Part shown: positions 1-64,000 of the stretch, one piece after another
Position numbering within the stretch: the first letter of the stretch is position 1
How the letters are laid out: every line of letters starts with the position of its first letter
Assembly: GCF_900104745.1 (NCBI RefSeq)
Contig: NZ_LT629732.1
Location: 3,459,981 to 3,523,980 of the forward strand
Direction: 5' to 3'
Length of the DNA: 64,000 nt
Origin: Actinopolymorpha singaporensis
Lineage (GTDB): Bacteria > Actinomycetota > Actinomycetes > Propionibacteriales > Actinopolymorphaceae
Position numbers and translations under genes: made by a program
Notes under the pieces: generated by a model
Databases searched by the model: none
What the model saw: only the letters and a program-made list of their open reading frames with translations
Told to the model about the DNA's origin: nothing

Positions 1-640
1 CGGCGCGTTCGGGCAGTACTGCCTGGTGATGCCGGACCAGGACGCGGTGCTGGCGATGATCGGCGGCACCACGCACATGCAGGGCGCGCTCGACCTGGTG
101 TGGGAGCACCTGCTGCCGGCCATGGGTGCCGAGCCCCTGCCGTCCGACGACACCACCCGCGACCGGCTGGAACGCCGGCTGGCCACCCTGTCGCTGCCGG
201 AGCCCTCCGGCCGATCGACCTCGCCCACGGCCGCGAGGGTCTCCGGACAGACCTACCGCGTCCGGATCGGCGACCACAGTGCCGAGGATCCGGTCCTGGC
301 GCTGCGCCTCCCGGTCCGCGCCGCCCAGACGATCAGGTTCGACGTCGGCGCCGAGGGCGAGTGCCGGCTCAGGTTGCGCGACAGTGGTGGTGAGCACGAG
401 GTCGTCGGCGGGGCGAACCAGTGGCGGGCCGGCACCACCACCGTGGTGCGCGACGATCCCGACCCGGTGCTCGTCCGGGCGACCTGGACCGACGACGACA
501 CGTGCGAGCTGCGGATCTGCTTCGTTCGTACGCCGTTCATCCGTACGCACGCCCTGAAGTTCGAGGGCGACCAGGTGACCATGACGACGGTGGACAACGT
601 GCTGCCTCCGCCCGCAGCCGTGGTGGCCGACCTGGGCTGA
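1..640 (+). CDS. C-terminal part of a serine hydrolase (beta-lactamase class C-like), 5' truncated
   Basis: The frame is already open at the window edge, so the true start lies outside. The first visible residues (GAFGQYCLVMPDQDAVLAM, then GGTTHMQGALDLVWEHLLPAM) resemble the end of the beta-lactamase/D-Ala-D-Ala-carboxypeptidase fold, where the last strands and helix pack beside the active site. About 150 further residues form an all-beta tail like the C-terminal domain of actinobacterial secreted serine hydrolases. The catalytic SxxK and YxN motifs would lie outside the window, so activity cannot be judged. The family call rests on one short stretch. Confidence 0.55.
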   Translation, partial: GAFGQYCLVMPDQDAVLAMIGGTTHMQGALDLVWEHLLPAMGAEPLPSDDTTRDRLERRLATLSLPEPSGRSTSPTAARVSGQTYRVRIGDHSAEDPVLALRLPVRAAQTIRFDVGAEGECRLRLRDSGGEHEVVGGANQWRAGTTTVVRDDPDPVLVRATWTDDDTCELRICFVRTPFIRTHALKFEGDQVTMTTVDNVLPPPAAVVADLG

Positions 641-711
641 GCCGGCTCAGCGGCGGGCGCCGGGCGGTGGTCGACGGCTGCCCCGGCTGTGCCTGCGGGC
701 ATGATGACCGC

Positions 712-1827
712 GTGGAGCTTCGTACCGTCCTCCGGCACCGGCTGGCCACCCAGCGGCTGACCGGACCCCCGCTGCCCACCGCCGCCGACACGGTGCGCCT
801 GCTCACGTGCGTGCAGGCGCAGGAGCGCGAGCACGCGTGCTTCTCGCTCGCGTTGCGGAGCCGGGCGACCACGCTCGCGGACGTACGCGCCGAGCTCGAC
901 TCCGGTGCGTTCGTCCGCACCCACATCCTGCGGCCGACCTGGCACTTCGTCGCCGCGGAAGACCTGCGCTGGATACTGGACCTCACCTCGCCGCGAGTGG
1001 AACGCGTGCTCGCCGTCCAGCTGAGGCGGTCGTCGCTGGCCGAGCGGGACGTCGGCAGGGCGCTGGAGATCGTCGCCGAGGCGCTCGCCGGCCGCAACTT
1101 CCTCACCCGCAAGGAGATCGGCGCACGCCTCGCCGCGGCAGGGCTACCCGGGTCCGGCCAGGAACTCGGCAACCTGGTGATGGTTGCGGAGCTTCGCGGC
1201 GTGGTGTGCAGTAGGCCCATCCGCGGAGTCCAGCACACCTACGCGCTGGTGGACGAGGTGGTTCCGCCGACTCCCGCGCGCTCGCGGGAGGAGGCCCTGG
1301 CCGAGCTCGCCCGGCGGTTCTTCGGCGGCCACGGACCCGCCTCGATCAAGGACTTCACCCGCTGGTCCTCGCTGACGGTCACCGACGCCAGAGACGCGCT
1401 GGCCGACGTCGGCGACGGGCTGGAACGCGTGGACGTCGACGGCGTGCCGCACTGGTACGACCCGGCGCTGCTGTCCGGGCAGTCCTCCGCTCGGGCGGAT
1501 TCGACGGAGCCGCCCGGGTCGGGGACGCGCCGCGCACATCTCTTCCCGACGTACGACGAGGCGGTGCTGACCTATCCGAGCGTCAACTTCCCCTTGCCGC
1601 CGGAGTCACCGGCACCCGCCGCGCCGGACCAGTGGTCGGCGGCCGTCGTCGTGGACGATGTCCGGGTCGGCACGTGGAAGCGCACCGTCGGCCGGACCGC
1701 TGTCACTGTCGAGTCCTGGTTTCTCGGCACGCTCGACGACGAACAGTGCGGCCAGGTGGAGGCCGCCGCCGAACGCCTCGGTATCTTCCACGGCCTGCCC
1801 GTCCGGCACGTGGCCGGCCGATCGTAG
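712..1827 (+). CDS. Winged-helix DNA-binding domain protein (HTH_42/AlkZ-related family)
   Basis: A 371-residue protein of the winged-helix family that includes the DNA glycosylases AlkZ and YcaQ. It starts VELRTVLRHRLATQRL and carries the recurring LLTCVQAQ motif near residue 35, an ILRPTWHFV segment near residue 80 and FFGGHGPASIKDFTRWS near residue 205, all typical of the family. I chose the GTG at 712 because the conserved N-terminus begins there; the frame stays open upstream without similarity. Whether this member is a glycosylase or only binds DNA cannot be told here. It stands alone, read away from the leftward operon that follows. Confidence 0.75.
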   Translation: MELRTVLRHRLATQRLTGPPLPTAADTVRLLTCVQAQEREHACFSLALRSRATTLADVRAELDSGAFVRTHILRPTWHFVAAEDLRWILDLTSPRVERVLAVQLRRSSLAERDVGRALEIVAEALAGRNFLTRKEIGARLAAAGLPGSGQELGNLVMVAELRGVVCSRPIRGVQHTYALVDEVVPPTPARSREEALAELARRFFGGHGPASIKDFTRWSSLTVTDARDALADVGDGLERVDVDGVPHWYDPALLSGQSSARADSTEPPGSGTRRAHLFPTYDEAVLTYPSVNFPLPPESPAPAAPDQWSAAVVVDDVRVGTWKRTVGRTAVTVESWFLGTLDDEQCGQVEAAAERLGIFHGLPVRHVAGRS

Positions 1828-1859
1828 AGCACGCTGCGGGGCGCTCGCCGCAGGAGACC

Positions 1860-2411
1860 TCAGCCCGGGCCGGAGATCCAGTCCTCGACGTCCACGACGT
1901 CGGCCTGGCGCGGAAACACCTTCTCGGTGAGCACCCGGTGCACCTCCGGGTCGGGGTCGTAACACCCGTCGGCGAGCACGGTGAGCCGGTAGTCGAGGTC
2001 GGCCGCCTGGCGCAACGTGGACAGCACGACGCCGCTGGTGGCGATGCCGGTGAGGACCAGCCGGTCCACGCCCGTGGCGCGAAGGACCACGTCCAGGTCG
2101 CTGCCGGTGAACGCGCTCACACGCCGCTTGGTGATCACGACGTCGTCGGCCAGCGGCGCCACGTCGGGATGGATCGCGGCACCGGGATCTGCCGTGGTGA
2201 ACGCGGGCGGCGGGATGGCACCGAACGCCTTGTTCGCCGGCGACACCTCGGGGTGACCCGGACGGAATCCGACGACGACGTAGATCACCGGGATGCCGGC
2301 GCCGCGTGCGGCGTCGATCGCGCCGGCCACCCGGCGTACGTAGTGCGGATCCTCGACGCGGCCGACCATGGCGATCTGGAGGTCCATCACGAGCAGAGCG
2401 GGTCGGGTCAT
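1860..2411 (-). CDS. Isochorismatase/cysteine-hydrolase-fold protein lacking the usual catalytic Cys
   Basis: A 183-residue protein with the isochorismatase fold: LLVMDLQ near the N-terminus (family Asp), ITKRRVSAFTGSDLD in the middle (family Lys region), and GIATSGVVLSTLRQAADLDY where the nucleophile elbow should be. Cysteine hydrolases normally show a cysteine in the pattern T-x-x-C-V; here that place is valine, and the only Cys is far downstream in LADGCYDPD. It may therefore be non-hydrolytic or use other chemistry. Its ATG overlaps the stop of the upstream MFS gene by 4 bases, so it is the third gene of a MarR-MFS-hydrolase operon and probably acts on, or senses, the transported compound. 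Confidence 0.85.
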   Translation of the reverse strand: MTRPALLVMDLQIAMVGRVEDPHYVRRVAGAIDAARGAGIPVIYVVVGFRPGHPEVSPANKAFGAIPPPAFTTADPGAAIHPDVAPLADDVVITKRRVSAFTGSDLDVVLRATGVDRLVLTGIATSGVVLSTLRQAADLDYRLTVLADGCYDPDPEVHRVLTEKVFPRQADVVDVEDWISGPG

Positions 2412-3865
2412 GGTCGGTTGCCCTTCGGTGAGGAGATGTCGAGCGTGGACGAGGACGTGAGCGAGGACAGGGAGCGGTCCGCGACAGTCAGCACGAGGAA
2501 CCCGGCCGCGGCGGCGAGCATGAACCACGCCAGCCGGTGCAGCCCGGCTGTGTCGGCACGGTGGGAGAACAGCACACCGTTGGCGCAGGAGGCGACCATC
2601 GCACCGAGGTAGGTGAACGTACGCAGCAGGCCCGCCGAGGAGCCGATCCGGGCGGGGTCTGCCTGGTGGTACACGGAGTTCTGCAGGGCGAGGCTGTTCA
2701 GGCCCTGCGGTACGCCGAAGACGCAGGCGATCACGACGAGCAGCCAGACCGCGCTGCCGCCGTCGAGCAGGAAGAGCAGGGCGGAGGCGACGACCTGACC
2801 GACCGCACCGACCAGCAGTTTGCCGCGGATCTCCTTGCGGGGCCCGGTCGTGGTGGAGACCAGGATCGCGGTCAGGAAGATCGGGAACTGCGCCAGGCCG
2901 GCCTGGGACGCGGACAGCCCACGCCCCTCCTGCAGCCACTGGGTGTAGCCGTACAACGTGGAGTACGCCACGACGTAGGCGAGGAGAGTACGCGCGTACG
3001 TCAGGAGCAGGGGCAGGTTGCCGCCCAGCACCCGCACGTCGACGAACGGCTCGGGCGCCCGGCGCTCGCGGAGCACGAAGGCGACCGCGGCGACGACCGC
3101 GAGGACGGGGAGGTACCAGCGGTCGGCTCGTGGGTCCATCAGGAACAGCAACAACACCACGAGCGTCGCGGCGAAGCTGACGATGCCCGGCAGGTCGACA
3201 GCGGCGCCGGATCTGCGCTCGCCACGGGTTCCGGTGACCGGGGACTTCGGCAACCGCCACAGACCCAGCGTCAGCCCGGCCACCGCCAACGGGAGATTGA
3301 CGGCGAGGGTGGTCCGCCAACCACCGAGGCCGATGAGCAGCCCACCGAGCACCGGTCCGAGCACGGCGACCGTCTGGTTGGCGACCGCGAGCGCTGTCAG
3401 GACGCCGGCCGGACTGTTGTGTCCGGTACGCCCGGCCTCGCTGCGGATGAGGAACATCGCGGCCGGATAGCCCGCACAGGTGCCGAACCCCAGCAGCACC
3501 CGAGCGACAACGAGCACACCGAGGTTGGGTGCGAGGAGGCCGACCAGTCCGGCGACCCCGACGAGGGCCGTCCCGGCGAGATAGAGGCGCCGCGGCCCGT
3601 ACAGATCGATCAGCCGGCCGACGACCGGCTGCCCGATCGCGGTCGCGAGGTAGAGACCGGACACCAGCCACGCCGTCTGCGACGGCGGTGCGCCGAACGC
3701 CGCCCCGATCGGCACCAGCGAGACCGCGAGAATCGAGGAGTTGACCGGGTTCAGGATCGAACCCAGGATCATCGGGGCCAGCAGTCTTCGGTCGAAGGAC
3801 TTCGACCCGTCGTGGCCGGATCCCCGCCTGGACCGCAGGATGGTTCGGGCGGTCCTCGGCGTCAC
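2408..3865 (-). CDS. MFS drug/metabolite efflux transporter
   Basis: A 485-residue polytopic membrane protein of the major facilitator superfamily. It has LAPMILGSILNPVNSSILAV near the N-terminus, the loop 2-3 motif GQPVVGRLIDLYGPRRLYL, and about 14 hydrophobic segments as in proton-coupled multidrug exporters. I start it at the GTG at 3865, which shares 4 bases (GTGA) with the stop of the MarR gene; a longer frame exists but has no support. It also overlaps the downstream hydrolase-like gene by 4 bases, so the three are translationally coupled. The neighbouring MarR repressor suggests induction by its own substrate; the substrate is unknown. Confidence 0.88.
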   Translation of the reverse strand: MTPRTARTILRSRRGSGHDGSKSFDRRLLAPMILGSILNPVNSSILAVSLVPIGAAFGAPPSQTAWLVSGLYLATAIGQPVVGRLIDLYGPRRLYLAGTALVGVAGLVGLLAPNLGVLVVARVLLGFGTCAGYPAAMFLIRSEAGRTGHNSPAGVLTALAVANQTVAVLGPVLGGLLIGLGGWRTTLAVNLPLAVAGLTLGLWRLPKSPVTGTRGERRSGAAVDLPGIVSFAATLVVLLLFLMDPRADRWYLPVLAVVAAVAFVLRERRAPEPFVDVRVLGGNLPLLLTYARTLLAYVVAYSTLYGYTQWLQEGRGLSASQAGLAQFPIFLTAILVSTTTGPRKEIRGKLLVGAVGQVVASALLFLLDGGSAVWLLVVIACVFGVPQGLNSLALQNSVYHQADPARIGSSAGLLRTFTYLGAMVASCANGVLFSHRADTAGLHRLAWFMLAAAAGFLVLTVADRSLSSLTSSSTLDISSPKGNRP

Positions 3866-4311
3866 GAGTGGCTGAGCTTTTCCAGCAGGGCGAGCGCCTC
3901 GATGATCTTCTGGCGTTCCTTCTCGGTGCAGCGGTCCTGCAGGGACCTGGCCAGCCACTCGTCGCCCGCACGCCGCTTGTCGGCGAGCAACGTGCTGCCC
4001 GCCGTGCTCAGGGAGACGAGTTGACGACGGCCGTCGTCGGGGTCGGCGCTGCGCCGGATGAGGCCGCGCTCGTCCAGGACCGCCAGCGTGGCCGCCATCG
4101 ACTGCGGCCGGACGCGCTCCGCCGCGGCGAGGTCGCTGGTCGACGCCGGACCCTCGGTGCTCAGCCTGCTGAGCACCGAGGTCTGCGTGGGGGTGAGCCC
4201 GCCGGTGTCGTACGTCTCCCGCAGCCGGCGGTGCAGCCGGCTGAAGACGACGCGTACCTCGCGAGCAGCCTGCACGGCCGACTCCGACACTGCTGCACTC
4301 GTCGCTGCCAC
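3862..4311 (-). CDS. MarR family transcriptional regulator
   Basis: A 149-residue winged-helix protein. LTPTQTSVLSRLSTEGPAST is the start of the helix-turn-helix, RVRPQSMAATLAVLDERGLI the recognition helix, and RSADPDDGRRQLVSLSTAG the wing with its usual DxRxxxV pattern. It is the first gene of the operon with the MFS exporter and is expected to repress it until a ligand binds. The GTG at 4311 lies 6 bases after a TATCGT -10 box, itself 17 bases from TGGACA, so the mRNA is probably leaderless. The upstream 14-bp repeat array begins inside that -35 box. Confidence 0.9.
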   Translation of the reverse strand: MAATSAAVSESAVQAAREVRVVFSRLHRRLRETYDTGGLTPTQTSVLSRLSTEGPASTSDLAAAERVRPQSMAATLAVLDERGLIRRSADPDDGRRQLVSLSTAGSTLLADKRRAGDEWLARSLQDRCTEKERQKIIEALALLEKLSHS

Positions 4312-4317
4312 GTGACG

Positions 4318-4346
4318 ACGATAGGTCGCACAGGGGAAGCTGTCCA
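4318..4346 (-). promoter_or_regulatory. Sigma-70-type promoter of the MarR operon, leaderless
   Basis: On the minus strand TGGACA (4346-4341) and TATCGT (4323-4318) are separated by exactly 17 bases. The GTG start of the MarR gene follows 6 bases after the -10 box, where transcription would begin, so little or no leader is expected. The -35 box is part of the first unit of the 14-bp tandem repeat. Boxes and spacing are read directly; promoter activity is inferred. Confidence 0.55.
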
Positions 4347-4465
4347 GCCCAGCCTGTTCAGCTCAGGCTGTTCAGTTCGCCCTGTTCAGCCTGCACTGTT
4401 CAGCCTGCGCTGTTCAGCCCGCGCTGTTCAGCCCGCGCTGTGCAGACCGGACTGTGCGGCTCCAG
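4340..4465. repeat. 14-bp tandem repeat array (about 8-9 units) upstream of the MarR operon
   Basis: Units with the plus-strand form CTGTTCAGCCCGCG repeat head to tail from 4340 with a strict 14-base period: 4340, 4354, 4368, 4382, 4396, 4410, 4424, 4438 and a last partial unit at 4452. The first 8 bases (CTGTTCAG, in two units CTGTCCAG or CTGTGCAG) are best conserved and contain the mirrored arms CTG and CAG; the last 6 vary. The array fills the gap between the end of tatA and the MarR promoter. It could be a row of operators or a replication-slippage product. Confidence 0.85.
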
Positions 4466-4481
4466 CCGTGTGGTGCCTCGG

Positions 4482-4721
4482 TCAGTTCGACGAGGACGGC
4501 TGGGACGGCTCGGCGGCAGGTGCCTGCGGGGCCTGCTGGGACTGCCCCTGGGGGAGCTCTCCGGGCTGAGCCTGCTCCGAGGTGTCGTCCCGCAACTCCT
4601 GGCGGAAGACCCGCAGCGACTGCCCGAGGCCCTTGGCCGTCTGGGGCAACCTGGTCGCTCCGAACAACAGGACGAGTACGACACCGATGATCAACAGTTC
4701 CGGTGCGCCGAGGCTGCCCAT
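4482..4721 (-). CDS. tatA: Sec-independent translocase subunit TatA/E
   Basis: A 79-residue protein with the TatA architecture: a short N-terminal membrane helix (MGSLGAPELLIIGVVLVLLF), the conserved FGATRLPQTAKGLGQSLRVF hinge and amphipathic helix with its FG and LP positions, and a hydrophilic Gln/Pro-rich tail. It multimerises in the membrane to form the pathway for folded twin-arginine substrates; the DUF4838 protein at 48.2-50.6 kb has such a signal. A GGAG ribosome site precedes the ATG at 4721. It stands alone, without tatB or tatC, as is common in actinomycetes. Confidence 0.92.
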   Translation of the reverse strand: MGSLGAPELLIIGVVLVLLFGATRLPQTAKGLGQSLRVFRQELRDDTSEQAQPGELPQGQSQQAPQAPAAEPSQPSSSN

Positions 4722-4890
4722 GATCCACTCCTTAGCTTGAAACCCCGTCGAGCATAGGTGGCCGGGCACGCCCGACAGCCAAGTGGCGGCCTGGCTTTGC
4801 CGACGCTTGACGACGTCCGGACATTGGCTGTCCGAACTGCACCCACTTGCCCACATCTGGCCGCCGCTCGCACGTCGGTCAGGGCAGACC

Positions 4891-5640
4891 CTAGACGTGG
4901 TTCCTGAGAGCCTCGCCTGAGGAGTCCTCCGTGGATGAGCCGGCGCACGCCGCGGTGGCCGCGGCGCGCGAGCTGAGCTGCCCCGTGGCCACCAGTCGGG
5001 CGAGGACGTGCTGTTGGCGGGCGCAGGCGCGTGCGGGATGGCGAATCGGGTCGTACGCCGACGGCGCCTGCAGCAGCCCGGCGAGCAGCGCGGCCTGCCC
5101 CCAGGTCAACTGCGACGGCGCCCGCCCGAAGTAGCCCTCGCTGGCCGCGTCCAGCCCCCAGTAGCCGTGCCCGAAGTACACCACCGACGCGTACATCCGC
5201 AGGATCTGTGGCTTGTCGAAGTGGCTGTAGAGCTTGACGGCCAGCACCGCCTGTTCGGCCTTTCGCCGGGCCCCTGCGGAGCTTCCCCCGCCGTACAACT
5301 GCTTGGCGAGCTGCTGTTCCAGGGTCGCGCCGCCGACGTCGCCGCTGCCACTCACGGCGGACGCGAACACCCGGGCGACGGAGACGGGATCGATCCCGAC
5401 ATCGGAGTAGAACCGGGAGTTCTCCGTGGCGAGCAGAGCCGCGGCGAAGCGTGGCGGCACGGCGGAGGACGTGCCACGGGCGTGGTGGGACCGGGCGAGG
5501 TCGGCCGCGCGCTGATCGGCGTCGCCGACGTCGGGCACGACCGTCAGGGCGACCGCGAAGATCGCCACCAGCATCGCGAGGGACAGCACCACCACACCGC
5601 CCAGCCGACGCGGCCAGCGCCGGCGTCTACGTACGTCCAC
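4891..5640 (-). CDS. Monofunctional peptidoglycan glycosyltransferase (GT51)
   Basis: A 249-residue protein with an Arg-rich cytoplasmic start, one membrane anchor (about residues 14-35) and a GT51 domain that polymerises lipid II outside the membrane. Visible motifs are LLATENSRFYSDVGIDP (first catalytic Glu), GGATLEQQLAKQLYGG (family motif 2), RRKAEQAVLAVKL (motif 3) and ILRMYASVVYFGHGYWGLDAAS (motifs 4-5). There is no transpeptidase domain, and the length fits monofunctional enzymes. In motif 1 the usual acidic residue after the catalytic Glu is Asn. It is a single gene, with tatA downstream on the same strand. Confidence 0.88.
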   Translation of the reverse strand: MDVRRRRRWPRRLGGVVVLSLAMLVAIFAVALTVVPDVGDADQRAADLARSHHARGTSSAVPPRFAAALLATENSRFYSDVGIDPVSVARVFASAVSGSGDVGGATLEQQLAKQLYGGGSSAGARRKAEQAVLAVKLYSHFDKPQILRMYASVVYFGHGYWGLDAASEGYFGRAPSQLTWGQAALLAGLLQAPSAYDPIRHPARACARQQHVLARLVATGQLSSRAAATAACAGSSTEDSSGEALRNHV

Positions 5641-5802
5641 AGCAAAGACCCTAGGCGCCCAATCTGAAGGTGACAGCCGGTCGCGGTGTTGCTCAATCGC
5701 CCGGCATGGGCTCAGGCGGGACGTCTCGGCCGGACTCGTACGCCGAAATCGCCGCCGGCGCCGGCTGAGACGCCGGGACAGAGGCGTACGACAGTGGCGC
5801 CG

Positions 5803-6828
5803 TCACCTGCCGTAGTACTCCGCGACGGCGGCGAAGGCGGCCTTGGGCTCCCAGGTCAGGTCCGGGTAGGTCTCGCCGTTGCGGCCTTCCAGAACCTTGA
5901 CGATTCCGGGACTCACCAGGTCCAGGTCATCGCGAGGGTCACCGTCGGGGCGGTGCGGGAAGCTCTCGAGGGCGAAGAGGAAGACGAAGGTGGCGTCGAC
6001 GCCCGCGCCGTCGAAGATCTCCAGCAACTCGTGCAGATACCTGGCCTGGCCCGCCTCGTCGCGGGTGTACTCGCCGTTCAGCCGAAGCAGGGCGCCGGTG
6101 TGCCGGTCGTACTCGCCGATCTCCATGAAGCGGGCGCCCAGGTCGCCCGCGCCGAGATAACAGCCGGAGCCGAACTCCGTGATCGCGACCGGTTTTCCCT
6201 GCTCCACAAGGGCGCGTACGCCGTCGGCGAACTGGTCGGCCACCTCGGCGGAGCGGTAGAGGTCCACACCCACGATGTCGAAGGGTGCCCAGTCGACACG
6301 TTCGAGCGGGATGGCCGCGTAGGTGATCTGTCCGCCGAAGTGTTCGCGGACGATCTTCGCGGCCTGGCGTAGGAAGTCGTTGACCTTGGTGCTGAGGGCG
6401 GCGATTCGTTCGGGCATGCGAGCCCGGTCACCCAGCAGCCGGTCGAGGCGGTCCTCCACACTGTCGCCGGGCAGAAGCCCCGGGTTCATCAGGCTCAGTT
6501 CGGCCCCGGCCACGAACACGACCTCGGCCCCTCGCCGGCGGATCCGTTCGGCGCGCTCGGCACAGTCGGCGAAGAGCGCCAGCATCTGGTCGGCGGCGAG
6601 TTCGAGCGGGTAGGGCGAGAACCACACCTCCAGACCGAGGTCGGCCGCGTACGTCGCCGCCAGGTCCAGCCGCTCCGGATCTCCTCCGATGAGGCGCACG
6701 GCGGAGCAGCGCAGGTCGTCACGGATGATGCGGAGCTCTCGCCTGACGACCTCGGGATCGAAGTTCTTCCGGGAACTGTCGCCGTGCCGTACGAAGCCGG
6801 TGTCGTAGCTGATTCCTCTTGCCCGCAT
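5803..6828 (-). CDS. TIM-barrel glycoside-hydrolase-like protein of unknown function
   Basis: A 341-residue soluble protein read as a (beta/alpha)8 barrel: alternating strands such as CSAVRLIGG, LEVWFSPYP, EVVFVAGAELSL, DIVGVDLYR, KPVAITEFGSG and DATFVFLFALES. Glu in AGAEL and in ITEFG sit where clan GH-A hydrolases keep the acid/base and nucleophile, which suggests but does not prove a glycosidase. I recall relatives being labelled abortive-infection protein without evidence. I chose the ATG at 6828 because a GAAGGGA ribosome site precedes it at the right distance; another ATG at 6846 has none. It is divergent from a TetR gene across two palindromes, so that regulator probably controls it. 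Confidence 0.6.
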   Translation of the reverse strand: MRARGISYDTGFVRHGDSSRKNFDPEVVRRELRIIRDDLRCSAVRLIGGDPERLDLAATYAADLGLEVWFSPYPLELAADQMLALFADCAERAERIRRRGAEVVFVAGAELSLMNPGLLPGDSVEDRLDRLLGDRARMPERIAALSTKVNDFLRQAAKIVREHFGGQITYAAIPLERVDWAPFDIVGVDLYRSAEVADQFADGVRALVEQGKPVAITEFGSGCYLGAGDLGARFMEIGEYDRHTGALLRLNGEYTRDEAGQARYLHELLEIFDGAGVDATFVFLFALESFPHRPDGDPRDDLDLVSPGIVKVLEGRNGETYPDLTWEPKAAFAAVAEYYGR

Positions 6829-6930
6829 GGAAAGTAGTCCCTTCATCGTGTCCGTCCGGCGGTGAGCCGCACGTGCTCCTGTCGAGCAGGGCGAGTCCGC
6901 TGTGACCCGAGGTCGAGACTAGCCAAAAAC

Positions 6931-6958
6931 TGCGTGCACGCAAGTTTGCGCGTACGCA
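6931..6958. promoter_or_regulatory. Paired palindromic operator between the TIM-barrel gene and the TetR gene
   Basis: A perfect 12-base palindrome TGCGTGCACGCA (6931-6942) is followed at 16-base centre spacing by a near-copy TGCGCGTACGCA (6947-6958). Both share the ends TGCG and ACGCA. They lie in the gap between two divergent genes, one a TetR-type regulator. A TetR dimer pair binding here could repress both directions. The sequence is seen; the binding protein is inferred. Confidence 0.6.
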
Positions 6959-6984
6959 CATCAGGTATGCGATGCTTGGGAACC

Positions 6985-7638
6985 GTGACGGCACGACAGG
7001 CGGGCCTGCGCGAGCAGAAGAAGCAGGCGACCCGGGAGGCCCTGCGAGCCGCGGCGCTGCGGTTGGCGCGTGAGCGCGGGCCGGACAACGTCCGCGTGGA
7101 CGACATAGCCGAGGCCGCCGGCGTCTCGCCCAGGACCTACAACAACTACTTCTCCAGCCGTGAGCAGGCGATCGTCGCCGCCGTCACCGCCGAACGAGAG
7201 ACCCGGGTCGCCGCGGCCGTGGCGGACCGGCTGGTCCACGCGGCGCTCGCCGACGCGGTGGTCGAGGCAGTCGTCGAGCAGTACACCGCCCCGGACGACC
7301 AGGCGCGCGAGGCACTCCTGTTGATCATCGGCAACCCCGGCCTGCGCAATGCTTTCGTGGGATCCGCTGCGGCGATCGAGAATCCGCTCGCCGCCATGCT
7401 CGCCGAGCGACTGGAGGGCACCGACGACCTCGCCGCCCAGGTGCTTGCCGCAGGCGTCTCCGCCGCCGTTCGCGTCGCGCTGCGACGCTGGTTGCGCGGG
7501 GCTACCGAGTCCGGCTCGGTCGGCGGACTCGTCGTGCCGTCGGGTTCGCTGCCCGACCTGCTCCGCGCCGCGCTCGCGCCCCTCGCGCCCGCACTCGACG
7601 CCGCCGGGAAGCGAGCACGCGGGCCCCGCCGTCGGTGA
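6985..7638 (+). CDS. TetR family transcriptional regulator
   Basis: About 217 residues. The N-terminal helix-turn-helix reads KKQATREALRAAALRLARER, then RVDDIAEAAGVSPRTYNNYF, the hallmark TetR recognition helix. The ligand-binding half is all-helical and has no recognisable specificity. I favour the GTG at 6985 (VTARQAGLREQKKQ); an in-frame ATG at 6967 is possible. The divergent TIM-barrel gene and the palindromes between them suggest joint control. The methyltransferase that follows begins 58 bases downstream with its own -10 box. Confidence 0.88.
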   Translation: MTARQAGLREQKKQATREALRAAALRLARERGPDNVRVDDIAEAAGVSPRTYNNYFSSREQAIVAAVTAERETRVAAAVADRLVHAALADAVVEAVVEQYTAPDDQAREALLLIIGNPGLRNAFVGSAAAIENPLAAMLAERLEGTDDLAAQVLAAGVSAAVRVALRRWLRGATESGSVGGLVVPSGSLPDLLRAALAPLAPALDAAGKRARGPRRR

Positions 7639-7696
7639 CCAGCGCGGGGCAGCGAAAAAGGTTGGCGGCCGCGGAGGTGCTGAGTACCGTCGCGCA

Positions 7697-8515
7697 ATGG
7701 ACAAGATCCTCGCCTACACCAGGTCGAACCAGCGCAGCTGGGACGAGATCGCACCGGCCCGGCCGACTCAGTCCGCCGCGTTCTTTCTCGACGGTGGCAC
7801 CACCCTGGAGGAGTTCGAGCCCGGGCTGCTGCCCGACGTCACCGGCAAGCGGATGTTGCACCTCGCGTGTGCCAACGGCAACGACTCCGTTTCCTGGGCC
7901 TTCCTCGGTGCTTCGGTGACCGGCGTCGACCACAGCCACGTAGGGATCGAAGCCGCGAGGGCCCTCGCTCGGGAGACCGGAGCGGACGCGCGGTTCGTCG
8001 TCGCCGACATGTACGAGCTCCCGCCGGAACTGCGGAACTTCGACGTCGTCTACGCGAGCTGGGGAGTCGTGTGCTGGCTGCCCGACCTCGACCGGTGGGC
8101 GGCAACGGTGAGGGAGCGCCTGCGTCCGGGCGGCACCTTCCTGCTGTGCGAGCACCATCCCGTGTGGGAGGTGCTCGGAGTCCGGACGGGGGGAGTGGAG
8201 GTGACCGTCGACTACTTCGGTCGCGGCAGCCCGACCCGGCAGACGTACGACCAGGCCAAGCGTCCGGCCGGGTCGACGCCGGAGACCTCGTTCGACGCGT
8301 TCGTGTGGCCGGTCAGTGACGTGGTCATGAGCCTGGCGCGGGCCGGCCTGCACGTCGAGGAGTTCTTCGAGGCGCCGGTCGCGGAGATGTACGAAGGCCT
8401 GGGTGACGCGGCGACCCGCGTACCCGCCATCTACGTGGTCAAGGCGCGGAGACCCCAGCCTCCCGGACCTGGGCCACGCGACGGCAGGACTGATCTCGGA
8501 CTCGCGATCTCCTAG
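7697..8515 (+). CDS. SAM-dependent class I methyltransferase
   Basis: A 272-residue protein with a Rossmann methyltransferase core. Motif I reads MLHLACANGNDSVSWAFLGA (variant of GxGxG), followed by the acidic VTGVDHS (motif II, ribose-binding Asp), VVADMYELPPE (motif III) and RPGGTFLLCEHHP (post-motif region). The first 45 residues (NQRSWDEIAPARPTQSAAFF) form a cap seen in small-molecule methyltransferases. The acceptor is unknown. A TACCGT box ends 6 bases before the ATG, so it may be transcribed without a leader. Confidence 0.82.
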   Translation: MDKILAYTRSNQRSWDEIAPARPTQSAAFFLDGGTTLEEFEPGLLPDVTGKRMLHLACANGNDSVSWAFLGASVTGVDHSHVGIEAARALARETGADARFVVADMYELPPELRNFDVVYASWGVVCWLPDLDRWAATVRERLRPGGTFLLCEHHPVWEVLGVRTGGVEVTVDYFGRGSPTRQTYDQAKRPAGSTPETSFDAFVWPVSDVVMSLARAGLHVEEFFEAPVAEMYEGLGDAATRVPAIYVVKARRPQPPGPGPRDGRTDLGLAIS

Positions 8516-8562
8516 GGTGGGATGCGGAACGAGACAGTCGACCCCGAGGTTTTCGCCTGACC

Positions 8563-9591
8563 ATGGACAACGCAACGACACCGTACGTTCTGACAAGCCT
8601 GACCGGCCAGGCCGGCATCGTGCAGGACTGGCTGCACGACAACGCCTCCGCGCTGGTGGGTGTCCCGCTGCGGATCCTGCTCATCATCCTGGTGGCCGCG
8701 CTGTTGCGCGCAGTCGCCAAACGCGCCATCACCAGGGTGGTCGAGCGGTTCATCGAGTCGCCGGAGGAGTCGGCACAGGAGGACGCGGGATCGCGCTCGC
8801 GCGGCTCCGGAGTGTTGTGGCGCGACCTCCACCGGGCCTCCGAACGCCGCCGCCAGCGAGCCAGGACGATCGGCTCGGTGCTGAGCAACATCGCCGCCAT
8901 CGTGATCGTGGTGACGGCGATGGCGATGGTCCTGGACCAGCTCGGCATCGCGCTCGGGCCGCTGCTCGCGAGTGCGGGCGTCGTCGGGCTGGCCATCGGC
9001 TTCGGCGCGCAGAGCCTGGTGGCCGACTACCTGTCCGGCATGCTCATCATGGTCGAGGACCAGTACGGCGTCGGCGACATGGTCGACCTCGGCGAGGCGG
9101 TCGGCGAGGTCGAGGAGGTCGGGCTGCGGCTGACCCGGGTCCGAGACCTGCACGGCGGGCTGTGGCACGTACGCAACGGCGAGATCCTGCGGGTGAAGAA
9201 CGACAGCCAGGGCTGGGCCCGCGCAGTGCTCGACGTCACCGTGGCCCGGGACGCGGACCTCGACCAGGTACGCCGGCTCCTGCAGGAGACCGGCCGGAGG
9301 ATGCGCGCGGAGCCGGCGTACCGGAGGATTCTCCTCGAGGACCCCTCGGTGTGGGGCGTGCAGTCCGTCGGCGCCGACGGTGTCGACGTCCGCGTCGCGG
9401 TCAAGACGGTCCCGCTGCAGCAGTGGGCGGTCTCCCGCGAGCTCCGCGAGCGGATCAAGAAGGCACTCGACGCCGCCGGGATCGACATTCCGTTCCCCCA
9501 GCGGACCATCTGGATCCGCAACGAGGACGACGGCAGTGGCCTCGGCCGCGACGCCGGCTCGCCGGCGCGGACCGTCTCGCGCGGCAACTGA
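8563..9591 (+). CDS. mscS: Small-conductance mechanosensitive channel (MscS family)
   Basis: A 342-residue inner-membrane protein with the MscS core. Membrane helices lie near residues 30-55 and 105-130, and the pore helix reads ASAGVVGLAIGFGAQSLVAD with its Gly/Ala packing face, followed by the beta domain start GMLIMVEDQYGVGDMVDL. It opens on membrane tension to release solutes during hypo-osmotic shock. The cytoplasmic vestibule ends in QQWAVSRELRERIKKALDAA and PFPQRTIWI, which is typical. It is a single gene closed by a strong hairpin. Confidence 0.92.
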   Translation: MDNATTPYVLTSLTGQAGIVQDWLHDNASALVGVPLRILLIILVAALLRAVAKRAITRVVERFIESPEESAQEDAGSRSRGSGVLWRDLHRASERRRQRARTIGSVLSNIAAIVIVVTAMAMVLDQLGIALGPLLASAGVVGLAIGFGAQSLVADYLSGMLIMVEDQYGVGDMVDLGEAVGEVEEVGLRLTRVRDLHGGLWHVRNGEILRVKNDSQGWARAVLDVTVARDADLDQVRRLLQETGRRMRAEPAYRRILLEDPSVWGVQSVGADGVDVRVAVKTVPLQQWAVSRELRERIKKALDAAGIDIPFPQRTIWIRNEDDGSGLGRDAGSPARTVSRGN

Positions 9592-9600
9592 GAGTGTGCG

Positions 9601-9645
9601 GGCTGTCCTGGGGCGCGTGTTCGGGAGACGCGCCCCAGGTCAGCC
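9601..9645. terminator. Bidirectional terminator hairpin between mscS and the GAF-ANTAR gene
   Basis: The arms CTGGGGCGCGT (9608-9618) and ACGCGCCCCAG (9628-9638) are perfect 11-base complements with a 9-base loop, and GGCTG/CAGCC extend the stem outward. It sits between two convergent genes ending at 9591 and 9640, so it can serve both strands. There is no long T-run, as is usual for actinomycetes. Confidence 0.75.
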
Positions 9646-10344
9646 GTCGGGCGTCTCGCCGGTGTAGATGACCTCGCGGGCGACGTCGCGGAGCTTGACG
9701 TTGCGCTGCTGGGAGGCCTGCCGGAGCAGGGTGAAGGCGGCGTCGCTGGTGACGTGGTGCCGCTCCATCAGGATGCCCAGGGCCTCACCGATCGTCGCCC
9801 GGGTCTCCAGCGCCTCCCGGAGGTGGTCGGCCTGGCGGGTGGCCGCGATGGCGACGCCCGCGTGGGACGCGAAGATCCGGCCGATCACCTCCGAACGGTC
9901 GGTGAACGCGTGGGCCCGGTCGGCGTAGAGGTTGAGCGCGCCGAAGGTGTCGTCGCGCGCGAAGAGGCGGAAGGACAGCATGGCGGCCACGCCGAGGCGC
10001 AGCGCCTCGGGGCCGAACCTCGGCCACCGCTCGTCGTTGGCCAGGTCGTTGGCCAGTTGGACCTCTCCGCTGCGTACGGACGCGACACAGGGCCCCTCGT
10101 CCAGGCGGTACTGCGCTTCGTCCACGGCGTAGATGTAGTCGGCGGTCGCGACCGGAGTGTCGACCCGGCCACGAGCGTGACGCATGGTGATGCCGGCGGC
10201 CGTCGCTCCGGGCACGCAGTCGACGGCGGCCTTGACGACGAGGGCGAGAGTGGACTCCTCGGAGTCCTCCGCCCACAGGTTCTGGGCGAGCTCTGCGAAC
10301 GTGCGCGCGAGGCGCTCGCCTTCGGAGGCCTGGGTCAAGCTCAT
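9640..10344 (-). CDS. GAF and ANTAR domain regulator
   Basis: A 234-residue protein. Residues about 20-165 form a GAF sensor domain (DCVPGATAAGITMRHARG, then DEGPCVASVRSGEVQLANDL and GALNLYADRAHAFTD). Residues about 170-225 form an ANTAR domain (LREALETRATIGEALGILME, then AFTLLRQASQQRNVKLRDVA). ANTAR proteins bind paired RNA hairpins and prevent transcription termination; the GAF domain usually senses a signal. I start at the ATG at 10344, which has a GAAGG site. Targets are unknown. Other signalling proteins (STAS, WhiB) lie next to it on the opposite strand. Confidence 0.88.
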   Translation of the reverse strand: MSLTQASEGERLARTFAELAQNLWAEDSEESTLALVVKAAVDCVPGATAAGITMRHARGRVDTPVATADYIYAVDEAQYRLDEGPCVASVRSGEVQLANDLANDERWPRFGPEALRLGVAAMLSFRLFARDDTFGALNLYADRAHAFTDRSEVIGRIFASHAGVAIAATRQADHLREALETRATIGEALGILMERHHVTSDAAFTLLRQASQQRNVKLRDVAREVIYTGETPDG

Positions 10345-10508
10345 CGCCGCCTTCGGGTCCGGGTGCGCCCGCCCGTCGGAGGGCGCACGCAAAGGTGTCG
10401 ACCAGGCGATTATCCGGCCTGACCCGCCCACGGGACAGGGGGGTCAGGCCGGCGACTTCAGACGTCCGGCTTCGGACGTACCTCGTTGATCTTTTTTGTC
10501 CGGGCAAC

Positions 10509-10533
10509 GATTGGCGGTCGCCGTCCTGGGTAT
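10509..10533 (+). promoter_or_regulatory. Candidate SigB-type promoter of the STAS gene
   Basis: GATT (10509-10512), 15 bases, then GGGTAT (10528-10533). This matches the GNNT-N15-GGGTA pattern of SigB/SigF-like stress sigma factors in actinomycetes and lies about 40 bases before the STAS start codon. The motif is short, so chance occurrence is possible. Confidence 0.35.
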
Positions 10534-10574
10534 GGCCGACTTGGTTGGACAGCTAGCCGCGCACATTCCCCGCA

Positions 10575-11066
10575 ATGTCGATCCAGGTGAGGCTAGCTGT
10601 GAACGATCACCTCGTACCCCCTCCCCGCGCCGATTCCCTCGGCCGTTCCCCCCTTCGTTCCACCACTCCTGCCGGCGACGGCCGCCGGCAGTTTCCGCCT
10701 CTTCCGGCCCCCGTCTCGCCCAGCCCGCTGGTGGCGGGTCCCCAGCCGGTGAGCAGCCCGGCACTGGACGTGACCTGGAGCGCGGACAGCCACGGGCACA
10801 CCGTGGTGAGCGTCACCGGTGATGTCACGGTCGGTAACGCCTTGCAGTTCAAGCGCCAGCTGCAGTGGCTGCTGCTGGCACAGCCACCGGTACTCCTGCT
10901 GAGACTCAACAACGCACGCTTCGTCGGCGCGCTCGGTGTCGAGTGCCTGGCCGCGGCCTACAGGCGGGCCAACCTGCTGGGTGTCGACATGCGGGTGGCC
11001 GCCCCGGCGAGCGGCGCCGGCCGAGTGCTCCACCTCACCGATCCCGGCGATGCGCTGCTGTCCTGA
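10575..11066 (+). CDS. STAS domain protein (anti-sigma antagonist-like) without the usual phospho-Ser
   Basis: A 163-residue protein with a Pro/Ser-rich N-terminal 65 residues and a C-terminal STAS fold (HTVVSVTGDVTVGNALQFKR, then PPVLLLRLNNARFVGALGVE). Anti-sigma antagonists normally have D/N-S-S/T-G-L after the second long strand, where a kinase phosphorylates the Ser. Here the stretch is FVGALGVE, with Ala or Gly in place of Ser. It may be constitutively active or have another partner. A SigB-type promoter motif precedes it. Confidence 0.7.
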   Translation: MSIQVRLAVNDHLVPPPRADSLGRSPLRSTTPAGDGRRQFPPLPAPVSPSPLVAGPQPVSSPALDVTWSADSHGHTVVSVTGDVTVGNALQFKRQLQWLLLAQPPVLLLRLNNARFVGALGVECLAAAYRRANLLGVDMRVAAPASGAGRVLHLTDPGDALLS

Positions 11067-11170
11067 CCGGCGGTGGCGGTCGCGCTCGGGCTCCGTACTG
11101 GTTCCCGGCCGGACACCCGACCTGGCCCCGTCGGTTGTCCGCACATCTTGCGGGCGAGGAGAAAGAGAAC

Positions 11171-11506
11171 ATGCCCAAGCGAGGAACAGCCATGCCGGGC
11201 GGACGCAGCAACTCCGCGCGCCCGGCGAAGGCGTGGACGCAGTGGCACGAACAGGCAGCCTGCGCGGACCTTTCGAGCCGACTGTTCTACGGCCACGAGT
11301 CGGAGAGCCCGGCCGAACGAGCCATCAGGGAGGAGACCGCGCTGGCGGTGTGTGAGACGTGCCCCGTCCTGCGCCCGTGCCGGGCCCACGCGATGAACCT
11401 CCCGGAGATGTACGGGGTGTGGGGCGGCACCACCGAAGCCAACCGGAAGGGCGCGAGGCGCTGGTCGCGAGCACAGCGGTACGACGAGTCGCGCCGCGCG
11501 TCGTAA
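11171..11506 (+). CDS. WhiB family iron-sulfur transcriptional regulator
   Basis: A 111-residue protein with the four cluster-binding cysteines at residues 31, 61, 64 and 70 (ACADL and CETCPVLRPC), the GVWGG turn near residue 88 and a basic C-terminal tail (NRKGARRWSRAQRYDESRR) that contacts DNA. WhiB proteins bind a redox- or NO-sensitive [4Fe-4S] cluster and act with the primary sigma factor. A GAGGAG ribosome site precedes the ATG. It is read alone and followed by a hairpin. I cannot assign it to WhiA-D or Wbl subclasses with confidence. Confidence 0.92.
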   Translation: MPKRGTAMPGGRSNSARPAKAWTQWHEQAACADLSSRLFYGHESESPAERAIREETALAVCETCPVLRPCRAHAMNLPEMYGVWGGTTEANRKGARRWSRAQRYDESRRAS

Positions 11507-11543
11507 AGGACCCAGCCTCGCCGTAGAGCAGATCCGCGTCAGG

Positions 11544-11582
11544 ACGCGCCGGCCACTACACCGCGGGCCGGCGCGTTCTTCT
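11544..11582 (+). terminator. Rho-independent terminator after whiB-type gene
   Basis: Perfect 11-base arms ACGCGCCGGCC (11544-11554) and GGCCGGCGCGT (11566-11576) with an 11-base loop, followed by TCTTCT. It lies 38 bases after the WhiB stop codon. Confidence 0.8.
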
Positions 11583-11695
11583 CGTGCACTGGCCCTCGGG
11601 AGATCGGCCGATCCTCGGGGGACTCTGCCGGTCCTGTCGAAGTGGTCGGCCGGTGGTTTCGGTAAGCCGGCTCCAATTCACCCCGTTCGAAGGTG

Positions 11696-11719
11696 GTTGG
11701 TATTTGGCCGCATGGGTAA
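11696..11719 (+). promoter_or_regulatory. Candidate SigB-type promoter of the hopanoid cluster
   Basis: GTTG (11696-11699), 14 bases, then GGGTAA (11714-11719). It lies 84 bases upstream of the dxs-like start and is the best promoter-like motif in the 227 bases between the whiB terminator and the cluster. Stress-sigma control would fit the membrane-protective role of hopanoids. The assignment is by motif only. Confidence 0.35.
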
Positions 11720-11803
11720 CGACCTTGTAGCCAAGATCAACCCTCGGACGTCGCGGTCAGCCGTACTCGTCCAGGCGGTCCTCACCGGCTCGACGAAGGA
11801 TCG

Positions 11804-12826
11804 ATGCGCATGCTCGACGACCTGCGAACTCCCGCCGATCTGCGGACGCTCGACATCGACCAGCCGGAGAGGCTGGCCCACCAGATCCGCGAGTTCCTGG
11901 TGGGGTCGGTGTGCCGGACCGGGGGCCACCTCGGATCCAACGTCGGCGTGGTCGAGTTGACGCTCGCCCTGCACCGGGTCTTCGAGCAGGCCGTCACCTC
12001 CGCCGCGGGGCCGGCCGTGGGCGGCTTCCACCCGGTCGTGAGCCTGTACGCGACGTTCGCCAACCGCGCCTTCGACCAGGTGCTGCTGGACGTCGGCCTG
12101 CACGGCTTGCCGGTCACCTTCGTCCTGGACCGGGCAGGCATCACCGGTCCTGACGGGCCGAGCCACCACGGGGTGTGGGACATCGCGATGCTGGGCATCG
12201 TTCCCGGCATGCGCGTGGCAGCTCCGCGCGACCCGGCGACGCTGCTGGAGGAGCTCGACGAGGCGGTCGCGACCGAGTCCGGGCCGACCGCTCTCCGTTT
12301 CCCGAAGGCCACCGCCGGCCCGGAGCTTGCGGCGGTGGAGCGGTGGCAGGGCGTCGACGTTCTTCGTCGGTCGCGCGGCCAGGAGGTGCTGCTGGTGGTT
12401 GCCGGGCCGTTGGCGGGCGCGGCGCTCGAGGCGGCCGGTCTGCTGGCGGCGGAGGGAACGGAGTGCACGGTGGTCGACCCTCGCTGGCTGCTTCCCGCCA
12501 ACCCGGTGTTGACGACGCTGGCCTGTTCGCACCAGGTGGTGGTGACGGTCGAGGACGGCGTGCGCGACGGTGGGTTCGGTCGGCGGCTGGCTGCCGAGGT
12601 CGCCGAGGCCGGGGCACGTCCCCGGATGCGTACTCTCGGCGTCCCGTCGTCCTACGTCGTCCACGGCGCGCGGTCTGACCTGCTCGCGCGGTTCGGCCTG
12701 GACGCGGAGGGTGTCGCGGCGGCTGTCCGGGACCTGCGTCCGCCCGTGCCCGCGGGTGAGCCGGAGGCACTGCCGGCGACCCGGGCGGACAGCTCGGTCC
12801 GCGCCTTCGCCGGGACCCTGAGGTGA
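11804..12826 (+). pseudogene. dxs: 1-deoxy-D-xylulose-5-phosphate synthase with a large internal deletion
   Basis: The 340-residue frame starts like a normal DXS (LVGSVCRTGGHLGSNVGVVE, ALHRVFE) and then jumps straight to the end of the pyrimidine domain (QAVTSAAGPAVGG, YATFANRAFDQVLLDV, LDRAGITGPDGPSHHG), running on to a complete C-terminal domain. Full enzymes are about 630 residues, so roughly 290 residues are missing, including the GDG-x-N thiamine-diphosphate site. The Glu of the conserved E-Q-H-A-V-T is kept as E-Q-A-V-T but the His is lost. The reading frame is intact across the junction. The product cannot be a normal DXS. It is first in the hopanoid cluster and overlaps hpnC by 4 bases. 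Confidence 0.85.
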
Positions 12827-13725
12827 CGGCGACCAGCGCCAAGGGAGCGGGCGGCGCCAGCGCAGTGGCCGGCGTCGAGGGGGCGGTTGGCGTCGGTGCG
12901 TCACCACTGGACAAGGCGGCGGGCGAGAACTTCCCGGTCGCGCTGCGCGTGCTGCCCCCGCGGCTTCGCCGGCACCTGAACGCGCTCTACTGCTACGCCA
13001 GGTACGTCGACGATCTCGGCGACGAGGCGCCCGGCGACCGGACCGCCGCGCTCCATGAAGTGGCCGACCAGGTCCGCCGGCTGTACGACGGCGCCGGCGG
13101 GGGTGCGGACGTGACCGACCCGGTGGTTGCCGGCCTGCGGCCCATGGTCGCCGAGGTGGGCGTACCGGCCGATCCGTTCCTGCGGCTGGTGGAGGCCAAT
13201 CTCGTCGACCAGCAGGTGACGAGGTACACCTTCGCGGAGCTGCTGGACTACTGCCGGCTGTCGGCGAACCCGGTGGGAGAGGTCGTACTCCACATCTTCG
13301 GCGTCGCGACGCCGGAGCGGATAGAGATGTCCGATCACCTGTGCACCGGACTCCAGTTGGTCGAGCACTGGCAGGACGTCGCCGAGGACCGCCGCAGTGG
13401 CCGGGTCTACCTCCCACAGGAGGACCTGCGGCTGTTCGGCGTCAGCGAGGAGGACCTGGACGCACCCCAGGCGGGTGAGGCGGTGCGGGCGTTGCTGGCC
13501 TTCGAGACCGGCCGTGCGCTGGCCTACCTCGAGGCAGGCGCCCTGCTGCTGCCGAGCCTGCGCGGGTGGGCCCGGCTCGCCGTGTCCGGCTACCTCGCCG
13601 GCGGTCGCGCCGCGGCGGCCGCCATCGCCCGGGCCGGACACGACACGTTGTCGGGGACGCCCAGGGCCGGTTCCCGGCAGGTCGCGGCAGCCTGGCTGCG
13701 AGCGAGCCTGCGGAGCCCGGGATGA
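12823..13725 (+). CDS. hpnC: Squalene synthase HpnC (presqualene-/hydroxysqualene-forming pathway)
   Basis: A 300-residue trans-isoprenyl diphosphate synthase-like protein that looks complete. The first Asp-rich motif reads YARYVDDLGDE, the second region QLVEHWQDVAEDRRSGRVYLP, as in the phytoene/squalene synthase fold. In the HpnCDE route HpnD makes presqualene diphosphate from two farnesyl diphosphates, HpnC converts it to hydroxysqualene and HpnE reduces this to squalene. The GTG at 12823 overlaps the dxs stop (GTGA), and its stop overlaps hpnD (ATGA). The first 28 residues are Gly/Ala-rich and probably disordered. Confidence 0.92.
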   Translation: MTATSAKGAGGASAVAGVEGAVGVGASPLDKAAGENFPVALRVLPPRLRRHLNALYCYARYVDDLGDEAPGDRTAALHEVADQVRRLYDGAGGGADVTDPVVAGLRPMVAEVGVPADPFLRLVEANLVDQQVTRYTFAELLDYCRLSANPVGEVVLHIFGVATPERIEMSDHLCTGLQLVEHWQDVAEDRRSGRVYLPQEDLRLFGVSEEDLDAPQAGEAVRALLAFETGRALAYLEAGALLLPSLRGWARLAVSGYLAGGRAAAAAIARAGHDTLSGTPRAGSRQVAAAWLRASLRSPG

Positions 13726-14591
13726 ACGACATCTCGAACGCCTACGACATCTGCGAGGAGATCACCCGCCGGGAGGCCCGGAACTTCTCGTACGGCATCA
13801 GGCTGCTCCCGCCGCCGAAGCGGCGGGCACTCAGCGCGGTGTACGCCACGGCCCGGCGGATCGACGACATCGGCGACGGCGACCTGCCCGCCGAGGAGAA
13901 GCTGCGGCGTCTGGCCGAGACCCGCAAGGCCATCTCCCACCTCGGCGCGGACGAGGCGACCCGGACCGACCCGGTGCTACTCGCCCTCGCCGACGCGGCG
14001 GCCCGCTTCCCGATACCGCTGGACGCCTTCGACGAACTCGTGGCCGGCTGCGAGGCGGACAGCCGCGGCGCGCAGTACGACACCTTCGACGACCTCGTCG
14101 GCTACTGCCAGTGCGTCGCGGGCTCGGTCGGCCGGCTGTCGACCGGCGTCTACGCGCCCGCTGCCTTGGCCCACGCCATGCCGCTCGCCGACACGCTGGG
14201 CATCGCGCTGCAGATCACCAACATCCTGCGTGACCTGCGCGAGGACCGCCAGATCGGCCGGATCTACCTGCCCCGGGAGGACCTGCGGCGCTTCGGCTGT
14301 TCACTCGACCTCGACGCGGCCGGTCGGCTGGCCGACCCTCCGGAACGCCTCGCCGCCCTGGTGCGGTTCGAGGCCGACCGGGCCGAGATCTGGTACCGAC
14401 GTGGGCTGACCCTGCTGCCGCTGCTCGACCGGCGGGCGGCTGCGTGCACCGCCGCGATGGCCGGTATCTACCGCAGGCTGCTGCGCCAGATCGCCCGCGA
14501 CCCCGAGGCCGTGCGCGCGGCCCGGCTGTCGCTGGGCACCAGGCAGAAGCTCGCCGTCGCCGTGCGCGCACTCGTCCGGAGGTCGGCATGA
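13722..14591 (+). CDS. hpnD: Presqualene diphosphate synthase HpnD
   Basis: A 289-residue protein of the squalene/phytoene synthase fold, apparently intact: ARNFSYGIRLLPPPKRRAL at the start, the first Asp-rich motif TARRIDDIGDG, QYDTFDDLVGYCQCVAGSVG in the middle and the second motif ITNILRDLREDRQIGRIYLP. It condenses two farnesyl diphosphates to presqualene diphosphate at the membrane. The 4-base overlaps with hpnC before and the hpnE remnant after show it sits in a coupled operon. Its product would need a working HpnE, which is not encoded here. Confidence 0.93.
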   Translation: MNDISNAYDICEEITRREARNFSYGIRLLPPPKRRALSAVYATARRIDDIGDGDLPAEEKLRRLAETRKAISHLGADEATRTDPVLLALADAAARFPIPLDAFDELVAGCEADSRGAQYDTFDDLVGYCQCVAGSVGRLSTGVYAPAALAHAMPLADTLGIALQITNILRDLREDRQIGRIYLPREDLRRFGCSLDLDAAGRLADPPERLAALVRFEADRAEIWYRRGLTLLPLLDRRAAACTAAMAGIYRRLLRQIARDPEAVRAARLSLGTRQKLAVAVRALVRRSA

Positions 14592-15013
14592 AGTGGGTCT
14601 TCGACCGCACCGACGCGGCCGGCGGCGACGGACAGTACCTCGTCGTGTCGCTGTCGGCGGCCGACGACGAGCTGAACCAGCCCGCCGCACAACTGCTGGC
14701 GGTCCAGTTGGCGGCGCTCGCCGACCTGTTCCCGGCAGCCCGCGGGGCCTGGGTGGTGGACGCGTTCGTCACCCGCGAACCCCACGCCACCTTCCGCCAG
14801 CGGGCGGGTACGGCGGCACTGCGCCCGGCGGCGTCGACCCGTTGGCCCGGCCTGGCGCTGGCCGGTGCCTGGACCCGTACGGGCTGGCCGGACACCTTGG
14901 AAGGCGCCGTCCGCAGCGGAGCGGCCGCGGCCGACCACCTGGGCGTCCCGAGGTCCCGGGCGAGGTCCCAGGCGGGATCGCCGGTGAGGTCTCAGGCGAT
15001 GGAGGGGACATGA
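14588..15013 (+). pseudogene. hpnE: C-terminal remnant of squalene-associated FAD-dependent desaturase HpnE
   Basis: Only 141 residues remain. They match the end of HpnE: KWVFDRTDAAGGDGQYLVVS, VTREPHATFRQRAGTAALRP and LALAGAWTRTGWPDTLEGAV, the last being the FAD-binding C-terminal signature. The N-terminal GxGxxG FAD domain and the substrate domain (about 300 residues) are absent. The start codon is still the ATG that overlaps the hpnD stop, so the deletion removed the region just after the start without breaking the frame or the coupling. The product cannot bind FAD normally. Confidence 0.88.
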
Positions 15014-16101
15014 ACCACGATCAGGCAACCCTGGAACAGCCCTTCGACCGTGAGCCGCCGCAGCGTCCGCGGTCGACGCCGGCACCGGTCACCGTGTCCG
15101 TGCTCGAGGAGGCCAGGCGGCTCACCGAACCCGTGATCCGAGCGGGACTGGACCGGCTGGACCCGGACACCCGGCACGCGTGCGGCTACCACCTCGGCTA
15201 CTGGGACGCCGACGGCAGCCCGCTCGACGCCGGCGGCAAGGGGGTGCGGCCGGCGCTGGCGGTGCTGTCCGCGAGGGCGGCGGGCGTGAGAGGTGGCGCC
15301 CCCCGGGCCGGGGTCGTGGCCGCGGCGGCGTGTGAGCTCGTACACAACTTCTCACTCCTGCACGACGACCTGATGGACGGCGACACCGAGCGGCGCCACC
15401 GTAAGACCGTCTGGGCACGGTTCGGACCGGCCTCGGCGATCCTGGCCGGCGACGCCATGCTCGCGCTCGCGAACGAGCTGCTGGCCGAGGCCGGCTCACC
15501 CACCACGGCGGCAGCGCTCGGCCACCTCAACCTGACCACCCGGCGGCTGGTGAAGGGACAGGCGGCCGACCTCGCGTTCGAGAAGCGGGCCCGCGTCACG
15601 CTGTCCGAGTGCCTGCAGATGGCCGAGGACAAGACCGGTGCGCTGCTCGCGTGTTCGGCGTCCCTGGGCGCGATGCTCGTCGGTGCGCCCGCGCGAACCA
15701 CGGCGGCGCTGGCCGACTACGGGGCTCACCTCGGTCTCGCCTTCCAGCTGATCGACGACCTCCTCGGCATCTGGGGGACTCCGGCGCGGACCGGCAAGCC
15801 GGTCTGGTCCGACCTGCGGGCGCGGAAGAAGTCCCTGCCTGTCGTCGTCGCGCTCGCCTCGGACCGCCCGGCGGGCGGTCAGTTGCGCCGGATGTACGCC
15901 GAGGGGGCGCTGCAGGACGAGGCCGCACTGGCGGAGATGGCGAACCTCGTCGATCGCGCGGGTGGCCGGGCCTGGACCGAAGCACGCGCCGAACGCGAAT
16001 CCGCGGCAGCGGTCGCCGCGCTCGCCGGTCTGGACGGGCCGGCCTCGGTGCGCGCCGAGTTGGCCGCCCTCGCCGAACTTCTGTGCAGGAGGACCTACTG
16101 A
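15010..16101 (+). CDS. Polyprenyl (farnesyl/geranylgeranyl-type) diphosphate synthase
   Basis: A 363-residue trans-prenyltransferase. KGVRPALAVLSARAAG holds the conserved GK-x-x-RP element, FSLLHDDLMDGDTERRHRKT the first Asp-rich motif DDxxD, VKGQAADLAFE the KG-Q-x-D element, and FQLIDDLLGIWGTPARTGKP the second Asp-rich motif. It elongates allylic diphosphates with isopentenyl diphosphate and would supply farnesyl diphosphate to HpnD. A GGAGGGG ribosome site precedes the ATG at 15010, which shares 4 bases with the hpnE remnant. Hopanoid clusters of streptomycetes have the same gene at this place. Chain length cannot be fixed from motifs alone. Confidence 0.9.
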   Translation: MNHDQATLEQPFDREPPQRPRSTPAPVTVSVLEEARRLTEPVIRAGLDRLDPDTRHACGYHLGYWDADGSPLDAGGKGVRPALAVLSARAAGVRGGAPRAGVVAAAACELVHNFSLLHDDLMDGDTERRHRKTVWARFGPASAILAGDAMLALANELLAEAGSPTTAAALGHLNLTTRRLVKGQAADLAFEKRARVTLSECLQMAEDKTGALLACSASLGAMLVGAPARTTAALADYGAHLGLAFQLIDDLLGIWGTPARTGKPVWSDLRARKKSLPVVVALASDRPAGGQLRRMYAEGALQDEAALAEMANLVDRAGGRAWTEARAERESAAAVAALAGLDGPASVRAELAALAELLCRRTY

Positions 16102-16102
16102 C

Positions 16103-16423
16103 GTGACCGTGCACCAAGCCCGACCCGGCGAGACGGCGGCACCGCCGGCGTCATCGACGCCACCTGTCCGCTGGTGAGCAAGGTGCACAGCGAGGTGCGC
16201 CGCTGCGGAGACCAGGGCGACAGCGTGGTGTTCATCGGGCACGCGGGGCACGAGGAGAGGAGCCCGGACCGTCGGCGTCACCGCCGGAGCGTCCGCGCCG
16301 GAGGCACTCGCCGACGGGGTCGTGGACGCACTCCGCGGCCTCGGCGCGGTCGACGTACAGGAACGCAGGATCACCATGGAGAACGTCCATTTCGCCACAC
16401 CGAAGGAGGTGCGCTCCGCGTGA
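16103..16423 (+). pseudogene. ispH: ispH (HMBPP reductase) remnant with two deletions and a frame change
   Basis: From a GTG at 16103 a few residues are followed, in another frame, by [20 protein letters not shown] and [11 protein letters not shown], a core IspH segment with one of the three cluster cysteines (DATCPLV). It then jumps to a third segment in the original frame, [20 protein letters not shown] and [13 protein letters not shown], the normal C-terminus. A full IspH is about 310-330 residues; only about 85 are recognisable, and two cluster cysteines are missing. The stop at 16421-16423 still overlaps the hpnH start by 4 bases. I read it as a decayed or misassembled last-step MEP-pathway gene. 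Confidence 0.85.
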
Positions 16424-17430
16424 GCATGCCGTTGCGCCAGTCCCTGAAGGTCGGAAGCTATCTCGTTCGGCAACACCTGAAGCGACGTGACAAGTTTCCG
16501 TTGCTGGTCGAGCTGGAGCCCCTCTTCGCGTGCAACCTGCAGTGTGCGGGGTGCGGCAAGATCCAGCACCCCGCCGACGAGCTGCGACGGCGCATGCCGG
16601 TGGAGCAGGCGCTTGCCGCCATGGAGGAGTGCGGCGCTCCGATGGTCTCGATCGCCGGTGGCGAGCCCCTCATGCACCCCGAGATCGACAGGCTGGTCGA
16701 CGAGCTCGTGAAGCGGAGGAAGTACGTCTTCCTGTGCACCAACGCGATGCTCGTACGGAAGTGGTGGGATCGTTACCACTTCAGGCCGTCCCAGTACTTC
16801 TCGTTCGTCGTCCACGTGGACGGGCTGAAGGAGCGGCACGACGCGTCGGTGTGCAAGGACGGTGTCTTCGACGAGGTGGTGGAGGCGATCAGGTTCCTGA
16901 AGGACAAGGGGTTTCGGGTCAACACCAACTCCACGTTCTTCAGCAACGACACGTCGCAGAACATCATCGACGTGCTGGACTTCCTCAACGACGAGGTCAA
17001 GGTCGACAACATGCAGATCTCGCCCGCCTACGCCTACGAGAAGGCCCCCGACCAGGAGCACTTCCCGGGCGTGACGGAGACCCGCGAGCTGTTCTCCAAG
17101 GCGTTCGCGGGCGGCAACCGGAAGCGGTGGCGGCTCAACCACTCGCCGCTGTTCCTGGACTTCCTGGAGGGCAAGGCCGACTTCGGCTGCACCGCCTGGG
17201 GAATCCCGAGCTACTCGCTGTTCGGCTGGCAGCGTCCTTGCTACCTCATGTCCGACGGGTACGCCGCGACGTACCAGGAACTCGTCGAGACCACCGACTG
17301 GGAGGCGTACGGCCGCGGTCGCGACGACCGCTGCGCCAACTGCATGGCCCACTGTGGGTACGAACCGAGCGCGGTCCTCGCCACGATGGGCTCACTGCGC
17401 GAGTCCATCCGCGCCGTCGCCGGCGGCTGA
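16420..17430 (+). CDS. hpnH: Adenosyl-hopene transferase, radical SAM protein HpnH
   Basis: A 336-residue radical SAM enzyme that looks complete: [20 protein letters not shown] at the start, the cluster motif [16 protein letters not shown] (CxxxCxxC), the SAM-contacting [11 protein letters not shown], and the C-terminal half with [20 protein letters not shown] and the cysteine-rich [15 protein letters not shown] typical of HpnH. It adds the 5'-deoxyadenosyl group to hopene (diploptene) to build C35 hopanoids. The GTG at 16420 overlaps the ispH remnant by GTGA. Its substrate requires a squalene-hopene cyclase, for which there is no gene in this window. Confidence 0.93.
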
Positions 17431-17589
17431 CCCCGCGGAACGCACTCCGCCAGACGGTGGTCCACCTCACCCGCCTGCTCCATCGTGAACCGTTCCAGAA
17501 GGTGACGGCCATCCAGCAGCCGGGTCACCGCCTCTGCCGGGTTGGAAACCCGCTGTCGCCGCAGGCCCCTGACGAATAGGCTCGCGCCC

Positions 17590-18533
17590 ATGACCGACGG
17601 CGACTGGAGGGATGGCGGGTTCAGGCAGCGTCGGCCCTCCGTGGAGACTCTCGCCTGGGTTGCGGCGTCGATGGGTCGGGGCAGTCGCGTCGTTGGCTGT
17701 CGCCGCTTGACCGGTGGCGCCTGCTCCGCCGTGAATCGGCTGACTGTCGAGCGACGTGGAACGCGAACGTTCGTCGTTCTGCGGCAGTACCCGGGCGGGC
17801 TTGGCCTGCAGGGGAGCCTGGAGAAGGAGATCGCCAACCTTGGTGTGGTGGCGGGAAGCGGGCTCCCGGTTCCGAGCATCCTGGCTACTGACGTTGCTGG
17901 TGCTTCGACGGGGGCGCGCCATCGTTGCTGATGACACGGTTGCCGGGGCATGTTCACCTCAGTCCGGCGGACCCTCGGTCGTGGATGACGAGGATCGCGG
18001 AGATTGCTGCACTGCTGCATTCCCTCGATCTCCCCGCGAAGATGTTCAGACCTTGGACGGATTCTTGGATCGCTCCTCTGGACGGGCTTCAGGTGCCGGT
18101 CGACGCCCAGAAGCCGGCCGTGTGGAAGGCAGCGTTCGGTGTCATGGCGGCGCCGCCGCCAAAGGACACTGCCGTCTTTCTGCACTGCGATCTCCTGCCT
18201 GTCAACATGCTGTGGTCGCGCGGGAGGATTACTGGACTGACCGACTGGAACTCCGTCCATCGGGGGGCGCGCGCGATTGACGTCGGGCACTGTCGGCGAT
18301 ACTTGGCGGCGCTCTACTCGCCCGAGTGGTCGGAGCAGCTTCGGTCGCTCTATGAGTCGATCGCCGGGGTGAGTCTCGATCCGTGGTGGGACCTGTATGC
18401 CCTGCTGCACTATGACGACAGCGGGTCGAAGTGGATCCGTGGTCAGGTCGCCGGGCGCCGTCCCGTCGATGTGGCCGGCATGACTTCCCGGGTCGAGGTG
18501 GCTGTCGAGACAGCGCTACGGCGCCTCGGATAA
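17590..18533 (+). pseudogene. Aminoglycoside-phosphotransferase-fold kinase, broken by one frameshift
   Basis: The first part (17590-17931) encodes VVGCRRLTGGACSAVNRLTV and a VLRQYPGG lysine-bearing strand, and stops after GASTGARHRC. The second part continues in the previous frame from about 17920 with SLLMTRLPGHVHLSPADP, FLHCDLLPVNMLW (catalytic loop, HxDxxxxN) and LTDWNSVHRGARAIDVGHC (metal-binding loop). Restoring a single base near 17915 rejoins a normal protein of about 314 residues. A TAGGCT box 7 bases before the ATG suggests a leaderless mRNA. The substrate is unknown. A sequencing error would produce the same picture. Confidence 0.75.
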
Positions 18534-18544
18534 CTGCGGGTCCC

Positions 18545-19447
18545 CTACCAGGTGGCCACCGCGGCGGAGGCGATCTCTTCGCGGAACTCCTGCGCCACCT
18601 GCTGCGAACGCCGGGCGAGCAGGAGTACACCACCGGCGACCAGGGCCATCATGACCCCCTGCAGCGCGGTGACCACCGGCCCGCTCGCGATGTCCTCACC
18701 GAGCCAGGTGGCGCCGAAGGCGACCGCCACGATCGGGTCGCCGATGGTGATGACCGCGGACGCCAGCGCACCGATCAGCCCGCTCTGGAAGGCGTTCTGG
18801 TTGAGCAGGAAGCCGGCCACGCCGATGACGGCGACGCCGTACAACTGCCACTTCGACCAGACCGTGCCGAGGTTGGACAGGTCGACGGTGGAGGCGAGTT
18901 CGCGGACCAGCCCGGCGGTGACGCCGTAGCAGACAGCGGTGGCGATCGCCAAGGGCATCACACGCAGGTCGCTGTGGACGAGCGCGGCCGCCACGAGACA
19001 CGCCGCGACGAGCCCGACCAGCACCATGCCGAGCGGTACGACGGCGGAGGAGCCCCTGGGGTGGGTCTCCTCGCTCGGCGATGCCAGCAGCAGGAAACCG
19101 GTCAGGCCCGCGATCGCCACCAGTGCTCCCAGCATCAGCCGGGCGTCGGGCAACTGATGGCGCATCGCGTAGGCGAAACCGATGTAGAACAACGTGCCGG
19201 TGACCAGCAGCGGCTGCACCAGCGCGAGCGGCGCGAAGTGCAGGGCGACCACCTGCAGGGCGAAGCCGCCGGCCGCGAAGATCACTCCCGCACGGAACGC
19301 GCTCATCTGGATGAGGTCGAGCAGCAGCCGCGGACGCAGCGCGCCGCGTTGTGGTGCCTGCCGCGCGGAGTGGTGCTGGAGCACACCGGCGGCGCCGTAG
19401 GCCGCCGCCCCCGCCAACGCACACAGAACACCGACGAGAGTACCCAT
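18545..19447 (-). CDS. DMT (drug/metabolite transporter) superfamily membrane protein
   Basis: A 300-residue protein with nine to ten hydrophobic segments in the EamA/NIPA-like arrangement: VGVLCALAGAAAYGAAGVLQ first, then LVQPLLVTGTLFYIGFAYAM, and a second half beginning near MPLAIATAVCYGVTAG with ALASAVITIGDPIVAVAFGA before the end. No signal peptide or extra domain is visible. It begins one base after the stop of the glycosyltransferase-acyltransferase fusion gene, so the two are co-transcribed. It might move a precursor or the product of that enzyme; this is inference from position. Confidence 0.8.
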   Translation of the reverse strand: MGTLVGVLCALAGAAAYGAAGVLQHHSARQAPQRGALRPRLLLDLIQMSAFRAGVIFAAGGFALQVVALHFAPLALVQPLLVTGTLFYIGFAYAMRHQLPDARLMLGALVAIAGLTGFLLLASPSEETHPRGSSAVVPLGMVLVGLVAACLVAAALVHSDLRVMPLAIATAVCYGVTAGLVRELASTVDLSNLGTVWSKWQLYGVAVIGVAGFLLNQNAFQSGLIGALASAVITIGDPIVAVAFGATWLGEDIASGPVVTALQGVMMALVAGGVLLLARRSQQVAQEFREEIASAAVATW

Positions 19448-19448
19448 C

Positions 19449-22001
19449 TCAGCCGGCAGCCCCCACCGCGACGGAGGGTTCGCGTGGTGTCTCGGCGGCT
19501 GCCATGAAGCTGGTGCGAAAGGCGTCCTTGACAACCCTGCGCTCGACCCCCAGGCCGCGGTCGAGGAGTACTCCCACACCGGCCACTGTGCCGGACCTGA
19601 CCACCCCGACGGTCAGCGGCACGCCGGAGGCGAGCGGAAGAACCGGGCACACGGCGCGCACGTCGGCGCCGGCGAACGTCCGTGGTCCCCGTGCGCCGGG
19701 CATGTAGGAAACGATCGTGTTGAAGAAGTGCCGGTTGTAGGTCGCTCGCGCGAAGCCGCGGTGCAGCGGGTGGGGAAGTTGCCCGGCCGCCCACATCACC
19801 ATCGCCGCCGCCACCGCCTCGCCCTGCCGGTCGTGCAGGCGGGTGCCGGCGCGGATCCTCGCGGTTCGCCCTGAAAGGGTGAGCGGTCCGGTGGGGAGGT
19901 CGACGGCAAGCGCGCCGGTCCAGTTTCCGGAGATCCGGTCGAGTTTCGGCGGCCGCATCGCCACCGGAAACATCGCCCGCAGCGGCCGGCCGGGCGTGAG
20001 CAGACCGGCTGGGCGGAGCAGCCGGTCGAGCGCGTCGGCCACCAGCGCCAGAACCGCCTCGTGCGGCAGGGCGTCGCAGGCGGTGGCGAGGTCGCGGATC
20101 CGCTTCCACGGCACCTCCACGGTGACCAGGTCCCGTTGCCCGGTCGGGGTCACGTGGTTGAGGGGATGACGCGGCGCGAGGCCCTTGCCCGCCAGCCGTC
20201 CGGCACCCCGCAGGACATGACCCGCACCGACCCGCGCCATACGCCGGCGACCAGCGGGTCGACGTTCGGTCAGCCCGTCGCCCGGCAGCGGGTCCATGAG
20301 CCGGTCGAGCAGGCCGAGTGCGGAGATGCCGTCGCCCTGGGCGTGGTGCAGCTTGACCGCGAAGGTGCTCCGGCCGTCGGCCTGGCCGGTCACCTGCAGG
20401 CCCCGCCAGGCGGGTGCGTCCGGCGGCATCCGGCGGGACCAGAAGTCGCTGACGGCTGCGCTGACGTCCTCCTCGCCCGCGCCCCCTCCCAGCCGCTGCT
20501 CCTCGACGTGGCTCCGGGCGTCGACCGAGTCCCGCAACAGCCAGCCCAGCGGGCGGCGTACGAGGACGCGGCGCATCGGCGGCAGGCCGCTCGCCCGGGC
20601 CTGCATGGTCCGGCGCACGTCCGCGGCGGTGACCGCCCGGCCGCCGGGCAGCGGGGCGAGGTCGAGGACCGCGCCCAACTCCTGGGCGTACGGCCCGGTC
20701 TCGACATGGGCGAAGAACGAATCCGGCGCCCGCATCGGCCAGGTCCGCTCCGCAAGGGCGGCTTGACGCGCAGGCGTGGAGAGAGTGGAGTCGGCCGGCC
20801 GGGGCGCCACGAGCGCGTGCAGGCCCGAGTCGAGGTCGTACCGCTCAAGGTGGCGCAACGTCGCGGAACGGAGTCTTCGCAGCGGCTCCCGTTCCTCCAG
20901 CACCGACCGTACGTACGACTGGAGCATCGCGAGGTCGGGGCACAGGTCGGTGAGACCCGCGACCACCATCAGGTTGGCGTTCGCCACGCCGTGCGCGGCG
21001 ATCGGGGAGGTCGTCACCACCGGCAGCGCGCTGGCCATTCCCTCCAGCGCGGTCGCCCCGCCCGCGTTGGTCACCAGGAGGTCCGCCGCCCGCATGAGAG
21101 TGGGCATCTGGTCGGTCCAGCCGAGGGGAAGCAGCCGCTCCCGGGGCAGGCCGAGCCGTTCGAGGCGTACGCGCGTCTGTTCGTTGCGCCCGCAGGCCAC
21201 CACGACGCAGACCTTGTCCGAGGCCTCCAGCAGGGCGGCCACCGAGGCGTCCGCGTCGCCGAAGGAGTAGGCGCCGCAGGACAGGAGCACGACGAAGGCG
21301 TCCGCCGGGAGATCCAGCAGGCGCCTGGCCTGCGCCTGGTCGCCGGGGGCGAACGCACGTACGACCGGCGGTGCACAGACCTCGACGTTCACGTCGGGTT
21401 CCGCGCAGCGGGCGAGAGCCACCGCGGTCTGGTGGACGACGAAGTTTGCGTCGAGTTCGGGGTAGACCCAGAACGGGTGTGGTGCGAAGTCGGAGACCCA
21501 GCACGCGGTGTGGACGCCGAGCCCGCGGTGGCGGCGCAGCCAGGCCAGCCCGGAACTGCCGAGCGGGTAGGTGGAGAGCACCAGGTCGGGCTCGAAGCGG
21601 TCGATCTCGGTGCGCAGCCGCCGCCCGGCCCAGGAGCCGGTGAACCTCTTGGAAGCCTGGGCGAACCAGCGGTGCCGCCACTCACTGGCGTAGAAGAACT
21701 CGTACAGCCAGGGGGTGCGCTCGACGTTCGAGACGTAGATGGAGCGGAACGCCCGGCCCACGCCCGGCCCCATCACGTCCAGCGTGTCGACGCGGTGGCA
21801 CTCGCTCCCCGGCCACAGCCGCTGCACTGCCTCCTCGAGCGCGTTGGCGGTGGAGTTGTGGCCACCGCCCATGTCGGCCGAGACCAGCAGGACGCGATGG
21901 GGGCCCTCATCGGCGTGGGCGCCGACGGAGATGCCGACCCGGGCACCGTTTTGGGCACCGTTTTGGGCACGACCGTTCGAGCGGGCCGGGGGATGGCTCA
22001 T
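19449..22001 (-). CDS. Fusion of MGDG-synthase-like glycosyltransferase and wax ester synthase/DGAT domain
   Basis: An 850-residue two-domain protein. Residues about 33-410 are a GT-B glycosyltransferase of the MGDG-synthase/MurG type: RVLLVSADMGGGHNSTANAL, CWVSDFAPHPFWVYPELDAN and the nucleotide-sugar site LVTNAGGATALEGMASALPV. Residues about 422-850 are a wax ester synthase/diacylglycerol acyltransferase: MRAPDSFFAHVETG, the catalytic HHAQGDG near residue 550 (HHxxxDG), ISGNWTGALAVDLPTG and FNTIVSYMPGARGP, all family features. It could glycosylate and acylate the same lipid. The first 30 residues contain an NGAQNGAQNGA repeat. I start at the ATG at 22001; the frame continues upstream without similarity. 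It heads an operon with the DMT transporter. Confidence 0.82.
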   Translation of the reverse strand: MSHPPARSNGRAQNGAQNGARVGISVGAHADEGPHRVLLVSADMGGGHNSTANALEEAVQRLWPGSECHRVDTLDVMGPGVGRAFRSIYVSNVERTPWLYEFFYASEWRHRWFAQASKRFTGSWAGRRLRTEIDRFEPDLVLSTYPLGSSGLAWLRRHRGLGVHTACWVSDFAPHPFWVYPELDANFVVHQTAVALARCAEPDVNVEVCAPPVVRAFAPGDQAQARRLLDLPADAFVVLLSCGAYSFGDADASVAALLEASDKVCVVVACGRNEQTRVRLERLGLPRERLLPLGWTDQMPTLMRAADLLVTNAGGATALEGMASALPVVTTSPIAAHGVANANLMVVAGLTDLCPDLAMLQSYVRSVLEEREPLRRLRSATLRHLERYDLDSGLHALVAPRPADSTLSTPARQAALAERTWPMRAPDSFFAHVETGPYAQELGAVLDLAPLPGGRAVTAADVRRTMQARASGLPPMRRVLVRRPLGWLLRDSVDARSHVEEQRLGGGAGEEDVSAAVSDFWSRRMPPDAPAWRGLQVTGQADGRSTFAVKLHHAQGDGISALGLLDRLMDPLPGDGLTERRPAGRRRMARVGAGHVLRGAGRLAGKGLAPRHPLNHVTPTGQRDLVTVEVPWKRIRDLATACDALPHEAVLALVADALDRLLRPAGLLTPGRPLRAMFPVAMRPPKLDRISGNWTGALAVDLPTGPLTLSGRTARIRAGTRLHDRQGEAVAAAMVMWAAGQLPHPLHRGFARATYNRHFFNTIVSYMPGARGPRTFAGADVRAVCPVLPLASGVPLTVGVVRSGTVAGVGVLLDRGLGVERRVVKDAFRTSFMAAAETPREPSVAVGAAG
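21941..21970. repeat. 12-bp tandem repeat within the N-terminal coding region of the fusion gene
   Basis: GGGCACCGTTTT occurs twice head to tail (21941-21952, 21953-21964) followed by a half unit. In the protein it yields the NGAQ tetrad repeated in the disordered N-terminus. It is in-frame and probably a neutral slippage product. Confidence 0.7.
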
Positions 22002-22170
22002 TGTTGGTGAATACCCATCGAACGTGATCTGCAACACCGTGCCGGTGCCGGCGGTGACATTCCCGTCCGGACCGGGTTGCCGACCGATTTCTGTCGTTGC
22101 GAATTGCGGCGGCCGGTGCGGGTAGGCCAGCCGTGGTTGGACAGCCAGCCGCGACTGAAGGAGACGGGGG

Positions 22171-22393
22171 ATGTTCTTCCACCGGCAAGAGCTCCAGCAC
22201 AAGGCCGTTCCGGACCAGCCCGACGCCGTCCACGCCCGCAAGCTGCAGAAGATCTTCGGTGGCCAGTACGGCGAGATCACAGTGGCCACGCAGTACGTTC
22301 GGCCACGTCGAGCTGCTCGCCACCATGATCGCCCAGCTGCTGGAGAAGGCGCCGGTCGGAGTCACCGACGACGCGCTGCATAGGCCGCGTTGA
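22171..22393 (+). pseudogene. Manganese catalase remnant
   Basis: From the ATG at 22171 the translation MFFHRQELQHKAVPDQPDAV, ARKLQKIFGGQYGEITVATQ is the N-terminus of a non-heme manganese catalase, including the Glu-bearing first helix. After about 44 residues the similarity jumps to another frame, FGHVELLATMIAQLLEKAPV, which is the second helix pair with its metal-binding E-x-x-H neighbourhood; about 25 residues between are missing. The rest of the protein (over 200 residues) is absent, ending at GVTDDALHRPR. A GAAT-N15-GGGTAG motif at 22101-22125 could have been its stress promoter. Confidence 0.75.
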
Positions 22394-22599
22394 AGAAGGA
22401 CAAGAAGAACACACCGTAGGCGCCGACCCGGCGTTTGCATCAGCTGGGTCGACGGAGGGTAAGGGCGAGTGATCGTGCTCGCCGGCGAAGGGTGGGGGGT
22501 CCAGAAGCGCGGCTCCCCACCCCTTGTTGCGTCAAGCGGGTCTTGCCCCGGGCTGGACGCCGCGTGTGTCAGGCGGTGGAACGGCGGCGAGCGGCGGGG
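22394..22599. other. Gap after the catalase remnant, with a GC-rich hairpin
   Basis: No gene is supported in these 206 bases. A stem formed by GGGTGGGG (22490-22497) and CCCCACCC (22515-22522) could end transcription of the leftward DUF6098 gene or of the catalase remnant. The first bases probably mark the site where the 3' part of the catalase gene was lost. Confidence 0.4.
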
Positions 22600-23010
22600 T
22601 CATGCACTGGAATGACCGACGTGGAAGTGCTCGCTGTACCAACTCCTGGCCTGTTCGAGGGCGTCCTTGCCGAGCCAGGCGACGGGTTCGACGTCGGTGA
22701 GCAGGGGTTCGTCGTCCGGGCCCCGGCCGACGACCTTGCCGGTCAGGATCCAGCCGGTACGACTGGCTGCGCGTTCGGCGAGGTGGGCGTACTGGCAGAT
22801 CTGCCGGGCGAGCCAGTCGGTCAGTGGCCGCGTCCACCACCTCGGCGGGTCGAGGCGGTTCACCGACAGCCCGGGAAGCGGAAGGCCGCTCTCGTAGTCG
22901 ACGCTCGCCTGCGCCGCATCGGCCTCGGGCCCCTCGGAGAACCGCACGAAGAGACCCTGGTGCCGATACACGAGGCGGGTCAGCTCGTCGAGGTCCTCCA
23001 CTACCTGCAT
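22600..23010 (-). CDS. DUF6098 family protein
   Basis: A 136-residue soluble protein. It begins MQVVEDLDELTRLVYRHQGL and contains LFVRFSEGPEADAAQASVDY, GLPLPGLSVNRLDPPRWWTR and the conserved GRGPDDEPLLTDVEPVAWLG near the end, which I recognise from actinobacterial proteins grouped as DUF6098. Function unknown; relatives are often found among stress-response genes. A GTTT-N15-CGGTAC element upstream may be a stress-sigma promoter. It is a single gene. Confidence 0.7.
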   Translation of the reverse strand: MQVVEDLDELTRLVYRHQGLFVRFSEGPEADAAQASVDYESGLPLPGLSVNRLDPPRWWTRPLTDWLARQICQYAHLAERAASRTGWILTGKVVGRGPDDEPLLTDVEPVAWLGKDALEQARSWYSEHFHVGHSSA

Positions 23011-23059
23011 GTCCGTCGCGCCCCTTCCGGCCGCCCGGTCGTGATTCGTCTTCGTTTCC

Positions 23060-23084
23060 GTACCGCCACGGCGAGGGTGTAAAC
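23060..23084 (-). promoter_or_regulatory. Candidate SigB-type promoter of the DUF6098 gene
   Basis: On the minus strand GTTT (23084-23081), 15 bases, then CGGTAC (23065-23060), 50 bases before the start codon. Spacing equals that of the perfect GTTT-N15-GGGTAC site at 47310. One mismatch in the -10 box. Confidence 0.35.
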
Positions 23085-23115
23085 GGAACTCGGTGTGGTC
23101 GAACGGGCGGGGTGC

Positions 23116-23400
23116 TTACCTGTCGGCGCGCAGGCGGCGTGCCACCAGGACCATGACGGCGGCGGCCCGCAACGCCGAACGCGCCCGGTGGCGGCGTCGC
23201 CGACGTTGCCTGTGAACCTTGACCGCCGTCTCCGGGTAGGCCTTGCGGGCGCTCTCCTCCGCCTCGGAGGGGCTGTCGAAGGTACGGAAGCTCACCAACG
23301 TGGTCTCCGCCTCGTCGGCCCGCTGCGTCCAGTGCCAGCGCCAGTATCCGTCGGGCTGCTGGTAGACCTCCACCCGGGCTCGGGGCCCGCTCCCGTTCAC
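23116..23400 (-). CDS. Small protein translationally coupled to qcrB, unknown function
   Basis: A 94-residue protein whose GTG overlaps the qcrB stop by 4 bases. The first 60 residues (RARVEVYQQPDGYWRWHWTQ, FDSPSEAEESARKAYPETAV) look like a small alpha/beta domain similar in pattern to DUF1508 repeats (strand-W-R-W-strand-helix). The last 35 are strongly basic (HRQRRRRRHRARSALRAA) with a short hydrophobic stretch, perhaps membrane- or nucleic-acid-associated. Position makes it part of the respiratory operon; a structural or assembly role is possible but not shown. Confidence 0.55.
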   Translation of the reverse strand: MNGSGPRARVEVYQQPDGYWRWHWTQRADEAETTLVSFRTFDSPSEAEESARKAYPETAVKVHRQRRRRRHRARSALRAAAVMVLVARRLRADR

Positions 23401-24902
23401 GAGTCCCCTTCCGGCGACTGCTGGGCCGGTGCGGTGGCCGAGCGCGACAACTCGCGGTCGGCGGCAGCCACCGCGGGTGCTCTCGCGGGCGCAATCCGCT
23501 CCTCCCGCTCACCGTCCTCCTCAGACGGCTCCTTGCCGGCGTGCGCGACGTCCTCGCGGCTGAGCGACAGCAGGCCCTCCGCGTCGCTGCGCCGCAAGGA
23601 GCGGGTGAGGAGGTACGCCAGCGTGCCGGTGACCAGCGGCAGGCCGAGCGTCACCGCACGCAGGGTCGCCCGGACCGTTCCGATGGGCGCACCGGTCCAC
23701 TGCACGATCAGCTCCTGTGAACCCGCCACCAGCAGCATGGCGTAGAACGTCAGCGCCATGACGCCGATCGCGGTGCGGACCGGGAAGTCCCGCGGCCGGC
23801 CGGCGATGTGGTGCGCGGCCCGGTCCCCGGTGAACCTGCGTTCGATCACCGGCCAGAAGTAGAGGGCCACGAACGTCAGCAGCGGGAACAGCGCGCCGGC
23901 CCAGAACTGCGTGGGTATCAGGTGCCCGAAGACGAAGAGGTCGGCGGGCGGGAACAGCCGGAGCCCGCCCTCGACCCACAGGATGTACCAGTCGGCCACC
24001 GACGGAGAGGTGATGGTCGCCGCGTCGAAGTCGCCCCACACCCAGACGGGGTTGATCTGGGCGATGCCGCCGGCCACGAAGACCACCGCCGCCACCGCGC
24101 ACAGCAGCGCGAACGACCGGAGCGCGTAGCTCGGCCACACCCGTGACCCGACGACGTTGGAGTCGCGGCGGCCCGGACCGGAGAAGTGACTGTGCTTCTG
24201 CTTGATCAGGATCGCCATGTGCACGGCGAGCAGGCCGGCGATCAGAGCGGGCACGAGGAAGATGTGCAGGGCGTAGAGGCGTTCGAGGATGTAGTCCCCG
24301 GGAAACTCTCCGCCGAAGACGAGGAACGTGAGCCACGCGCCCACCACCGGCACCGACAACGAGATCGAGTTGAAGATGTGCAGGCCGGTTCCCGACAGCA
24401 GGTCGTCGGGCAGGGAGTAGCCGGCGAAGCCGTTGAAGATCGCCAGGATCAGCATGGTCAGGCCGACCGCCCAGTTGATCCCGCGCGGCTTGCGGAACAT
24501 ACCGGTGAAGAAGATCCGGCACATGTGCAGGACGATCGCGCCGACGAAGATGTGCGCCGCCCAGTGGTGTGCCTGGCGCAGCAGCAGGCCCCCGCGAACG
24601 TCCCAGCTGAGCTCGACCGTCGACACGAACGCGGCGGACTTCGGGAGGCCGTGCATCGGTGGGTACTCACCGTGGTAGATGCGCAGGGAGCTGCCCGGCT
24701 CGAAGAACAACGCGAGGTAGACCCCGGTGGCCACCAGGATGATGAAGCTGTACATCGCGATCTCACCGAGCATGAACGACCAGTGGTCCGGGAAAATCTT
24801 CGCCAACGCCTTGCGGGCCATGGGCGCGATCTCGAGTCGCTCGTCGAGCCGGCGCAGCAGCCGGCTCTCCTTCTTGCGTACGGGTTGGGGTTTCAGGCTC
24901 AC
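23397..24902 (-). CDS. qcrB: Cytochrome bc1 complex cytochrome b subunit QcrB
   Basis: A 501-residue membrane protein with the actinobacterial cytochrome b pattern: KIFPDHWSFMLGEIAMYSFI at the first helix, LLLRQAHHWAAHIFVGAIVL and FLVPALIAGLLAVHMAILIK holding the paired His ligands of the two b hemes, and further helices around PTQFWAGALFPLLTFVALYF. It oxidises menaquinol and passes electrons to the Rieske protein and heme b. I prefer the GTG at 24902, overlapping qcrA by 4 bases; an ATG at 24920 is possible. The last 70 residues are a hydrophilic Ala/Glu-rich tail. Confidence 0.93.
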   Translation of the reverse strand: MSLKPQPVRKKESRLLRRLDERLEIAPMARKALAKIFPDHWSFMLGEIAMYSFIILVATGVYLALFFEPGSSLRIYHGEYPPMHGLPKSAAFVSTVELSWDVRGGLLLRQAHHWAAHIFVGAIVLHMCRIFFTGMFRKPRGINWAVGLTMLILAIFNGFAGYSLPDDLLSGTGLHIFNSISLSVPVVGAWLTFLVFGGEFPGDYILERLYALHIFLVPALIAGLLAVHMAILIKQKHSHFSGPGRRDSNVVGSRVWPSYALRSFALLCAVAAVVFVAGGIAQINPVWVWGDFDAATITSPSVADWYILWVEGGLRLFPPADLFVFGHLIPTQFWAGALFPLLTFVALYFWPVIERRFTGDRAAHHIAGRPRDFPVRTAIGVMALTFYAMLLVAGSQELIVQWTGAPIGTVRATLRAVTLGLPLVTGTLAYLLTRSLRRSDAEGLLSLSREDVAHAGKEPSEEDGEREERIAPARAPAVAAADRELSRSATAPAQQSPEGDS

Positions 24903-25759
24903 GTCGGCAACCCCCACCATCCGGCCCCGACCGGGCCGCTGAAGTCTCCGGTGGCGACCAGGTAGCCGTCCGCGTCCAATCCGAGCGGGAGCTGCGGCAG
25001 CGGGCGGGCTGCCGGGCCCTCGATGGGAACGGCTCCGCGGAGGACGTCGAAGAGCGAGTGGTGGCACGGGCACATGAGCTGGCGGTAGTCCGCGGCGTAC
25101 AGGCCGACCGGGCAGCCGGCATGCGTGCACAGCTTGGAGTATCCGACGACGCCGTCCACGACCCAGTTCTCGCGTCCGGCGGGCAGTTGCAGTGACGCGG
25201 GCTCCACGCGTACCAGCACCGTGGTCGTGTCGGGGTGTACGCGACTGCTGACGCCGGCGGGAAAGACGGTCTTGACACTGTCGTAGGTGAGGTCCCCGGG
25301 CCGGATGCGCTTGCCGTCCTCGTCGACCAGCGGGAGCCCCTTGCTCCACGGAGTGTGTTCGAGGATCGCGTCCGGACTCCCGCCCTCCTTGGGAAACAGC
25401 GATCTCAGCGGGAACAGCACCGCGCCGCCGATCGCCGCCAGGGTCAGGCCGAGCATCGACCACAGGACACGGGAGCGGGGGACCGGCTGGCTGGTGAGCG
25501 CCTCCTGGAACGCCTCGAACTGCTGCGGCGGCGACGGGCCGACCGCGCGCTCCTCGACGTACTGCGGCTCGCGTACCTCGATCCTCTTCGACCAGATCGC
25601 CAGACCGGCCGCGAGGAACGCGAAGGCGCCGCCGAGCGACAGGCCGAACGCGACGTTGCCGAGGTTGAGGACGTACGACACGGCGAACCCGACCGCGCCC
25701 AGCACGGCCAGGCCGAAACACACCAGGACGCCGGCGGGCGGGGCGGGTTCCCTGCGCAT
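24899..25759 (-). CDS. qcrA: Rieske iron-sulfur subunit QcrA
   Basis: A 286-residue protein with three N-terminal membrane helices (about residues 9-30, 36-54 and 96-116), as in actinobacterial QcrA rather than the single anchor of mitochondrial Rieske proteins. The [2Fe-2S] site reads YSKLCTHAGCPVGLY and QLMCPCHHSLFDV, giving two Cys and two His ligands and the flanking disulfide cysteines. It carries electrons from menaquinol to the diheme cytochrome QcrC. Its ATG touches the qcrC stop (TGATG) and its stop overlaps qcrB. Confidence 0.94.
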   Translation of the reverse strand: MRREPAPPAGVLVCFGLAVLGAVGFAVSYVLNLGNVAFGLSLGGAFAFLAAGLAIWSKRIEVREPQYVEERAVGPSPPQQFEAFQEALTSQPVPRSRVLWSMLGLTLAAIGGAVLFPLRSLFPKEGGSPDAILEHTPWSKGLPLVDEDGKRIRPGDLTYDSVKTVFPAGVSSRVHPDTTTVLVRVEPASLQLPAGRENWVVDGVVGYSKLCTHAGCPVGLYAADYRQLMCPCHHSLFDVLRGAVPIEGPAARPLPQLPLGLDADGYLVATGDFSGPVGAGWWGLPT

Positions 25760-26580
25760 CACTTCGGTGCCTTCTTTCCGAGGAGTCGGATGACGATCAG
25801 CAGGACGGGCAGCAGCACGAGCAGGACGACGAACATCTCCGCGATCGGGCCGAACTGGTCGAGCCCGTTGCCGCCGATCACCTGCTCCGAGCCGAGCGTT
25901 CCGACGTACGTCACGATGTCGTTCAGCTGTTTGTCGTCGAGGTCGGTGCGGTTGAACTCCGGCATCGGCCCGGGCCCGATCCGCATCGCCTCGGCGACCT
26001 GTTCGGGACGGGTGCTCCACAGCTTCGGGGCCAGCCAGCCGTCCGTGGTGATCATGCCGGTCCCGGAGGAGGAGTGGCACGGGGCGCAGTTCTGCAGGAA
26101 GAGCGTCCTGCCCTTGGCGGCGTCACCGGTCGCCAGCCGGGGAAGCGGTTCGCCCGGTCCGAGGCTCCCGACGTAGGCGACCAGCGCCGAGATGGTCTTC
26201 GAGGGGTACTCCGGGGCGCTGGGCACGGGTCGCTCGCCGGGCCGGTCGAGCGGCATCCGGCCGGTCCGCAGGTAGAAGTCGGCGGCGGCCGGTCCGACGC
26301 CCTTCAACGTGGGCCCGTTGTTCGTACCCCCGCCGTCCACGCCGTGGCACCACGCGCAGTCGCGGAGATAGACCCGGCGCCCGGTCGGGTCCGGCGCGTC
26401 GGAGCCCCTGGCGGACGACGCTGCACCTGCCTGGGCCGACGTGCCGGCGGCACCCGCCTGCCGGCCGGCGACGGCAACCGTGGCCACGACCGCCGCGACG
26501 GCCAGCAGGGCGAGGACGAGTGCCGTCTGCGCCACGGCCGCACGGCGCGGCCTGCTTCGGGTTCGGCTGCTGCTCCTCAT
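25759..26580 (-). CDS. qcrC: Diheme cytochrome c subunit QcrC
   Basis: A 273-residue protein with an N-terminal membrane/export segment (about residues 16-40), two class I cytochrome c domains with heme motifs YLRDCAWCHGVDG and FLQNCAPCHSSSG, Met-ligand regions RTGRMPLDR and GPGPMPEFN, and a C-terminal membrane helix (AEMFVVLLVLLPVLLIVIRL). This is the standard actinobacterial QcrC that replaces cytochrome c1 plus a soluble cytochrome c. It lies between the monoheme cytochrome gene and qcrA in one operon. Confidence 0.93.
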   Translation of the reverse strand: MRSSSRTRSRPRRAAVAQTALVLALLAVAAVVATVAVAGRQAGAAGTSAQAGAASSARGSDAPDPTGRRVYLRDCAWCHGVDGGGTNNGPTLKGVGPAAADFYLRTGRMPLDRPGERPVPSAPEYPSKTISALVAYVGSLGPGEPLPRLATGDAAKGRTLFLQNCAPCHSSSGTGMITTDGWLAPKLWSTRPEQVAEAMRIGPGPMPEFNRTDLDDKQLNDIVTYVGTLGSEQVIGGNGLDQFGPIAEMFVVLLVLLPVLLIVIRLLGKKAPK

Positions 26581-26581
26581 C

Positions 26582-26977
26582 TCACCTCAGTGTGTAGAGA
26601 TAGGCGGCGATGTCCTCGGCGTCCTGACGGGTGACGTTCAGGTCGGGCATGGCGGTACCCGGCTCCACCTCCTGGGGGTCCTGGATCCAGTGCACGAGGT
26701 TGGGCGGCTTGTTGGTCAGCTCACCCGCGATGTAGCTGCGTTCTGCCCAGCTGATCAGTGGGGGACCGACCAGGCCGTCCGCCTGGCGTACCCCGGGCAC
26801 CGTGTGGCAGGTCCCGCAGCCGTAGCTGTTGATGAGCTGGGCACCGCGCTCGGGTACGCCGTTCTGCATCTGCCGGGCAGGCGAACCGGAGGTCTCCGGC
26901 GTCGCACAGCTGGCGAACGCGAGGGCGCCGGCGAGGACGAGGCCACCGACCAGGTGCCCGGGTCGCAACCGTCTCAT
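26582..26977 (-). CDS. Monoheme cytochrome c lipoprotein
   Basis: A 131-residue protein. The N-terminus MRRLRPGHLVGGLVLAGALA ends in FASC, a plausible lipobox that would leave the protein lipid-anchored on the outer membrane face. A single heme motif follows, SYGCGTCHTVPGV, with AMPDLNVTRQDAEDIAAYLY carrying the Met ligand and last helix. It sits one base upstream of qcrC and downstream of the oxidase genes. It may shuttle electrons between the bcc complex and the caa3 oxidase, or take them from other donors. I start at the ATG at 26977. Confidence 0.85.
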   Translation of the reverse strand: MRRLRPGHLVGGLVLAGALAFASCATPETSGSPARQMQNGVPERGAQLINSYGCGTCHTVPGVRQADGLVGPPLISWAERSYIAGELTNKPPNLVHWIQDPQEVEPGTAMPDLNVTRQDAEDIAAYLYTLR

Positions 26978-27080
26978 CGCGCCGGCCCGCCGACCTGTGG
27001 GATCCACGTCCAGCCGCCTCCGATCGTCCGGTGGGGTACTTGGAGTGCTTCGAGTGCGGCGCGCGCCGCCGCCCGGCCCG

Positions 27081-27512
27081 TCACGAGCACGGTTTCAGGA
27101 GCAGGAGGGCGATGCCGGAGCCGGTGAGGATCGCCACCGACAACAGGTTGAACGCGATACCGAGGACGAGCAGGAAGCGCACCCGTCCCCGGGTGAGAAC
27201 GTCGTCCTCCAGGCGTTCCGCCCGGCGCCGCAACACCAGGCACGTCACCAGTGCGGCAACGGCGACCAGCCACATCACCCCGGTGACCGTCCACACGGTG
27301 AGGGAGACCCGCGTTCCGGGGACCCCGTTGTGCTGGAGGAGGGTCCCGGCCGGTCCGCTGCGGATGCAGCCGACCTCCTCGAAGCCCCAGCCGACGAACA
27401 GCTGCACGAACCACGCGACCACCCCGCCGAACACGCCGAACCACAGCAGCAGCGGGTGGATGCGGGGCTGCCTGTCCGTGCCCTCCGGTGAGATGTCGCT
27501 GTCGACCGTCAT
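27081..27512 (-). CDS. Membrane protein within the caa3-bcc operon, unknown family
   Basis: A 143-residue protein with about three hydrophobic segments (LLLWFGVFGGVVAWFVQLFV, VWTVTGVMWLVAVAALVTCL and LVLGIAFNLLSVAILTGSGI) and a lone Cys in EEVGCIRSG. I do not recognise the family. It starts eight bases after the stop of ctaE and is followed by the cytochrome c gene, so it is very likely a small subunit or assembly factor of the oxidase. It is not a clear match to the actinobacterial subunit IV CtaF. Gene calling is supported by operon position and consistent codon use. Confidence 0.7.
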   Translation of the reverse strand: MTVDSDISPEGTDRQPRIHPLLLWFGVFGGVVAWFVQLFVGWGFEEVGCIRSGPAGTLLQHNGVPGTRVSLTVWTVTGVMWLVAVAALVTCLVLRRRAERLEDDVLTRGRVRFLLVLGIAFNLLSVAILTGSGIALLLLKPCS

Positions 27513-27520
27513 CGTGGCCC

Positions 27521-28150
27521 TCACAGGTAGGGGGAGATGTAGACCGTGCAGTACACCGCTACCGCGACGACCGCGAGGAAGTACCAGTACAACGACACGA
27601 TGCCGACCGGCTCGGGCCGGCGCCGGCCGATCCGGCCGACGCTCGCGCTCAGCAGGAGGACGACGATCATGCCGATGCCGCCCATCACGTGCAGCCCGTG
27701 CAGGCCGGTGAGGGTGTAGAACAACGAGCCGTAGGTGTCCTTGGAGATCGTGGAGTCCGGCCACTCCGACACGTAGTCCAGGCCCTGCAGGACGACGAAC
27801 GCCGTACCGCTCAGCGCGACGACGAGCATCGTGAGCCACAGCAGGCCCCGGGCGCCCCGGCGAGCGGCGCGGACGGCGGCGGCCATCGGAACCGTGCTCA
27901 GGACGAGAATCCCGGTCTGGATGGACGGGAGGACCAGGTCCGGAAGCGTGTCGCCCTTCGGCGGCCACGGCCCGCCGTGCACGAAGCGCAGGTAGAAGTA
28001 GCTCGCCACGAACGCCCCGAAGGTCGCCGACTCGGTGGCGATGAACAGCACCATCCCCCACCAGCCGGTGGTCCGGCCGACCGGGGCCTCCGGCGCCTGC
28101 ACCGCTCCCCGGCGGACGCCGCGTCCGGTAGGCGTGTCGACAGTCGTCAT
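27521..28150 (-). CDS. ctaE: Cytochrome c oxidase subunit III (CtaE/CoxC)
   Basis: A 209-residue membrane protein with five helices: GMVLFIATESATFGAFVASY with its conserved E-x-x-x-F-x-x-x-x-x-Y pattern, VLPSIQTGILVLSTVPMAAA, LLWLTMLVVALSGTAFVVLQ, and FYTLTGLHGLHVMGGIGMIV (the HxxHV signature), ending IVSLYWYFLAVVAVAVYCTV. It stabilises the oxygen-reducing core. Seven bases separate it from ctaD. The five-helix short form is the one found with fused or caa3-type oxidases. Confidence 0.92.
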   Translation of the reverse strand: MTTVDTPTGRGVRRGAVQAPEAPVGRTTGWWGMVLFIATESATFGAFVASYFYLRFVHGGPWPPKGDTLPDLVLPSIQTGILVLSTVPMAAAVRAARRGARGLLWLTMLVVALSGTAFVVLQGLDYVSEWPDSTISKDTYGSLFYTLTGLHGLHVMGGIGMIVVLLLSASVGRIGRRRPEPVGIVSLYWYFLAVVAVAVYCTVYISPYL

Positions 28151-28157
28151 CGGACCC

Positions 28158-30116
28158 TCACTCCTCCACCCCGGGTCGGTGCCACAGCCACCAGGCGACG
28201 ACCAGCAGCATCGCCCCGAACGCGACGACGGCGCCGATGTAGAACGCCAGCAGGAGCAGTACGACCGTCGCGGTGAGCAGCAGCGCCACGAGAATCGGGA
28301 TCGCGGTGTCGGACGGCATCGGCATCACCCCCTCGAACCTCGCGTCGAGTTCGGTGGTGCGCAGCGTCTCGTGCTTCTCGGTCATCGTGCGCTGGTCGTC
28401 GTGGCGGAGTTCCTCCATCGAACGCAGCGTCTGGTTGTCCCACAGCGGGTCGAGGCTGTGCACGGTCGGGATGACCGGGAAGTTGTACGGCTGCGGGGGA
28501 GAGGACGTCGCCCACTCCAGCGTGTTGGACCCCCACGGGTCGTCCGGTGCCTTCTCCCCGCGCAGGTAGCTGTGCAGCAGCACGCCCAGGGTGAGCAGGA
28601 ACCCGACGGCGAGGACGTACCCCCCGATCGTGGAGACGAGGTTGTACGGCGTCCAGCCCAGGCCCGGCTCGTAGGTGTAGATGCGCCGCGGCATCCCGAG
28701 CAGCCCGGCGATGTGCATCGGGAAGAAGGTGAGGTTGAACCCGACGAACACCCACACGAAGCTCCAGATGCTCGCCTTGCGGTGGGTCATCCGCCCGGTG
28801 AACTTCGGCCACCAGTAGAACCACCCGGCGAGCATCGGCATCACCGCTCCGCCGAACAGCACGTAGTGGAAGTGGGCCACCACGAAGTAGGAGTCGGTGA
28901 CCTGCTGGTCGAAGGGCACGACCGCGAACATCACCCCGGTCACGCCGCCCAGGACGAACGTGACGATGAACCCGATCGCGTACAGCATCGGCGTCGTCAG
29001 CACCACCCGGCCGCGCCACATCGTCGCCAGCCAGGCGAACATCTGGATCCCTGCGGGCAGGCTGATGGTGAGCGTCGCCGCGGAGAAGAAGCTCAACGAC
29101 ACCTGTGACAGCCCGACCGCGAACATGTGGTGCACCCACACACCGAAGGAGATGATGCCGGTCGCGACGGTCGCGATCACCACCAGCGGGTACGCCGCGA
29201 TCGGCCGGCGGGAGAACGTCGGGATCACCGAGGAGATGATCCCCATCGCGGGCAGCACGATGATGTAGACGTCGGGGTGGCCGAACAGCCAGAACAGGTG
29301 CTGCCACAGGATCGTGTCGCCGCCCTTGGCCGGGTCGAAGAAGTGCGTGCCGAACCGCCGGTCGGAGAACAACATGCCGTTGGCGAGGTCCAGCGGCGGC
29401 AGCGCGAAGATCAGCATGAACGACTGGGTGACGACGGCCCAGACGAACACCGGGACGCGGTTCAGCGACATGCCGGGCGCCCGCATCTTCAGGGCCGTGA
29501 CGATGAGGTTGATCGAGCCGACGGTGGTGGAGATCGCGAGGAAGAGCAGGCCGAGGGTGTAGAAGTCCAGGTGCAGCCCTGGGAGGTACTCGCTGGTCGT
29601 CAGCGGCACGTAGGCGAACCACCCGCCGTTCGGGGCGAGCCCGAGCGGGAGGCTGACGAACATGAACAGCCCGGAGAACAGGAAGATCCAGTAGCTCAGG
29701 GCGTTCAGCCGCGGGAACGCCATGTCGCGGGTGCCGACCATCAGCGGCAGGAACAGGTTGCCGAAACCGGAGTTCATCGGCGTCGCGAAGAAGAAGATCA
29801 TCGCGGTGCCGTGCAGGCTGAACAGCTGGTTGTAGAGCGCCGGGTCGACCAGCCTGTTCTCCGGCGTACCCAGCTGGGTACGCATGATCATCGCCTGGAT
29901 GCCCGCGAGCAGGAAGAAGAACGCCGCGGTCACGAGGTAGCGCCGGCCGATGCGCTTGTGGTTGACGGTGCTGAGGAAGCCGATGAACCCCGGTTCCTCC
30001 GCCCACACCTTCCGCAGCTTGCCGCCGACCGCGTCCTCGGCCACGGCGCGTTCGGGAAGGGTGCCGGTGAGCGCGCCGGTCGCCGTGGACCCCGCCGTCG
30101 TGTCTGCCGTCGCCAT
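28158..30116 (-). CDS. ctaD: Cytochrome c oxidase subunit I (CtaD/CoxA), with HPDVY instead of HPEVY
   Basis: A 652-residue heme-copper oxidase core. The low-spin heme His is in LFSLHGTAMIFFFATPMNSG, the CuB ligands in WLFGHPDVYIIVLP and FGVWVHHMFAVG, and the high-spin/low-spin His pair in YFVVAHFHYVLFGG. In A-type oxidases the residue after GHP is Glu, which gates the D proton channel; here it is Asp. The C-terminal 150 residues include two extra membrane helices (ILVALLLTATVVLLLLAFYI, then AFGAMLLVVAWWLW), resembling a fused subunit IV. It reduces oxygen with electrons from subunit II. Confidence 0.94.
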   Translation of the reverse strand: MATADTTAGSTATGALTGTLPERAVAEDAVGGKLRKVWAEEPGFIGFLSTVNHKRIGRRYLVTAAFFFLLAGIQAMIMRTQLGTPENRLVDPALYNQLFSLHGTAMIFFFATPMNSGFGNLFLPLMVGTRDMAFPRLNALSYWIFLFSGLFMFVSLPLGLAPNGGWFAYVPLTTSEYLPGLHLDFYTLGLLFLAISTTVGSINLIVTALKMRAPGMSLNRVPVFVWAVVTQSFMLIFALPPLDLANGMLFSDRRFGTHFFDPAKGGDTILWQHLFWLFGHPDVYIIVLPAMGIISSVIPTFSRRPIAAYPLVVIATVATGIISFGVWVHHMFAVGLSQVSLSFFSAATLTISLPAGIQMFAWLATMWRGRVVLTTPMLYAIGFIVTFVLGGVTGVMFAVVPFDQQVTDSYFVVAHFHYVLFGGAVMPMLAGWFYWWPKFTGRMTHRKASIWSFVWVFVGFNLTFFPMHIAGLLGMPRRIYTYEPGLGWTPYNLVSTIGGYVLAVGFLLTLGVLLHSYLRGEKAPDDPWGSNTLEWATSSPPQPYNFPVIPTVHSLDPLWDNQTLRSMEELRHDDQRTMTEKHETLRTTELDARFEGVMPMPSDTAIPILVALLLTATVVLLLLAFYIGAVVAFGAMLLVVAWWLWHRPGVEE

Positions 30117-30123
30117 CGCGGAT

Positions 30124-31119
30124 CTACTCCAGACTCTGCAGGTAGGTCACGACCGCTTTCAGGTCACGCGGTGACAGCGGCTGCGGCGGCATCTTGTTGC
30201 CCGGCTTGACGGTCTGGGAGTTCGCGACCCAGCCGGCCATGTGGCCGAAGTCGTTCGGAATCGCCCCTCCTGCGAGCCTCTCGCGGCTGCCCACATGGGT
30301 GAGGTCCGGGCCGAGCTTGCCGTTCGCGGAAGTGCCGCGGAGGGTGTGGCAGGTCGCGCACGAGGAGGTGGTGACAACCCGCTCACCCTGACGCCGCGTC
30401 GCGCTCGTCGCCGCGCGGACTCCCTCGCTCTGCGTCGCGAGCCACCGGCGGAACTTCGCCTCGGGTTCGGCGACCACCGAGAACGCCATGTGCGCGTGTT
30501 CGAGTCCGCAGTACTCCGCGCACTGCCCGCGGTAGGTGCCCGCCTTGTCCGCCGAGATCCAGGTGCGGTTGACGCGGTTCGGCAGCAGGTCCATCTTCGG
30601 CATCAGCTGGGGCACCCAGAAGCTGTGGATCACGTCGGCACTGCGCAGCTGCAGGCGTACGGGCTTTCCGACCGGGATGTGGATCTCGTTCGCGGTGACC
30701 GCTGTCGTACCCGCGTAGCGGACCTCCCACCACCACTGGTGGCCGGTCACCTCCACTGTCAGTTTGGGAGCGGTCTTCGGCTGGGAGTCGGCGGCGATGC
30801 TGCCGACGCTCAGCGCGAACGTCGCGGCCAGCACGATTGCGGGAACGACCACACCGAACGCGATGACGAAGCCGCGTGCCTCGCCCGTGCGCACCTTGTC
30901 CGTCCTCCGCCGGAAGATCGCGGCGAACACCGCCATGGCGATCACCACGACGCAGAAGAAGAGCGCGACGGCGAAGAGGATCCACCAGCTCCAGGCGACC
31001 TGGCCGGCCTTCTGCCCGAACGGCGACAGGGCCGAGGGACTTCGGCCGTCGCAGGCGGACACCGACGAGACGAGGAGGAGGCCACTTACCAGGACGGCCG
31101 CACGTCGGTGCCTTCGCAA
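30124..31119 (-). CDS. ctaC: Cytochrome c oxidase subunit II with fused cytochrome c (caa3-type CtaC)
   Basis: A 331-residue lipoprotein-like protein: signal SGLLLVSSVSAC (lipobox), two membrane helices (about residues 44-68 and 84-106), and a cupredoxin domain with the CuA site GQCAEYCGLEHAHM. A fused class I cytochrome c follows, with heme motif TSSCATCHTLRG and Met-ligand area NKMPPQPLSPRDLKAVVTYL. I start at the TTG at 31119, six bases after a GGGAGG ribosome site. The longer frame upstream has no similarity. Fused cytochrome c defines the caa3 class, while the neighbouring qcrCAB is of the actinobacterial type. Confidence 0.92.
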   Translation of the reverse strand: MRRHRRAAVLVSGLLLVSSVSACDGRSPSALSPFGQKAGQVAWSWWILFAVALFFCVVVIAMAVFAAIFRRRTDKVRTGEARGFVIAFGVVVPAIVLAATFALSVGSIAADSQPKTAPKLTVEVTGHQWWWEVRYAGTTAVTANEIHIPVGKPVRLQLRSADVIHSFWVPQLMPKMDLLPNRVNRTWISADKAGTYRGQCAEYCGLEHAHMAFSVVAEPEAKFRRWLATQSEGVRAATSATRRQGERVVTTSSCATCHTLRGTSANGKLGPDLTHVGSRERLAGGAIPNDFGHMAGWVANSQTVKPGNKMPPQPLSPRDLKAVVTYLQSLE

Positions 31120-31163
31120 CGTGGTCCTCCCAGACAGGGTCGAGGTGGTTGCTGGCCAGGGGA

Positions 31164-31188
31164 GTACCACCTTGATCCGGTTGTAAAC
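31164..31188 (-). promoter_or_regulatory. Candidate promoter of the ctaC operon (SigB-like boxes)
   Basis: On the minus strand GTTT (31188-31185), 15 bases, TGGTAC (31169-31164), giving a start about 40 bases before the ctaC TTG. One mismatch in the -10 box. It lies in the 188-base gap between the divergent oxidase and maturation operons. Confidence 0.3.
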
Positions 31189-31230
31189 GCCTCTGGGAGC
31201 GATCCGCCCGAAATCCGTGGCCGGGAAGGC

Positions 31231-31255
31231 GAATGAAATCCGCGTCTGCGGGTAG
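31231..31255 (+). promoter_or_regulatory. Candidate promoter of the ccm operon (SigB-like boxes)
   Basis: GAAT (31231-31234), 15 bases, GGGTAG (31250-31255), about 50 bases before the ccmC ATG. The same pair of boxes and spacing precedes the Mn-catalase remnant at 22101. Degenerate, so weak evidence alone. Confidence 0.25.
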
Positions 31256-31307
31256 CCGACATTGACCCACGGACGGAGTTCGGCGCCGAGCACAGGAGGA
31301 GGGGCGA

Positions 31308-32129
31308 ATGGAACGCTCCCACGACACGCCGCGGCCGGTACGGGCGCACCGACGGACGCGGCTCGGGGCGGTGGCGGTGACCACAGCGGTGGCCGCGACC
31401 GTACTGTCGCTGGTCGCCGCACCGCCCGACGCCATCCAGGGACAGGCCCAGCGGCTGATGTACGTCCACGTGCCGGCCGCCTGGACGGCGTTCCTGATGT
31501 TCTTCGTGGTGGCCGCCGCCAGCGCGATGGTGCTCACCCGGGGCGGGCGGCGGTGGGACGCCCTGGCACGTGCGTGTGCCGAGCTCGGCGTCGGGATGAC
31601 CGCCCTCGCGATCGCCGAGGGCAGCATGTGGGGCCACTCCGCCTGGGGCACCTGGTGGACCTGGGACCCCCGCCTGGTGACCACCGCCTTGATGTTGGTG
31701 CTCTACGCCGGCTACCTCGCGGTGCGCGGCCTGCCGGGCGAACCCGTGCGGAGGGCGCGCCGGTCCGCGGTGCTCGGACTGGCCGCGTTCGCCGTGGTCC
31801 CGCTGGTGCACTTCTCCGTGCTGTGGTTCCGCACCATCCACCAGCCGCCGACGCTGCTGCGGCCTGAGGTGTCCGCCCCGCCGATCGAGCCGCTGATGCT
31901 GGCCGCGCTGCTGACCTCGGTCCTCGCGTTCACCACGACGGCGCTGTGGTTCGTGCGCCGCCGGGTCCCGGCGCTCGTCGAAGGGCCTGCCGAGATGCCC
32001 GCGGCTCCGGTCGCGGAGCGGGGGCGGGACGCCGCACCCCCTGCACCCGCTGCACCCGCTGCCGTCTCGCCCGCCGCGGACGTCGTTCCCGCCGCGCCCG
32101 TGCCCGCGGGGGCAGGTGAGCCGACGTGA
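31308..32129 (+). CDS. ccmC: Heme handling protein CcmC (System I cytochrome c biogenesis)
   Basis: A 273-residue membrane protein of the HMP family with six helices. YVHVPAAWTAFLMFF carries the first conserved His region, WGHSAWGTWWTWDPRLVTTA the tryptophan-rich heme motif WGxxWxWD, and FRTIHQPPTLL the second His region. It presents heme to CcmE on the outer face of the membrane. The last 55 residues are an Ala/Pro-rich tail not normal for the family. An AGGAGG ribosome site precedes the ATG. It is the first gene of a rightward operon, and no ccmA or ccmB precedes it. Confidence 0.9.
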   Translation: MERSHDTPRPVRAHRRTRLGAVAVTTAVAATVLSLVAAPPDAIQGQAQRLMYVHVPAAWTAFLMFFVVAAASAMVLTRGGRRWDALARACAELGVGMTALAIAEGSMWGHSAWGTWWTWDPRLVTTALMLVLYAGYLAVRGLPGEPVRRARRSAVLGLAAFAVVPLVHFSVLWFRTIHQPPTLLRPEVSAPPIEPLMLAALLTSVLAFTTTALWFVRRRVPALVEGPAEMPAAPVAERGRDAAPPAPAAPAAVSPAADVVPAAPVPAGAGEPT

Positions 32130-32227
32130 GCGGCTGGGTCCTGGTCGCGTGCGGTTACGCGGTGGCCGCGGCCGTCTGGGCGTTCTACGTCGTGCTCGGC
32201 GGACGGACCCGGCGGAGCAGGCGGTGA
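32126..32227 (+). CDS. ccmD: CcmD-like single-helix protein
   Basis: A 33-residue protein, VSGWVLVACGYAVAAAVWAF then YVVLGGRTRRSRR: one membrane helix followed by a basic tail, which is the whole architecture of CcmD. The GTG overlaps the ccmC stop (GTGA), and its stop overlaps the ccmE GTG. CcmD helps release heme-loaded CcmE from CcmC. The call rests on size, topology and the exact position between ccmC and ccmE, as sequence conservation in this family is low. Confidence 0.8.
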   Translation: MSGWVLVACGYAVAAAVWAFYVVLGGRTRRSRR

Positions 32228-32652
32228 GCCGGCTCGGCGGCTGGCGACGGCCCGGGCGTGGGCGGCTCGCGCTGCTCGGCCTGGTGCTGGTCGTCGGTGT
32301 CGGCGTGGTGGCGGCGAGCGGGTTCGAGGGGACGCTGACGTACTACAAGACGCCGACTGAGGTGGCCACCCAACCGGCCCTGCGCGACCAGCACCTGCGG
32401 GTCGGAGGCCTGGTCGTCAAGGGCACCCTGAGCGGCAGCGGAAGCGCCGTCAGGTTCGAGTTGACAGACGGCGCCCATGATCTCGACGTGGTGACCGACG
32501 GGACGCTGCCGCGCACCTTCCGCGCCGGGCAGGGAGCCGTGGTGGAGGGGCGAGTCGACCCGCACGGGCGCTTCCGCGCCGACCGGGTTCTCGTACGCCA
32601 CTCCAACCAGTACCGCGCGTCCAACCCGAGCCGGCAGGCCGAAGACCAGTGA
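32224..32652 (+). CDS. ccmE: Periplasmic heme chaperone CcmE
   Basis: A 142-residue protein with an N-terminal anchor (LALLGLVLVVGVGVVAASGF) and an OB-fold: LTYYKTPTEVATQPALRDQH, LRVGGLVVKGTLSGSGSAVR, FELTDGAHDLDVVTDGTLPR and VVEGRVDPHGRFRADRVLVR. The heme-binding motif is RHSNQYRA, that is HxxxY, with the His that binds heme covalently. It ferries heme from CcmC to CcmF outside the membrane. It is joined to ccmD by a GTGA overlap. Confidence 0.92.
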   Translation: MSRLGGWRRPGRGRLALLGLVLVVGVGVVAASGFEGTLTYYKTPTEVATQPALRDQHLRVGGLVVKGTLSGSGSAVRFELTDGAHDLDVVTDGTLPRTFRAGQGAVVEGRVDPHGRFRADRVLVRHSNQYRASNPSRQAEDQ

Positions 32653-32671
32653 GGCAGGTGCACCCTCGGAC

Positions 32672-34705
32672 ATGACGGCGTGGTTCGGCACCTTCGCACT
32701 CACCCTCGGGTTCTGCTCCGCGCTCGCGTCGGTGGGGCTGTGGGCCTGGGCCGCCGCGACCGGCAGTCCCGACCCGCCGGCCCGGTGGCCGGCGGTCGTC
32801 TCGCTGCTCGGCGCCGCGGGCGCGATCGGCGCCGCGGAGTGGGCGCTGCTCTCCCACGACTTCTCCGTCCGCTTCGTCGCCGAGAACGGCAGCCGGGCCA
32901 CGTCGGCGTACTACACGTTCACCAGTCTGTGGGCCGCGCACGACGGCTCGCTGCTCCTGTGGGTCTTCCTGCTCAGCTGCTTCGTGGCCGTGGTCGCGCT
33001 GCGCCGCATGCCCGGGCTCGGCGACCTGCACAGCTGGGCGACCACCGTGCTGTCCGCGGTGGCGGCGTTCTTCTTCGGCCTGGCGCTGTTCACCGGCCAC
33101 GTCTTCGAGCGGGTGTCGCCGGCGCCCTCGGACGGACCCGGCCCGAACCCGCTGCTCACCGACCACCCGGCGATGGGGATACATCCGCCGCTGCTCTACA
33201 CCGGCCTGGTCGGGATGGCGGTGCCGTTCGCGTTCGCGGTCGGGGGCCTGATCACCGGCAAGCTCGACCGCCGCTGGCTCGCGGCCGTCCGTGGCTACGC
33301 CGTGGTCGCCTGGACGGCGCTCACCGCCGGGATCGTGATGGGCGCCTGGTGGTCCTACGCCGTCCTCGGCTGGGGCGGTTACTGGGCCTGGGACCCGGTG
33401 GAGAACTCCTCCCTGCTGCCCTGGCTGGTCGCGACCGCGCTGCTGCACTCCAGCATGGTCCAGCGGCGCCGGCAGGCCCTGCCCGTCTGGAACCTCTCCC
33501 TCTCCGTCGCCGCGTTCCTGCTCGCCTGCCTGGGTACGTTCCTCACCCGCTCCGGGGTGACCGCGAGCGTGCACTCGTTCGCCGACTCCGGCGTGGGGCC
33601 GGTGCTGCTCGGCTTCCTCGCGGCGCTGGCGGCCGGGGTGGTCGCGCTCGTTCTCCTGCGCGCGGACCGGCTCGGCACCCCACGGCCGGTCGGCGCGCCG
33701 CTGTCTCGCGGTTCGGCGATCCTTGCCAACAACGTGGTGCTGGTGGCGCTGACCGTGACCGTGCTGTTCGGGACGGTCTTCCCCCTGCTCGCCGAGTGGA
33801 CCACCGGTCAGCAGCTGTCGGTGGGGCCGCCGTACTACAACCGGATGGCGGTGCCGATCTGCCTCGTCCTGTTGCTGCTGATGGCGCTCGGCCCGCTCGT
33901 TCGCTGGCGTGGTGACGACGCCGGGCGGCTGCTGCGCCGGATGGCCCTTCCGGTCGTCGCCGGCGCGGCGGCGGTGGTCGTGACCGCGCTGACCGCGGGC
34001 GGCGGCACGATGACCCTGCTCACGTTCGGCCTGGCAACCCTCGTCGTGGCGAGCGTGGTCGTCGACGTGGTCGGGGACGTACGCCAGACCCGGGCCCGCG
34101 CAGGTGCCGGCTGGGTCCGCGCGGTGGGCACCTGGTGGAGCCCGCACCGCCGACGGGCGGCCGGGCTGCTGGTCCACGTGGCGGTGGTGCTCGTCGCCGT
34201 CGGCGTCGCGGCCTCCTCGGCGTACACCTCCGCGTCCGAACGCACCCTGCACCCTGGTGAACAGGCCGCCTTCGCCGGGCACCACGTCCGGTTGGAGAAG
34301 GTCGACCGCGAGCGGACCGGCGGGGAGATGCGCACCGCCGCCCGGCTGCGGCTGGACGGTGCGGGCGGTGCGGGCGGTGCGGTGATCGCGCCCGCACTGC
34401 GGTACTTCCCCGGCCACGACATGACCGTCGCCACCCCGGTGACGGTCAGCGGGCTCGGCGGGGACGTCTACGTCACGCTGCTCTCGGCGGAGGAGTCCGG
34501 GAAGTCGGCCACCCTTCGCCTCGCCGTGAACCCGCTGGTCGGCTGGATCTGGGCCGGTGGCACCGTCATGGTGCTCGGCTCGATCCTCGCCGCGTGGCCC
34601 AGGCGCAGGCGGCGCCGCGCCCCCGAGGAGGCGGCGCGGGAGAAGGCGCCCGACGCCGGGCCCGAGCCCGAGCCCGAACTCGCGCTGGAAGGAACCGGCA
34701 GATGA
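32672..34705 (+). CDS. ccmF: Cytochrome c heme lyase subunit CcmF
   Basis: A 677-residue polytopic protein of the heme lyase core. Motifs are YYTFTSLWAAHDGSLLLWVF, HPAMGIHPPLLYTGLVGMAV, the tryptophan-rich GGYWAWDPVENSSLLPWLVA and FLTRSGVTASVHSFADSGVG, each carrying conserved His or Trp residues that hold heme. A soluble outer domain (residues about 510-620) follows helix clusters, and the protein ends with a membrane helix and an acidic/Pro-rich tail. It ligates heme to CxxCH motifs with CcmH. It overlaps ccmG by ATGA. Confidence 0.94.
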   Translation: MTAWFGTFALTLGFCSALASVGLWAWAAATGSPDPPARWPAVVSLLGAAGAIGAAEWALLSHDFSVRFVAENGSRATSAYYTFTSLWAAHDGSLLLWVFLLSCFVAVVALRRMPGLGDLHSWATTVLSAVAAFFFGLALFTGHVFERVSPAPSDGPGPNPLLTDHPAMGIHPPLLYTGLVGMAVPFAFAVGGLITGKLDRRWLAAVRGYAVVAWTALTAGIVMGAWWSYAVLGWGGYWAWDPVENSSLLPWLVATALLHSSMVQRRRQALPVWNLSLSVAAFLLACLGTFLTRSGVTASVHSFADSGVGPVLLGFLAALAAGVVALVLLRADRLGTPRPVGAPLSRGSAILANNVVLVALTVTVLFGTVFPLLAEWTTGQQLSVGPPYYNRMAVPICLVLLLLMALGPLVRWRGDDAGRLLRRMALPVVAGAAAVVVTALTAGGGTMTLLTFGLATLVVASVVVDVVGDVRQTRARAGAGWVRAVGTWWSPHRRRAAGLLVHVAVVLVAVGVAASSAYTSASERTLHPGEQAAFAGHHVRLEKVDRERTGGEMRTAARLRLDGAGGAGGAVIAPALRYFPGHDMTVATPVTVSGLGGDVYVTLLSAEESGKSATLRLAVNPLVGWIWAGGTVMVLGSILAAWPRRRRRRAPEEAAREKAPDAGPEPEPELALEGTGR

Positions 34706-35259
34706 GGTTCCGGCGCGCGATCATCGCCACGGTCTGCCTGGTCACGCTGGCCGGTGGCGGCGGTCTGCTCGGCTCGGCTCTCACCCGGCCCGGTGCGTCC
34801 TCGACCGACTCCTCCGGCGGGGCGGTAGGCTCCCCGCTCGCCGGCCACCCGGCACCGGAGCTGAGCGGCCGTACCCTCGACGGCGGGCACTACCGGCTCC
34901 GGCCCGGCGGCGCGAAGGTGACGCTGGTGAACGTCTGGGCCTCCTGGTGCGGACCCTGCCGCAACGAGCTCCCCCTACTGGCCGCGACCGCCCAGCGGTG
35001 GAAGCCCAGGGGCGTACGCGTGGTCACCGTCAACACCAAGGACGGCCCGGTGGCGGCGCGCAGCCTGCTGAAGGAGGTGGACGCCACCGGCCTGCTCACG
35101 GTGCTCGACCCGTACGGCGACCTCGCCGTTTCCTGGGGCGCCACCGGCATCCCCGAGACGTTCGTCGTCGACCAGGACGGAAAGGTCCGCGCCCGGTGGA
35201 CCGGGCCGCTGACCAAGGACTGGCTGGACACCCAGCTGGCCAGGTGGGGTTCGGCATGA
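34702..35259 (+). CDS. ccmG: Thiol-disulfide oxidoreductase CcmG/DsbE
   Basis: A 185-residue thioredoxin-fold protein with a single N-terminal membrane anchor (about residues 5-27). The active site reads NVWASWCGPCRNELPLLAAT, and GATGIPETFVVDQDGKVRAR holds the cis-Pro loop and the GIPET motif typical of TlpA/ResA/CcmG. It reduces the cysteines of apocytochrome c before heme attachment, alone or through CcmH. It overlaps both neighbours by 4 bases. Confidence 0.92.
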   Translation: MRFRRAIIATVCLVTLAGGGGLLGSALTRPGASSTDSSGGAVGSPLAGHPAPELSGRTLDGGHYRLRPGGAKVTLVNVWASWCGPCRNELPLLAATAQRWKPRGVRVVTVNTKDGPVAARSLLKEVDATGLLTVLDPYGDLAVSWGATGIPETFVVDQDGKVRARWTGPLTKDWLDTQLARWGSA

Positions 35260-36212
35260 ACAGCCGGCTTCGGGGTCTGCTGCTGGTCGCGGTCGTGGCG
35301 GTGGCCGTCGCGGTGGCCGCCGCCGTGGTCGTCGGGCGCAACGCGGCCGAGCAGCCGCTGAGCAGGCAGGTGGACCAGGTGGCCGAGGGGCTTCGCTGCC
35401 CGACCTGCAACGGCGAGTCCGTGGCCGCGTCCAACGCGCCCCTGGCCACCAGCATGCGCCGGCAGATCCGGATCCAGCTGCACGCCGGGCGTACGCCGGA
35501 CCAGGTGCGGGAGTGGTTCGTGTCCCGGTACGGCGACCAGATCCTGTTGGTGCCGCCCGCCCGTGGCATCGGCCTGCTGCTGTGGGTGGTGCCGGCGGCT
35601 GCCGTGGTGCTCGGCGCGGGAGCGTGGGTGGCCGCCCAGCGCCGGCGCACGGCGGAGGGTACGGACGCGCCGGACCCGGATGCGCAGGACCCGGACCCGA
35701 AGGCCGCCACGGCCCTGTCGCCTCGGCGGGTGGCCGTCGCTTCGGTGGCGTTCCTGGCCGTCGGCGCCGCGGTGCCGGTCACGGTCTGGGCGAGCACTCC
35801 GCGCCAGGCCCCGGCCGAGTCCCCGGCGGCGTCCTCGGCCCCGGCAGAACCCCAACTGGGCTTCGAGGACTGGGTGTCGCTGGCGCGGTCGTGGGAGGAC
35901 CAGCAGAAGTACGACGAGGCGGTGAAGGCGTACCGCGAGGCGCTGAAGCAACGCCCGGACGCCGAGTCGGTGCGCACGCAGCTCGCGTTCGACCTGCTGC
36001 GTACGAATCACGCCGGCGAGGCCGGCCGGATGGTGCGGGCGACCGCCGCGAAGTCCGGGCCTGACCGGCCGATGGCCCTGCTTGTCCTCGGACTCGCCCA
36101 GCGTCGGCAGAACGACCCGGCGGCGGCGAGCACACTGCGTACCTTTCTGCGGGTGGCACCAAACCACCCGGCCGCCGCCCAGGTACGCCGGCTGCTGAAG
36201 GACACCTCGTGA
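35256..36212 (+). CDS. ccmH: Fused CcmH/CcmI-like cytochrome c maturation protein (LRCxxC domain plus TPR)
   Basis: A 318-residue protein. Residues 1-110 are a CcmH/NrfF domain: N-terminal helix, VAEGLRCPTCNGESVAASNA (the LRCxxC thiol motif) and VREWFVSRYGDQILLVPP. A membrane helix (GLLLWVVPAAAVVLGAGAWV), a Pro/Asp-rich linker, another hydrophobic helix (RVAVASVAFLAVGAAVPVTV) and a C-terminal TPR-like domain (WEDQQKYDEAVKAYREALKQ) correspond to CcmI/CycH. It holds apocytochrome and reduces its CxxCH for CcmF. Such fusions are known in some bacteria. Confidence 0.9.
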   Translation: MNSRLRGLLLVAVVAVAVAVAAAVVVGRNAAEQPLSRQVDQVAEGLRCPTCNGESVAASNAPLATSMRRQIRIQLHAGRTPDQVREWFVSRYGDQILLVPPARGIGLLLWVVPAAAVVLGAGAWVAAQRRRTAEGTDAPDPDAQDPDPKAATALSPRRVAVASVAFLAVGAAVPVTVWASTPRQAPAESPAASSAPAEPQLGFEDWVSLARSWEDQQKYDEAVKAYREALKQRPDAESVRTQLAFDLLRTNHAGEAGRMVRATAAKSGPDRPMALLVLGLAQRRQNDPAAASTLRTFLRVAPNHPAAAQVRRLLKDTS

Positions 36213-36643
36213 CCGCGGCGAGCCGATGGCGGGCTCTCGCGGTGGGTGCCGTCCTGGCCCTCTCCCTGGCGACAGGGGCCTGCGCCTCCGATGACACGGG
36301 GATGGGGATGGAGGCGGCGGCCGACCACGCGCCGGCCGACCGTGCGCCCGCGACGGCCCGCTCGGTCCGGGTGGGGCTGACCGAATGGACGATCGTGACG
36401 TCGGCGGCGAAGGTGCCCGCGGGGCGCGTGACCTTCCAGGTCACCAACGCCGGAGGGACCGAGCACGACCTCGTGGTGCGCGGCCGGCGCGGTACCCGGC
36501 ACACAGCGACCCTGGAGCCGGGGGAGCAGGCCAGGTTGACCGTACGCACCGAGGCAGGAGAGACCCTGACGCTGTGGTGCTCCGAGCCCGGGCACAAGGC
36601 GCAGGGCATGCGGACGAAACTACCCGTCACCGGCGGCCGCTGA
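36209..36643 (+). CDS. Cupredoxin-domain lipoprotein
   Basis: A 144-residue exported protein with a lipobox (SLATGAC), a His/Met/Asp-rich linker (DDTGMGMEAAADHAPAD) and a small cupredoxin fold: RVGLTEWTIVTSAAKVPAGR, VTNAGGTEHDLVV (first Cu-binding His) and LWCSEPGHKAQGM (Cys, His, Met). This is a type 1 copper ligand set, so it can carry electrons or copper. Its GTG overlaps the ccmH stop, which makes it the last gene of the maturation operon. It may feed copper to the caa3 CuA/CuB sites or carry electrons to the oxidase. Confidence 0.85.
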   Translation: MTAASRWRALAVGAVLALSLATGACASDDTGMGMEAAADHAPADRAPATARSVRVGLTEWTIVTSAAKVPAGRVTFQVTNAGGTEHDLVVRGRRGTRHTATLEPGEQARLTVRTEAGETLTLWCSEPGHKAQGMRTKLPVTGGR

Positions 36644-36870
36644 ACCCGCCGGCGGCCCGGACGCCGGTGTCGTACCGGAGCGCGTTCGCCCTGTGCACGC
36701 AGCGTTTTCACGTCTACGCAGCGATTCCCTGTCTGATGCGAGAGGCGGCCGCGCGGTGGATACTGGCCGACGCCGGGAGCCGGGGAAGGGCGAGCACCCA
36801 CACCTCCGGCCCCGGTCGGCGCTCATCGAGCGCTCGGTCGGCGATGGTGGATTCACGGCAGAGGGTGAGT

Positions 36871-37374
36871 ATGTCCGAGGAGACGACCGCGCGAGACCGC
36901 AACTGGAACGAGCTGCTGCAGGAGTTGCGCGTCGCCCAGACGGGGTTGCAGATTCTGACCGCGTTCCTCGTGTCCCTGCCGTTCCAGCAACGCTTCAGCT
37001 CCCTCGAGCCGGGACAGGTTCGCATCTACCTCGCCGTCCTGGCCACGTCGGTGCTGGCCACGGTTCTCGTGCTCGCTCCGGTGAACTACCACCGCACACT
37101 GTTTCGCCAGCAGGAGAAGGAATGGCTGGTCATGGCGGGCAACCGGTGCGCCCGAGCCGGGCTGGTGCTGTCCGGGCTCGCCGCCGTCGGTGTGGTCTGG
37201 CTGATCTTCGATGTCGTCGTCGGTGACGGGGCCGGCATCGTTGCCGCAGTGGTCGGCCTGCTGGTCTATCTGGGCGTGTGGGGTGGCGTACCGCTGGTGA
37301 AGCAGCGTCGTGCGGCCACCGCACCGACGCCGGACCGGTCGCCCCGCGAACGCGCCGGGGACGGTCCTTCGTAG
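36871..37374 (+). CDS. DUF6328 family membrane protein
   Basis: A 167-residue protein starting SEETTARDRNWNELLQELRV and AQTGLQILTAFLVSLPFQQR, the recognisable N-terminus of DUF6328 proteins. Four membrane helices follow in two pairs (YLAVLATSVLATVLVLAPVN, LVLSGLAAVGVVWLIFDVVV, IVAAVVGLLVYLGVWGGVPL). Function unknown; relatives are frequent near general-stress genes of actinomycetes. An AGAGGG site precedes the ATG at 36871. It is convergent with the sigma factor gene; I see nothing else in the 280 bases between them. Confidence 0.8.
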   Translation: MSEETTARDRNWNELLQELRVAQTGLQILTAFLVSLPFQQRFSSLEPGQVRIYLAVLATSVLATVLVLAPVNYHRTLFRQQEKEWLVMAGNRCARAGLVLSGLAAVGVVWLIFDVVVGDGAGIVAAVVGLLVYLGVWGGVPLVKQRRAATAPTPDRSPRERAGDGPS

Positions 37375-37656
37375 CCCTGCCTCGGCGTGGCCGGGACCGA
37401 CCGTCACTCGGTACGCCGTTTCGCGCAAACGTCCGGGTACGAGCGTCGACCGGGTTCCCACTGGCGCATGCCCGGGGCCCCTGGTCGTGGGCGTCGGCCA
37501 ACCGGGACCTGGCTGATGGCCGGCGCGGGGCGGTGCTCGGGGGAGTGGGCGCGGTGGTCGGAGCGCGCCGCCCCGGCTGAACGCCGGTCGGCGGCGCCTG
37601 GCCTGGTTCGCGGTCACCACGTTCTTCACGGGGCGGGGGAACCTCGGTCCGGCTCG

Positions 37657-38541
37657 TCAGCCACTGGCGACCCGGCCACTCATGCTGCCCATCCTGTCCG
37701 TCCTGCCAACGCCGTCTTGCTCGTCGCCGACGATGCCGTGGCGCAGGTCGCGCAGGATGCGGTTGATGAGCCGGGACACCTGCATCTGACTCACGCCGAT
37801 GCTGTCGGCGATCTCCTGTTGCGTGCGTTGCTCGAAGAACCGCAACCGCAGGATCTTCTTGTCCCTCGGGTTCAGCCGGGCCACCACGGGGCGGAGGACG
37901 GTTCTTGCCTCAGCGGCGGCCAGCTCGTCCCTGGCCGACATCAGCCGGTCGCCCAGTGTCGGCCCGGCGGGGTCCGGGTCGTTGCCGAGAGGGCGGTCCA
38001 GCGAGGCGGGGGAGAAGCAGCCGTGCGCGGTCAGCGACTCGATGACGTCACCGAGGTCGGCGCCGAGGTACTCGGCGATCTCCCGGGGCCTTGGGGAGCG
38101 CCCCAGCCGGTTGCACAGATCCTCCTCCGCGCCGCGGATCCGCAGCTGGAGGTCCTGCAGGCGCCGGGGCGGCCGGACCGTCCAGCCGCGGTCGCGGAAG
38201 TGCCGCTTCAGCGTGCCGGTGATGCTCGGTACGGCGAACGCGAGGAAACCTTCGCCGTGGCTCACGTCGTAGCTGTGCACCACCTGGACCAGGGCGGTGC
38301 AGGCCACCTGTTCGAGGTCCTCGTCGGCGATGCCGCGGCCACGGAACCTCCTCGCCAGTGCACGGGCGAGGTCGAGGTGCATGCAGACGACCTCGTCGTA
38401 CACCTGTCTTCGCAGCTGCTCCGAGGCCGGGTCGACGGCGAGTCGATGGTAGAGACGCGCGGTCTCGCGCTCCAGGGGATCGTCTGGCGGCGTGTCGTCC
38501 GCGTCGCTTCCGGCGGCGGTCCGGGGCTGGTCCATGGGCAT
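37657..38541 (-). CDS. RNA polymerase sigma factor of the SigB/SigF/SigG type
   Basis: A 294-residue group 3 sigma factor. Region 2 reads RRFRGRGIADEDLEQVACTA and DVSHGEGFLAFAVPSITGTL (core and -10 binding), KRHFRDRGWTVRPPRRLQDL is the region 2.4/3.0 junction, and region 4 is TQQEIADSIGVSQMQVSRLI (-35 binding HTH). This set is typical of actinobacterial stress sigma factors that read GTTT-N15-GGGTA promoters, several of which occur in this window. No anti-sigma factor gene adjoins it. An extra Asp-rich N-terminus of about 30 residues is present. I start at the ATG at 38541, after a GAGG site. Confidence 0.92.
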   Translation of the reverse strand: MPMDQPRTAAGSDADDTPPDDPLERETARLYHRLAVDPASEQLRRQVYDEVVCMHLDLARALARRFRGRGIADEDLEQVACTALVQVVHSYDVSHGEGFLAFAVPSITGTLKRHFRDRGWTVRPPRRLQDLQLRIRGAEEDLCNRLGRSPRPREIAEYLGADLGDVIESLTAHGCFSPASLDRPLGNDPDPAGPTLGDRLMSARDELAAAEARTVLRPVVARLNPRDKKILRLRFFEQRTQQEIADSIGVSQMQVSRLINRILRDLRHGIVGDEQDGVGRTDRMGSMSGRVASG

Positions 38542-38640
38542 CGTCCTCGAGGTCGTGCCGTGCCTGCCGAGGCCGCCGACGCGCCGCGGCGCGGTGCGCC
38601 TCCCCGTGTCCCGTGGCGGCCGCCTCCTACGCTAGAGGAT

Positions 38641-38664
38641 GAATGCGCATTCGCAACTATTGCG
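38641..38664. promoter_or_regulatory. Two palindromes upstream of the sigma factor gene
   Basis: A perfect 12-base palindrome GAATGCGCATTC (38641-38652) abuts CGCAA-CTA-TTGCG (38652-38664), whose arms are perfect 5-base complements. Both lie about 100 bases upstream of the sigma factor start, and the first overlaps the spacer of a possible promoter TTGCGA-N16-TAGCGT on the minus strand. This is likely an operator region; the regulator is unknown. Confidence 0.5.
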
Positions 38665-38724
38665 ACCCGAGAAGATTGGCCCGCGGTAACCGCGAGGACG
38701 GCTGAGGCGCACCAGCCGACAGCG

Positions 38725-38774
38725 CGAGGTGGGAAGACCCGGGGCACATGGCACCCGTAGGTCTTCCCACCTCG
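38725..38774 (-). terminator. Strong terminator hairpin after the enolase-superfamily gene
   Basis: Perfect 15-base arms CGAGGTGGGAAGACC (38725-38739) and GGTCTTCCCACCTCG (38760-38774) enclose a 20-base loop. It lies 22 bases after the stop of the leftward gene at 38797 and shields the sigma factor gene further left from read-through. Confidence 0.8.
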
Positions 38775-38796
38775 ATGCTGCGAGCGGGCCCGGTTC

Positions 38797-39906
38797 TCAG
38801 CTCACGCGGAACTGCTCCGCGTCGGACTCCCTGAACGACAGGCCGTTGCCCGGGGCGTCGTCGGGGTGCAGTGCCCCCTCGCTCGCCGTTACCGGGCCGT
38901 CGAAGAACATCGACTCGATCCGGACGTGGTCGTGGAAGTACTCCACGTGCCGCAGGTGTGGCGTCGCGGCCGCTACCGCCAGGTGCAGGGCCGGGGCGCA
39001 GTGGCCCGAGACGGGCAGGTGGTGCGCGGCGGCGACGGCGGCGATCCGCAGCCACTCGGTGATGCCACCACACCGGCTGACGTCCACCTGCAGGCAGTCG
39101 ACCGCGCCGGCGGCGCACATGCGCTCGAAGTACGTGAGGTCGTAGCCGTACTCACCCGCCGTCACGTCGGGCTCCACGTGGTCGCGTACCCACCGCAGCC
39201 CGTCGAGGTCGTCGGAGGTGACCGGCTCCTCGAACCAGGTGAGCCGCAGGTCCTCGGCCGCCGCCGCGAGGCGCGCGGCCTCCTTGGGTGCGTACGCGCC
39301 GTTGGCGTCGACGAAGAGTTCGACGTCGTCGCCGAGGGTCTGCCGGGCCAGGCGCATCCGGGCGAGGTCTCGGGCGGTGTTCGTCCCCCACGACTCGCCG
39401 ATCTTGATCTTGGCGTACGAGACGCCGAGCTGCAGCCACTCCTCGCACTGTTGCACCAGTTGGCGGTCGTCGTACGTCGTGAAGCCGCCGCTGCCGTAGA
39501 CAGGCACGGACGCACCGGCCCCGGCGCCGAGCAGTCGGTGCAGGGGGAGCCCCAGCACCCTCGCCCGCAGGTCCCACCACGCGGTGTCGACCGCGGCGAT
39601 CGCCATCGACACCAGACCCGGACGGCCGGCGTTGCGCACCGCCGCCACCATCGCGTGGTAGCCGGCCTGAACATCCAGCAGGCTCCGGCCGCGTACGACG
39701 CCGGCGAGCTTCCCGCGGATGACGTCGGCGGCAGCCGATGGCCCGTATGTCCAGCCGACCCCGGTCTGCCCGCCACCGGTGACCCGGACCAGGACGAGTG
39801 TCGTCGAGTCCCAGGTCAGAGTCCCGTCGCCCTCGGGGGCGTCGGTAGGGATGGTGTAGGCACGGGTCTCGATCTCGGTCACGGGCGGGTCCGTCGCGGT
39901 CGCCAT
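38797..39906 (-). CDS. Enolase superfamily enzyme (mandelate racemase/muconate lactonizing type)
   Basis: A 369-residue protein. The capping domain begins EIETRAYTIPTDAPEGDGTL. In the barrel YAKIKIGE carries the K-x-K acid/base pair, VDANGAY the first metal-binding Asp, WFEEPV the Glu, TAGEYGYD the third acidic ligand, and SGHCAPALH a His/Cys segment at the end of strand 7-8. These features fit the mandelate-racemase subgroup acting on sugar acids or similar carboxylates; the substrate is not known. A GGAGAGG ribosome site precedes the ATG at 39906. It is divergent from the TPP enzyme and followed by a strong hairpin. Confidence 0.85.
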   Translation of the reverse strand: MATATDPPVTEIETRAYTIPTDAPEGDGTLTWDSTTLVLVRVTGGGQTGVGWTYGPSAAADVIRGKLAGVVRGRSLLDVQAGYHAMVAAVRNAGRPGLVSMAIAAVDTAWWDLRARVLGLPLHRLLGAGAGASVPVYGSGGFTTYDDRQLVQQCEEWLQLGVSYAKIKIGESWGTNTARDLARMRLARQTLGDDVELFVDANGAYAPKEAARLAAAAEDLRLTWFEEPVTSDDLDGLRWVRDHVEPDVTAGEYGYDLTYFERMCAAGAVDCLQVDVSRCGGITEWLRIAAVAAAHHLPVSGHCAPALHLAVAAATPHLRHVEYFHDHVRIESMFFDGPVTASEGALHPDDAPGNGLSFRESDAEQFRVS

Positions 39907-39924
39907 GCACCTCTCCTTTCCCAG

Positions 39925-39941
39925 GGGTACGCGACGTACCC
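39925..39941. promoter_or_regulatory. Inverted repeat upstream of the enolase-superfamily gene
   Basis: Perfect 7-base arms GGGTACG (39925-39931) and CGTACCC (39935-39941) with a 3-base centre, located just upstream of the ribosome site of the leftward gene. The GGGTAC on the minus strand also reads as a SigB-type -10 box (GCAT 15 bases before). An operator overlapping a promoter is a reasonable reading. Confidence 0.4.
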
Positions 39942-40070
39942 ACCGGGATGCGGTCCATGCACTGCTGGTGCCATCCGCGGAAGACGGGCAGGACGGGCGA
40001 CTCACGGCATCCTTCCGGGCTCGACGGGTACGGAGCGACTCCTCGCACTTCCACAGATTCGGAGGGACCA

Positions 40071-41885
40071 ATGCCACTCACCGCCGACTTCATACTCGAA
40101 CGCCTGCGGGCGTGGGGCATCCACCGCATCTATGGCTACCCCGGCGACGGCATCAACGCGTTCCTCGGCGCGCTCGACCGGGCCGACGGTGACCCCGAGA
40201 TCATCCAGCCCCGCCACGAGGAGATGGGCGCCTTCATGGCGACGGCCCACGCCAAGTTCACCGGCGGGATCGGCTGCTGCATGGCGACGTCCGGAGGTGG
40301 CACCATCCATCTGCTGAACGGCCTGTACGACGCGAAGCTCGACCACCAGCCGGTGGTGGCGATCATCGGCCAGCAGAAACGCATCGCGCTCGGGTCGGGC
40401 TACCAGCAGGAGATCGACCCGAACAGCCTCTACAAGGACGTCTCCGCGGACTTCCTGCAGACCTGCATGCACCCGGCACAGGCACGCCAACTGGTCGACC
40501 GGGCGTGCAAGGTCGCCCTGAACAACCGGACGGTCGCGACGATCATCGTTCCCGAAGACGTGGCCGAGGAGGAGGCGCAGCCCTCGCCCCCACGCCAGCA
40601 CGGTGCTGTCTACACCAGCGTGGGCTGGACCAAGCCGCGCGTCATCCCGCCGGAGACCGAGATCAGGGTGGCCGCGGACATCCTCAACCAGGGGCAGAAG
40701 GTGGCCATGCTGGTGGGGCAGGGAGCCAGCGACTCCGCCGACGAGGTGGTCGAGGCAGCCGAACTCCTCGGCGCCGGGATCGCGAAGACCTCACTGGGCC
40801 GCGCGGTGCTGCCCGACGACCTGCCGTACTCCACCGGACCCATCGGCCTGCTGGGCTCGACCGCGAGCTACGAGATGATGCGGGACGCGGACACGCTGTT
40901 CATGATCGGCACCAGCTTCCCGTACGCCGAGTGGCTGCCCCAGGAAGGTCAGTGCAAGGGCGTCGAGATCGACCTGGACGGCAAGATGATCGGCGTACGT
41001 TACCCGATGGACTCCCACCTGGTCGGCGACGCGAAGAGCACGCTGAAGGAGCTCATCCCGCTGTTGCGGCGTAAGGAGGACCGCAGCTGGCGGAAGAAGA
41101 TCGAGGGCGAGGTGGCCGAGTGGTGGAGGGTTCTCGACGACCGCGCCCACGACAAGGCCGACCCGCTGAACCCCGAGCTGGTGGTGCACGAACTCTCCGA
41201 GCGGCTGCCGGACGACACCATCGTCACCACCGACGCCGGTACGGCGGCGAACTGGTGGGCCCGCCACCTCAGGCTGCGCGAGGGAATGATGGCGTCGCTG
41301 GCCGGGAACCTCGCCACGATGGGCCCGGGCACGCCGTACGCCATCAGCGCGCGGTTCAGCTATCCCGACCGGCCGGTCATCGCGCTCATCGGTGACGGCG
41401 TCTTCCAGATGAACGGCATGGCGGAGCTGATCACGGTGAAGCGCTACCGCGACCGGATCGGCGACGCTCCGCTCGTCTTCTGCGTGTTCAACAACCAGGA
41501 TCTCAACCAGGTGACCTGGGAACAGCGGGCAATGGCAGGTGACCCGAAGTTCGAGGGGACACAGCGGATCCCGGACGTGCCGTACGCCGAGTTCGCGAAG
41601 CTGCTCGGCTTCACCGGCGTCAGGTGCGACAGTCCCAAGCGCATCGGCGCGGCGTGGGACGAGGTGCTCTCCGCCGGAGGCCCGGCGGTCCTCGAGGTCG
41701 TGGTGGACCCGGAGATACCGCCGGTCCCGCCGCACTTCATGAAGATGCAGGCCAAGAAGGCGGCGCAGGCGCTGCGCAAGGGTGACCCGGAGGCTGTCGG
41801 AATCGCCGTCAAGGGCACCAAGCAGAAGGGCCACGAGTTCACCGAGTCCATCCGCCGGCACCTACTGCCGGGCGGGGTCCGATGA
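40071..41885 (+). CDS. Thiamine-diphosphate enzyme of the pyruvate oxidase/acetolactate synthase family
   Basis: A 604-residue protein with the three-domain POX fold: IYGYPGDGINAFLGALDR and IQPRHEEMGAFMATAHAKFT (catalytic Glu near residue 48), central FAD/nucleotide-type domain (GQKVAMLVGQGASDSADEVV), and C-terminal TPP motif LIGDGVFQMNGMAELITVKR continuing to CVFNNQDLNQVTWEQR (GDG...NN). A GGAGG site precedes the ATG at 40071. Substrates of this subgroup are not established; pyruvate is a guess. Its stop overlaps the broken FAD/Fe-S gene by ATGA, so the two formed one operon. Confidence 0.85.
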   Translation: MPLTADFILERLRAWGIHRIYGYPGDGINAFLGALDRADGDPEIIQPRHEEMGAFMATAHAKFTGGIGCCMATSGGGTIHLLNGLYDAKLDHQPVVAIIGQQKRIALGSGYQQEIDPNSLYKDVSADFLQTCMHPAQARQLVDRACKVALNNRTVATIIVPEDVAEEEAQPSPPRQHGAVYTSVGWTKPRVIPPETEIRVAADILNQGQKVAMLVGQGASDSADEVVEAAELLGAGIAKTSLGRAVLPDDLPYSTGPIGLLGSTASYEMMRDADTLFMIGTSFPYAEWLPQEGQCKGVEIDLDGKMIGVRYPMDSHLVGDAKSTLKELIPLLRRKEDRSWRKKIEGEVAEWWRVLDDRAHDKADPLNPELVVHELSERLPDDTIVTTDAGTAANWWARHLRLREGMMASLAGNLATMGPGTPYAISARFSYPDRPVIALIGDGVFQMNGMAELITVKRYRDRIGDAPLVFCVFNNQDLNQVTWEQRAMAGDPKFEGTQRIPDVPYAEFAKLLGFTGVRCDSPKRIGAAWDEVLSAGGPAVLEVVVDPEIPPVPPHFMKMQAKKAAQALRKGDPEAVGIAVKGTKQKGHEFTESIRRHLLPGGVR

Positions 41886-44113
41886 TGCCGATCACGCGGA
41901 ACCGGACGGTGTCGGTCCCGGCGCACCCCGATCCGCGGTTCGCGACCGGGATTGTCGGGGCCGACCAGGTGAACGTCGTGGGGTTGGAGCGGCACCTGCG
42001 CCGGCACGTCAAGGGTGAGGTGCGCTTCGACGACGGCACCCGGGCGATGTACGCCTCGGACGCCTCCAACTTCCGCCAGGTCCCGATCGGCGTGGTGGTC
42101 CCGCGTACGCTCGACGACGTGGTGGCGACGGCGGTGGCCTGCCACCGTTACGGCGCGCCGCTGCTGTCCAGGGGCGGTGGCACCAGCCTGTCGGGGGAGA
42201 CGGTCAACACCGCGGTCGTCATCGACTTCTCCAAGTACCTCACCGGGATCGAGGAACTGGACGTCGACGGGCGTACGGTCGCTGCCCAGACCGGGGTGAT
42301 CAACGAGCAGCTGAACAAGCACACCGGCAAGCAGGGGTTGATCTTCGGGCCCGACCCGTCGTCGCACTCCCGGTGCACGATCGGCGGCAACCTCGGCAAC
42401 AACTCCTGCGGGATCCACTGATCTACGCCCAGCTTCGCGATCTGCGCGACCGCAACGCCGACGACATCCGAGCCGGCTACGTCCCGGTGGACAAGCTTCC
42501 CCGCCGGGTGTCCGGCTACAACCTCGACGAGCAGCGCCGGCTGAAACTGACGCCGGCGCTGCTGCATCGCACCATGGTGGTGGTGCAGTACGACGACCTG
42601 CCGGACGCTGCCGAGCAGCTGGGAGGACTCGGCCGTACTGCCGCTGCGGATCGCGGACTATGTCCGCGACCTGCGCGCACTGTATGCGAAGCACGGCCTG
42701 GTCGGTGCGATGTACGGCCACTTCGGTGAGGGCTGCATCCACTCCCGGATCAGCTTCGACCTGCGAACGGCCGTCGGGGTGCGCGACTACCGGGCCTTCA
42801 TGGAGGAGGCAGCCGACCTGGTGACCTCCTACGGCGGGACACTGTCGGGTGAGCACGGCGACGGGCAGCAGCGGGCGGAGCTGCTCGAGCGCCAGTACGG
42901 CCCGACCCTCGTGCAGGCGACGCGGGAGTTCAAGCTCATCTGGGACCCGGACTGGAAGATGAACCCGGGCAAGGTCGTCGACCCGTACCGCCTGGACCGG
43001 AACCTCCGCCTGGGCACCAACTACAACCCCCCGCGGCCGGAGGTGGAGTTCGCCTACAGCGACGACGGCGGCGACTTCGCGCACGCGGCGCTGCGCTGCG
43101 TCGGCGTGGGCAAGTGCCGGGTGCCGGACGCGACCCAGACGATGTGCCCGAGCTACCGGGTCACCCGTGAGGAGAAGCACAGCACGCGCGGGCGGGCCCG
43201 GTTGCTGTTCGAGATGCTGCAGGGCGAGGTGGTCACCGACGGCTGGCAGTCGAAGGAGGTCGCCGAGGCGCTGGACCTCTGCCTTGCCTGCAAGGGATGT
43301 ACGAACGACTGTCCGGTCAACGTCGACATCCCGACGTACAAGGCGGAGTTCCTGCACCACCACTACCGTTCGCTGCGGCGCTGGCGCCCGCGCTACGCGT
43401 ACGCGTTCGGGTTCATCGACCAGGCGGCCCGGCTGGCCACCCGGGCACCGGAGCTGGTCAACCTGGCGACGCAGACGATCGGCGTACGCAGGTTGGTGAA
43501 ACTCGCGGGTGGGATCGACCGCAAGCGGAGGTTGCCCAGGTTCGCCCCGCAGAGTCTGCAACGCTGGTACGCCGAACGCGGCGGCACCCGCAACCCGCAC
43601 TGGCCGGCCGCAGCACTGTTCAAGGACGAGCTGCGCGGCATGCTGCCGCACGACGACGACGCGGCCCGGCTGGAGCAGAACTCCTACCACTTCGCGGAGT
43701 TCTTCGAGACGTTCGACGTGAAGGTACCCCGGCTCGACGGTGAGGCGTTGCTGTGGGGGCACTGCCACCACCGCGCCACCGGCGGCATCGATCCGGAGCA
43801 GAAGTTGCTGGAACGCATGGGAGTCAGCGCCGAGCCGCTCAGCGGAGGGTGCTGCGGACTTGCAGGTTCGTGGGGCTTCGAGAAGGGCAAGTACGACATC
43901 TCGATGCAGTGCGGCGAGGAGGCCCTGCTGCCGGCCGTGCGTGACGCGGACCCGCGCAAGCTCGTGGTGGCGAACGGCTTCTCCTGCAAGACCCAGATCG
44001 CCCAGGCCCGCACCGGCAGGAAGGCGCTGCACATCGCCGAAGTCATCGCGCTCGCCCGGGCGCGCGGCCGCAAGGGCGCCGACACCAAGCGGCCGGAGAC
44101 GGGACCGGGCTGA
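41882..44113 (+). pseudogene. FAD-linked oxidase/Fe-S oxidoreductase fusion, broken by three deletions
   Basis: Full-length relatives (GlcD-type FAD domain fused to GlpC-type Fe-S domain) are about 950-1000 residues. Here the first 179 residues are normal (VPIGVVVPRTLDDVVATAVA, LLSRGGGTSLSGETVNTAVV, CTIGGNLGNNSCGIH) and end at a stop at 42421. IYAQLRDLRDRNADDIRAGY, PRRVSGYNLDE and LLHRTMVVVQYDDLPDAAEQ follow in another frame. WEDSAV and YVRDLRALYAKHGLVGAMYG then resume the first frame and run to a complete Fe-S part (CLACKGCTNDCPV, SGGCCGLAGSWG). Segments between these blocks are absent. The downstream half from 42710 could still be translated alone. Confidence 0.85.
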
Positions 44114-44129
44114 GGTCGCTGCCGGGCAG

Positions 44130-44340
44130 TCGAGGGCTGCGGGTTGGCGAGGTGCTGGCTGGTGGGCAGATGCCCGGGCCGTTGCCGGCTCGTCGTGGCG
44201 CTCGGTGCATCCGAACCGTCGGCGGACAGGCCGGTGGCGATGAGGTACGCCAGGCCGGGCGTGATGCCGAACCGGGCGGCGACGTCCTCGTAGCTCACGC
44301 CCTCGTCCACCAGTCGTCGTACTTCGTCCCTGGTGGGCAT
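44130..44340 (-). pseudogene. 5' fragment of a hemerythrin-type actinobacterial protein
   Basis: From the ATG at 44340 about 68 residues, MPTRDEVRRLVDEGVSYEDV then AARFGITPGLAYLIATGL and LPTSQHLANPQ, match the helix-turn-helix-like N-terminus of a common actinobacterial hemerythrin HHE-domain protein. Similarity stops abruptly near 44130, and the frame then runs antisense into the Fe-S gene. The whole HHE domain is missing. The breakpoint lies within 20 bases of the end of the broken FAD/Fe-S gene, so one event may have joined the two. Confidence 0.6.
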
Positions 44341-44455
44341 GACTCCTCCTGGGCCCTTCCGCGGTCACGACGGCCCCCACCGCCTCGGCAGGAGTGGAGT
44401 AGTACCCAACGCCCGCTGCGGGAAACGGGGGAGCGCTGCCGGACCGGCCCGTCGC

Positions 44456-45355
44456 TCACCGTGCCCGGGTGGAGGAAGGAGGGTCGACCACGAGCTCACC
44501 CGGCGTGGACGGCATCCTGGCCTCGGCGGCGTTCCACCACTGAAGTAAGCACAGGACCGCGACCGTGCCCATGGGGAGTTCGGCGAACCCGCCGGCGATG
44601 CCGCCACCGAGGGTCTGGTCCCACTGGACCGAGGACCAGTGCGGCCGCACCTCGCTGATGAACGGTTCGCCGAAGATGTGATGGGCGAAGGCCACCGTGA
44701 CGGCGAACAGGGCATGCATGGCGCCCACCGGCAGGATGGCGAGGAACCTCACCATCGGCGGGGGCCGGCGCGGGCCCGGGTCCGGACCGACGAGAATCCA
44801 GAAGAACAGGTAGCCGGTGATCAGGAAGTGGACCTGCATGCCGACGTGACCCGCGGTGCTCGACATCAGTACGGCGAAGAGCGGCGTGAAGTAGAGGCCG
44901 AACAGGCTGACGACGAACAGCACCACCGCCACCGGCATCGAGCTCAGCACGGCGAGCGCCCGGCTGTGCAGCACCCGCACCAGGCCGCGGCGGACACCGG
45001 CGAGGTTTCCTCTGGCCGGCAGAGCCCGCAGGGTCAGCGTCACCGGAGCGCCGAGCGCCAGCAGGATCGGCGTGTACATGTTCAGCATCATGTGCTGGGC
45101 CATGTGGGCGCTGAACAACACCATGGCGTAGCGGGCGAACCCGTTGCCGCACACCAGGTAGATCGTCACCAGCCCGGTGAGCCACAGCGCGGTGCGCCGT
45201 ACCGGCCAGTGGTCACCACGACGGTGCAGGCGGTACACCGCGGCCAGATAGGCCACCGCGGCGACGGCGCACACGACCAGCCAGAGGGAGTGGTCCGGAG
45301 TGCCCAGCAGGACGTTGTGCCACGTCGGACGCGGGAGGTCGGCATGCGTCGTCAA
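44456..45355 (-). CDS. ctaG: Cytochrome c oxidase assembly protein CtaG (caa3-type)
   Basis: A 299-residue membrane protein with seven helices. Conserved positions include FSAHMAQHMMLNMYTPILLA (HMxxHM pattern) and LPVGAMHALFAVTVAFAHHI, as in the CtaG_caa3 family, which helps deliver copper to CuB. I start at the TTG at 45355, seven bases after GGGAG, because similarity begins at THADLPRPTWHNV; the frame upstream is not conserved. It is divergent from the SCO gene across 115 bases, and both serve the oxidase encoded 14 kb away. Confidence 0.88.
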   Translation of the reverse strand: MTTHADLPRPTWHNVLLGTPDHSLWLVVCAVAAVAYLAAVYRLHRRGDHWPVRRTALWLTGLVTIYLVCGNGFARYAMVLFSAHMAQHMMLNMYTPILLALGAPVTLTLRALPARGNLAGVRRGLVRVLHSRALAVLSSMPVAVVLFVVSLFGLYFTPLFAVLMSSTAGHVGMQVHFLITGYLFFWILVGPDPGPRRPPPMVRFLAILPVGAMHALFAVTVAFAHHIFGEPFISEVRPHWSSVQWDQTLGGGIAGGFAELPMGTVAVLCLLQWWNAAEARMPSTPGELVVDPPSSTRAR

Positions 45356-45470
45356 GGTGCACTCCCACCGTCTGCGGACACTTCCGGCACAGGTGTACCC
45401 AGCCGGCGCCGGGTGATGCGCCAGGTAGCATCGGCACGCTGACGACCGCGACGAGGAAGGTTCCGCGCCC

Positions 45471-46307
45471 ATGCGCTTCCGGCCGGTGACCCTCGGTCGT
45501 GCGGCCGGCGTCCTGACGGCGCTCGTCCTCACCGCGGCCGGTGTCGCAGGATGCGGCGGGGGAGCGGACACCTCCGGTCCGACGGGCCGTACGCCTGACA
45601 GCGGGAACGCTCCCGAGGCCGCGAGGACGGTGGCCACCGGCAACACGCTGGACCAGCCGCTGCCCGCGGCCGCCGCCACCACACCGCTGACCGACCAGAC
45701 CGGCCGGCACCTGACCCTTGGATCGCTGCGGGGCAGGATCGTCGTCCTGGCGCCGCTGCTGACCATGTGCCAGGAAACCTGCCCGATGACCAGCCAGAAC
45801 CTCCACCAGGCGGCGCAGGCCGCGCGGCGTTCGAATTCGTCGGGCAAGGTCGTTTTCGTGGAGCCGACGGTCGACCCTGCCCGCGACACCGTACGACGGA
45901 TGCACGCCTACGCGAAGCTGTACGGCGCGCTGCCGAACTGGCTGCTGGTCACCGGAAACCCGGCGCGGATCACCGCGATGTGGAAGGCCCTCGGGGTGAC
46001 CACCGAGAAGGTCCCGGTCGACGAGCCGGTGCGCGACTGGCTGACCGGCAAGAAGGTCGATCACCCCTACGACGTTCACCACCAGGACGTCGTCGTCATC
46101 GTCGGCCCGGACGGCCGGCTGCGGTGGATCACGGTCGGACGCCCCGACGCCCGCGGCACCAGGCTGCCCACCAGCATGCGGGAGTACCTCAACGACGAGG
46201 GCCGGGACAACCTCGCGCACCCGGCCGCCGGCGGCGCGAGTTCGTGGACCGCCCGCGACGTGGAGGAGGCGGTGGCCTACGTACGCGACCTGGCCGGCGA
46301 CGGCTGA
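45471..46307 (+). CDS. SCO family copper chaperone lipoprotein
   Basis: A 278-residue lipoprotein (lipobox GVAGC) with a thioredoxin fold. The copper site reads TMCQETCPMTSQNLHQAA (CxxxC), and the distal His is in DHPYDVHHQDVVVIVGPDG. SCO proteins insert copper into the CuA centre of oxidase subunit II. A linker rich in Ala/Thr/Gly separates anchor and domain. A TAGCAT box at 45426 may be its -10. Its 3' end overlaps the convergent PrsW-like gene by 31 bases. Confidence 0.9.
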   Translation: MRFRPVTLGRAAGVLTALVLTAAGVAGCGGGADTSGPTGRTPDSGNAPEAARTVATGNTLDQPLPAAAATTPLTDQTGRHLTLGSLRGRIVVLAPLLTMCQETCPMTSQNLHQAAQAARRSNSSGKVVFVEPTVDPARDTVRRMHAYAKLYGALPNWLLVTGNPARITAMWKALGVTTEKVPVDEPVRDWLTGKKVDHPYDVHHQDVVVIVGPDGRLRWITVGRPDARGTRLPTSMREYLNDEGRDNLAHPAAGGASSWTARDVEEAVAYVRDLAGDG

Positions 46308-47197
46308 GTCCGCTCGCCCCTGCCACTGAGCCACGTCGCGACCAGCGTCGCGAGGCCGAGGACGGACACCAGGGCGAGGCCACCGATGGACAGGATGGTG
46401 AACAACCGGATCTGGTCGGCGGTGGGCTTCGGCAGGTAGCCCGTCTGCATGTAGCTGCTCGCCGAGAACCCGGTCAGGATGAGCGTCAGGGCGAGTGCGA
46501 TCGAGTGCATGGAGTCCCACAGGGCGTGCAGGATCGCCACCCATATGTACGTGACGGGCAGCGCACCGCGGAGGTAGCGGACCCGACCGGTGCGGGCCGC
46601 GTGGAAGAGCACTCCGCCGAGGATCGCGGTCCACAGCCCGTGCCCGACCGGGGCCAGGACGCCTCGCAGGAGTTCGGTCTGGACGAGTGCCGGCAGGGAG
46701 AGCCCCTGCTCGGTGATCATCGCGTTGAAGGCGTACCCCGCGCTCTCGAACGCCGCGAACCCGAAGCCCACCGCCGCGCCCAGCACGACGCCGTCCCTGG
46801 TGTGCCGGCGGGCCATGTGGCGGGTGACGAAGACCAGCGCCGCGAGCTTGGCGCCCTCCTCGATCAGCCCGACCCCGAGGAACAGCAGGGGTGAGGGGTG
46901 AAGGACGTACGACTCCAGAAGCGACGCGCCGAACACGCCCAGCAGCCCGCCGAGGACGAACGCCGTGACTACCAGCTCGGTGGTCACGTCCTCGTCCCGC
47001 CAGCGTTCGAACGCCCACGCGACGAACGACACCGGAATCAGGAAGCTGCCGAGCAGCACCACCGTCGGCACGAGGTTCGCGTTGGAGGTGAGCAGGGTCA
47101 CGGCGACGGCGATCAGCCACAGCAGGAGACCGGTGAGGAAGATCCGCAGGTAGAGCCGGCGGGGCCGGCTACGCGTGCGCACGCTTGTCGAGACCAT
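46277..47197 (-). CDS. PrsW family intramembrane metalloprotease
   Basis: A 306-residue polytopic protein with eight to nine helices. GVGLIEEGAKLAALVFVTRH carries the E-E-x-x-K motif, AVGFGFAAFESAGYAFNAM the F-x-x-x-E motif, RGVLAPVGHGLWTAILGGVL and ILHALWDSMH the two His motifs. These residues form the presumed metal site of PrsW, which in Bacillus cleaves the anti-sigma factor RsiW. The substrate here is unknown. I start at the ATG at 47197. The 3' end is convergent with and overlaps the SCO gene. Confidence 0.87.
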   Translation of the reverse strand: MVSTSVRTRSRPRRLYLRIFLTGLLLWLIAVAVTLLTSNANLVPTVVLLGSFLIPVSFVAWAFERWRDEDVTTELVVTAFVLGGLLGVFGASLLESYVLHPSPLLFLGVGLIEEGAKLAALVFVTRHMARRHTRDGVVLGAAVGFGFAAFESAGYAFNAMITEQGLSLPALVQTELLRGVLAPVGHGLWTAILGGVLFHAARTGRVRYLRGALPVTYIWVAILHALWDSMHSIALALTLILTGFSASSYMQTGYLPKPTADQIRLFTILSIGGLALVSVLGLATLVATWLSGRGERTQPSPARSRT

Positions 47198-47309
47198 GAG
47201 CCCTCCAACGGCGTCCTCGGTTCGGCTGGTGATGCCCCACTCCGGGATCATGAAACGGTACGCCGGCGTCCGCAGCGACCTGCGCCTGCTACCGCAGACG
47301 GGGCGACTG

Positions 47310-47334
47310 GTTTCGTCACTGTCGGTATGGGTAC
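47310..47334 (+). promoter_or_regulatory. Perfect SigB/SigF-type promoter before the YaaH-type gene
   Basis: GTTT (47310-47313), exactly 15 bases, GGGTAC (47329-47334). This is the full consensus of actinobacterial stress sigma factors such as SigB of streptomycetes and SigF of mycobacteria. Transcription would start around 47341, next to the GTG at 47344, so the mRNA is probably leaderless. Confidence 0.6.
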
Positions 47335-47343
47335 AGCGCACCG

Positions 47344-48035
47344 GTGACTACGAGAGACGACGGCCCGGGGCACCCTGGTCCACCCGTCAACGTGATGTTG
47401 CGGCCGATCGCGACCCCCTTCCGGCCGGCTTGCTGGCCCTCGCGGTGGCGAGCATTCTGCTGGCCGCCCTCGAACTCGGGTGGATCCCGCCGACCGAGGG
47501 ACATGCGGTGGCGTTCGGCCTGCTCCTGCTCGTGGTGTCGCTGCAGTTCGTCGGCTCCGTGGTCGCCTACCTCGCACGGGACCCGGTGGCCTCCACCGCG
47601 CTCGGCGTACTGGCCGGTACGTGGGCCGCTGTCGCCCTGAGCAAGCTCACCAGCCCGCCGGGCGCGACGAGCGCCGGCCTCGGCGTCCTGCTGGTGGGTG
47701 CCTGCGTGCTGTTGTGGGTCCCCGCCCTCGTCGGATTGCCGGACAAGGTCCTGCCCTGCATCGTCTTCGTGCTCGCCGGTCTGCGGTTCCTGCTCACCGG
47801 GATCTACCAGCTGACCTCCGCACCCGCGTGGGAGACCGTCACCGGCATCGTCGGCCTGGTGGTGTGCGCCTGCGCTCTGTACTGCGCGTTCGCCGCCCTC
47901 TACCAGGACGCGCGGGGGCAGCGCGGCGTACCTCCGCTGATGCGCCGCGGAGGCGCCCGTACGTCCGAGGCCGCGGCGTTCGGCGTCGACGCCGAGCACG
48001 TCGCGAGCGAGCCAGGCGTACGCGGGCAGTTGTGA
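47344..48035 (+). pseudogene. GPR1/FUN34/YaaH-type membrane protein with a one-base frameshift
   Basis: From the GTG at 47344 the protein starts TTRDDGPGHPGPPVNVMLRP and IATPF, the conserved N-terminus, then loses frame. One missing base near 47421 restores PAGLLALAVASILLAALELG and five more helices (FGLLLLVVSLQFVGSVVAYL, ARDPVASTALGVLAGTWAAV, LSKLTSPPGATSAGLGVLLV) to the end at 48035. The family includes acetate/succinate transporters; this actinobacterial branch is uncharacterised. A perfect stress-sigma promoter precedes it. Either a real frameshift or a base lost in sequencing of TTCC(C)GG. Confidence 0.65.
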
Positions 48036-48234
48036 GAACGATCAGCTCTGCGGACGGTCGGCTGCCCGGGTCGGTGCTCCTGCGCCACGACCCGGTCGAT
48101 CCGCGCGGTCAGCGTGTCGGCGAAGTCCTCCGCACGGGCCAGCTGTACGCGTAGTTCGGTGACGCGTTCCTGGCTCGCGGTCTGGTGACTGGACGACACG
48201 ATGCTGGGCGGCGGATCGCTGCCGTCCCGTTCGC

Positions 48235-50553
48235 CTACGCGCGGACGACGAACACGCGGTCGACGTAGACGTAGGCGACGTCGGACGAGTTCGGCGGCGC
48301 GATCCAGACGTACCTCGGATTGGCGGCGTCGTACTGGTAGACGCCTGGCAGTTCGAGCTCGTGATACTTGCCGTCCGCCACCTCCGAAACCTTGATGGCC
48401 CGTTCGTTTCCGAACGGTGGGTACACCCCCGCCACCATCGCGGCCGCGTCGGGAGCGGCCGATCCGGTGTCGGCGCGAACGGTGACGTACACCTTCCAGG
48501 AGCCGGTGGTCGGTAGGGAGTCGAGCGGGAGCTGGACACCCCAGTCCGGCCGGTTGCCCGGCATCTGCACGGTGTAGCCGTTGGAGGCGGCGGTGTCGTC
48601 GAGGATGGTGGTGACCGGCGCGTACAGCCGCAGTGCCGGCTCCTGGTAGTCGGCCCAGTCCTCAGGAGGAAGACCCGCGACGGTTGCCGGCGGGGTCGCC
48701 GGCGCGGTGGCGATTCGCAGCTGGCGCAGCAGGTCCTCCGGGGTGCCGCCGCCTTCGCTGATCCTGGTGAGCCCGGCGGCGCGGATCTCCTCCTCGAGGC
48801 GGTCGAGACGGTTCCGGGTGTCCGGGTCCCAGTCGATGCCGCGATCGCGGGCGGTTCGCTGGAAGTCCGACGCACGCAGCAGGATCACGTAGTCGACGCC
48901 GAGGCGTACGGCCTGCACGTGCTTGCGCAGGTCGGCGCTGTCCCTCACCGCCGCCTCTGCCTGGGCCATCAGGTCGTCGGCGGCCACCATCGTGTCGAAG
49001 TTGAGGTACGGCGAGGCCGGTGACGCGCTGACGGTGAGACGGGTGCCGGTGTCCTCGACCGACTGGCGGAGCAGCCGCATGTAGCGGTACACATGCGTCG
49101 CTGCCGGGCCGTAGTAGCCGTCCAGGAACTCGCCGATCAGCTTGTCCGCGTCCTGGTGCGGATCCCAGAGCAGCCGTCCCAGCACCCAGGTGCGCAGGTG
49201 GACGAACTCGCTCCCGACCGCGTTGTAGGCGTGCTCGCCGAAGTAGCCCCGGATCTGCGGATGGTCGGCCATCACCCGGATTCCGTCGGCCATCGCCCAG
49301 TAGTCGGGGAACGGCTGGATGTACGACGCGAAGTCGATGAGGTAGTCCCACACGACGATGTTGTTCGCGAGCCCGCACCAGGTCAGCATCTGCCGGCCGA
49401 TCTCGGCGTTGTCGTCGGCGAACAGCGAGTCCGCGAAGTTCGCCTGGATCGGCGCGACAGTGAGCACCACGGCGTCGTCGACCCTGATGCCGGTCGGGGG
49501 AGCGAAGCTGAACCAGTACGCCTGCGTGCTGATGCGCGCCTGCGGGATCTTCTTCCGTACGCGGGTCACGACGTCGTTGGCCAGATCCACCACGGCGGCC
49601 GACAGTGCGCCGCCGTGCTGGTCGACGAAGGCCTTGCTGGCGGGGTCGGGCTGCCAGTCCGCGTCCTGCTGGTCGAAGCCGCTGGAGGGGTCGAGTCCGT
49701 CGGCGATGCGCTTGCGGATCGTGGCGACAAGGTTGTCCGCCGCCATCTGGCGGGTACGTTCGTCCATGGCCAGGATCTGCCCGCCGGCCCACAGTGTCTG
49801 GTCCGGAACCATCGCCCGCCACGTTCCGCCGAAGGGCTTTGCCGGCCAGTACGTCGACCAGGTGTCCAGCGCAGCGGGGATGTCATCGTCGTCCCAACCG
49901 CGGTTGCCGTTCAGCAGGTTGTGGTGCCGGTATGCGGGGTCCGCGGCGTCACCTGCGTACATCTGGCGATACGCGAACCGCGGCACCTGGTCGCCGTTCA
50001 GCCGTGCGATGGGGACATCCAGCGTCCGGACACGGGGAACGATCGTGAAGTCGGCTGAGAACCACCGCACCCCGAGGAGACGGTCGAGGATCCAGTAGAC
50101 CCCGTAGAGCGTTCCGCGGGGATTGGCGCCGGCGACCAGAACGGTCCGCCCGCGCGTACGCAGGGCGAACCCGTCCTCGCCGAGACCTGTCGGGTCGGGG
50201 TTCCCGAAACGACGTAGGAGAGGGTTCTTCCGCCCGACGACCAGAACCTCCGCGTTGGCGGGCGGATCGTCGGCCACGACGACCGGAAACGTCGCCGAGG
50301 TGATGGCCTTCAGGTAGTGGGCCAGCTCGTCGGCCGCGTGCCGGGTCGTGGAGTCCTCGCCTGCCCCGCAGTAGATCTGGTAAGGCGTGTGACCGTTGTC
50401 CGCGAGCCGGATCCGTCTGTCTGCCGCCGAGGCGGGGGCTGCCCAGGCGAGTCCGGACGCGCCGACGAGAGCGGCACCGGCGACTGCCCCTCCGGTCGCG
50501 ACGACGCTCCTGCGGGTGGGTCGAGGCTCACGCGTATCACCGTTGCCGCTCAT
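48235..50553 (-). CDS. DUF4838 domain protein, Tat-exported, probable glycan-active enzyme
   Basis: A 772-residue protein with a twin-arginine signal (RPTRRSVVATGGAVAGAALV, cleavage after ASA near residue 44). An alpha-glucuronidase-like N-terminal domain follows (DELAHYLKAITSATFPVVVA, then GTLYGVYWILDRLLGVRWFS, the usual GxxYxxxxxLxxxxGxRW). The DUF4838 barrel comes next, with NIVVWDYLIDFASYIQPFPD and GYFGEHAYNAVGSEFVHLRT, and a C-terminal carbohydrate-binding-type domain runs to the end. Substrate unknown; catalytic residues are not established for the family. No sugar transporter is adjacent. It relies on TatA, encoded at 4.5 kb, plus TatBC from elsewhere. Confidence 0.85.
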   Translation of the reverse strand: MSGNGDTREPRPTRRSVVATGGAVAGAALVGASGLAWAAPASAADRRIRLADNGHTPYQIYCGAGEDSTTRHAADELAHYLKAITSATFPVVVADDPPANAEVLVVGRKNPLLRRFGNPDPTGLGEDGFALRTRGRTVLVAGANPRGTLYGVYWILDRLLGVRWFSADFTIVPRVRTLDVPIARLNGDQVPRFAYRQMYAGDAADPAYRHHNLLNGNRGWDDDDIPAALDTWSTYWPAKPFGGTWRAMVPDQTLWAGGQILAMDERTRQMAADNLVATIRKRIADGLDPSSGFDQQDADWQPDPASKAFVDQHGGALSAAVVDLANDVVTRVRKKIPQARISTQAYWFSFAPPTGIRVDDAVVLTVAPIQANFADSLFADDNAEIGRQMLTWCGLANNIVVWDYLIDFASYIQPFPDYWAMADGIRVMADHPQIRGYFGEHAYNAVGSEFVHLRTWVLGRLLWDPHQDADKLIGEFLDGYYGPAATHVYRYMRLLRQSVEDTGTRLTVSASPASPYLNFDTMVAADDLMAQAEAAVRDSADLRKHVQAVRLGVDYVILLRASDFQRTARDRGIDWDPDTRNRLDRLEEEIRAAGLTRISEGGGTPEDLLRQLRIATAPATPPATVAGLPPEDWADYQEPALRLYAPVTTILDDTAASNGYTVQMPGNRPDWGVQLPLDSLPTTGSWKVYVTVRADTGSAAPDAAAMVAGVYPPFGNERAIKVSEVADGKYHELELPGVYQYDAANPRYVWIAPPNSSDVAYVYVDRVFVVRA

Positions 50554-50774
50554 GGATGTCTCCAGCGATCGTGCCGAGTGAAACCGGTGGTGGAACCAGT
50601 AAGAACCCTGCTGGTGCTGGTGATTCGGGCGACTCTGAACGCGGCCCACAAGCTAGGGCGGACATCGCGGAGTGTCAAGGAAACGTCACACTCGTGGATG
50701 TGTCCATTCGAGGCCAAAGCTTCGGCTGATCCACTTCGACGTCCGGGAGCACTTTACTGTCGAGCGAGGGCTGA

Positions 50775-51452
50775 TTGGAGGAAGGTCACGATGAACTCGC
50801 CCGACCCAGGGGCGTCGAGGCTCGTGGGGATCCAGGTCAGCAACTCGCGTTCGCCGACCGGATTCGCGCCATCCTTGCCGAGGCGATCCCAGGCTCCACC
50901 GCCGAGTTGCGCGGGTCACTCGCGGCCGGCGACGCCGACGTCTACAGCGACATCGATCTTGGCTGGGTGGTGCCGGACGAGCAGTTCGGTGAGGCGCTCG
51001 GTTGCGTGTCCACAGCGCTGGCGTCCGTCGCTCCCCTTGTGTCGTTCCGGTCTGATCCGGACAACCAGCGCTCGCCCTACCTGCGGCGACTGTTCGTCCG
51101 CTTCGCCGGCCTGCCGCTGTTGTGGCGCCTGGATCTGGAAGTGTGGGCGGCGTCGGTCGCGTGCGACCCTGCGGCAGGTGACGATCCGTCCGCGCGGGGC
51201 GACGAGTGGTGTCCGTACGAGAGCGCGCTGATGAACGCGTTGGGCGCGATCAAGCAGGTTCTCCGCGGCCGGCCGGAGGTCGCGCAGGACGGCCTGACCC
51301 GTGGATTCCACCGGGTGGGCGCTGATCCCCGTCTCGATCTCTCGCCGCGGGATCGAGTGATCGAGCTGGCCGACCTGGTCGCGGCGGCTCGCCCGCACCT
51401 GCGTACCTTCGCCAGCGACATCACCACGGCTGCTGTTCAGGAGCTGAGGTGA
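50775..51452 (+). CDS. Nucleotidyltransferase-fold protein (start uncertain, possible frameshift)
   Basis: About 225 residues with a Pol-beta-type nucleotidyltransferase core: AELRGSLAAGDADVYSDIDL is the GS...SDIDL motif with two metal-binding Asp, and LLWRLDLEVWA gives the third acidic residue; the second half is helical. The frame opens at a TTG at 50775. A strong GGAGGAAGG ribosome site precedes an ATG at 50791 in the neighbouring frame, so one base may be missing between 50791 and 50840. The substrate (aminoglycoside, nucleotide or protein) cannot be told. It is followed by the broken esterase. Confidence 0.7.
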   Translation: MEEGHDELARPRGVEARGDPGQQLAFADRIRAILAEAIPGSTAELRGSLAAGDADVYSDIDLGWVVPDEQFGEALGCVSTALASVAPLVSFRSDPDNQRSPYLRRLFVRFAGLPLLWRLDLEVWAASVACDPAAGDDPSARGDEWCPYESALMNALGAIKQVLRGRPEVAQDGLTRGFHRVGADPRLDLSPRDRVIELADLVAAARPHLRTFASDITTAAVQELR

Positions 51453-51481
51453 CAGCACGGGCAGTGAGGAGTTCGAGGCGA

Positions 51482-51966
51482 GCACCTGCGGTCGCGTATC
51501 TGCACGGCGGAGGCTGGCGTGATGGGCATCGGTCGCACGGCCTCTATCCATGGCACAGTCCACTTCTTGCCGTGCACGGCTTCGTCGTCGCCAACGTGAG
51601 CTACCGGTGAGTGGCCAGGCGCCGTTCCCTGCGCAGATTCACGACGTCAAGGCTGCGATCCGATGGCTTCGCGCGAACGCATCCGACTACGGCGTCGATC
51701 CGGATCGGATCGGGGTCTGGGGCGACTCCGCCGGTGGGCAGCTTGCGGCGTTGGCCGCGACCACGGCTGAGCGAGAGGACCTGGAAGGTGAGTGTGGCTC
51801 ACCTGGATGGTCGAGCGCCGTTCAGGCGGCGGTCGTGCGCTGTGCCCCGAGCAACTTCCTCACATTGCCGCATGAAGACTGGCAGGAGGAAGTGCTGGAC
51901 GCGCTCTTCGGCGGGCCGTCTACGAAGACCGCCGAACTGCGTCGGTTGGTGGAGAGGTCAGGATGA
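51482..51966 (+). pseudogene. Alpha/beta hydrolase (HSL-type esterase), frameshifted and 3' truncated
   Basis: The first frame gives [20 protein letters not shown] (oxyanion HGGG) and FVVANVSYR, then stops at 51608. One missing base restores [40 protein letters not shown] (nucleophile GDSAG) and [13 protein letters not shown]. The frame ends at 51966 and the C-terminal third with the catalytic Asp and His is missing, apart from a possible APPHFL scrap near 52000. It shows both damage types found in this window, a one-base loss and a segment loss. Confidence 0.75.
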
Positions 51967-52041
51967 TCGACAGTGGGAGCAGCAAGCACCACCGCACTTC
52001 CTCGGCAGCCGTCGCCAAGCGGGTCCTGGCCCTGACCTGCC

Positions 52042-52872
52042 TCAGGTCGCGTCCCACAGACGGCGGTAGTAGCTGATTCGGTCGCCGTCGCGCTCGATGC
52101 CGTACGCGTCCAGCAGTTCGTCCTCGTACGCGGGGGAGTAGTTCCAGGGCAGGCTGTAGGTGGCGACGGCGAGATCGGCCCAACGGTCGGCGACGCCGAG
52201 GCTGCCCAGGTCGACGTGGCCGGCACAGTTGCCGTCGGGACCGATCAAGGTGTTGGGGACACACGGGTCGCCATGGCAGACGACCAGGTGGTCCTCCTCG
52301 GGCACGACGTCGAGCAACGCCATGTCGTCCGGATTCCTGATCCGGGTGGAGCGGTCGCGGATCCGCCACGACCACGGACACTCCGACACCGGAAGCCGCT
52401 CATGGAACATCCGAAGCCCGGTTCCGATGGCACGGGCGGCACGCCGCGGGTCGGCCTTCCAACGCGGCGCGACCGCCGGCATGGCTGGAATCCCCAGCGT
52501 GTGCAGCCAAGCTGAGTGATCGGTGTCCCGTCCGAGGCCCAGTACCTCCGGCACGACGGTGTAGCGACCAGCCCAGGCGAGCTTCCTTGCCTCTTGTTCG
52601 AGGTCGATCTCGGGGTGGTCCGGTGCCCACTTGACGTACTCCGTGTGGCCGGAACGGTCCAGGCGGTACGTCCTGCCGCCGAGGTCGTTACGCCAGACCA
52701 GCCGAATCGGGTCACCCGCGGCGATCGTTGCCACCACCGGCGGCACCTCCACGATGTCGACGCCGTGATCAGGATCCGTGGAGGGATGGGCAGGACTCTC
52801 GGAGTCGGGAACGCGAGGTGCGGTCACCGCCGGAGAGTACCGACACCGTCGGGTGACAGGAACGTCAGCCAT
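52042..52872 (-). CDS. Aminoglycoside 3'-phosphotransferase-like kinase
   Basis: A 276-residue kinase-like protein resembling APH(3') enzymes. GGRTYRLDRSGHTEYVKWAP has the ATP-lysine, HLVVCHGDPCVPNTLIGPDG is the catalytic loop (HGDxxxPN), and CAGHVDLGSLGVADRWADLA the metal-binding D-x-G-x-x-G-x-x-D segment. The first 45 residues are extra. Whether it inactivates an antibiotic or phosphorylates another small molecule is unknown. Single gene, convergent with the esterase remnant. Confidence 0.82.
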   Translation of the reverse strand: MADVPVTRRCRYSPAVTAPRVPDSESPAHPSTDPDHGVDIVEVPPVVATIAAGDPIRLVWRNDLGGRTYRLDRSGHTEYVKWAPDHPEIDLEQEARKLAWAGRYTVVPEVLGLGRDTDHSAWLHTLGIPAMPAVAPRWKADPRRAARAIGTGLRMFHERLPVSECPWSWRIRDRSTRIRNPDDMALLDVVPEEDHLVVCHGDPCVPNTLIGPDGNCAGHVDLGSLGVADRWADLAVATYSLPWNYSPAYEDELLDAYGIERDGDRISYYRRLWDAT

Positions 52873-52931
52873 GGCACAGTCTCTCAGCAGCCGGCGGGGT
52901 GTGCATCAGCTCGGACCGGCTAGAGTCGACC

Positions 52932-53822
52932 ATGAGGGAAACCAATCCTGCAAGGAGATACGGTCCGGCCGAACACGTTCTGGCCTGGGCTGCCGCCGCC
53001 TCCGGCGCTGGTGCAAGGATCGTCGAGGTCCGCGCACTCCACGATGAGCAAGGACCCTGGCGGCTGAGCATCGTCCAAGGCGGTCGTACGACGCCTGCGG
53101 TCCTGCGTGCTCCGACGCCGCGGATCGATGCCGCCGGGGTTGTCACCGGCGCAGCCGCGCTCGAGGTGGCCGCACAGCACAGGCTGCCGGCTCCGCGGCT
53201 GCTCGCCACGGATCTGGAAGGCGCAGCCGCCGGAGTCCCGGTCACGCTCGAAACCGTCGTCCCGGGTACCACTGCGTGGTCGTCGCCACCTTCGGTGGAA
53301 CGGCTACGTAGCGCCGGCGACGCGCTGGCTCGTGTGCACACTGTCGCGTCGACTCCGTGCGAGTCTCTCCCGTTCCGACCGAGGCCGATCGCTGTGGACG
53401 ACTTCGCCGCCGACCGGCACTCGGGTCGTACGCCGACAACGCCGCTGCTGCGGGAAGCGGATGATCTGATCGCGGCGCACGGGCTGCCGCCCGGCGAGCC
53501 CGTCTTCGTCCACGGTGACGTCTGGCCCGGCAACCTCGTCTGGACACGCGACGACATCGTGACGCTGATCGACTGGAAGACGGCGGGCGTCGGTGCGCCA
53601 GGAGTCGACCTGGGCGAACTCCGCAAGCAGGTCGCGATCACCTTCGGCCCGGACGCGCCTGCCCACGTCCTCGAAGGGTGGGAACGCAGGTCCGGAATCA
53701 GACCACGTGATGTCGCGTACTGGGACGCTGTTGCCGCACTCAACACCCCGACCGAACTCGTCGGAGCGCCCACGGACCGGCGTGACGCCTTCCTGCGCAC
53801 GGCTTTGACGAACCTCGGCTAG
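52932..53822 (+). CDS. Phosphotransferase enzyme family protein (APH fold)
   Basis: A 296-residue protein of the APH/choline kinase fold. The N-lobe reads PWRLSIVQGGRTTPAVLRAP, the catalytic loop EPVFVHGDVWPGNLVWTRDD (HGDxxxxN), and the metal-binding loop TLIDWKTAGVGAPGVDLGEL. A TAGAGT box ends 5 bases before the ATG, so the message is probably leaderless. It is one of three APH-fold genes in this window; this and the preceding one share no close similarity. Substrate unknown. Confidence 0.82.
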   Translation: MRETNPARRYGPAEHVLAWAAAASGAGARIVEVRALHDEQGPWRLSIVQGGRTTPAVLRAPTPRIDAAGVVTGAAALEVAAQHRLPAPRLLATDLEGAAAGVPVTLETVVPGTTAWSSPPSVERLRSAGDALARVHTVASTPCESLPFRPRPIAVDDFAADRHSGRTPTTPLLREADDLIAAHGLPPGEPVFVHGDVWPGNLVWTRDDIVTLIDWKTAGVGAPGVDLGELRKQVAITFGPDAPAHVLEGWERRSGIRPRDVAYWDAVAALNTPTELVGAPTDRRDAFLRTALTNLG

Positions 53823-53883
53823 CCACCGCACGGGCTGGACGTCGTTCACCCTCCGGCATCCCGCTTCCGGAGCCACCGCATCT

Positions 53884-54789
53884 CTACTCCACGCGGGTGC
53901 CGGAGAAGGGGAACGTCCCGCCGCCGGCGATCGTCACCGACCCGGTGAACATGTCACCGTCGATCGAGGCGTTCACGGTGAGGTCGAACCTCGCCGGCTC
54001 GGTCATCTGCGCGGTGAACTCCAGATGGCCGCCGCTGTCCACGGTCCCCGACACGATCGGGGCGGTCACCCCGAGCACAGTGTCGAACATCGACCCGGAG
54101 ACCGCGCCATCCGACGTCTTCAGATCCAGAACGATCTCCTTGCTCCCGGCCGGATGGATGAACGTGACGCTCCAGCGGCCGTCCGCGCCCGTCCTGCCGC
54201 TGCTCGGCCGGTCGGTGACGACGGGGGTATTCACGACCTGCGGTGGCAGTACTCGTTCGCCCAGCGCGGGTTGACCGGGCTTCACCGGTACGCCGGCCGA
54301 GTTGAGGAAGCCGGCCATCATCCGGTAGTACCCGACGAGGAAGAGCACCTCGAGAATCTCGGCGTCGTTCCGCGTCGCTGCCAGCGCCGTCCAGGTCGCG
54401 TCGGAGACGAAGGCGTCCGCGCACAGTTCGTCGGCGGCCCGGAGTACCGCGTCGTCCTCGGGAGCCCATGCCGCGGCGGGATCGGACAGGGCGTTGATCT
54501 CGTCAGCGGTCGCGCCCGCGCCGAGTGCGGCCGGCACGTGGTTGGCCCATTCGTACGGCGCATCGCAACCGATCGCCACCCGGAGGATCGCGAGCTCGCG
54601 AATGCGTGGGTGCAGTGTGCCCTGGCCGAGCAGGTAGGCACCGAGGGCGGAGGACGCTGCCGTCAACTCGGGGTTGCGTGCGAGCACCTGGATGACTGTG
54701 TCGGCGCCGAGCTTCGCCAGCTTGCGTTGTTCGGGCTCCATCTCCTCGATCGGCAGTGGCCGGATCCGTGGAGCGGTGGCGTACGGCAT
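53884..54789 (-). CDS. Carboxymuconolactone decarboxylase-like protein fused to a C-terminal beta domain
   Basis: A 301-residue protein. Residues 1-180 are an all-helical AhpD/CMD domain: PELTAASSALGAYLLGQGTL, HPRIRELAILRVAIGCDAPY and EWANHVPAALGAGATADEIN, the last containing the conserved H. The usual CxxC of AhpD is reduced to one Cys. Residues about 195-301 are a beta-rich domain ending FPFSGTRV, a repeat-like fold (GRWSVTFIHPAGSKEIVLDL, SGTVDSGGHLEFTAQMTEPA) found alone in other actinobacterial proteins. It lies 19 bases after a TetR gene in the same direction, which probably regulates it. Reaction unknown. Confidence 0.8.
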   Translation of the reverse strand: MPYATAPRIRPLPIEEMEPEQRKLAKLGADTVIQVLARNPELTAASSALGAYLLGQGTLHPRIRELAILRVAIGCDAPYEWANHVPAALGAGATADEINALSDPAAAWAPEDDAVLRAADELCADAFVSDATWTALAATRNDAEILEVLFLVGYYRMMAGFLNSAGVPVKPGQPALGERVLPPQVVNTPVVTDRPSSGRTGADGRWSVTFIHPAGSKEIVLDLKTSDGAVSGSMFDTVLGVTAPIVSGTVDSGGHLEFTAQMTEPARFDLTVNASIDGDMFTGSVTIAGGGTFPFSGTRVE

Positions 54790-54808
54790 GGCGGATCTCC
54801 TTGTGAGC

Positions 54809-55447
54809 TCAGGGTTTCTCGTGCCGCTCGATGGCGTCGAGTGCCTTCTTGGCGTCGTCCTTGCCGAGCAGAGGGCGCGAGTACAGATCGATCAGGGCAC
54901 GGGCGACGACGCTGTCGCCTTCGGGGCTCAGTGCGTCGACGCCGATCGCGCGGGACACGTGCTCGTGCAGGATCGTGAGGGAGAGCGCCATCGCGGTGTG
55001 CACCGCGGCCCGAACCCTGGGACTGGCGCTCGGCTGGTCCGTCCGGGCCTGGTCCAGGTCGGCGTGCCACTGCGTACCGAGTTCGACCATCTCGTCGAAC
55101 ACCGGCGCGGCGCCGCCCTCGACGAGAGCGCGTGCGAGGTACGCCTGATAGTGAGCACCCGCGATCCGTGCCGCGGCGACATAGCTGCCGCCCTCGGGTT
55201 CGGCTCCGGTGTGCACCTGGTCGCTCAGGCGATGGATCACCTGCGCGAGGTGGGCGTCGCAGGCCTCCCGCAAGGCCTGCTTCGAGCCGAAGTGATGCCG
55301 CACCAGGCCCAACGAGACGCCCGCCGTCTCGGCGATGCCGCGGATGGTCGCGCGCTCGAAGCCGTGCTCGCCGAAGTGCTGCATCGCCGCGTCGCGGATC
55401 CGGGCCTTCGCGGTCAGGTCGTCGGCATCGGGGCTGACGTGGCTCAC
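54809..55447 (-). CDS. TetR family regulator of the CMD-fusion operon
   Basis: A 212-residue regulator. The DNA-binding part is ARIRDAAMQHFGEHGFERAT, IRGIAETAGVSLGLVRHHFG; the ligand domain is helical. It is the first gene of a two-gene operon with the CMD-fusion protein. Two inverted repeats just upstream of its start (55471-55506) are probable operators for autoregulation. Confidence 0.9.
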   Translation of the reverse strand: MSHVSPDADDLTAKARIRDAAMQHFGEHGFERATIRGIAETAGVSLGLVRHHFGSKQALREACDAHLAQVIHRLSDQVHTGAEPEGGSYVAAARIAGAHYQAYLARALVEGGAAPVFDEMVELGTQWHADLDQARTDQPSASPRVRAAVHTAMALSLTILHEHVSRAIGVDALSPEGDSVVARALIDLYSRPLLGKDDAKKALDAIERHEKP

Positions 55448-55470
55448 AGGAGTCGCTCCACAGGATCGAC

Positions 55471-55506
55471 TGTACGTGCGTACAGCCGACTATACACACG
55501 TACAGC
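55471..55506. promoter_or_regulatory. Paired operators upstream of the TetR-CMD operon
   Basis: CTGTACG-TG-CGTACAG (55471-55486) is a perfect 7-base inverted repeat with a 2-base centre. Twenty bases further, CTATACACACGTACAG (55491-55506) repeats it with three changes in the left arm. They sit 24-59 bases before the TetR start codon, the standard place for autorepression. Confidence 0.65.
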
Positions 55507-55615
55507 CGTAAGGAATCAAGCGCTGCCGCCCTGACCGCGCGGACCAGCGAGGACCGCGGCGACAAGCGGACATAATGCGGTGCGCCGGGCTCGGTGGGAG
55601 TGATAGATCACGCGC

Positions 55616-56122
55616 ATGACATACGCGATCCGGCCGGTCGAGTCGGAGCTGGAGCTTGTCGAGGCCTTCGACGTCATGGGGGCGCAGTTCCCGAAGCCGC
55701 TCACCCACGAGGACCGTCACTTCACCGACCTCGCTCGCCGGTTCCCCCAGGACCGTTCGATGATGCTGGTCGTCGAGGACGAGGGGCGGCTCGTCGGTGG
55801 CGCGCTCGCCTTCAGGGGAGGCGAAGCAGACCCTGGCTGTGACGTCACTCTTCGGATCATCGCGCTCGTCCCCGAACACCGGAGGAGAGGACTCGGGCGC
55901 AGGCTTGTCGAACGCATCGAGCAGGAGGCGACGAGGCTCGGTGTGCGCGGGATCGGCCTGGGTGCTGACGAGGCGGTCGGGTTCTACCGACGCCTCGGCT
56001 ATCGCGGCAAAGGCGGGATGTACAAAGCACTGCCGCTGTCATCGCACGATGACCCCGGCAGCCGTCGGCGCGCTCTGGAGGAACTCCGCGAACGCCGCCG
56101 GGCACGACTGCAGGGGCACTGA
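55616..56122 (+). CDS. GNAT family N-acetyltransferase
   Basis: A 168-residue acetyltransferase: DRSMMLVVEDEGRLVGGALA, LRIIALVPEHRRRGLGRRLV with the acetyl-CoA pyrophosphate loop R-R-x-G-L/G (VPEHRRRGLG), and GADEAVGFYRRLGYRGKGGM with the last strand-helix. The acceptor substrate is not evident. The ATG at 55616 is supported by the position of the first strand MTYAIRPV. It is a single gene, convergent with the next one over a hairpin. Confidence 0.85.
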   Translation: MTYAIRPVESELELVEAFDVMGAQFPKPLTHEDRHFTDLARRFPQDRSMMLVVEDEGRLVGGALAFRGGEADPGCDVTLRIIALVPEHRRRGLGRRLVERIEQEATRLGVRGIGLGADEAVGFYRRLGYRGKGGMYKALPLSSHDDPGSRRRALEELRERRRARLQGH

Positions 56123-56145
56123 GCAGCTCCTGTGACAAGAACGGG

Positions 56146-56176
56146 GGCGCGGCCGGCTCCTCGTGCCGGCCCCGCC
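56146..56176. terminator. Hairpin between convergent GNAT and KGG-type genes
   Basis: GGCGCGGCCGGC (56146-56157) and GCCGGCCCCGCC (56165-56176) pair with one mismatch around a 7-base loop and are followed by TTCGTTT. It serves the rightward GNAT gene and possibly the leftward gene ending at 56185. Confidence 0.6.
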
Positions 56177-56184
56177 TTCGTTTC

Positions 56185-56511
56185 TCAGCGGCTGACGGCC
56201 TTCTCGAGCTCGGCCTTGCTCATGTGCGACCGGCCCTGAACACCCTGCCGCTTCGCGTCCGCGTACAGCTGGGCCTTCGTGCGGCCACCCGGCCCACTCC
56301 CTGACCGCAGCCCTCCACGGCGACCGGAGGAGGTGTCCTTCGTCGACGTGGAACTCTTCTGCTTGGCCTCCCCCGAACGCGCTCGTTCCTTGTTCACCGT
56401 ACGCGCCGCGATCTCCTTCGCGCGCTCCTCCGAACGCCCTTCGCGCTTCTGACTGCTCTTGATGTGTTCGTACTGTCTTTCGCGCTTGCTGCCCCACTGC
56501 TGCCGAGGCAT
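56185..56511 (-). CDS. Small basic protein of the plasmid-stabilization-like actinobacterial family
   Basis: A 108-residue hydrophilic protein. PRQQWGSKRERQYEHIKSSQ and AARTVNKERARSGEAKQKSS begin it, GRRGGLRSGSGPGGRTKAQL holds a GRRGG turn, and ELYADAK-like and GRSHMSKAELEKAVSR end it in a Rho-N/SAP-type helix pair. Homologues are widely labelled plasmid stabilization protein without evidence; the layout suggests a nucleic-acid-binding stress protein. I start at the ATG at 56511; the frame extends upstream to 56541. Confidence 0.7.
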   Translation of the reverse strand: MPRQQWGSKRERQYEHIKSSQKREGRSEERAKEIAARTVNKERARSGEAKQKSSTSTKDTSSGRRGGLRSGSGPGGRTKAQLYADAKRQGVQGRSHMSKAELEKAVSR

Positions 56512-56813
56512 GATCACGCCTCCGTCCGGATCTCCCGACATTACGAGGGACGCCTTTCAGGCTAGCTCTGTCGAAGGCCTGGGCGATCCCGGACTTTCGA
56601 TTCCGTCGGACGACACTTCGGACAGCCTGATCCTGTGTCCTACCCACGGTGAGCGGGTCCCGTCAGCAGGCACGTACCGTCGATGAGCCCCGGTCCCCGG
56701 CTTCCACGACGGCGGGTGGCCGGAGCGTTGCAGGCGGCGCGTTCCAGGGCCCGACGGGCTGCGGCAGTTGCGGTCGGCGAAAACGTTGGTCGGATCCGGT
56801 TAGGCTCGCGCAG
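56512..56813. other. Intergenic region before the carboxylate-amine ligase gene
   Basis: No gene is convincing in these 302 bases. Open frames on both strands have Arg/Pro-rich translations without similarity. The right end holds a TAGGCT box (56801-56806), 7 bases before the GTG of the next gene, compatible with a leaderless transcript. The left end must contain the promoter of the leftward small basic protein. Confidence 0.5.
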
Positions 56814-57953
56814 GTGGACATCGAGACGGTCGGGGTCGAGGAGGAGTTCCTGCTGGTCGACCCGTCGTCGCGGCTTCCGGTGCCGCTGGCGGTGGAGGTG
56901 CTCGACACCGCACGGGCGGGGCGGGTTCCGGTGGGCGCCAGTTTCCAGCCCGAGCTCGTACGAACGCAGGTCGAGGCCGCCACCGGAATCTGCGCCGAGA
57001 TGTCAACGGTGGAAGACCATCTCGGCGTGCTCCGGGACGTTCTCGGCAGAGCGGCCAGGACCCACCACGCCCGAATCGTCTCGGTCGGCCACCCGGTGCT
57101 CTCCGACGGGCCGCCACCTCTCACCCCGGGCGAGCGTTTCGGCCGGATCCACCAGCGATACGCCGAGATCGTCGGCTCCTACCAGTCATGCGGTTGCCAT
57201 GTCCACATCGGCCTGCCCGACCGGGAGACCGCGGTCGCCGTGCTCAATCACCTACGGCCGTGGCTTCCGACCCTGCTGGCACTCTCCGCCAACTCCGCGT
57301 TGACAGAAGGTCGCGACACCGGTTACGACAGCTGGCGAATGGTCACGCAGGCACGCTTTCCGGGCTCGGGCATCCCGCCGTACTTCACTTCGGCGACGGC
57401 GTACGACCGCGAGGTGGCGAGGCTGGTCGACTGTGGAGTGCTCGTCGACCCCGACATGACGTTCTGGCTGGCCAGGCCCTCGTCCCGCTACGCCACATTG
57501 GAGGTGCGGGCCGCGGACGCGGCAGCAACCGTCGAGGACGCGCTGTTGCAGGCGGCCCTGACCCGGGCACTCGTCCGCACCGCGCGGGCAGACCTGGCGT
57601 CCGGCAGAGCCGCGCCGGTGGTCCACGACCAGGTGGGGGCGGCCGCGGTGTGGAGTGCGGCGCGCCACGGCTTGGCCGGCCCGGCCGTGGATCCCGTACT
57701 GGGCAGGCAGGTCCCGACGAAGGAGTTGCTGCACCAGTTGCTGCTCCGCGTACGCCCCGCCCTGGCGGAGACCGGCGATCTCCCCTTCGTACACAGGTAT
57801 GTGCGCCACCTCCTGGCGGCGGGTACCAGCGCGGCCCGGCAGCGGGCGACGTACGACCAGACCAAGGAGCCCCGTGCGGTGGTGGACATGCTCGTCACCC
57901 AGACGGCGAGGACCGCTCCGCCGCCTCCGTTTGCCGCTGACGCGCCCGGGTAG
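56814..57953 (+). CDS. Carboxylate-amine ligase, YbdK/glutamate-cysteine ligase type 2 family
   Basis: A 379-residue ATP-dependent ligase. It starts VDIETVGVEEEFLLVDPSSR (GVEEEF motif that binds metal and amino acid), and has SYQSCGCHVHIGLPDRETAV (HVH motif) and TFWLARPSSRYATLEVRAAD (substrate-binding R). Members form an amide or gamma-glutamyl bond; YbdK of E. coli shows weak glutamate-cysteine ligase activity, and many actinomycetes have several copies. It ends 9 bases before the diiron protein gene, so the two form an operon. Confidence 0.88.
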   Translation: MDIETVGVEEEFLLVDPSSRLPVPLAVEVLDTARAGRVPVGASFQPELVRTQVEAATGICAEMSTVEDHLGVLRDVLGRAARTHHARIVSVGHPVLSDGPPPLTPGERFGRIHQRYAEIVGSYQSCGCHVHIGLPDRETAVAVLNHLRPWLPTLLALSANSALTEGRDTGYDSWRMVTQARFPGSGIPPYFTSATAYDREVARLVDCGVLVDPDMTFWLARPSSRYATLEVRAADAAATVEDALLQAALTRALVRTARADLASGRAAPVVHDQVGAAAVWSAARHGLAGPAVDPVLGRQVPTKELLHQLLLRVRPALAETGDLPFVHRYVRHLLAAGTSAARQRATYDQTKEPRAVVDMLVTQTARTAPPPPFAADAPG

Positions 57954-57962
57954 GCGAGACCC

Positions 57963-59051
57963 GTGAATCGTTCCGCCTCCGCCCCGTCGCTACCCCGGCC
58001 GCGCGGGCCCCTGTCCGCCGCCGTGGTCGACGCCCTGACCGCCGGTTCACCGTCCGGCCCCGGTTCACCGTCCGGCCCCGGCTCGCCGGCCGGCTCCAGC
58101 CCGGCGCGGTCCGGAGCCCAGCCGGCAGCTGCCCTGGCCGCGGCGGACGTCGCCGGCGCAGATCCGTACGGCGCAGACCCCTACGGTGACGATCTCCAGC
58201 TCGCGCTCTACACCTGCTACGAGCTGCACTACCGGTCCTTCGGCGGCGTCGACGCGGCCTGGGAGTGGGACCCGACGCTGCTGGGCCTGCGCAACCAGCT
58301 CGAGTCGGTCTTCCTGGCCGCCCTCCGGCGCGACGCCGTACGCCACACCGACGTCGACGACGCGCTCGAACCGCTACTGGTCGAGCCGGTGGACGCGGAC
58401 GGCATCTCACACTTCCTCCGCAAGGACGGCGAACTGTCGCACCTGCGCGAACACATCGCGATGCGTTCGGCCTACCACCTCAAGGAGGCCGACCCGCACG
58501 CGTGGGTGATCCCGCGACTGGAGGGCGTGGCCAAGGCGGCGCTGGTGGCGGTGGAGTTCGACGAGTTCGGCGCCGGGCACGCAGACCGCGCGCACTCGCG
58601 GTTGTTCGCCGATCTCATGGAGGGCCTCGGGCTCGACTCCCGGTACGGCCACTACCTCGACCGCACACCCTCCGCGATGCTGGCGGTGGTCAACCTCATG
58701 TCAATGCTCGGCCTGCACAGGTCCCTGCGCGGAGCGTTGGTCGGGCACTTCGCTGCGGCGGAGATCACCACGCCGCCGAGTGCCCGGCGGATCACCCAGG
58801 CGATGGACCGACTGGGTACGCCCGACGCCTGCCGCTTCTTCTACGACGAGCACGTCGAAGCCGACGCCGTTCACGAGCAGGTCATGCGCCACGACGTCGT
58901 GGCCGACCTGATCACGCGCGAGCCCGAACTCACCGACGACGTGATCTTCGGCATCGACGCCACCGACTTCCTGGAGGAGGCCGTGGCGGCGGAGGCTCTG
59001 CGGGCGTGGCGGGCCGGCAGGTCGGCCCTGCGCGATCCCGTACAGGTCTGA
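57963..59051 (+). CDS. Iron-containing redox enzyme family protein (heme-oxygenase-like diiron fold)
   Basis: A 362-residue protein. After a Gly/Ser/Pro-rich disordered segment (GSPSGPGSPSGPG) the rest is all-helical: YTCYELHYRSFGGVDAAWEW, FDEFGAGHADRAHSRLFADL and FFYDEHVEADAVHEQVMRHD. These Glu/His pairs (ELH, E-x-G-x-G-H, EHxExDxxH) match the ligand pattern of heme-oxygenase-like diiron proteins, which bind two irons and activate oxygen. Such enzymes occur in natural-product pathways, often acting on amino acids or their conjugates. The upstream ligase may make its substrate. Confidence 0.82.
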   Translation: MNRSASAPSLPRPRGPLSAAVVDALTAGSPSGPGSPSGPGSPAGSSPARSGAQPAAALAAADVAGADPYGADPYGDDLQLALYTCYELHYRSFGGVDAAWEWDPTLLGLRNQLESVFLAALRRDAVRHTDVDDALEPLLVEPVDADGISHFLRKDGELSHLREHIAMRSAYHLKEADPHAWVIPRLEGVAKAALVAVEFDEFGAGHADRAHSRLFADLMEGLGLDSRYGHYLDRTPSAMLAVVNLMSMLGLHRSLRGALVGHFAAAEITTPPSARRITQAMDRLGTPDACRFFYDEHVEADAVHEQVMRHDVVADLITREPELTDDVIFGIDATDFLEEAVAAEALRAWRAGRSALRDPVQV

Positions 59052-59122
59052 GGATGGGCCTCCGGGGGGCAGCTCCGACGGCGCGGCAACGCCGATCTCA
59101 GGCGTTCGTACAGGCCGCCTAC

Positions 59123-59407
59123 TCAGGCGTCGTCGCCCGCCTCGTCGTCCTCGTCGTCCGCGTCGTCGTCCGGCTCGTCCCGCGCCGTCCGGATCCGTCG
59201 CCGGTGGCTCGTGTCGCACAGCGGGTAGGTGTGGCTGCGCCGGCAGGTGCACACCGCCACGATGAACCGGTCCGATCTGACGGTCTCACCGTCGTGGACG
59301 AGTTCGACCGGCCCCTCGATCAGGATCGGGCCGGACGGGACGATGCGGACCACCCGCCCGGGTCGACCCCTCCGGCATCGCTCGTGGCTTCGCTCAGCGG
59401 GTGCCAC
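59123..59407 (-). CDS. CDGSH iron-sulfur domain protein
   Basis: Up to 94 residues. The domain reads RFIVAVCTCRRSHTYPLCDT then SHRRR, the CxCxxSxxxPxCDxSH motif that holds a redox-active [2Fe-2S] cluster with three Cys and one His. A very acidic tail (DEPDDDADDEDDEAGDDA) follows. The start is uncertain: GTG at 59407 overlaps the stop of the upstream methyltransferase gene, and GTG at 59353 gives a shorter protein beginning VRIVPSGPILIEGP. It is convergent with the diiron protein gene and could supply electrons to it. Confidence 0.85.
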   Translation of the reverse strand: MAPAERSHERCRRGRPGRVVRIVPSGPILIEGPVELVHDGETVRSDRFIVAVCTCRRSHTYPLCDTSHRRRIRTARDEPDDDADDEDDEAGDDA

Positions 59408-60086
59408 GGATCACGACCAGTTCCTCCTCGCGTTGGCCGGGCAGGATGTACCCCTGGTCCTCCAGCCAGGATGCTCGCTCGGTCATGACCGGGCCGAACG
59501 GGACCACCGAGCGGATGCTGACCTCGGCCTCGATCCCGGCCGACGCCAGGCGTTCGCACGTCCGGTTGTTCCCGCACATCGAGGACTGGACCAGCAGGAG
59601 CGTTCCGCCGGGTTCGAGCACCTCCGCCACAGTCGCGCACAGCCTGTCCAGATGGTCCCGTCCGTCGAGACCCGCGTCCCAGGCCCCGGAACGTTGCGCG
59701 ATCACCGGTGACGCGGCATACGGGACGTACGGCGGATTCGCCAGCACCAGGCCGAAGCGCTCACCTCGGACGGGGTCGACCAGTCGGCCGCGACGTACCC
59801 GGACCGGGAGCCTTCGGCTCCAGGCGTTTGCCCGGGCAGACCACACCGCCCGCCGACTGACGTCGACGGCGGTGACACTGCCCGCTCCCAGCCTGGCGGC
59901 CAGGACGGCGAGTGCACCGGTTCCGGTGCAGAGGTCGAGTACGTGTGGCTTGGTGGAAAGGTCTTCCCCGCGAAGGGCCTGGGCGAGCAGCCGAGTGTCG
60001 TCCTGCGGCCTGTAGACGCCCGGAAGTCTCACGAAACGGATGGCGTCCTCCGAGCGTGGGATCGCGGTCTGGGGGACGGGGCGCAC
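59394..60086 (-). CDS. HemK/PrmC-like (MTQ2-type) SAM-dependent methyltransferase
   Basis: About 230 residues from the GTG at 60086. VLDLCTGTGALAVLAARLGA is motif I, VTAVDVSRRAVWSARANAWS motif II, and LVLANPPYVPYAASPVIAQR the NPPY motif that binds the amide or amino nitrogen of the substrate. Short HemK-like enzymes of this type methylate glutamine or other nitrogen atoms of proteins or small molecules. A longer start at 60212 is possible but not conserved-looking. It is coupled to the CDGSH gene. Confidence 0.8.
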   Translation of the reverse strand: MRPVPQTAIPRSEDAIRFVRLPGVYRPQDDTRLLAQALRGEDLSTKPHVLDLCTGTGALAVLAARLGAGSVTAVDVSRRAVWSARANAWSRRLPVRVRRGRLVDPVRGERFGLVLANPPYVPYAASPVIAQRSGAWDAGLDGRDHLDRLCATVAEVLEPGGTLLLVQSSMCGNNRTCERLASAGIEAEVSIRSVVPFGPVMTERASWLEDQGYILPGQREEELVVIRGTR

Positions 60087-60425
60087 CCCAGACCTACCAC
60101 GCCCGTCGTTTTGTGCGACGGGCTTTCGCCACGGCCGCTCAGTTGTGCGATCGAGGATCTCCGACACCGTCCTTCGGCCGTGAGCGCGGACGCCCTCCCT
60201 GCGGTCGGTCAACGTGAGCCTGTCCGCCGGAACGCCCGTTTGCCTGCGGTTCAGCTACCCCCGTGTCGGCCCGGTATGAGTAGGACCGCTCGCGGACTAT
60301 GCCCGGGCCCAACCCGCTCTTCGTAGGTCTTTTCGGCGTTCGCGACATCTCACGGACTGGAATGCCGCCGGCTCGGGGAAGTTGGTCAGGTCGCGCCGGT
60401 TCTCCGCCGAACAGGAGTCAGTCAG
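60087..60425. other. Gap between the methyltransferase and the collagen-like protein
   Basis: I find no supported gene in these 339 bases. The left part may code for an N-terminal extension of the leftward methyltransferase, whose frame is open to 60212. The right part should hold the promoter of the rightward secreted-protein gene; an AGGAG-type site (AACAGGAGTCAGTCAG) lies just before its ATG. Confidence 0.5.
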
Positions 60426-61088
60426 ATGTTCGCCATGCTCATGCGCAGACGGTGGCTCGGCCGGGTCACCGTGGTCACCGCAGCCGTCCTGCTCGCCGGC
60501 CTCGGCGCCGCCGCCTACGCCGCCATCCCAGCCGTGATCCCCGACGCGGACGGCACCATCCACGGTTGCTTCAGGACCACCCAGGGCAGCCTCCGGGTCA
60601 TCGACCCGTCCGCCGGCGACTCGTGCGGGCCGAGTGAGACCGCCCTCGACTGGAGTCGGACGGGACCCCAGGGACCCCAAGGGCCGCAGGGACCTCGGGG
60701 CCCGGCGGGACCGGAAGGCTCCGGCCACGCCTTCACGGCCACCTCGGGTGGTTCCGTTCCCATCCACGGGCCCACCGTGGTGGTCACGCTGACCGGTCTG
60801 CCGGCAGGCACGTACCTCGTGTGGTCGCCGATCGAGGTGGTGGGAGACACCGAGAGCGGAACGAACAACACCTGCCTGTTCGTGGTGAACGACAGCACGC
60901 TCGTGGTCGGGGAGGGCGACACCTTCATGTACGACGCCAAGGACCCGGGCTTCGGACGGGCGGACATGTTCGCGATCATCACCGTGCCCGCCGACGGCAG
61001 TACCATCGCCACCCGGTGTGACGCGAACACCGATGGTGCACGGGAGTTCGGGCGTACGACCGCACTCAAGGTCGCAGCCGTGAACTGA
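60426..61088 (+). CDS. Secreted protein with a short collagen-like repeat
   Basis: A 220-residue exported protein. The signal peptide spans about residues 8-33 (VTVVTAAVLLAGLGAAAYAA). DGTIHGCFRTTQGSLRVIDP and GDSCGPSETALDWSRTG form a small Cys-containing unit common in front of collagen-like stretches of actinobacterial proteins. GPQGPQGPQGPRGPAGPEG gives about six Gly-x-y triplets, and a C-terminal 120-residue beta-rich domain follows (VVVTLTGLPAGTYLVWSPIE). The role is probably at the cell surface or spore coat. Single gene, convergent with the phosphoesterase. Confidence 0.8.
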   Translation: MFAMLMRRRWLGRVTVVTAAVLLAGLGAAAYAAIPAVIPDADGTIHGCFRTTQGSLRVIDPSAGDSCGPSETALDWSRTGPQGPQGPQGPRGPAGPEGSGHAFTATSGGSVPIHGPTVVVTLTGLPAGTYLVWSPIEVVGDTESGTNNTCLFVVNDSTLVVGEGDTFMYDAKDPGFGRADMFAIITVPADGSTIATRCDANTDGAREFGRTTALKVAAVN

Positions 61089-61101
61089 CGGGCGCCTCCG
61101 G

Positions 61102-62745
61102 TCAGGGTTTGCGCACGGACCGCAGCGCGCTGGTGAGGTCGGCCACCTGAGCGTCCCGCGAGGAGAGCGGCTGCAGTCCGAGGCCGCGTTCGATGGTGGC
61201 CAGGATGGACGTCGTGTCGTAGACGGTGTGATCGACACCGGAGCGCGGGAGCGAGCGGCTGATCAGCAGAGCGGGGATACGCGTACCTGGACCGAACGCG
61301 TCGTAGACACCGGGGGTGGGGCTGCCCCTGCCGGGTGGGGACACGTGATCCCACTGGCCGCCGAACTCGTCGTAGGTGACGACCACCAAGGTGTCGCCGG
61401 CCTGCGGCCCGTTCACGACGGCCTCCAACAGGTCGACCAGATGGTCGCTTCCGTCAGGCTCACTGGCGTATCCGGGGTGTTCGTTCTCCGCGCCGTACGG
61501 CTTGACGAAGCTGACGCTGGGCAGCGTGCCTTCCTTCGCCGCGGCGACGAACTCCTTCTCGTCCCGCAGGTGTGCGCGGCCCGGTTGTCCCGGCGCGTAG
61601 TTGGCGAAGTAGTTGAGCGGCTGGTGGTGGTACTGGAAGAGCGGCCCGGGGTTGCCTGCGGCAGCCTCGTCCCAGCCGCCGGCGTACCAGTTCCAGGTCA
61701 CGCCCGCGTCGCTGAGCCGGTCACCGATGTTCGGGTAGGCCGCGTCGTCGACGAGTGCGATCTTCACACCGTTGCTCGCCGGGGGACTGGCCGGCTGAAC
61801 CGTGTTGACCGCGTAGTCACCGCAGGCCTTGTCGAAGTCCGCCTTCGAGCCGTCGGCACACACGACTGTGAGCTGTCCGTTCACGACCCCGCGACGGGTC
61901 GCGGTGTACTGCGGGAACGACGCGGGCATTCCGTTGCTGTCGATCACCGAGTGCCGCGCGCCCAGTGCTCCACCGCTGCTGTCGATCGGTGCCCGCGCGG
62001 CGACGAGGTACTGGTGGTTGAGGAACGAACCGCCGTTCGCCGCCTGGAAGAAGTGGTCGGCGACGATGTACTTCGGCGCACCGGGGGCGTGGAGGTAGCG
62101 GTAGATCGGCAATTGCGTCGTGTCGTACACGCCCATGGCCAGTCCGATGGCATCGCTTCCGGTGACGTAGCGGTCCTGCCTGCCACCGTCGATCTGGTAC
62201 TTCTCCTCGTAGAAGCGGTGGTTCAGGTCGCGGGTGCAGCCTCCGGGCTGGGCGCCCGGGCTGTCCTTGAGAATCCCTTCCGGGTTGGGCGCACCCGGTG
62301 CGGGACACGTCCGGTCGGTCGCGGCGATGTAGTCGTCGATGGTGAACGGCGCGTTCGTGAAGTGACTGGCACTGACGCCGTGCGCGGTGTCGGTGCACGT
62401 GGTCGACAGTGGAGGGGATTTCAGGTTCACGTCCCGTTGCGGCAGGCAGCCGAACGGTGTTCCGTCCTGCGCGACCTGGACGGTGTGCGCCGGGTCCGCG
62501 GCGGAAAGGCCCTCGACGGTCTGCCCGTTGACCTCGCCCCACGTGCCGTACAGGTTGTCGAAGCTGTGGTTCTCCTCGTAGATCACGACCAGGTGGTGGT
62601 AGTTGCCTACCACCTTGGGTGGCCCGCCGTTCGCGACGTCGGCTGCCATCGCCCGCGTCGGCGGTGACGTGGCTGACGTGAGGGCGAGAAGTCCGAGGAG
62701 CGAGAGGCACGACCCGACCGACAGCGCCCGCATCCGAGTGCGCAT
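61102..62745 (-). CDS. Secreted alkaline-phosphatase-superfamily phosphoesterase (phospholipase C/AcpA type)
   Basis: A 547-residue exported protein with signal peptide (VGSCLSLLGLLALTSATSPP). The phosphoesterase family motif is VVIYEENHSFDNLYGTWGEV (metal-binding Glu/Asn), with IVADHFFQAANGGSFLNHQY and VVTYDEFGGQWDHVSPPG (metal-binding Asp/Glu and His) further on. Family members hydrolyse phospholipids or phosphate monoesters outside the cell, often under phosphate limitation; no phosphate-regulon box is evident to me. Length and motif order are normal. Confidence 0.88.
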   Translation of the reverse strand: MRTRMRALSVGSCLSLLGLLALTSATSPPTRAMAADVANGGPPKVVGNYHHLVVIYEENHSFDNLYGTWGEVNGQTVEGLSAADPAHTVQVAQDGTPFGCLPQRDVNLKSPPLSTTCTDTAHGVSASHFTNAPFTIDDYIAATDRTCPAPGAPNPEGILKDSPGAQPGGCTRDLNHRFYEEKYQIDGGRQDRYVTGSDAIGLAMGVYDTTQLPIYRYLHAPGAPKYIVADHFFQAANGGSFLNHQYLVAARAPIDSSGGALGARHSVIDSNGMPASFPQYTATRRGVVNGQLTVVCADGSKADFDKACGDYAVNTVQPASPPASNGVKIALVDDAAYPNIGDRLSDAGVTWNWYAGGWDEAAAGNPGPLFQYHHQPLNYFANYAPGQPGRAHLRDEKEFVAAAKEGTLPSVSFVKPYGAENEHPGYASEPDGSDHLVDLLEAVVNGPQAGDTLVVVTYDEFGGQWDHVSPPGRGSPTPGVYDAFGPGTRIPALLISRSLPRSGVDHTVYDTTSILATIERGLGLQPLSSRDAQVADLTSALRSVRKP

Positions 62746-62840
62746 GATTCCTCCCCAACCAGCCGGGGACCTTGATCAGGCCGTCAGGGTGACAGCGAAT
62801 CCCGCACCTGTCGAGGACCCTCTTTCTCGGGCACCGCTGT

Positions 62841-64000
62841 TCAGCGGTGTCCCTGGAGTTCGGCGAGCCGGGGCGCGTTCTCCACGTCCGGGCGGAACGA
62901 CGCGTACGCCGTGGCGACGATGCCGACGACGGCGATCGCGGCCGCGTACACGACGACCGGCCACACGCTGTCGAACGCGGCGGTGAGGGCCGTGGCGATC
63001 AGTGGTGCGAAGCCTCCGCCGAGCGTGTTGGAGATCTGGTAGCCGATGTTGACACCCGTGGTGCGGGCCTCCACGTCGAACATCTCGGCCAGCATCGTCT
63101 GCAACGTCCCCTGCATCGCCACACCGGGAATGACGAAGCCGACCACCATGCCCAGCCAGATGAGCACCGCCACGTCGGTCTGGTAGAGCGCGAAGGTCGG
63201 ATAGATCAGCAGCGCGAAGCCGATGCACGCGCCGATGTAGGTCGGACGGCGGCCGACCCTGTCCGACAGGCTTCCCCACAGCGGTGCGACGACGATCTGC
63301 AGAGCGCCGACGATCATCGTGCCGATGAAGCCGACCTGGGCCTGGGTGCCCTTGGACACGATGTAGGCGAGGCCGAACGTGAGGATGACGTAGCCGGCGA
63401 TGCTCTGCGGCAGGCCGATGAGAATGCCGAGTACGGCGTTCTTCGGGTGTCGGCACACCTCCTTGAGCGGGAGCCCACGCTTCGTCCGGTTCCCCTCCTT
63501 CGCCTGCAGGGTCGCGTGCTCCTTGAACTCCTCGGACTCCTCCAGCTTGGACCGGAGTACGACGGCGACGACGGCGAGCACCAGCGCGAAGACGAACGGG
63601 ATGCGCCATCCCCAGGTCATGAAGAACTCTTCGGAGCCGATGCCGAGCGCGGCCATGAAGCCGGCCGAGGCGACGTTCGCGACCCCCGCGCCGCTGATCA
63701 GCAGTGCGCCGAACAGGCCGCGCCGGCCCACCGGCGCGTGCTCGACCACGAGCGAGGCGGCACCACCCATCTCACCGCCCACGAACAGGCCCTGCAGCAT
63801 CCGGAAGAACAGCAGCAGGATCGGCGCCGCGACTCCGATGGAGTCCGCGGACGGGATGAGGCCGATGGCGGCCGTCACGATGCCCATCCCGACGACCGTG
63901 ATCATCAGCGCCTTCTTGCGTCCCATCCGGTCACCCACGTGGCCGAACAGCAGCCCGCCGATCGGGCGCAGAAGGAAGCCGAAAGCGAACGTCGCGAACG
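62841..64000 (-). CDS. MFS metabolite:H+ symporter (MHS family), 5' part outside the window
   Basis: The frame is open at the window end and ends at 62841. It encodes at least 386 residues of an MHS-type (ShiA/ProP-like) transporter: LRPIGGLLFGHVGDRMGRKK is the loop 2-3 signature, FFRMLQGLFVGGEMGGAASL with VEHAPVGRRGLF the helix 4-5 region, and PLWGSLSDRVGRRPTYIG the mirrored loop 8-9. An ATG at 63938 is inside helix 2 and is not the true start. Substrates of the family are organic acids, osmolytes or aromatic acids; not determinable here. Confidence 0.9.
   Translation of the reverse strand, partial: FATFAFGFLLRPIGGLLFGHVGDRMGRKKALMITVVGMGIVTAAIGLIPSADSIGVAAPILLLFFRMLQGLFVGGEMGGAASLVVEHAPVGRRGLFGALLISGAGVANVASAGFMAALGIGSEEFFMTWGWRIPFVFALVLAVVAVVLRSKLEESEEFKEHATLQAKEGNRTKRGLPLKEVCRHPKNAVLGILIGLPQSIAGYVILTFGLAYIVSKGTQAQVGFIGTMIVGALQIVVAPLWGSLSDRVGRRPTYIGACIGFALLIYPTFALYQTDVAVLIWLGMVVGFVIPGVAMQGTLQTMLAEMFDVEARTTGVNIGYQISNTLGGGFAPLIATALTAAFDSVWPVVVYAAAIAVVGIVATAYASFRPDVENAPRLAELQGHR

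Follow-up and report, generated by a model that had tools for sequence, protein, structure and literature searches.

A glycosyltransferase-acyltransferase fusion in hopanoid gene clusters of Actinomycetes as a candidate hopanoid-tailoring enzyme

Within a stretch of 64,000 nucleotides from Actinopolymorpha singaporensis (the window), a single gene joins a predicted lipid glycosyltransferase (GT) to a predicted acyltransferase (AT) of the wax ester synthase/diacylglycerol acyltransferase (WS/DGAT) type and is followed by a gene for a DMT-family membrane protein. This raises the question of which lipid such a protein would modify. A preliminary description had proposed an acylated glycolipid, and that interpretation is partly supported here: the idea holds up as a candidate on sequence grounds, but the hopanoid context that names the lipid had been missed. 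Hopanoids are the bacterial counterparts of cholesterol. In the reading favored here, to which a probability of about 0.6 is assigned, the fusion is a bifunctional hopanoid-tailoring enzyme of Actinomycetes, the product of which would be an O-acylated glycosyl-hopanoid moved by the DMT protein. The gene, its domains, and its partner are as follows:

19449..22001, minus strand: GT-AT fusion gene, 850 amino acids (single open frame; Pfam and NCBIfam domains; kept in relatives)
20808..21896, minus strand: GT-B lipid glycosyltransferase domain, residues 36-398, of the MGDG synthase/processive diacylglycerol glucosyltransferase type (PF06925, PF04101; profile matches 9wde and 4wyi; Foldseek 4x1t)
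19503..20744, minus strand: WS/DGAT-type O-acyltransferase domain, residues 420-833 (PF03007, PF06974; profile matches 6chj and 7nxg; Foldseek 6chj)
20328..20348, minus strand: HHAQGDG acyltransferase catalytic motif, residues 552-558 (sequence reading and conservation counts)
18545..19447, minus strand: DMT-family membrane protein, 300 amino acids, one base downstream of the fusion (NCBIfam NF038012 over cut-off)

The fusion reads from ATG to TGA (22001..19449) through 850 codons without interruption, and the domain scores bear out the earlier assignment of an MGDG-synthase-like GT-B domain fused to a WS/DGAT domain. The GT half matches MGDG_synth (PF06925; residues 48-195, 53.7 bits against a cut-off of 25) and Glyco_tran_28_C (PF04101; residues 253-349, 23.8 bits against 22), and the AT half matches WS_DGAT_cat (PF03007; residues 425-583, 53.1 bits against 23.6) and WS_DGAT_C (PF06974; residues 692-832, 35.1 bits against 20.7). 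Against the NCBIfam model TIGR02946, the fusion scores 157.7 bits and the AT half alone 160.9 bits, both below the cut-off of 309.95. Among profile matches with a named activity, the best for the GT half is the processive diacylglycerol glucosyltransferase 9wde; MGD1 is also matched, its GGGH aligning with that of the fusion, and PRK13609 (diglucosyl diacylglycerol synthase) is matched far under its cut-off. When the structure models were compared by Foldseek, the predicted GT fold matched 4x1t and 4wyi (TM(target) 0.77) and the predicted AT fold matched 6chj (0.73-0.75) and 7nxg (0.74), with condensation domains of non-ribosomal peptide synthetases, which share this fold, ranking next; the nearest solved folds to the modeled fusion are thus MGD1 and two WS/DGATs.

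Loss of catalytic residues in homologs was checked across 25 aligned fusions. The GT residues GxGH, PHPFW, NAGGA..LE, and HG..NA are invariant in all 25, as are H553, D557, G558, G692, and N693 of the AT half, while H552 is kept in 24; the HHxxxDG motif reported earlier is therefore complete in the window (HHAQGDG) and nearly invariant beyond it. Two further WS/DGAT motifs, PLW and ND, are less well kept: N-D occurs in 1 of 25, and at the PxW position P occurs in 17, W in 18, and the intervening L in 1. With the four closely related Actinopolymorpha genomes set aside, identity is 30-47% in the AT half and 53-63% in the GT half, so that the AT half is the faster to diverge.

The same domain order, which the preliminary description suggested searching for, recurs in other genomes. 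The two-domain frame is present in 7 of 8 listed genomes of the window's own family (the window, three at 85-88% identity, and three at 49-53%), and in a scan of genome contigs 24 of 25 named fusion loci match both halves, the 25th ending at a contig edge. A joining error or chance open reading frame is ruled out, since the frame is kept across families with substitutions throughout, and an oddity of a single genus is ruled out by the 25 loci and by the frequency of the fusion in two family samples. An even sample of the phylum (396 genomes) gave no second full-length fusion among the matches listed. The fusion is thus common in the two sampled families and patchy elsewhere, its spread covering about seven families of Actinomycetes, three of them known here from MAG labels alone. 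In midpoint-rooted trees, fusion GTs form one clade (100/100) and fusion ATs form one clade (98/98), with two rows labeled SPLIT inside; the six label changes counted for fusions come from duplicate rows labeled OTHER (L107, L108, L130), the contig-cut L065 in the GT tree, and the SPLIT rows. With the same rooting, the stand-alone GTs of hopanoid clusters do not branch as sisters to the fusion GTs.

The fusion is a hopanoid-cluster gene of Actinomycetes. HpnH scores over its cut-off in 28 of 29 fusion-encoding genomes, and in the 29th (a 2.4 Mb assembly) the C-terminus of HpnH, cut by a contig end, lies beside the fusion. In a sample of 249 Pseudonocardiaceae, HpnH is encoded by 73 of the 74 genomes that carry the fusion, compared to 104 of 249 overall, a co-occurrence statistic that, like the one below, ignores shared ancestry. 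The fusion lies within 15 kb of HpnH in 66 of these 74 (median gap 2.4 kb). A fusion was counted here when one match spanned both domains, a rule that misses G1147 (two matches in one 915-amino-acid frame) and that admits six genomes with one stop codon within the match; 14 of the 104 HpnH-positive genomes had no match at E<=1e-50. Among 250 Micromonosporaceae genomes, all 17 with both domains encode HpnH, compared to 45 of 250 overall, and the fusion lies within 15 kb of HpnH in 10 of 17. As a control, the canonical WS/DGAT of the source genome was found in 32 of the 250 Micromonosporaceae and was not enriched for HpnH (3 of 32), with HpnH on the same contig in none of the three; general WS/DGAT content is thereby ruled out as the driver of the HpnH link. 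Of 36 fusion loci in a first set, 24 have a hopanoid gene within 10 kb and 12 do not, some of the latter being truncated; in a second set, 20 of 20 loci have one. In the window's own family, 5 of the 7 fusion genomes have no HpnH inside that distance. These loci, like the 14 Pseudonocardiaceae genomes with no match, weigh against the hopanoid-tailoring reading.

In the window itself, HpnH is convergent with the DMT gene and stands at the end of the following series:

11804..12826, plus strand: DXS-like protein, C-terminal half (TIGR00204, aligned best over profile positions 363-612 of 616)
12823..13725, plus strand: HpnC, squalene synthase (TIGR03464 over cut-off)
13716..14591, plus strand: HpnD, presqualene diphosphate synthase (TIGR03465, 276.7 bits, just under the cut-off of 278.6)
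14582..14941, plus strand: HpnE C-terminal remnant, profile positions 310-428 of 430 (TIGR03467, E 3e-34, below cut-off as a fragment would be)
15013..16101, plus strand: polyprenyl diphosphate synthase (matched by NCBIfam models, but not above any equivalog cut-off)
16150..16417, plus strand: two IspH (LytB) remnants in different frames (tblastn, 72% over query residues 95-130 and 58% over 259-311)
16417..17430, plus strand: HpnH, adenosyl-hopene transferase (TIGR03470, 497.7 bits against a cut-off of 225)

The window thus holds a decayed second hopanoid cluster in which HpnE, IspH, and DXS are partial and the fusion and DMT genes are intact; a complete cluster is encoded elsewhere in the source genome (L129), and the survival of the fusion and DMT genes all the same favors the hopanoid-tailoring reading. 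Neither squalene-hopene cyclase (SHC) nor HpnG was found in the window, and an open reading frame at 11678..13417 on the minus strand, considered as SHC, is spurious, the window having no SHC match at all. A neighboring cytochrome region, inspected by eye, gave no functional clue.

The operon with a DMT gene also stood up to comparison. The stop codon of the fusion ends at 19449 and the DMT gene starts with ATG at 19447, leaving one base between them, and 54 of 56 fusion loci have a DMT gene no more than 4 kb away. The protein scores 74.3 bits against NF038012 (DMT_1; cut-off 50) and below the cut-offs of the Pfam DMT families; its structure model is all-helical, although with a mean pLDDT of 60 the model is poor. 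At 48 of the 56 loci, a gene for a short-chain dehydrogenase/reductase (SDR) is located no more than 3.5 kb from the fusion.

From the domains and the genomic context, we infer the product, acceptor, sugar, acyl donor, reaction order, and transport as follows. The starting lipid would be a C35 hopanoid that is made by SHC, HpnH, and HpnG and bears a polyol side chain. At a hydroxyl of this side chain, the N-terminal GT-B domain would attach a sugar taken from a nucleotide-sugar. Acyl-CoA would provide the WS/DGAT domain fused to it with a fatty acyl group, to be placed on a hydroxyl of either the sugar or the side chain. The action of both domains would yield an O-acylated glycosyl-hopanoid, which the tandem-encoded DMT protein may carry to the outer leaflet.

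It is also conceivable, though unlikely, that the two activities serve separate molecules, the GT making glycosyl-hopanoids and the AT making hopanoid esters, and that they are fused for co-expression only. This would fit the 20 HpnH-positive, fusion-free Micromonosporaceae that were inspected, where a separate GT is found in 11 hopanoid clusters and a separate AT in 7, all of them with a DMT gene and without overlap between the two groups; the remaining two genomes, on contigs of 12-15 kb, had neither in view. Since they do not overlap, each predicted reaction can apparently stand alone and the two look like alternatives. In Kribbella-like genomes (family f3), a stand-alone AT lies beside hpnC in 7 of 7 with an AT locus. 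The GT and AT halves are therefore each a hopanoid-cluster gene alone, in favor of the hopanoid-tailoring reading; that either can occur by itself also means, as a point against that reading, that the two predicted reactions need not be coupled. The notion that the DMT gene tracks the GT rather than the AT was dropped, as all 7 AT-only Micromonosporaceae clusters have a DMT match (28-32% identity); no DMT gene was found in the 7 Kribbella-like AT-only clusters. The possibility that AT-only clusters hold a glycosyltransferase gene between the AT gene and hpnC was likewise rejected, the open reading frames there ending, by sequence reading, in PucR-like HTH sequence. Against separate products, however, the fusion is retained across families with motifs intact in both halves, suggesting a gain from coupling. 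In addition, in the separated GT/AT pair of G780 (L097), the AT branches from within fused relatives (97/89), suggesting that a fused gene was split afterwards, although the GT is basal (93/89).

Less probable still is that the enzyme glycosylates diacylglycerol, or acylates glycosyl-diacylglycerol, and that its clustering with hopanoid genes reflects joint membrane remodeling, for example during sporulation. The profile matches of the GT half to 9wde, MGD1, and, far below cut-off, PRK13609 are in keeping with such an acceptor. Moreover, in seven genomes a close stand-alone GT is paired with a DMT gene in stretches without a hopanoid or AT match (7 of 7), from which it follows that the GT can probably work outside hopanoid clusters, and the source genome has a paralogous GT gene oriented divergently to a further DMT gene. 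Yet this explanation does not account for stand-alone GTs or ATs in the hopanoid clusters of 18 of 20 Micromonosporaceae, a finding that makes it less likely and separate products more likely, or for the AT in 7 of 7 Kribbella-like genomes, and the co-occurrence with HpnH (73 of 74 and 17 of 17) is tighter than co-regulation requires. That the WS/DGAT half lacks wax or triacylglycerol chemistry and is a hopanoid- or lipid-binding domain beside a solely catalytic GT is very improbable: the near-absence of ND (1 of 25), the missing W of PxW (7 of 25), and the faster divergence of this half would fit, but H553, D557, and G558 are kept in all 25 fusions, H552 in 24, and the predicted AT fold is intact.

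The hopanoid-tailoring reading can be extended tentatively, at somewhat worse than even odds. About seven Actinomycetes families (three by MAG labels only) would make an undescribed lipid class, O-acylated glycosyl-hopanoids, as a bacterial counterpart of acyl steryl glycosides, with one bifunctional protein making them and a dedicated DMT protein flipping them. GT-only and AT-only relatives would make simpler glycosyl- and acyl-hopanoids, and the recurring SDR would be the missing reductase from ribosylhopane to bacteriohopanetetrol. In the open-licence literature searched, no description was found of a glycosylated and acylated hopanoid arising from such a fusion, in agreement with the earlier remark that no described pathway of this form was known. 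If this is right, actinomycetes commonly make a class of lipids that has gone unnoticed, possibly because routine hopanoid analysis misses acylated glycosides, and both a two-step fused enzyme and a candidate flippase are at hand for testing.

Glycosylation in a hopanoid pathway has a precedent in alphaproteobacteria, where HpnI, HpnK, and HpnJ convert bacteriohopanetetrol (BHT) to BHT-N-acetylglucosamine and then to BHT cyclitol ether. A sugar is there added to BHT by a glycosyltransferase of the hopanoid pathway (PMC12583986). Hopanoid glycosylation is the shared trait, and the fusion differs by its fused acyltransferase and the DMT gene that follows. The HpnI and HpnB models of NCBIfam were absent among matches of the fusion and of the GT half at E<=0.01, suggesting that the fusion GT is of another family. 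It shares fold and signature motifs with MGD1 and the UgtP/YpfP-type processive diacylglycerol glycosyltransferases of CAZy family GT28, but differs from them in its hopanoid context, its fused AT, and an acceptor that is probably a triterpenoid alcohol. The AT half shares its fold and HHxxxDG with the WS/DGAT enzymes 6chj and 7nxg, yet it forms its own clade in hopanoid clusters, rarely keeps ND, and falls below the TIGR02946 cut-off. On the chemical side, N-acylglucosaminyl-bacteriohopanetetrol of Alicyclobacillus is a known hopanoid that bears a sugar together with an acyl chain (PMC8537080). In that lipid of Bacillota, nitrogen carries the acyl group, whereas the fusion of Actinomycetes carries a predicted WS/DGAT-type O-acyltransferase. 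Acyl steryl glycosides, found in eukaryotes and in Helicobacter, arise when a sterol-like lipid is glycosylated and then acylated; with its hopanoid core and fused enzyme, the proposed product would be a parallel to these lipids rather than a relative.

The single-frame fusion of an MGDG-synthase-like GT-B half (GT) to a WS/DGAT half (AT) with an HHxxxDG motif, and the DMT membrane-protein gene one base downstream, both claimed in the preliminary description, are borne out in a genome that is a single contig of 6.4 Mb:

22001..19449, minus strand: GT-AT fusion gene, one frame from ATG to TGA, 850 aa
Fusion residues 48-195: MGDG_synth domain (Pfam)
Fusion residues 253-349: Glyco_tran_28_C domain (Pfam)
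Fusion residues 425-583: WS_DGAT_cat domain (Pfam)
Fusion residues 552-558: HHAQGDG motif
Fusion residues 692-832: WS_DGAT_C domain (Pfam)
18545..19447: DMT-family gene, one base after the fusion (NF038012, 74.3 bits vs a cut-off of 50)

Some match to the fusion was found in 218 of 293 genomes sampled across the order and the whole fusion in at least 7 among the matches listed, all 7 belonging to the window's own family (8 genomes of that family listed); the closest named relative, Actinopolymorpha rutila, is 88% identical along the fusion. A profile search of genome contigs, with an alignment of the 7 fusions from the window's family as query, recovered 25 loci, both halves being matched in 24 and the remaining one being cut by a contig end. 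These loci carry the labels Actinopolymorpha, Micromonospora, Micromonosporaceae bacterium, Actinocatenispora, Kutzneria, Sciscionella, Gandjariella, and Intrasporangium, together with a Dermatophilaceae MAG and MAGs labelled Amnibacterium and Microlunatus. Motif residues are conserved in the 25 aligned fusions: the GT motifs GxGH, PHPFW, NAGGA..LE, and HG..NA are invariant, as are H553, D557, G558, G692, and N693 of the AT, while H552 is present in 24 of 25. An AlphaFold2 model from the 25-row alignment (mean pLDDT 86, pTM 0.84) placed MGD1 (4x1t and 4wyi) as the top solved folds for the N-terminal half; for the C-terminal half, the WS/DGAT enzymes 6chj and 7nxg came first and NRPS condensation domains ranked lower. 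The top profile matches were the processive diacylglycerol beta-glucosyltransferase 9wde, 6chj, 7nxg, and MGD1.

Clustering of 29 distinct loci identified the DMT family, an SDR family, HpnH (adenosyl-hopene transferase), the HpnG/IspH group, and squalene-hopene cyclase (SHC) as the commonest neighbours after the fusion; the order in Micromonospora rubida is fusion > SDR >< HpnH < IspH < HpnG < SHC. HpnH exceeds its family cut-off in 28 of the 29 genomes behind these loci, and in the 29th (a 2.4 Mb assembly) the HpnH C-terminus lies at a contig end directly after the fusion, DMT, and SDR genes. Among 250 Micromonosporaceae genomes, both domains (called at E<=1e-60) occur in 17, in one frame in 15 and in separate frames in G780 and G939, and HpnH occurs in 45 that include all 17 (Fisher p 1.2e-14); among 249 Pseudonocardiaceae genomes, 104 have HpnH (103 of them above the cut-off) and 74 have the fusion, 73 of the latter being HpnH-positive (p 1.2e-36; G1050 only via a contig-end fragment), the p values for both families ignoring shared ancestry. 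As a control, the genome's own canonical WS/DGAT is found in 32 of the 250 Micromonosporaceae, only 3 of which are HpnH-positive (p 0.22). HpnH lies within 15 kb in 10 of the 17 two-domain Micromonosporaceae (the gap in G780 is 15.3 kb) and in 66 of the 74 Pseudonocardiaceae, where the median gap is 2.4 kb. Three further Micromonosporaceae genomes carry a single half and all are HpnH-positive, as are 17 of 21 single-half Pseudonocardiaceae under the rule that one match must span both domains; 14 of the 104 Pseudonocardiaceae HpnH genomes have no match at E<=1e-50. The earlier interpretation as an acylated glycolipid system was partly right and missed the hopanoid link seen in this co-occurrence and in the neighbourhoods; the hopanoid context makes that idea a specific, testable proposal.

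Partner genes were counted in 56 fusion loci, a first 36 and a further 20 drawn from the 74 Pseudonocardiaceae, the counts being lower bounds since some stretches end at a contig or window edge. The fusion has a DMT gene no more than 4 kb away in at least 54, as the preliminary description had proposed to check, and directly downstream in at least 38. At least 48 have an SDR gene within 3.5 kb (L099 being a weak match, 36%), and at least 44 a hopanoid gene within 10 kb (24/36 and 20/20). Of the fusion-free hopanoid loci, 23 of 30 contain an SDR that shares 49-62% identity with the Micromonospora copy, or 28 of 30 with adjoining stretches included (29/31 when L179 is counted); contigs end near the remaining two (L116 and L124). 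The SDR is a near-constant neighbour in hopanoid loci and a good candidate for the reductase that forms bacteriohopanetetrol from ribosylhopane, a step whose enzyme 'has not yet been established' according to PMC12583986. Next to the fusion in eight Pseudonocardiaceae (G955, G1114, G1123, G1126, G1148, G1166, G1172, and G1174), the opposite strand bears a further GT-like match, in most cases with in-match stop codons. The GT-DMT pair occurs outside hopanoid clusters too: close stand-alone GT relatives adjoin a DMT gene in all 7 loci fetched (L160-L166) from 13 such Pseudonocardiaceae genomes, with hopanoid and AT matches absent from all 7 stretches, and the window's genome encodes a distant paralogue of the GT, divergent from a second DMT gene that shares 31% identity with the one in the window.

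L051:8514-9263 and equivalents: SDR gene
L129:8685-9434: SDR gene, the window genome's own copy
L040:886-2004, minus strand, and 1820-3226, plus strand: GT paralogue of the window's genome and the DMT-family gene divergent from it

The two halves are also encoded separately within hopanoid clusters. Of 20 HpnH-positive, fusion-free Micromonosporaceae whose HpnH surroundings were read (adjoining stretches being added where the first ended early), 11 encode a GT by itself (34-37% identical to that of the window) next to a DMT gene and 7 encode an AT by itself (30-37%) along with a DMT gene; neither was found in 2, on contigs of only 12 and 15 kb. G739 encodes a fusion elsewhere, yet has an extra GT-DMT pair inside its separate hopanoid cluster. 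In f3, a Kribbella-like family, the AT sits between the SDR and hpnC in all 7 genomes with a fetched AT locus (L134-L139 and L179; e.g. L135:9829-10971), and a DMT match is absent from all 7; by eye, an ORF with a PucR-like HTH at its end lies between the AT and hpnC in L134-L136. GT and DMT pairs in AT-free hopanoid clusters were noted in L110, L112-L115, and L167-L173. The AT-only clusters of f3 suggest hopanoid esters without sugar, and the GT-only clusters suggest glycosyl-hopanoids without an acyl group; GT and AT therefore appear to decorate hopanoids either as alternatives or jointly, and the fusion combines the two.

Fusion GTs form one clade (100/100), as do fusion ATs (98/98), and with midpoint rooting the sister of the latter comprises the stand-alone hopanoid and f3 ATs; in the same trees, stand-alone hopanoid GTs are further from the fusion GTs. 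The simplest reading of these trees is one fusion event that spread afterwards. In G780 (L097), the separation of GT and AT may reflect later fission: the AT is nested in fused Micromonosporaceae ATs (97/89), although the GT is basal (93/89). In G939 (L098:7008-9478, minus strand), GT and AT are adjacent in different frames.

The fusion in the window itself stands beside a second, decaying hopanoid cluster:

11804-17430: partial DXS, HpnC, HpnD, HpnE remnant, polyprenyl synthase, two IspH remnants, HpnH

HpnH (16417..17430) is convergent with DMT and the fusion and is preceded by HpnC and HpnD (squalene synthase/presqualene diphosphate synthase), a C-terminal HpnE remnant, the polyprenyl synthase, and the IspH remnants; only the C-terminal half of DXS is present, and SHC and HpnG have no match anywhere in the window. 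With 402 bits, the polyprenyl synthase (15013-16101) falls short of the cut-off of 450 for the family 2 encapsulin cargo model NF041169, and the HpnH-DMT interval holds a phosphotransferase-family (APH fold) gene (17542-18533, plus strand) in two overlapping frames, with PF01636 in the second. A complete cluster (L129), 1.6 Mb away, encodes SDR, HpnH, IspH, HpnG, SHC, hpnD, and hpnC. Beside the fusion, A. rutila has kept HpnH, hpnD, and hpnC, and two other close relatives only hpnC and hpnD, showing further stages of cluster loss. Decay of redundant core genes while the fusion and DMT remain intact argues that these two have a function that the main cluster does not supply.

Given the observed hopanoid context and motifs, the most likely mechanism is that the GT domain would add a sugar to a hydroxyl on the side chain of a C35 hopanoid, O-acylation of the sugar or the side chain would fall to the AT domain with acyl-CoA as donor, and the DMT protein would export the product; the substrates, order of reactions, and transport are inferred. 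Less likely are diacylglycerol as the acceptor, a non-catalytic AT, or separate products of the two halves. In the open-licence literature (subscription journals being mostly outside it), neither the fusion nor hopanoid-linked WS/DGATs were found by title or abstract start, and no such enzyme is named in the accessible parts of a Frankia paper (PMC12501873), an actinomycete terpenoid review (PMC10301674), a fatty-acid review (PMC6222795), or the Kutzneria genome paper, which assigns one cluster to hopanoids (PMC4210621). Among known systems, HpnI glycosylates bacteriohopanetetrol in alphaproteobacteria (PMC12583986), N-acylglucosaminyl-bacteriohopanetetrol is known from Alicyclobacillus, and side-chain acylation is possible in some species (PMC8537080).
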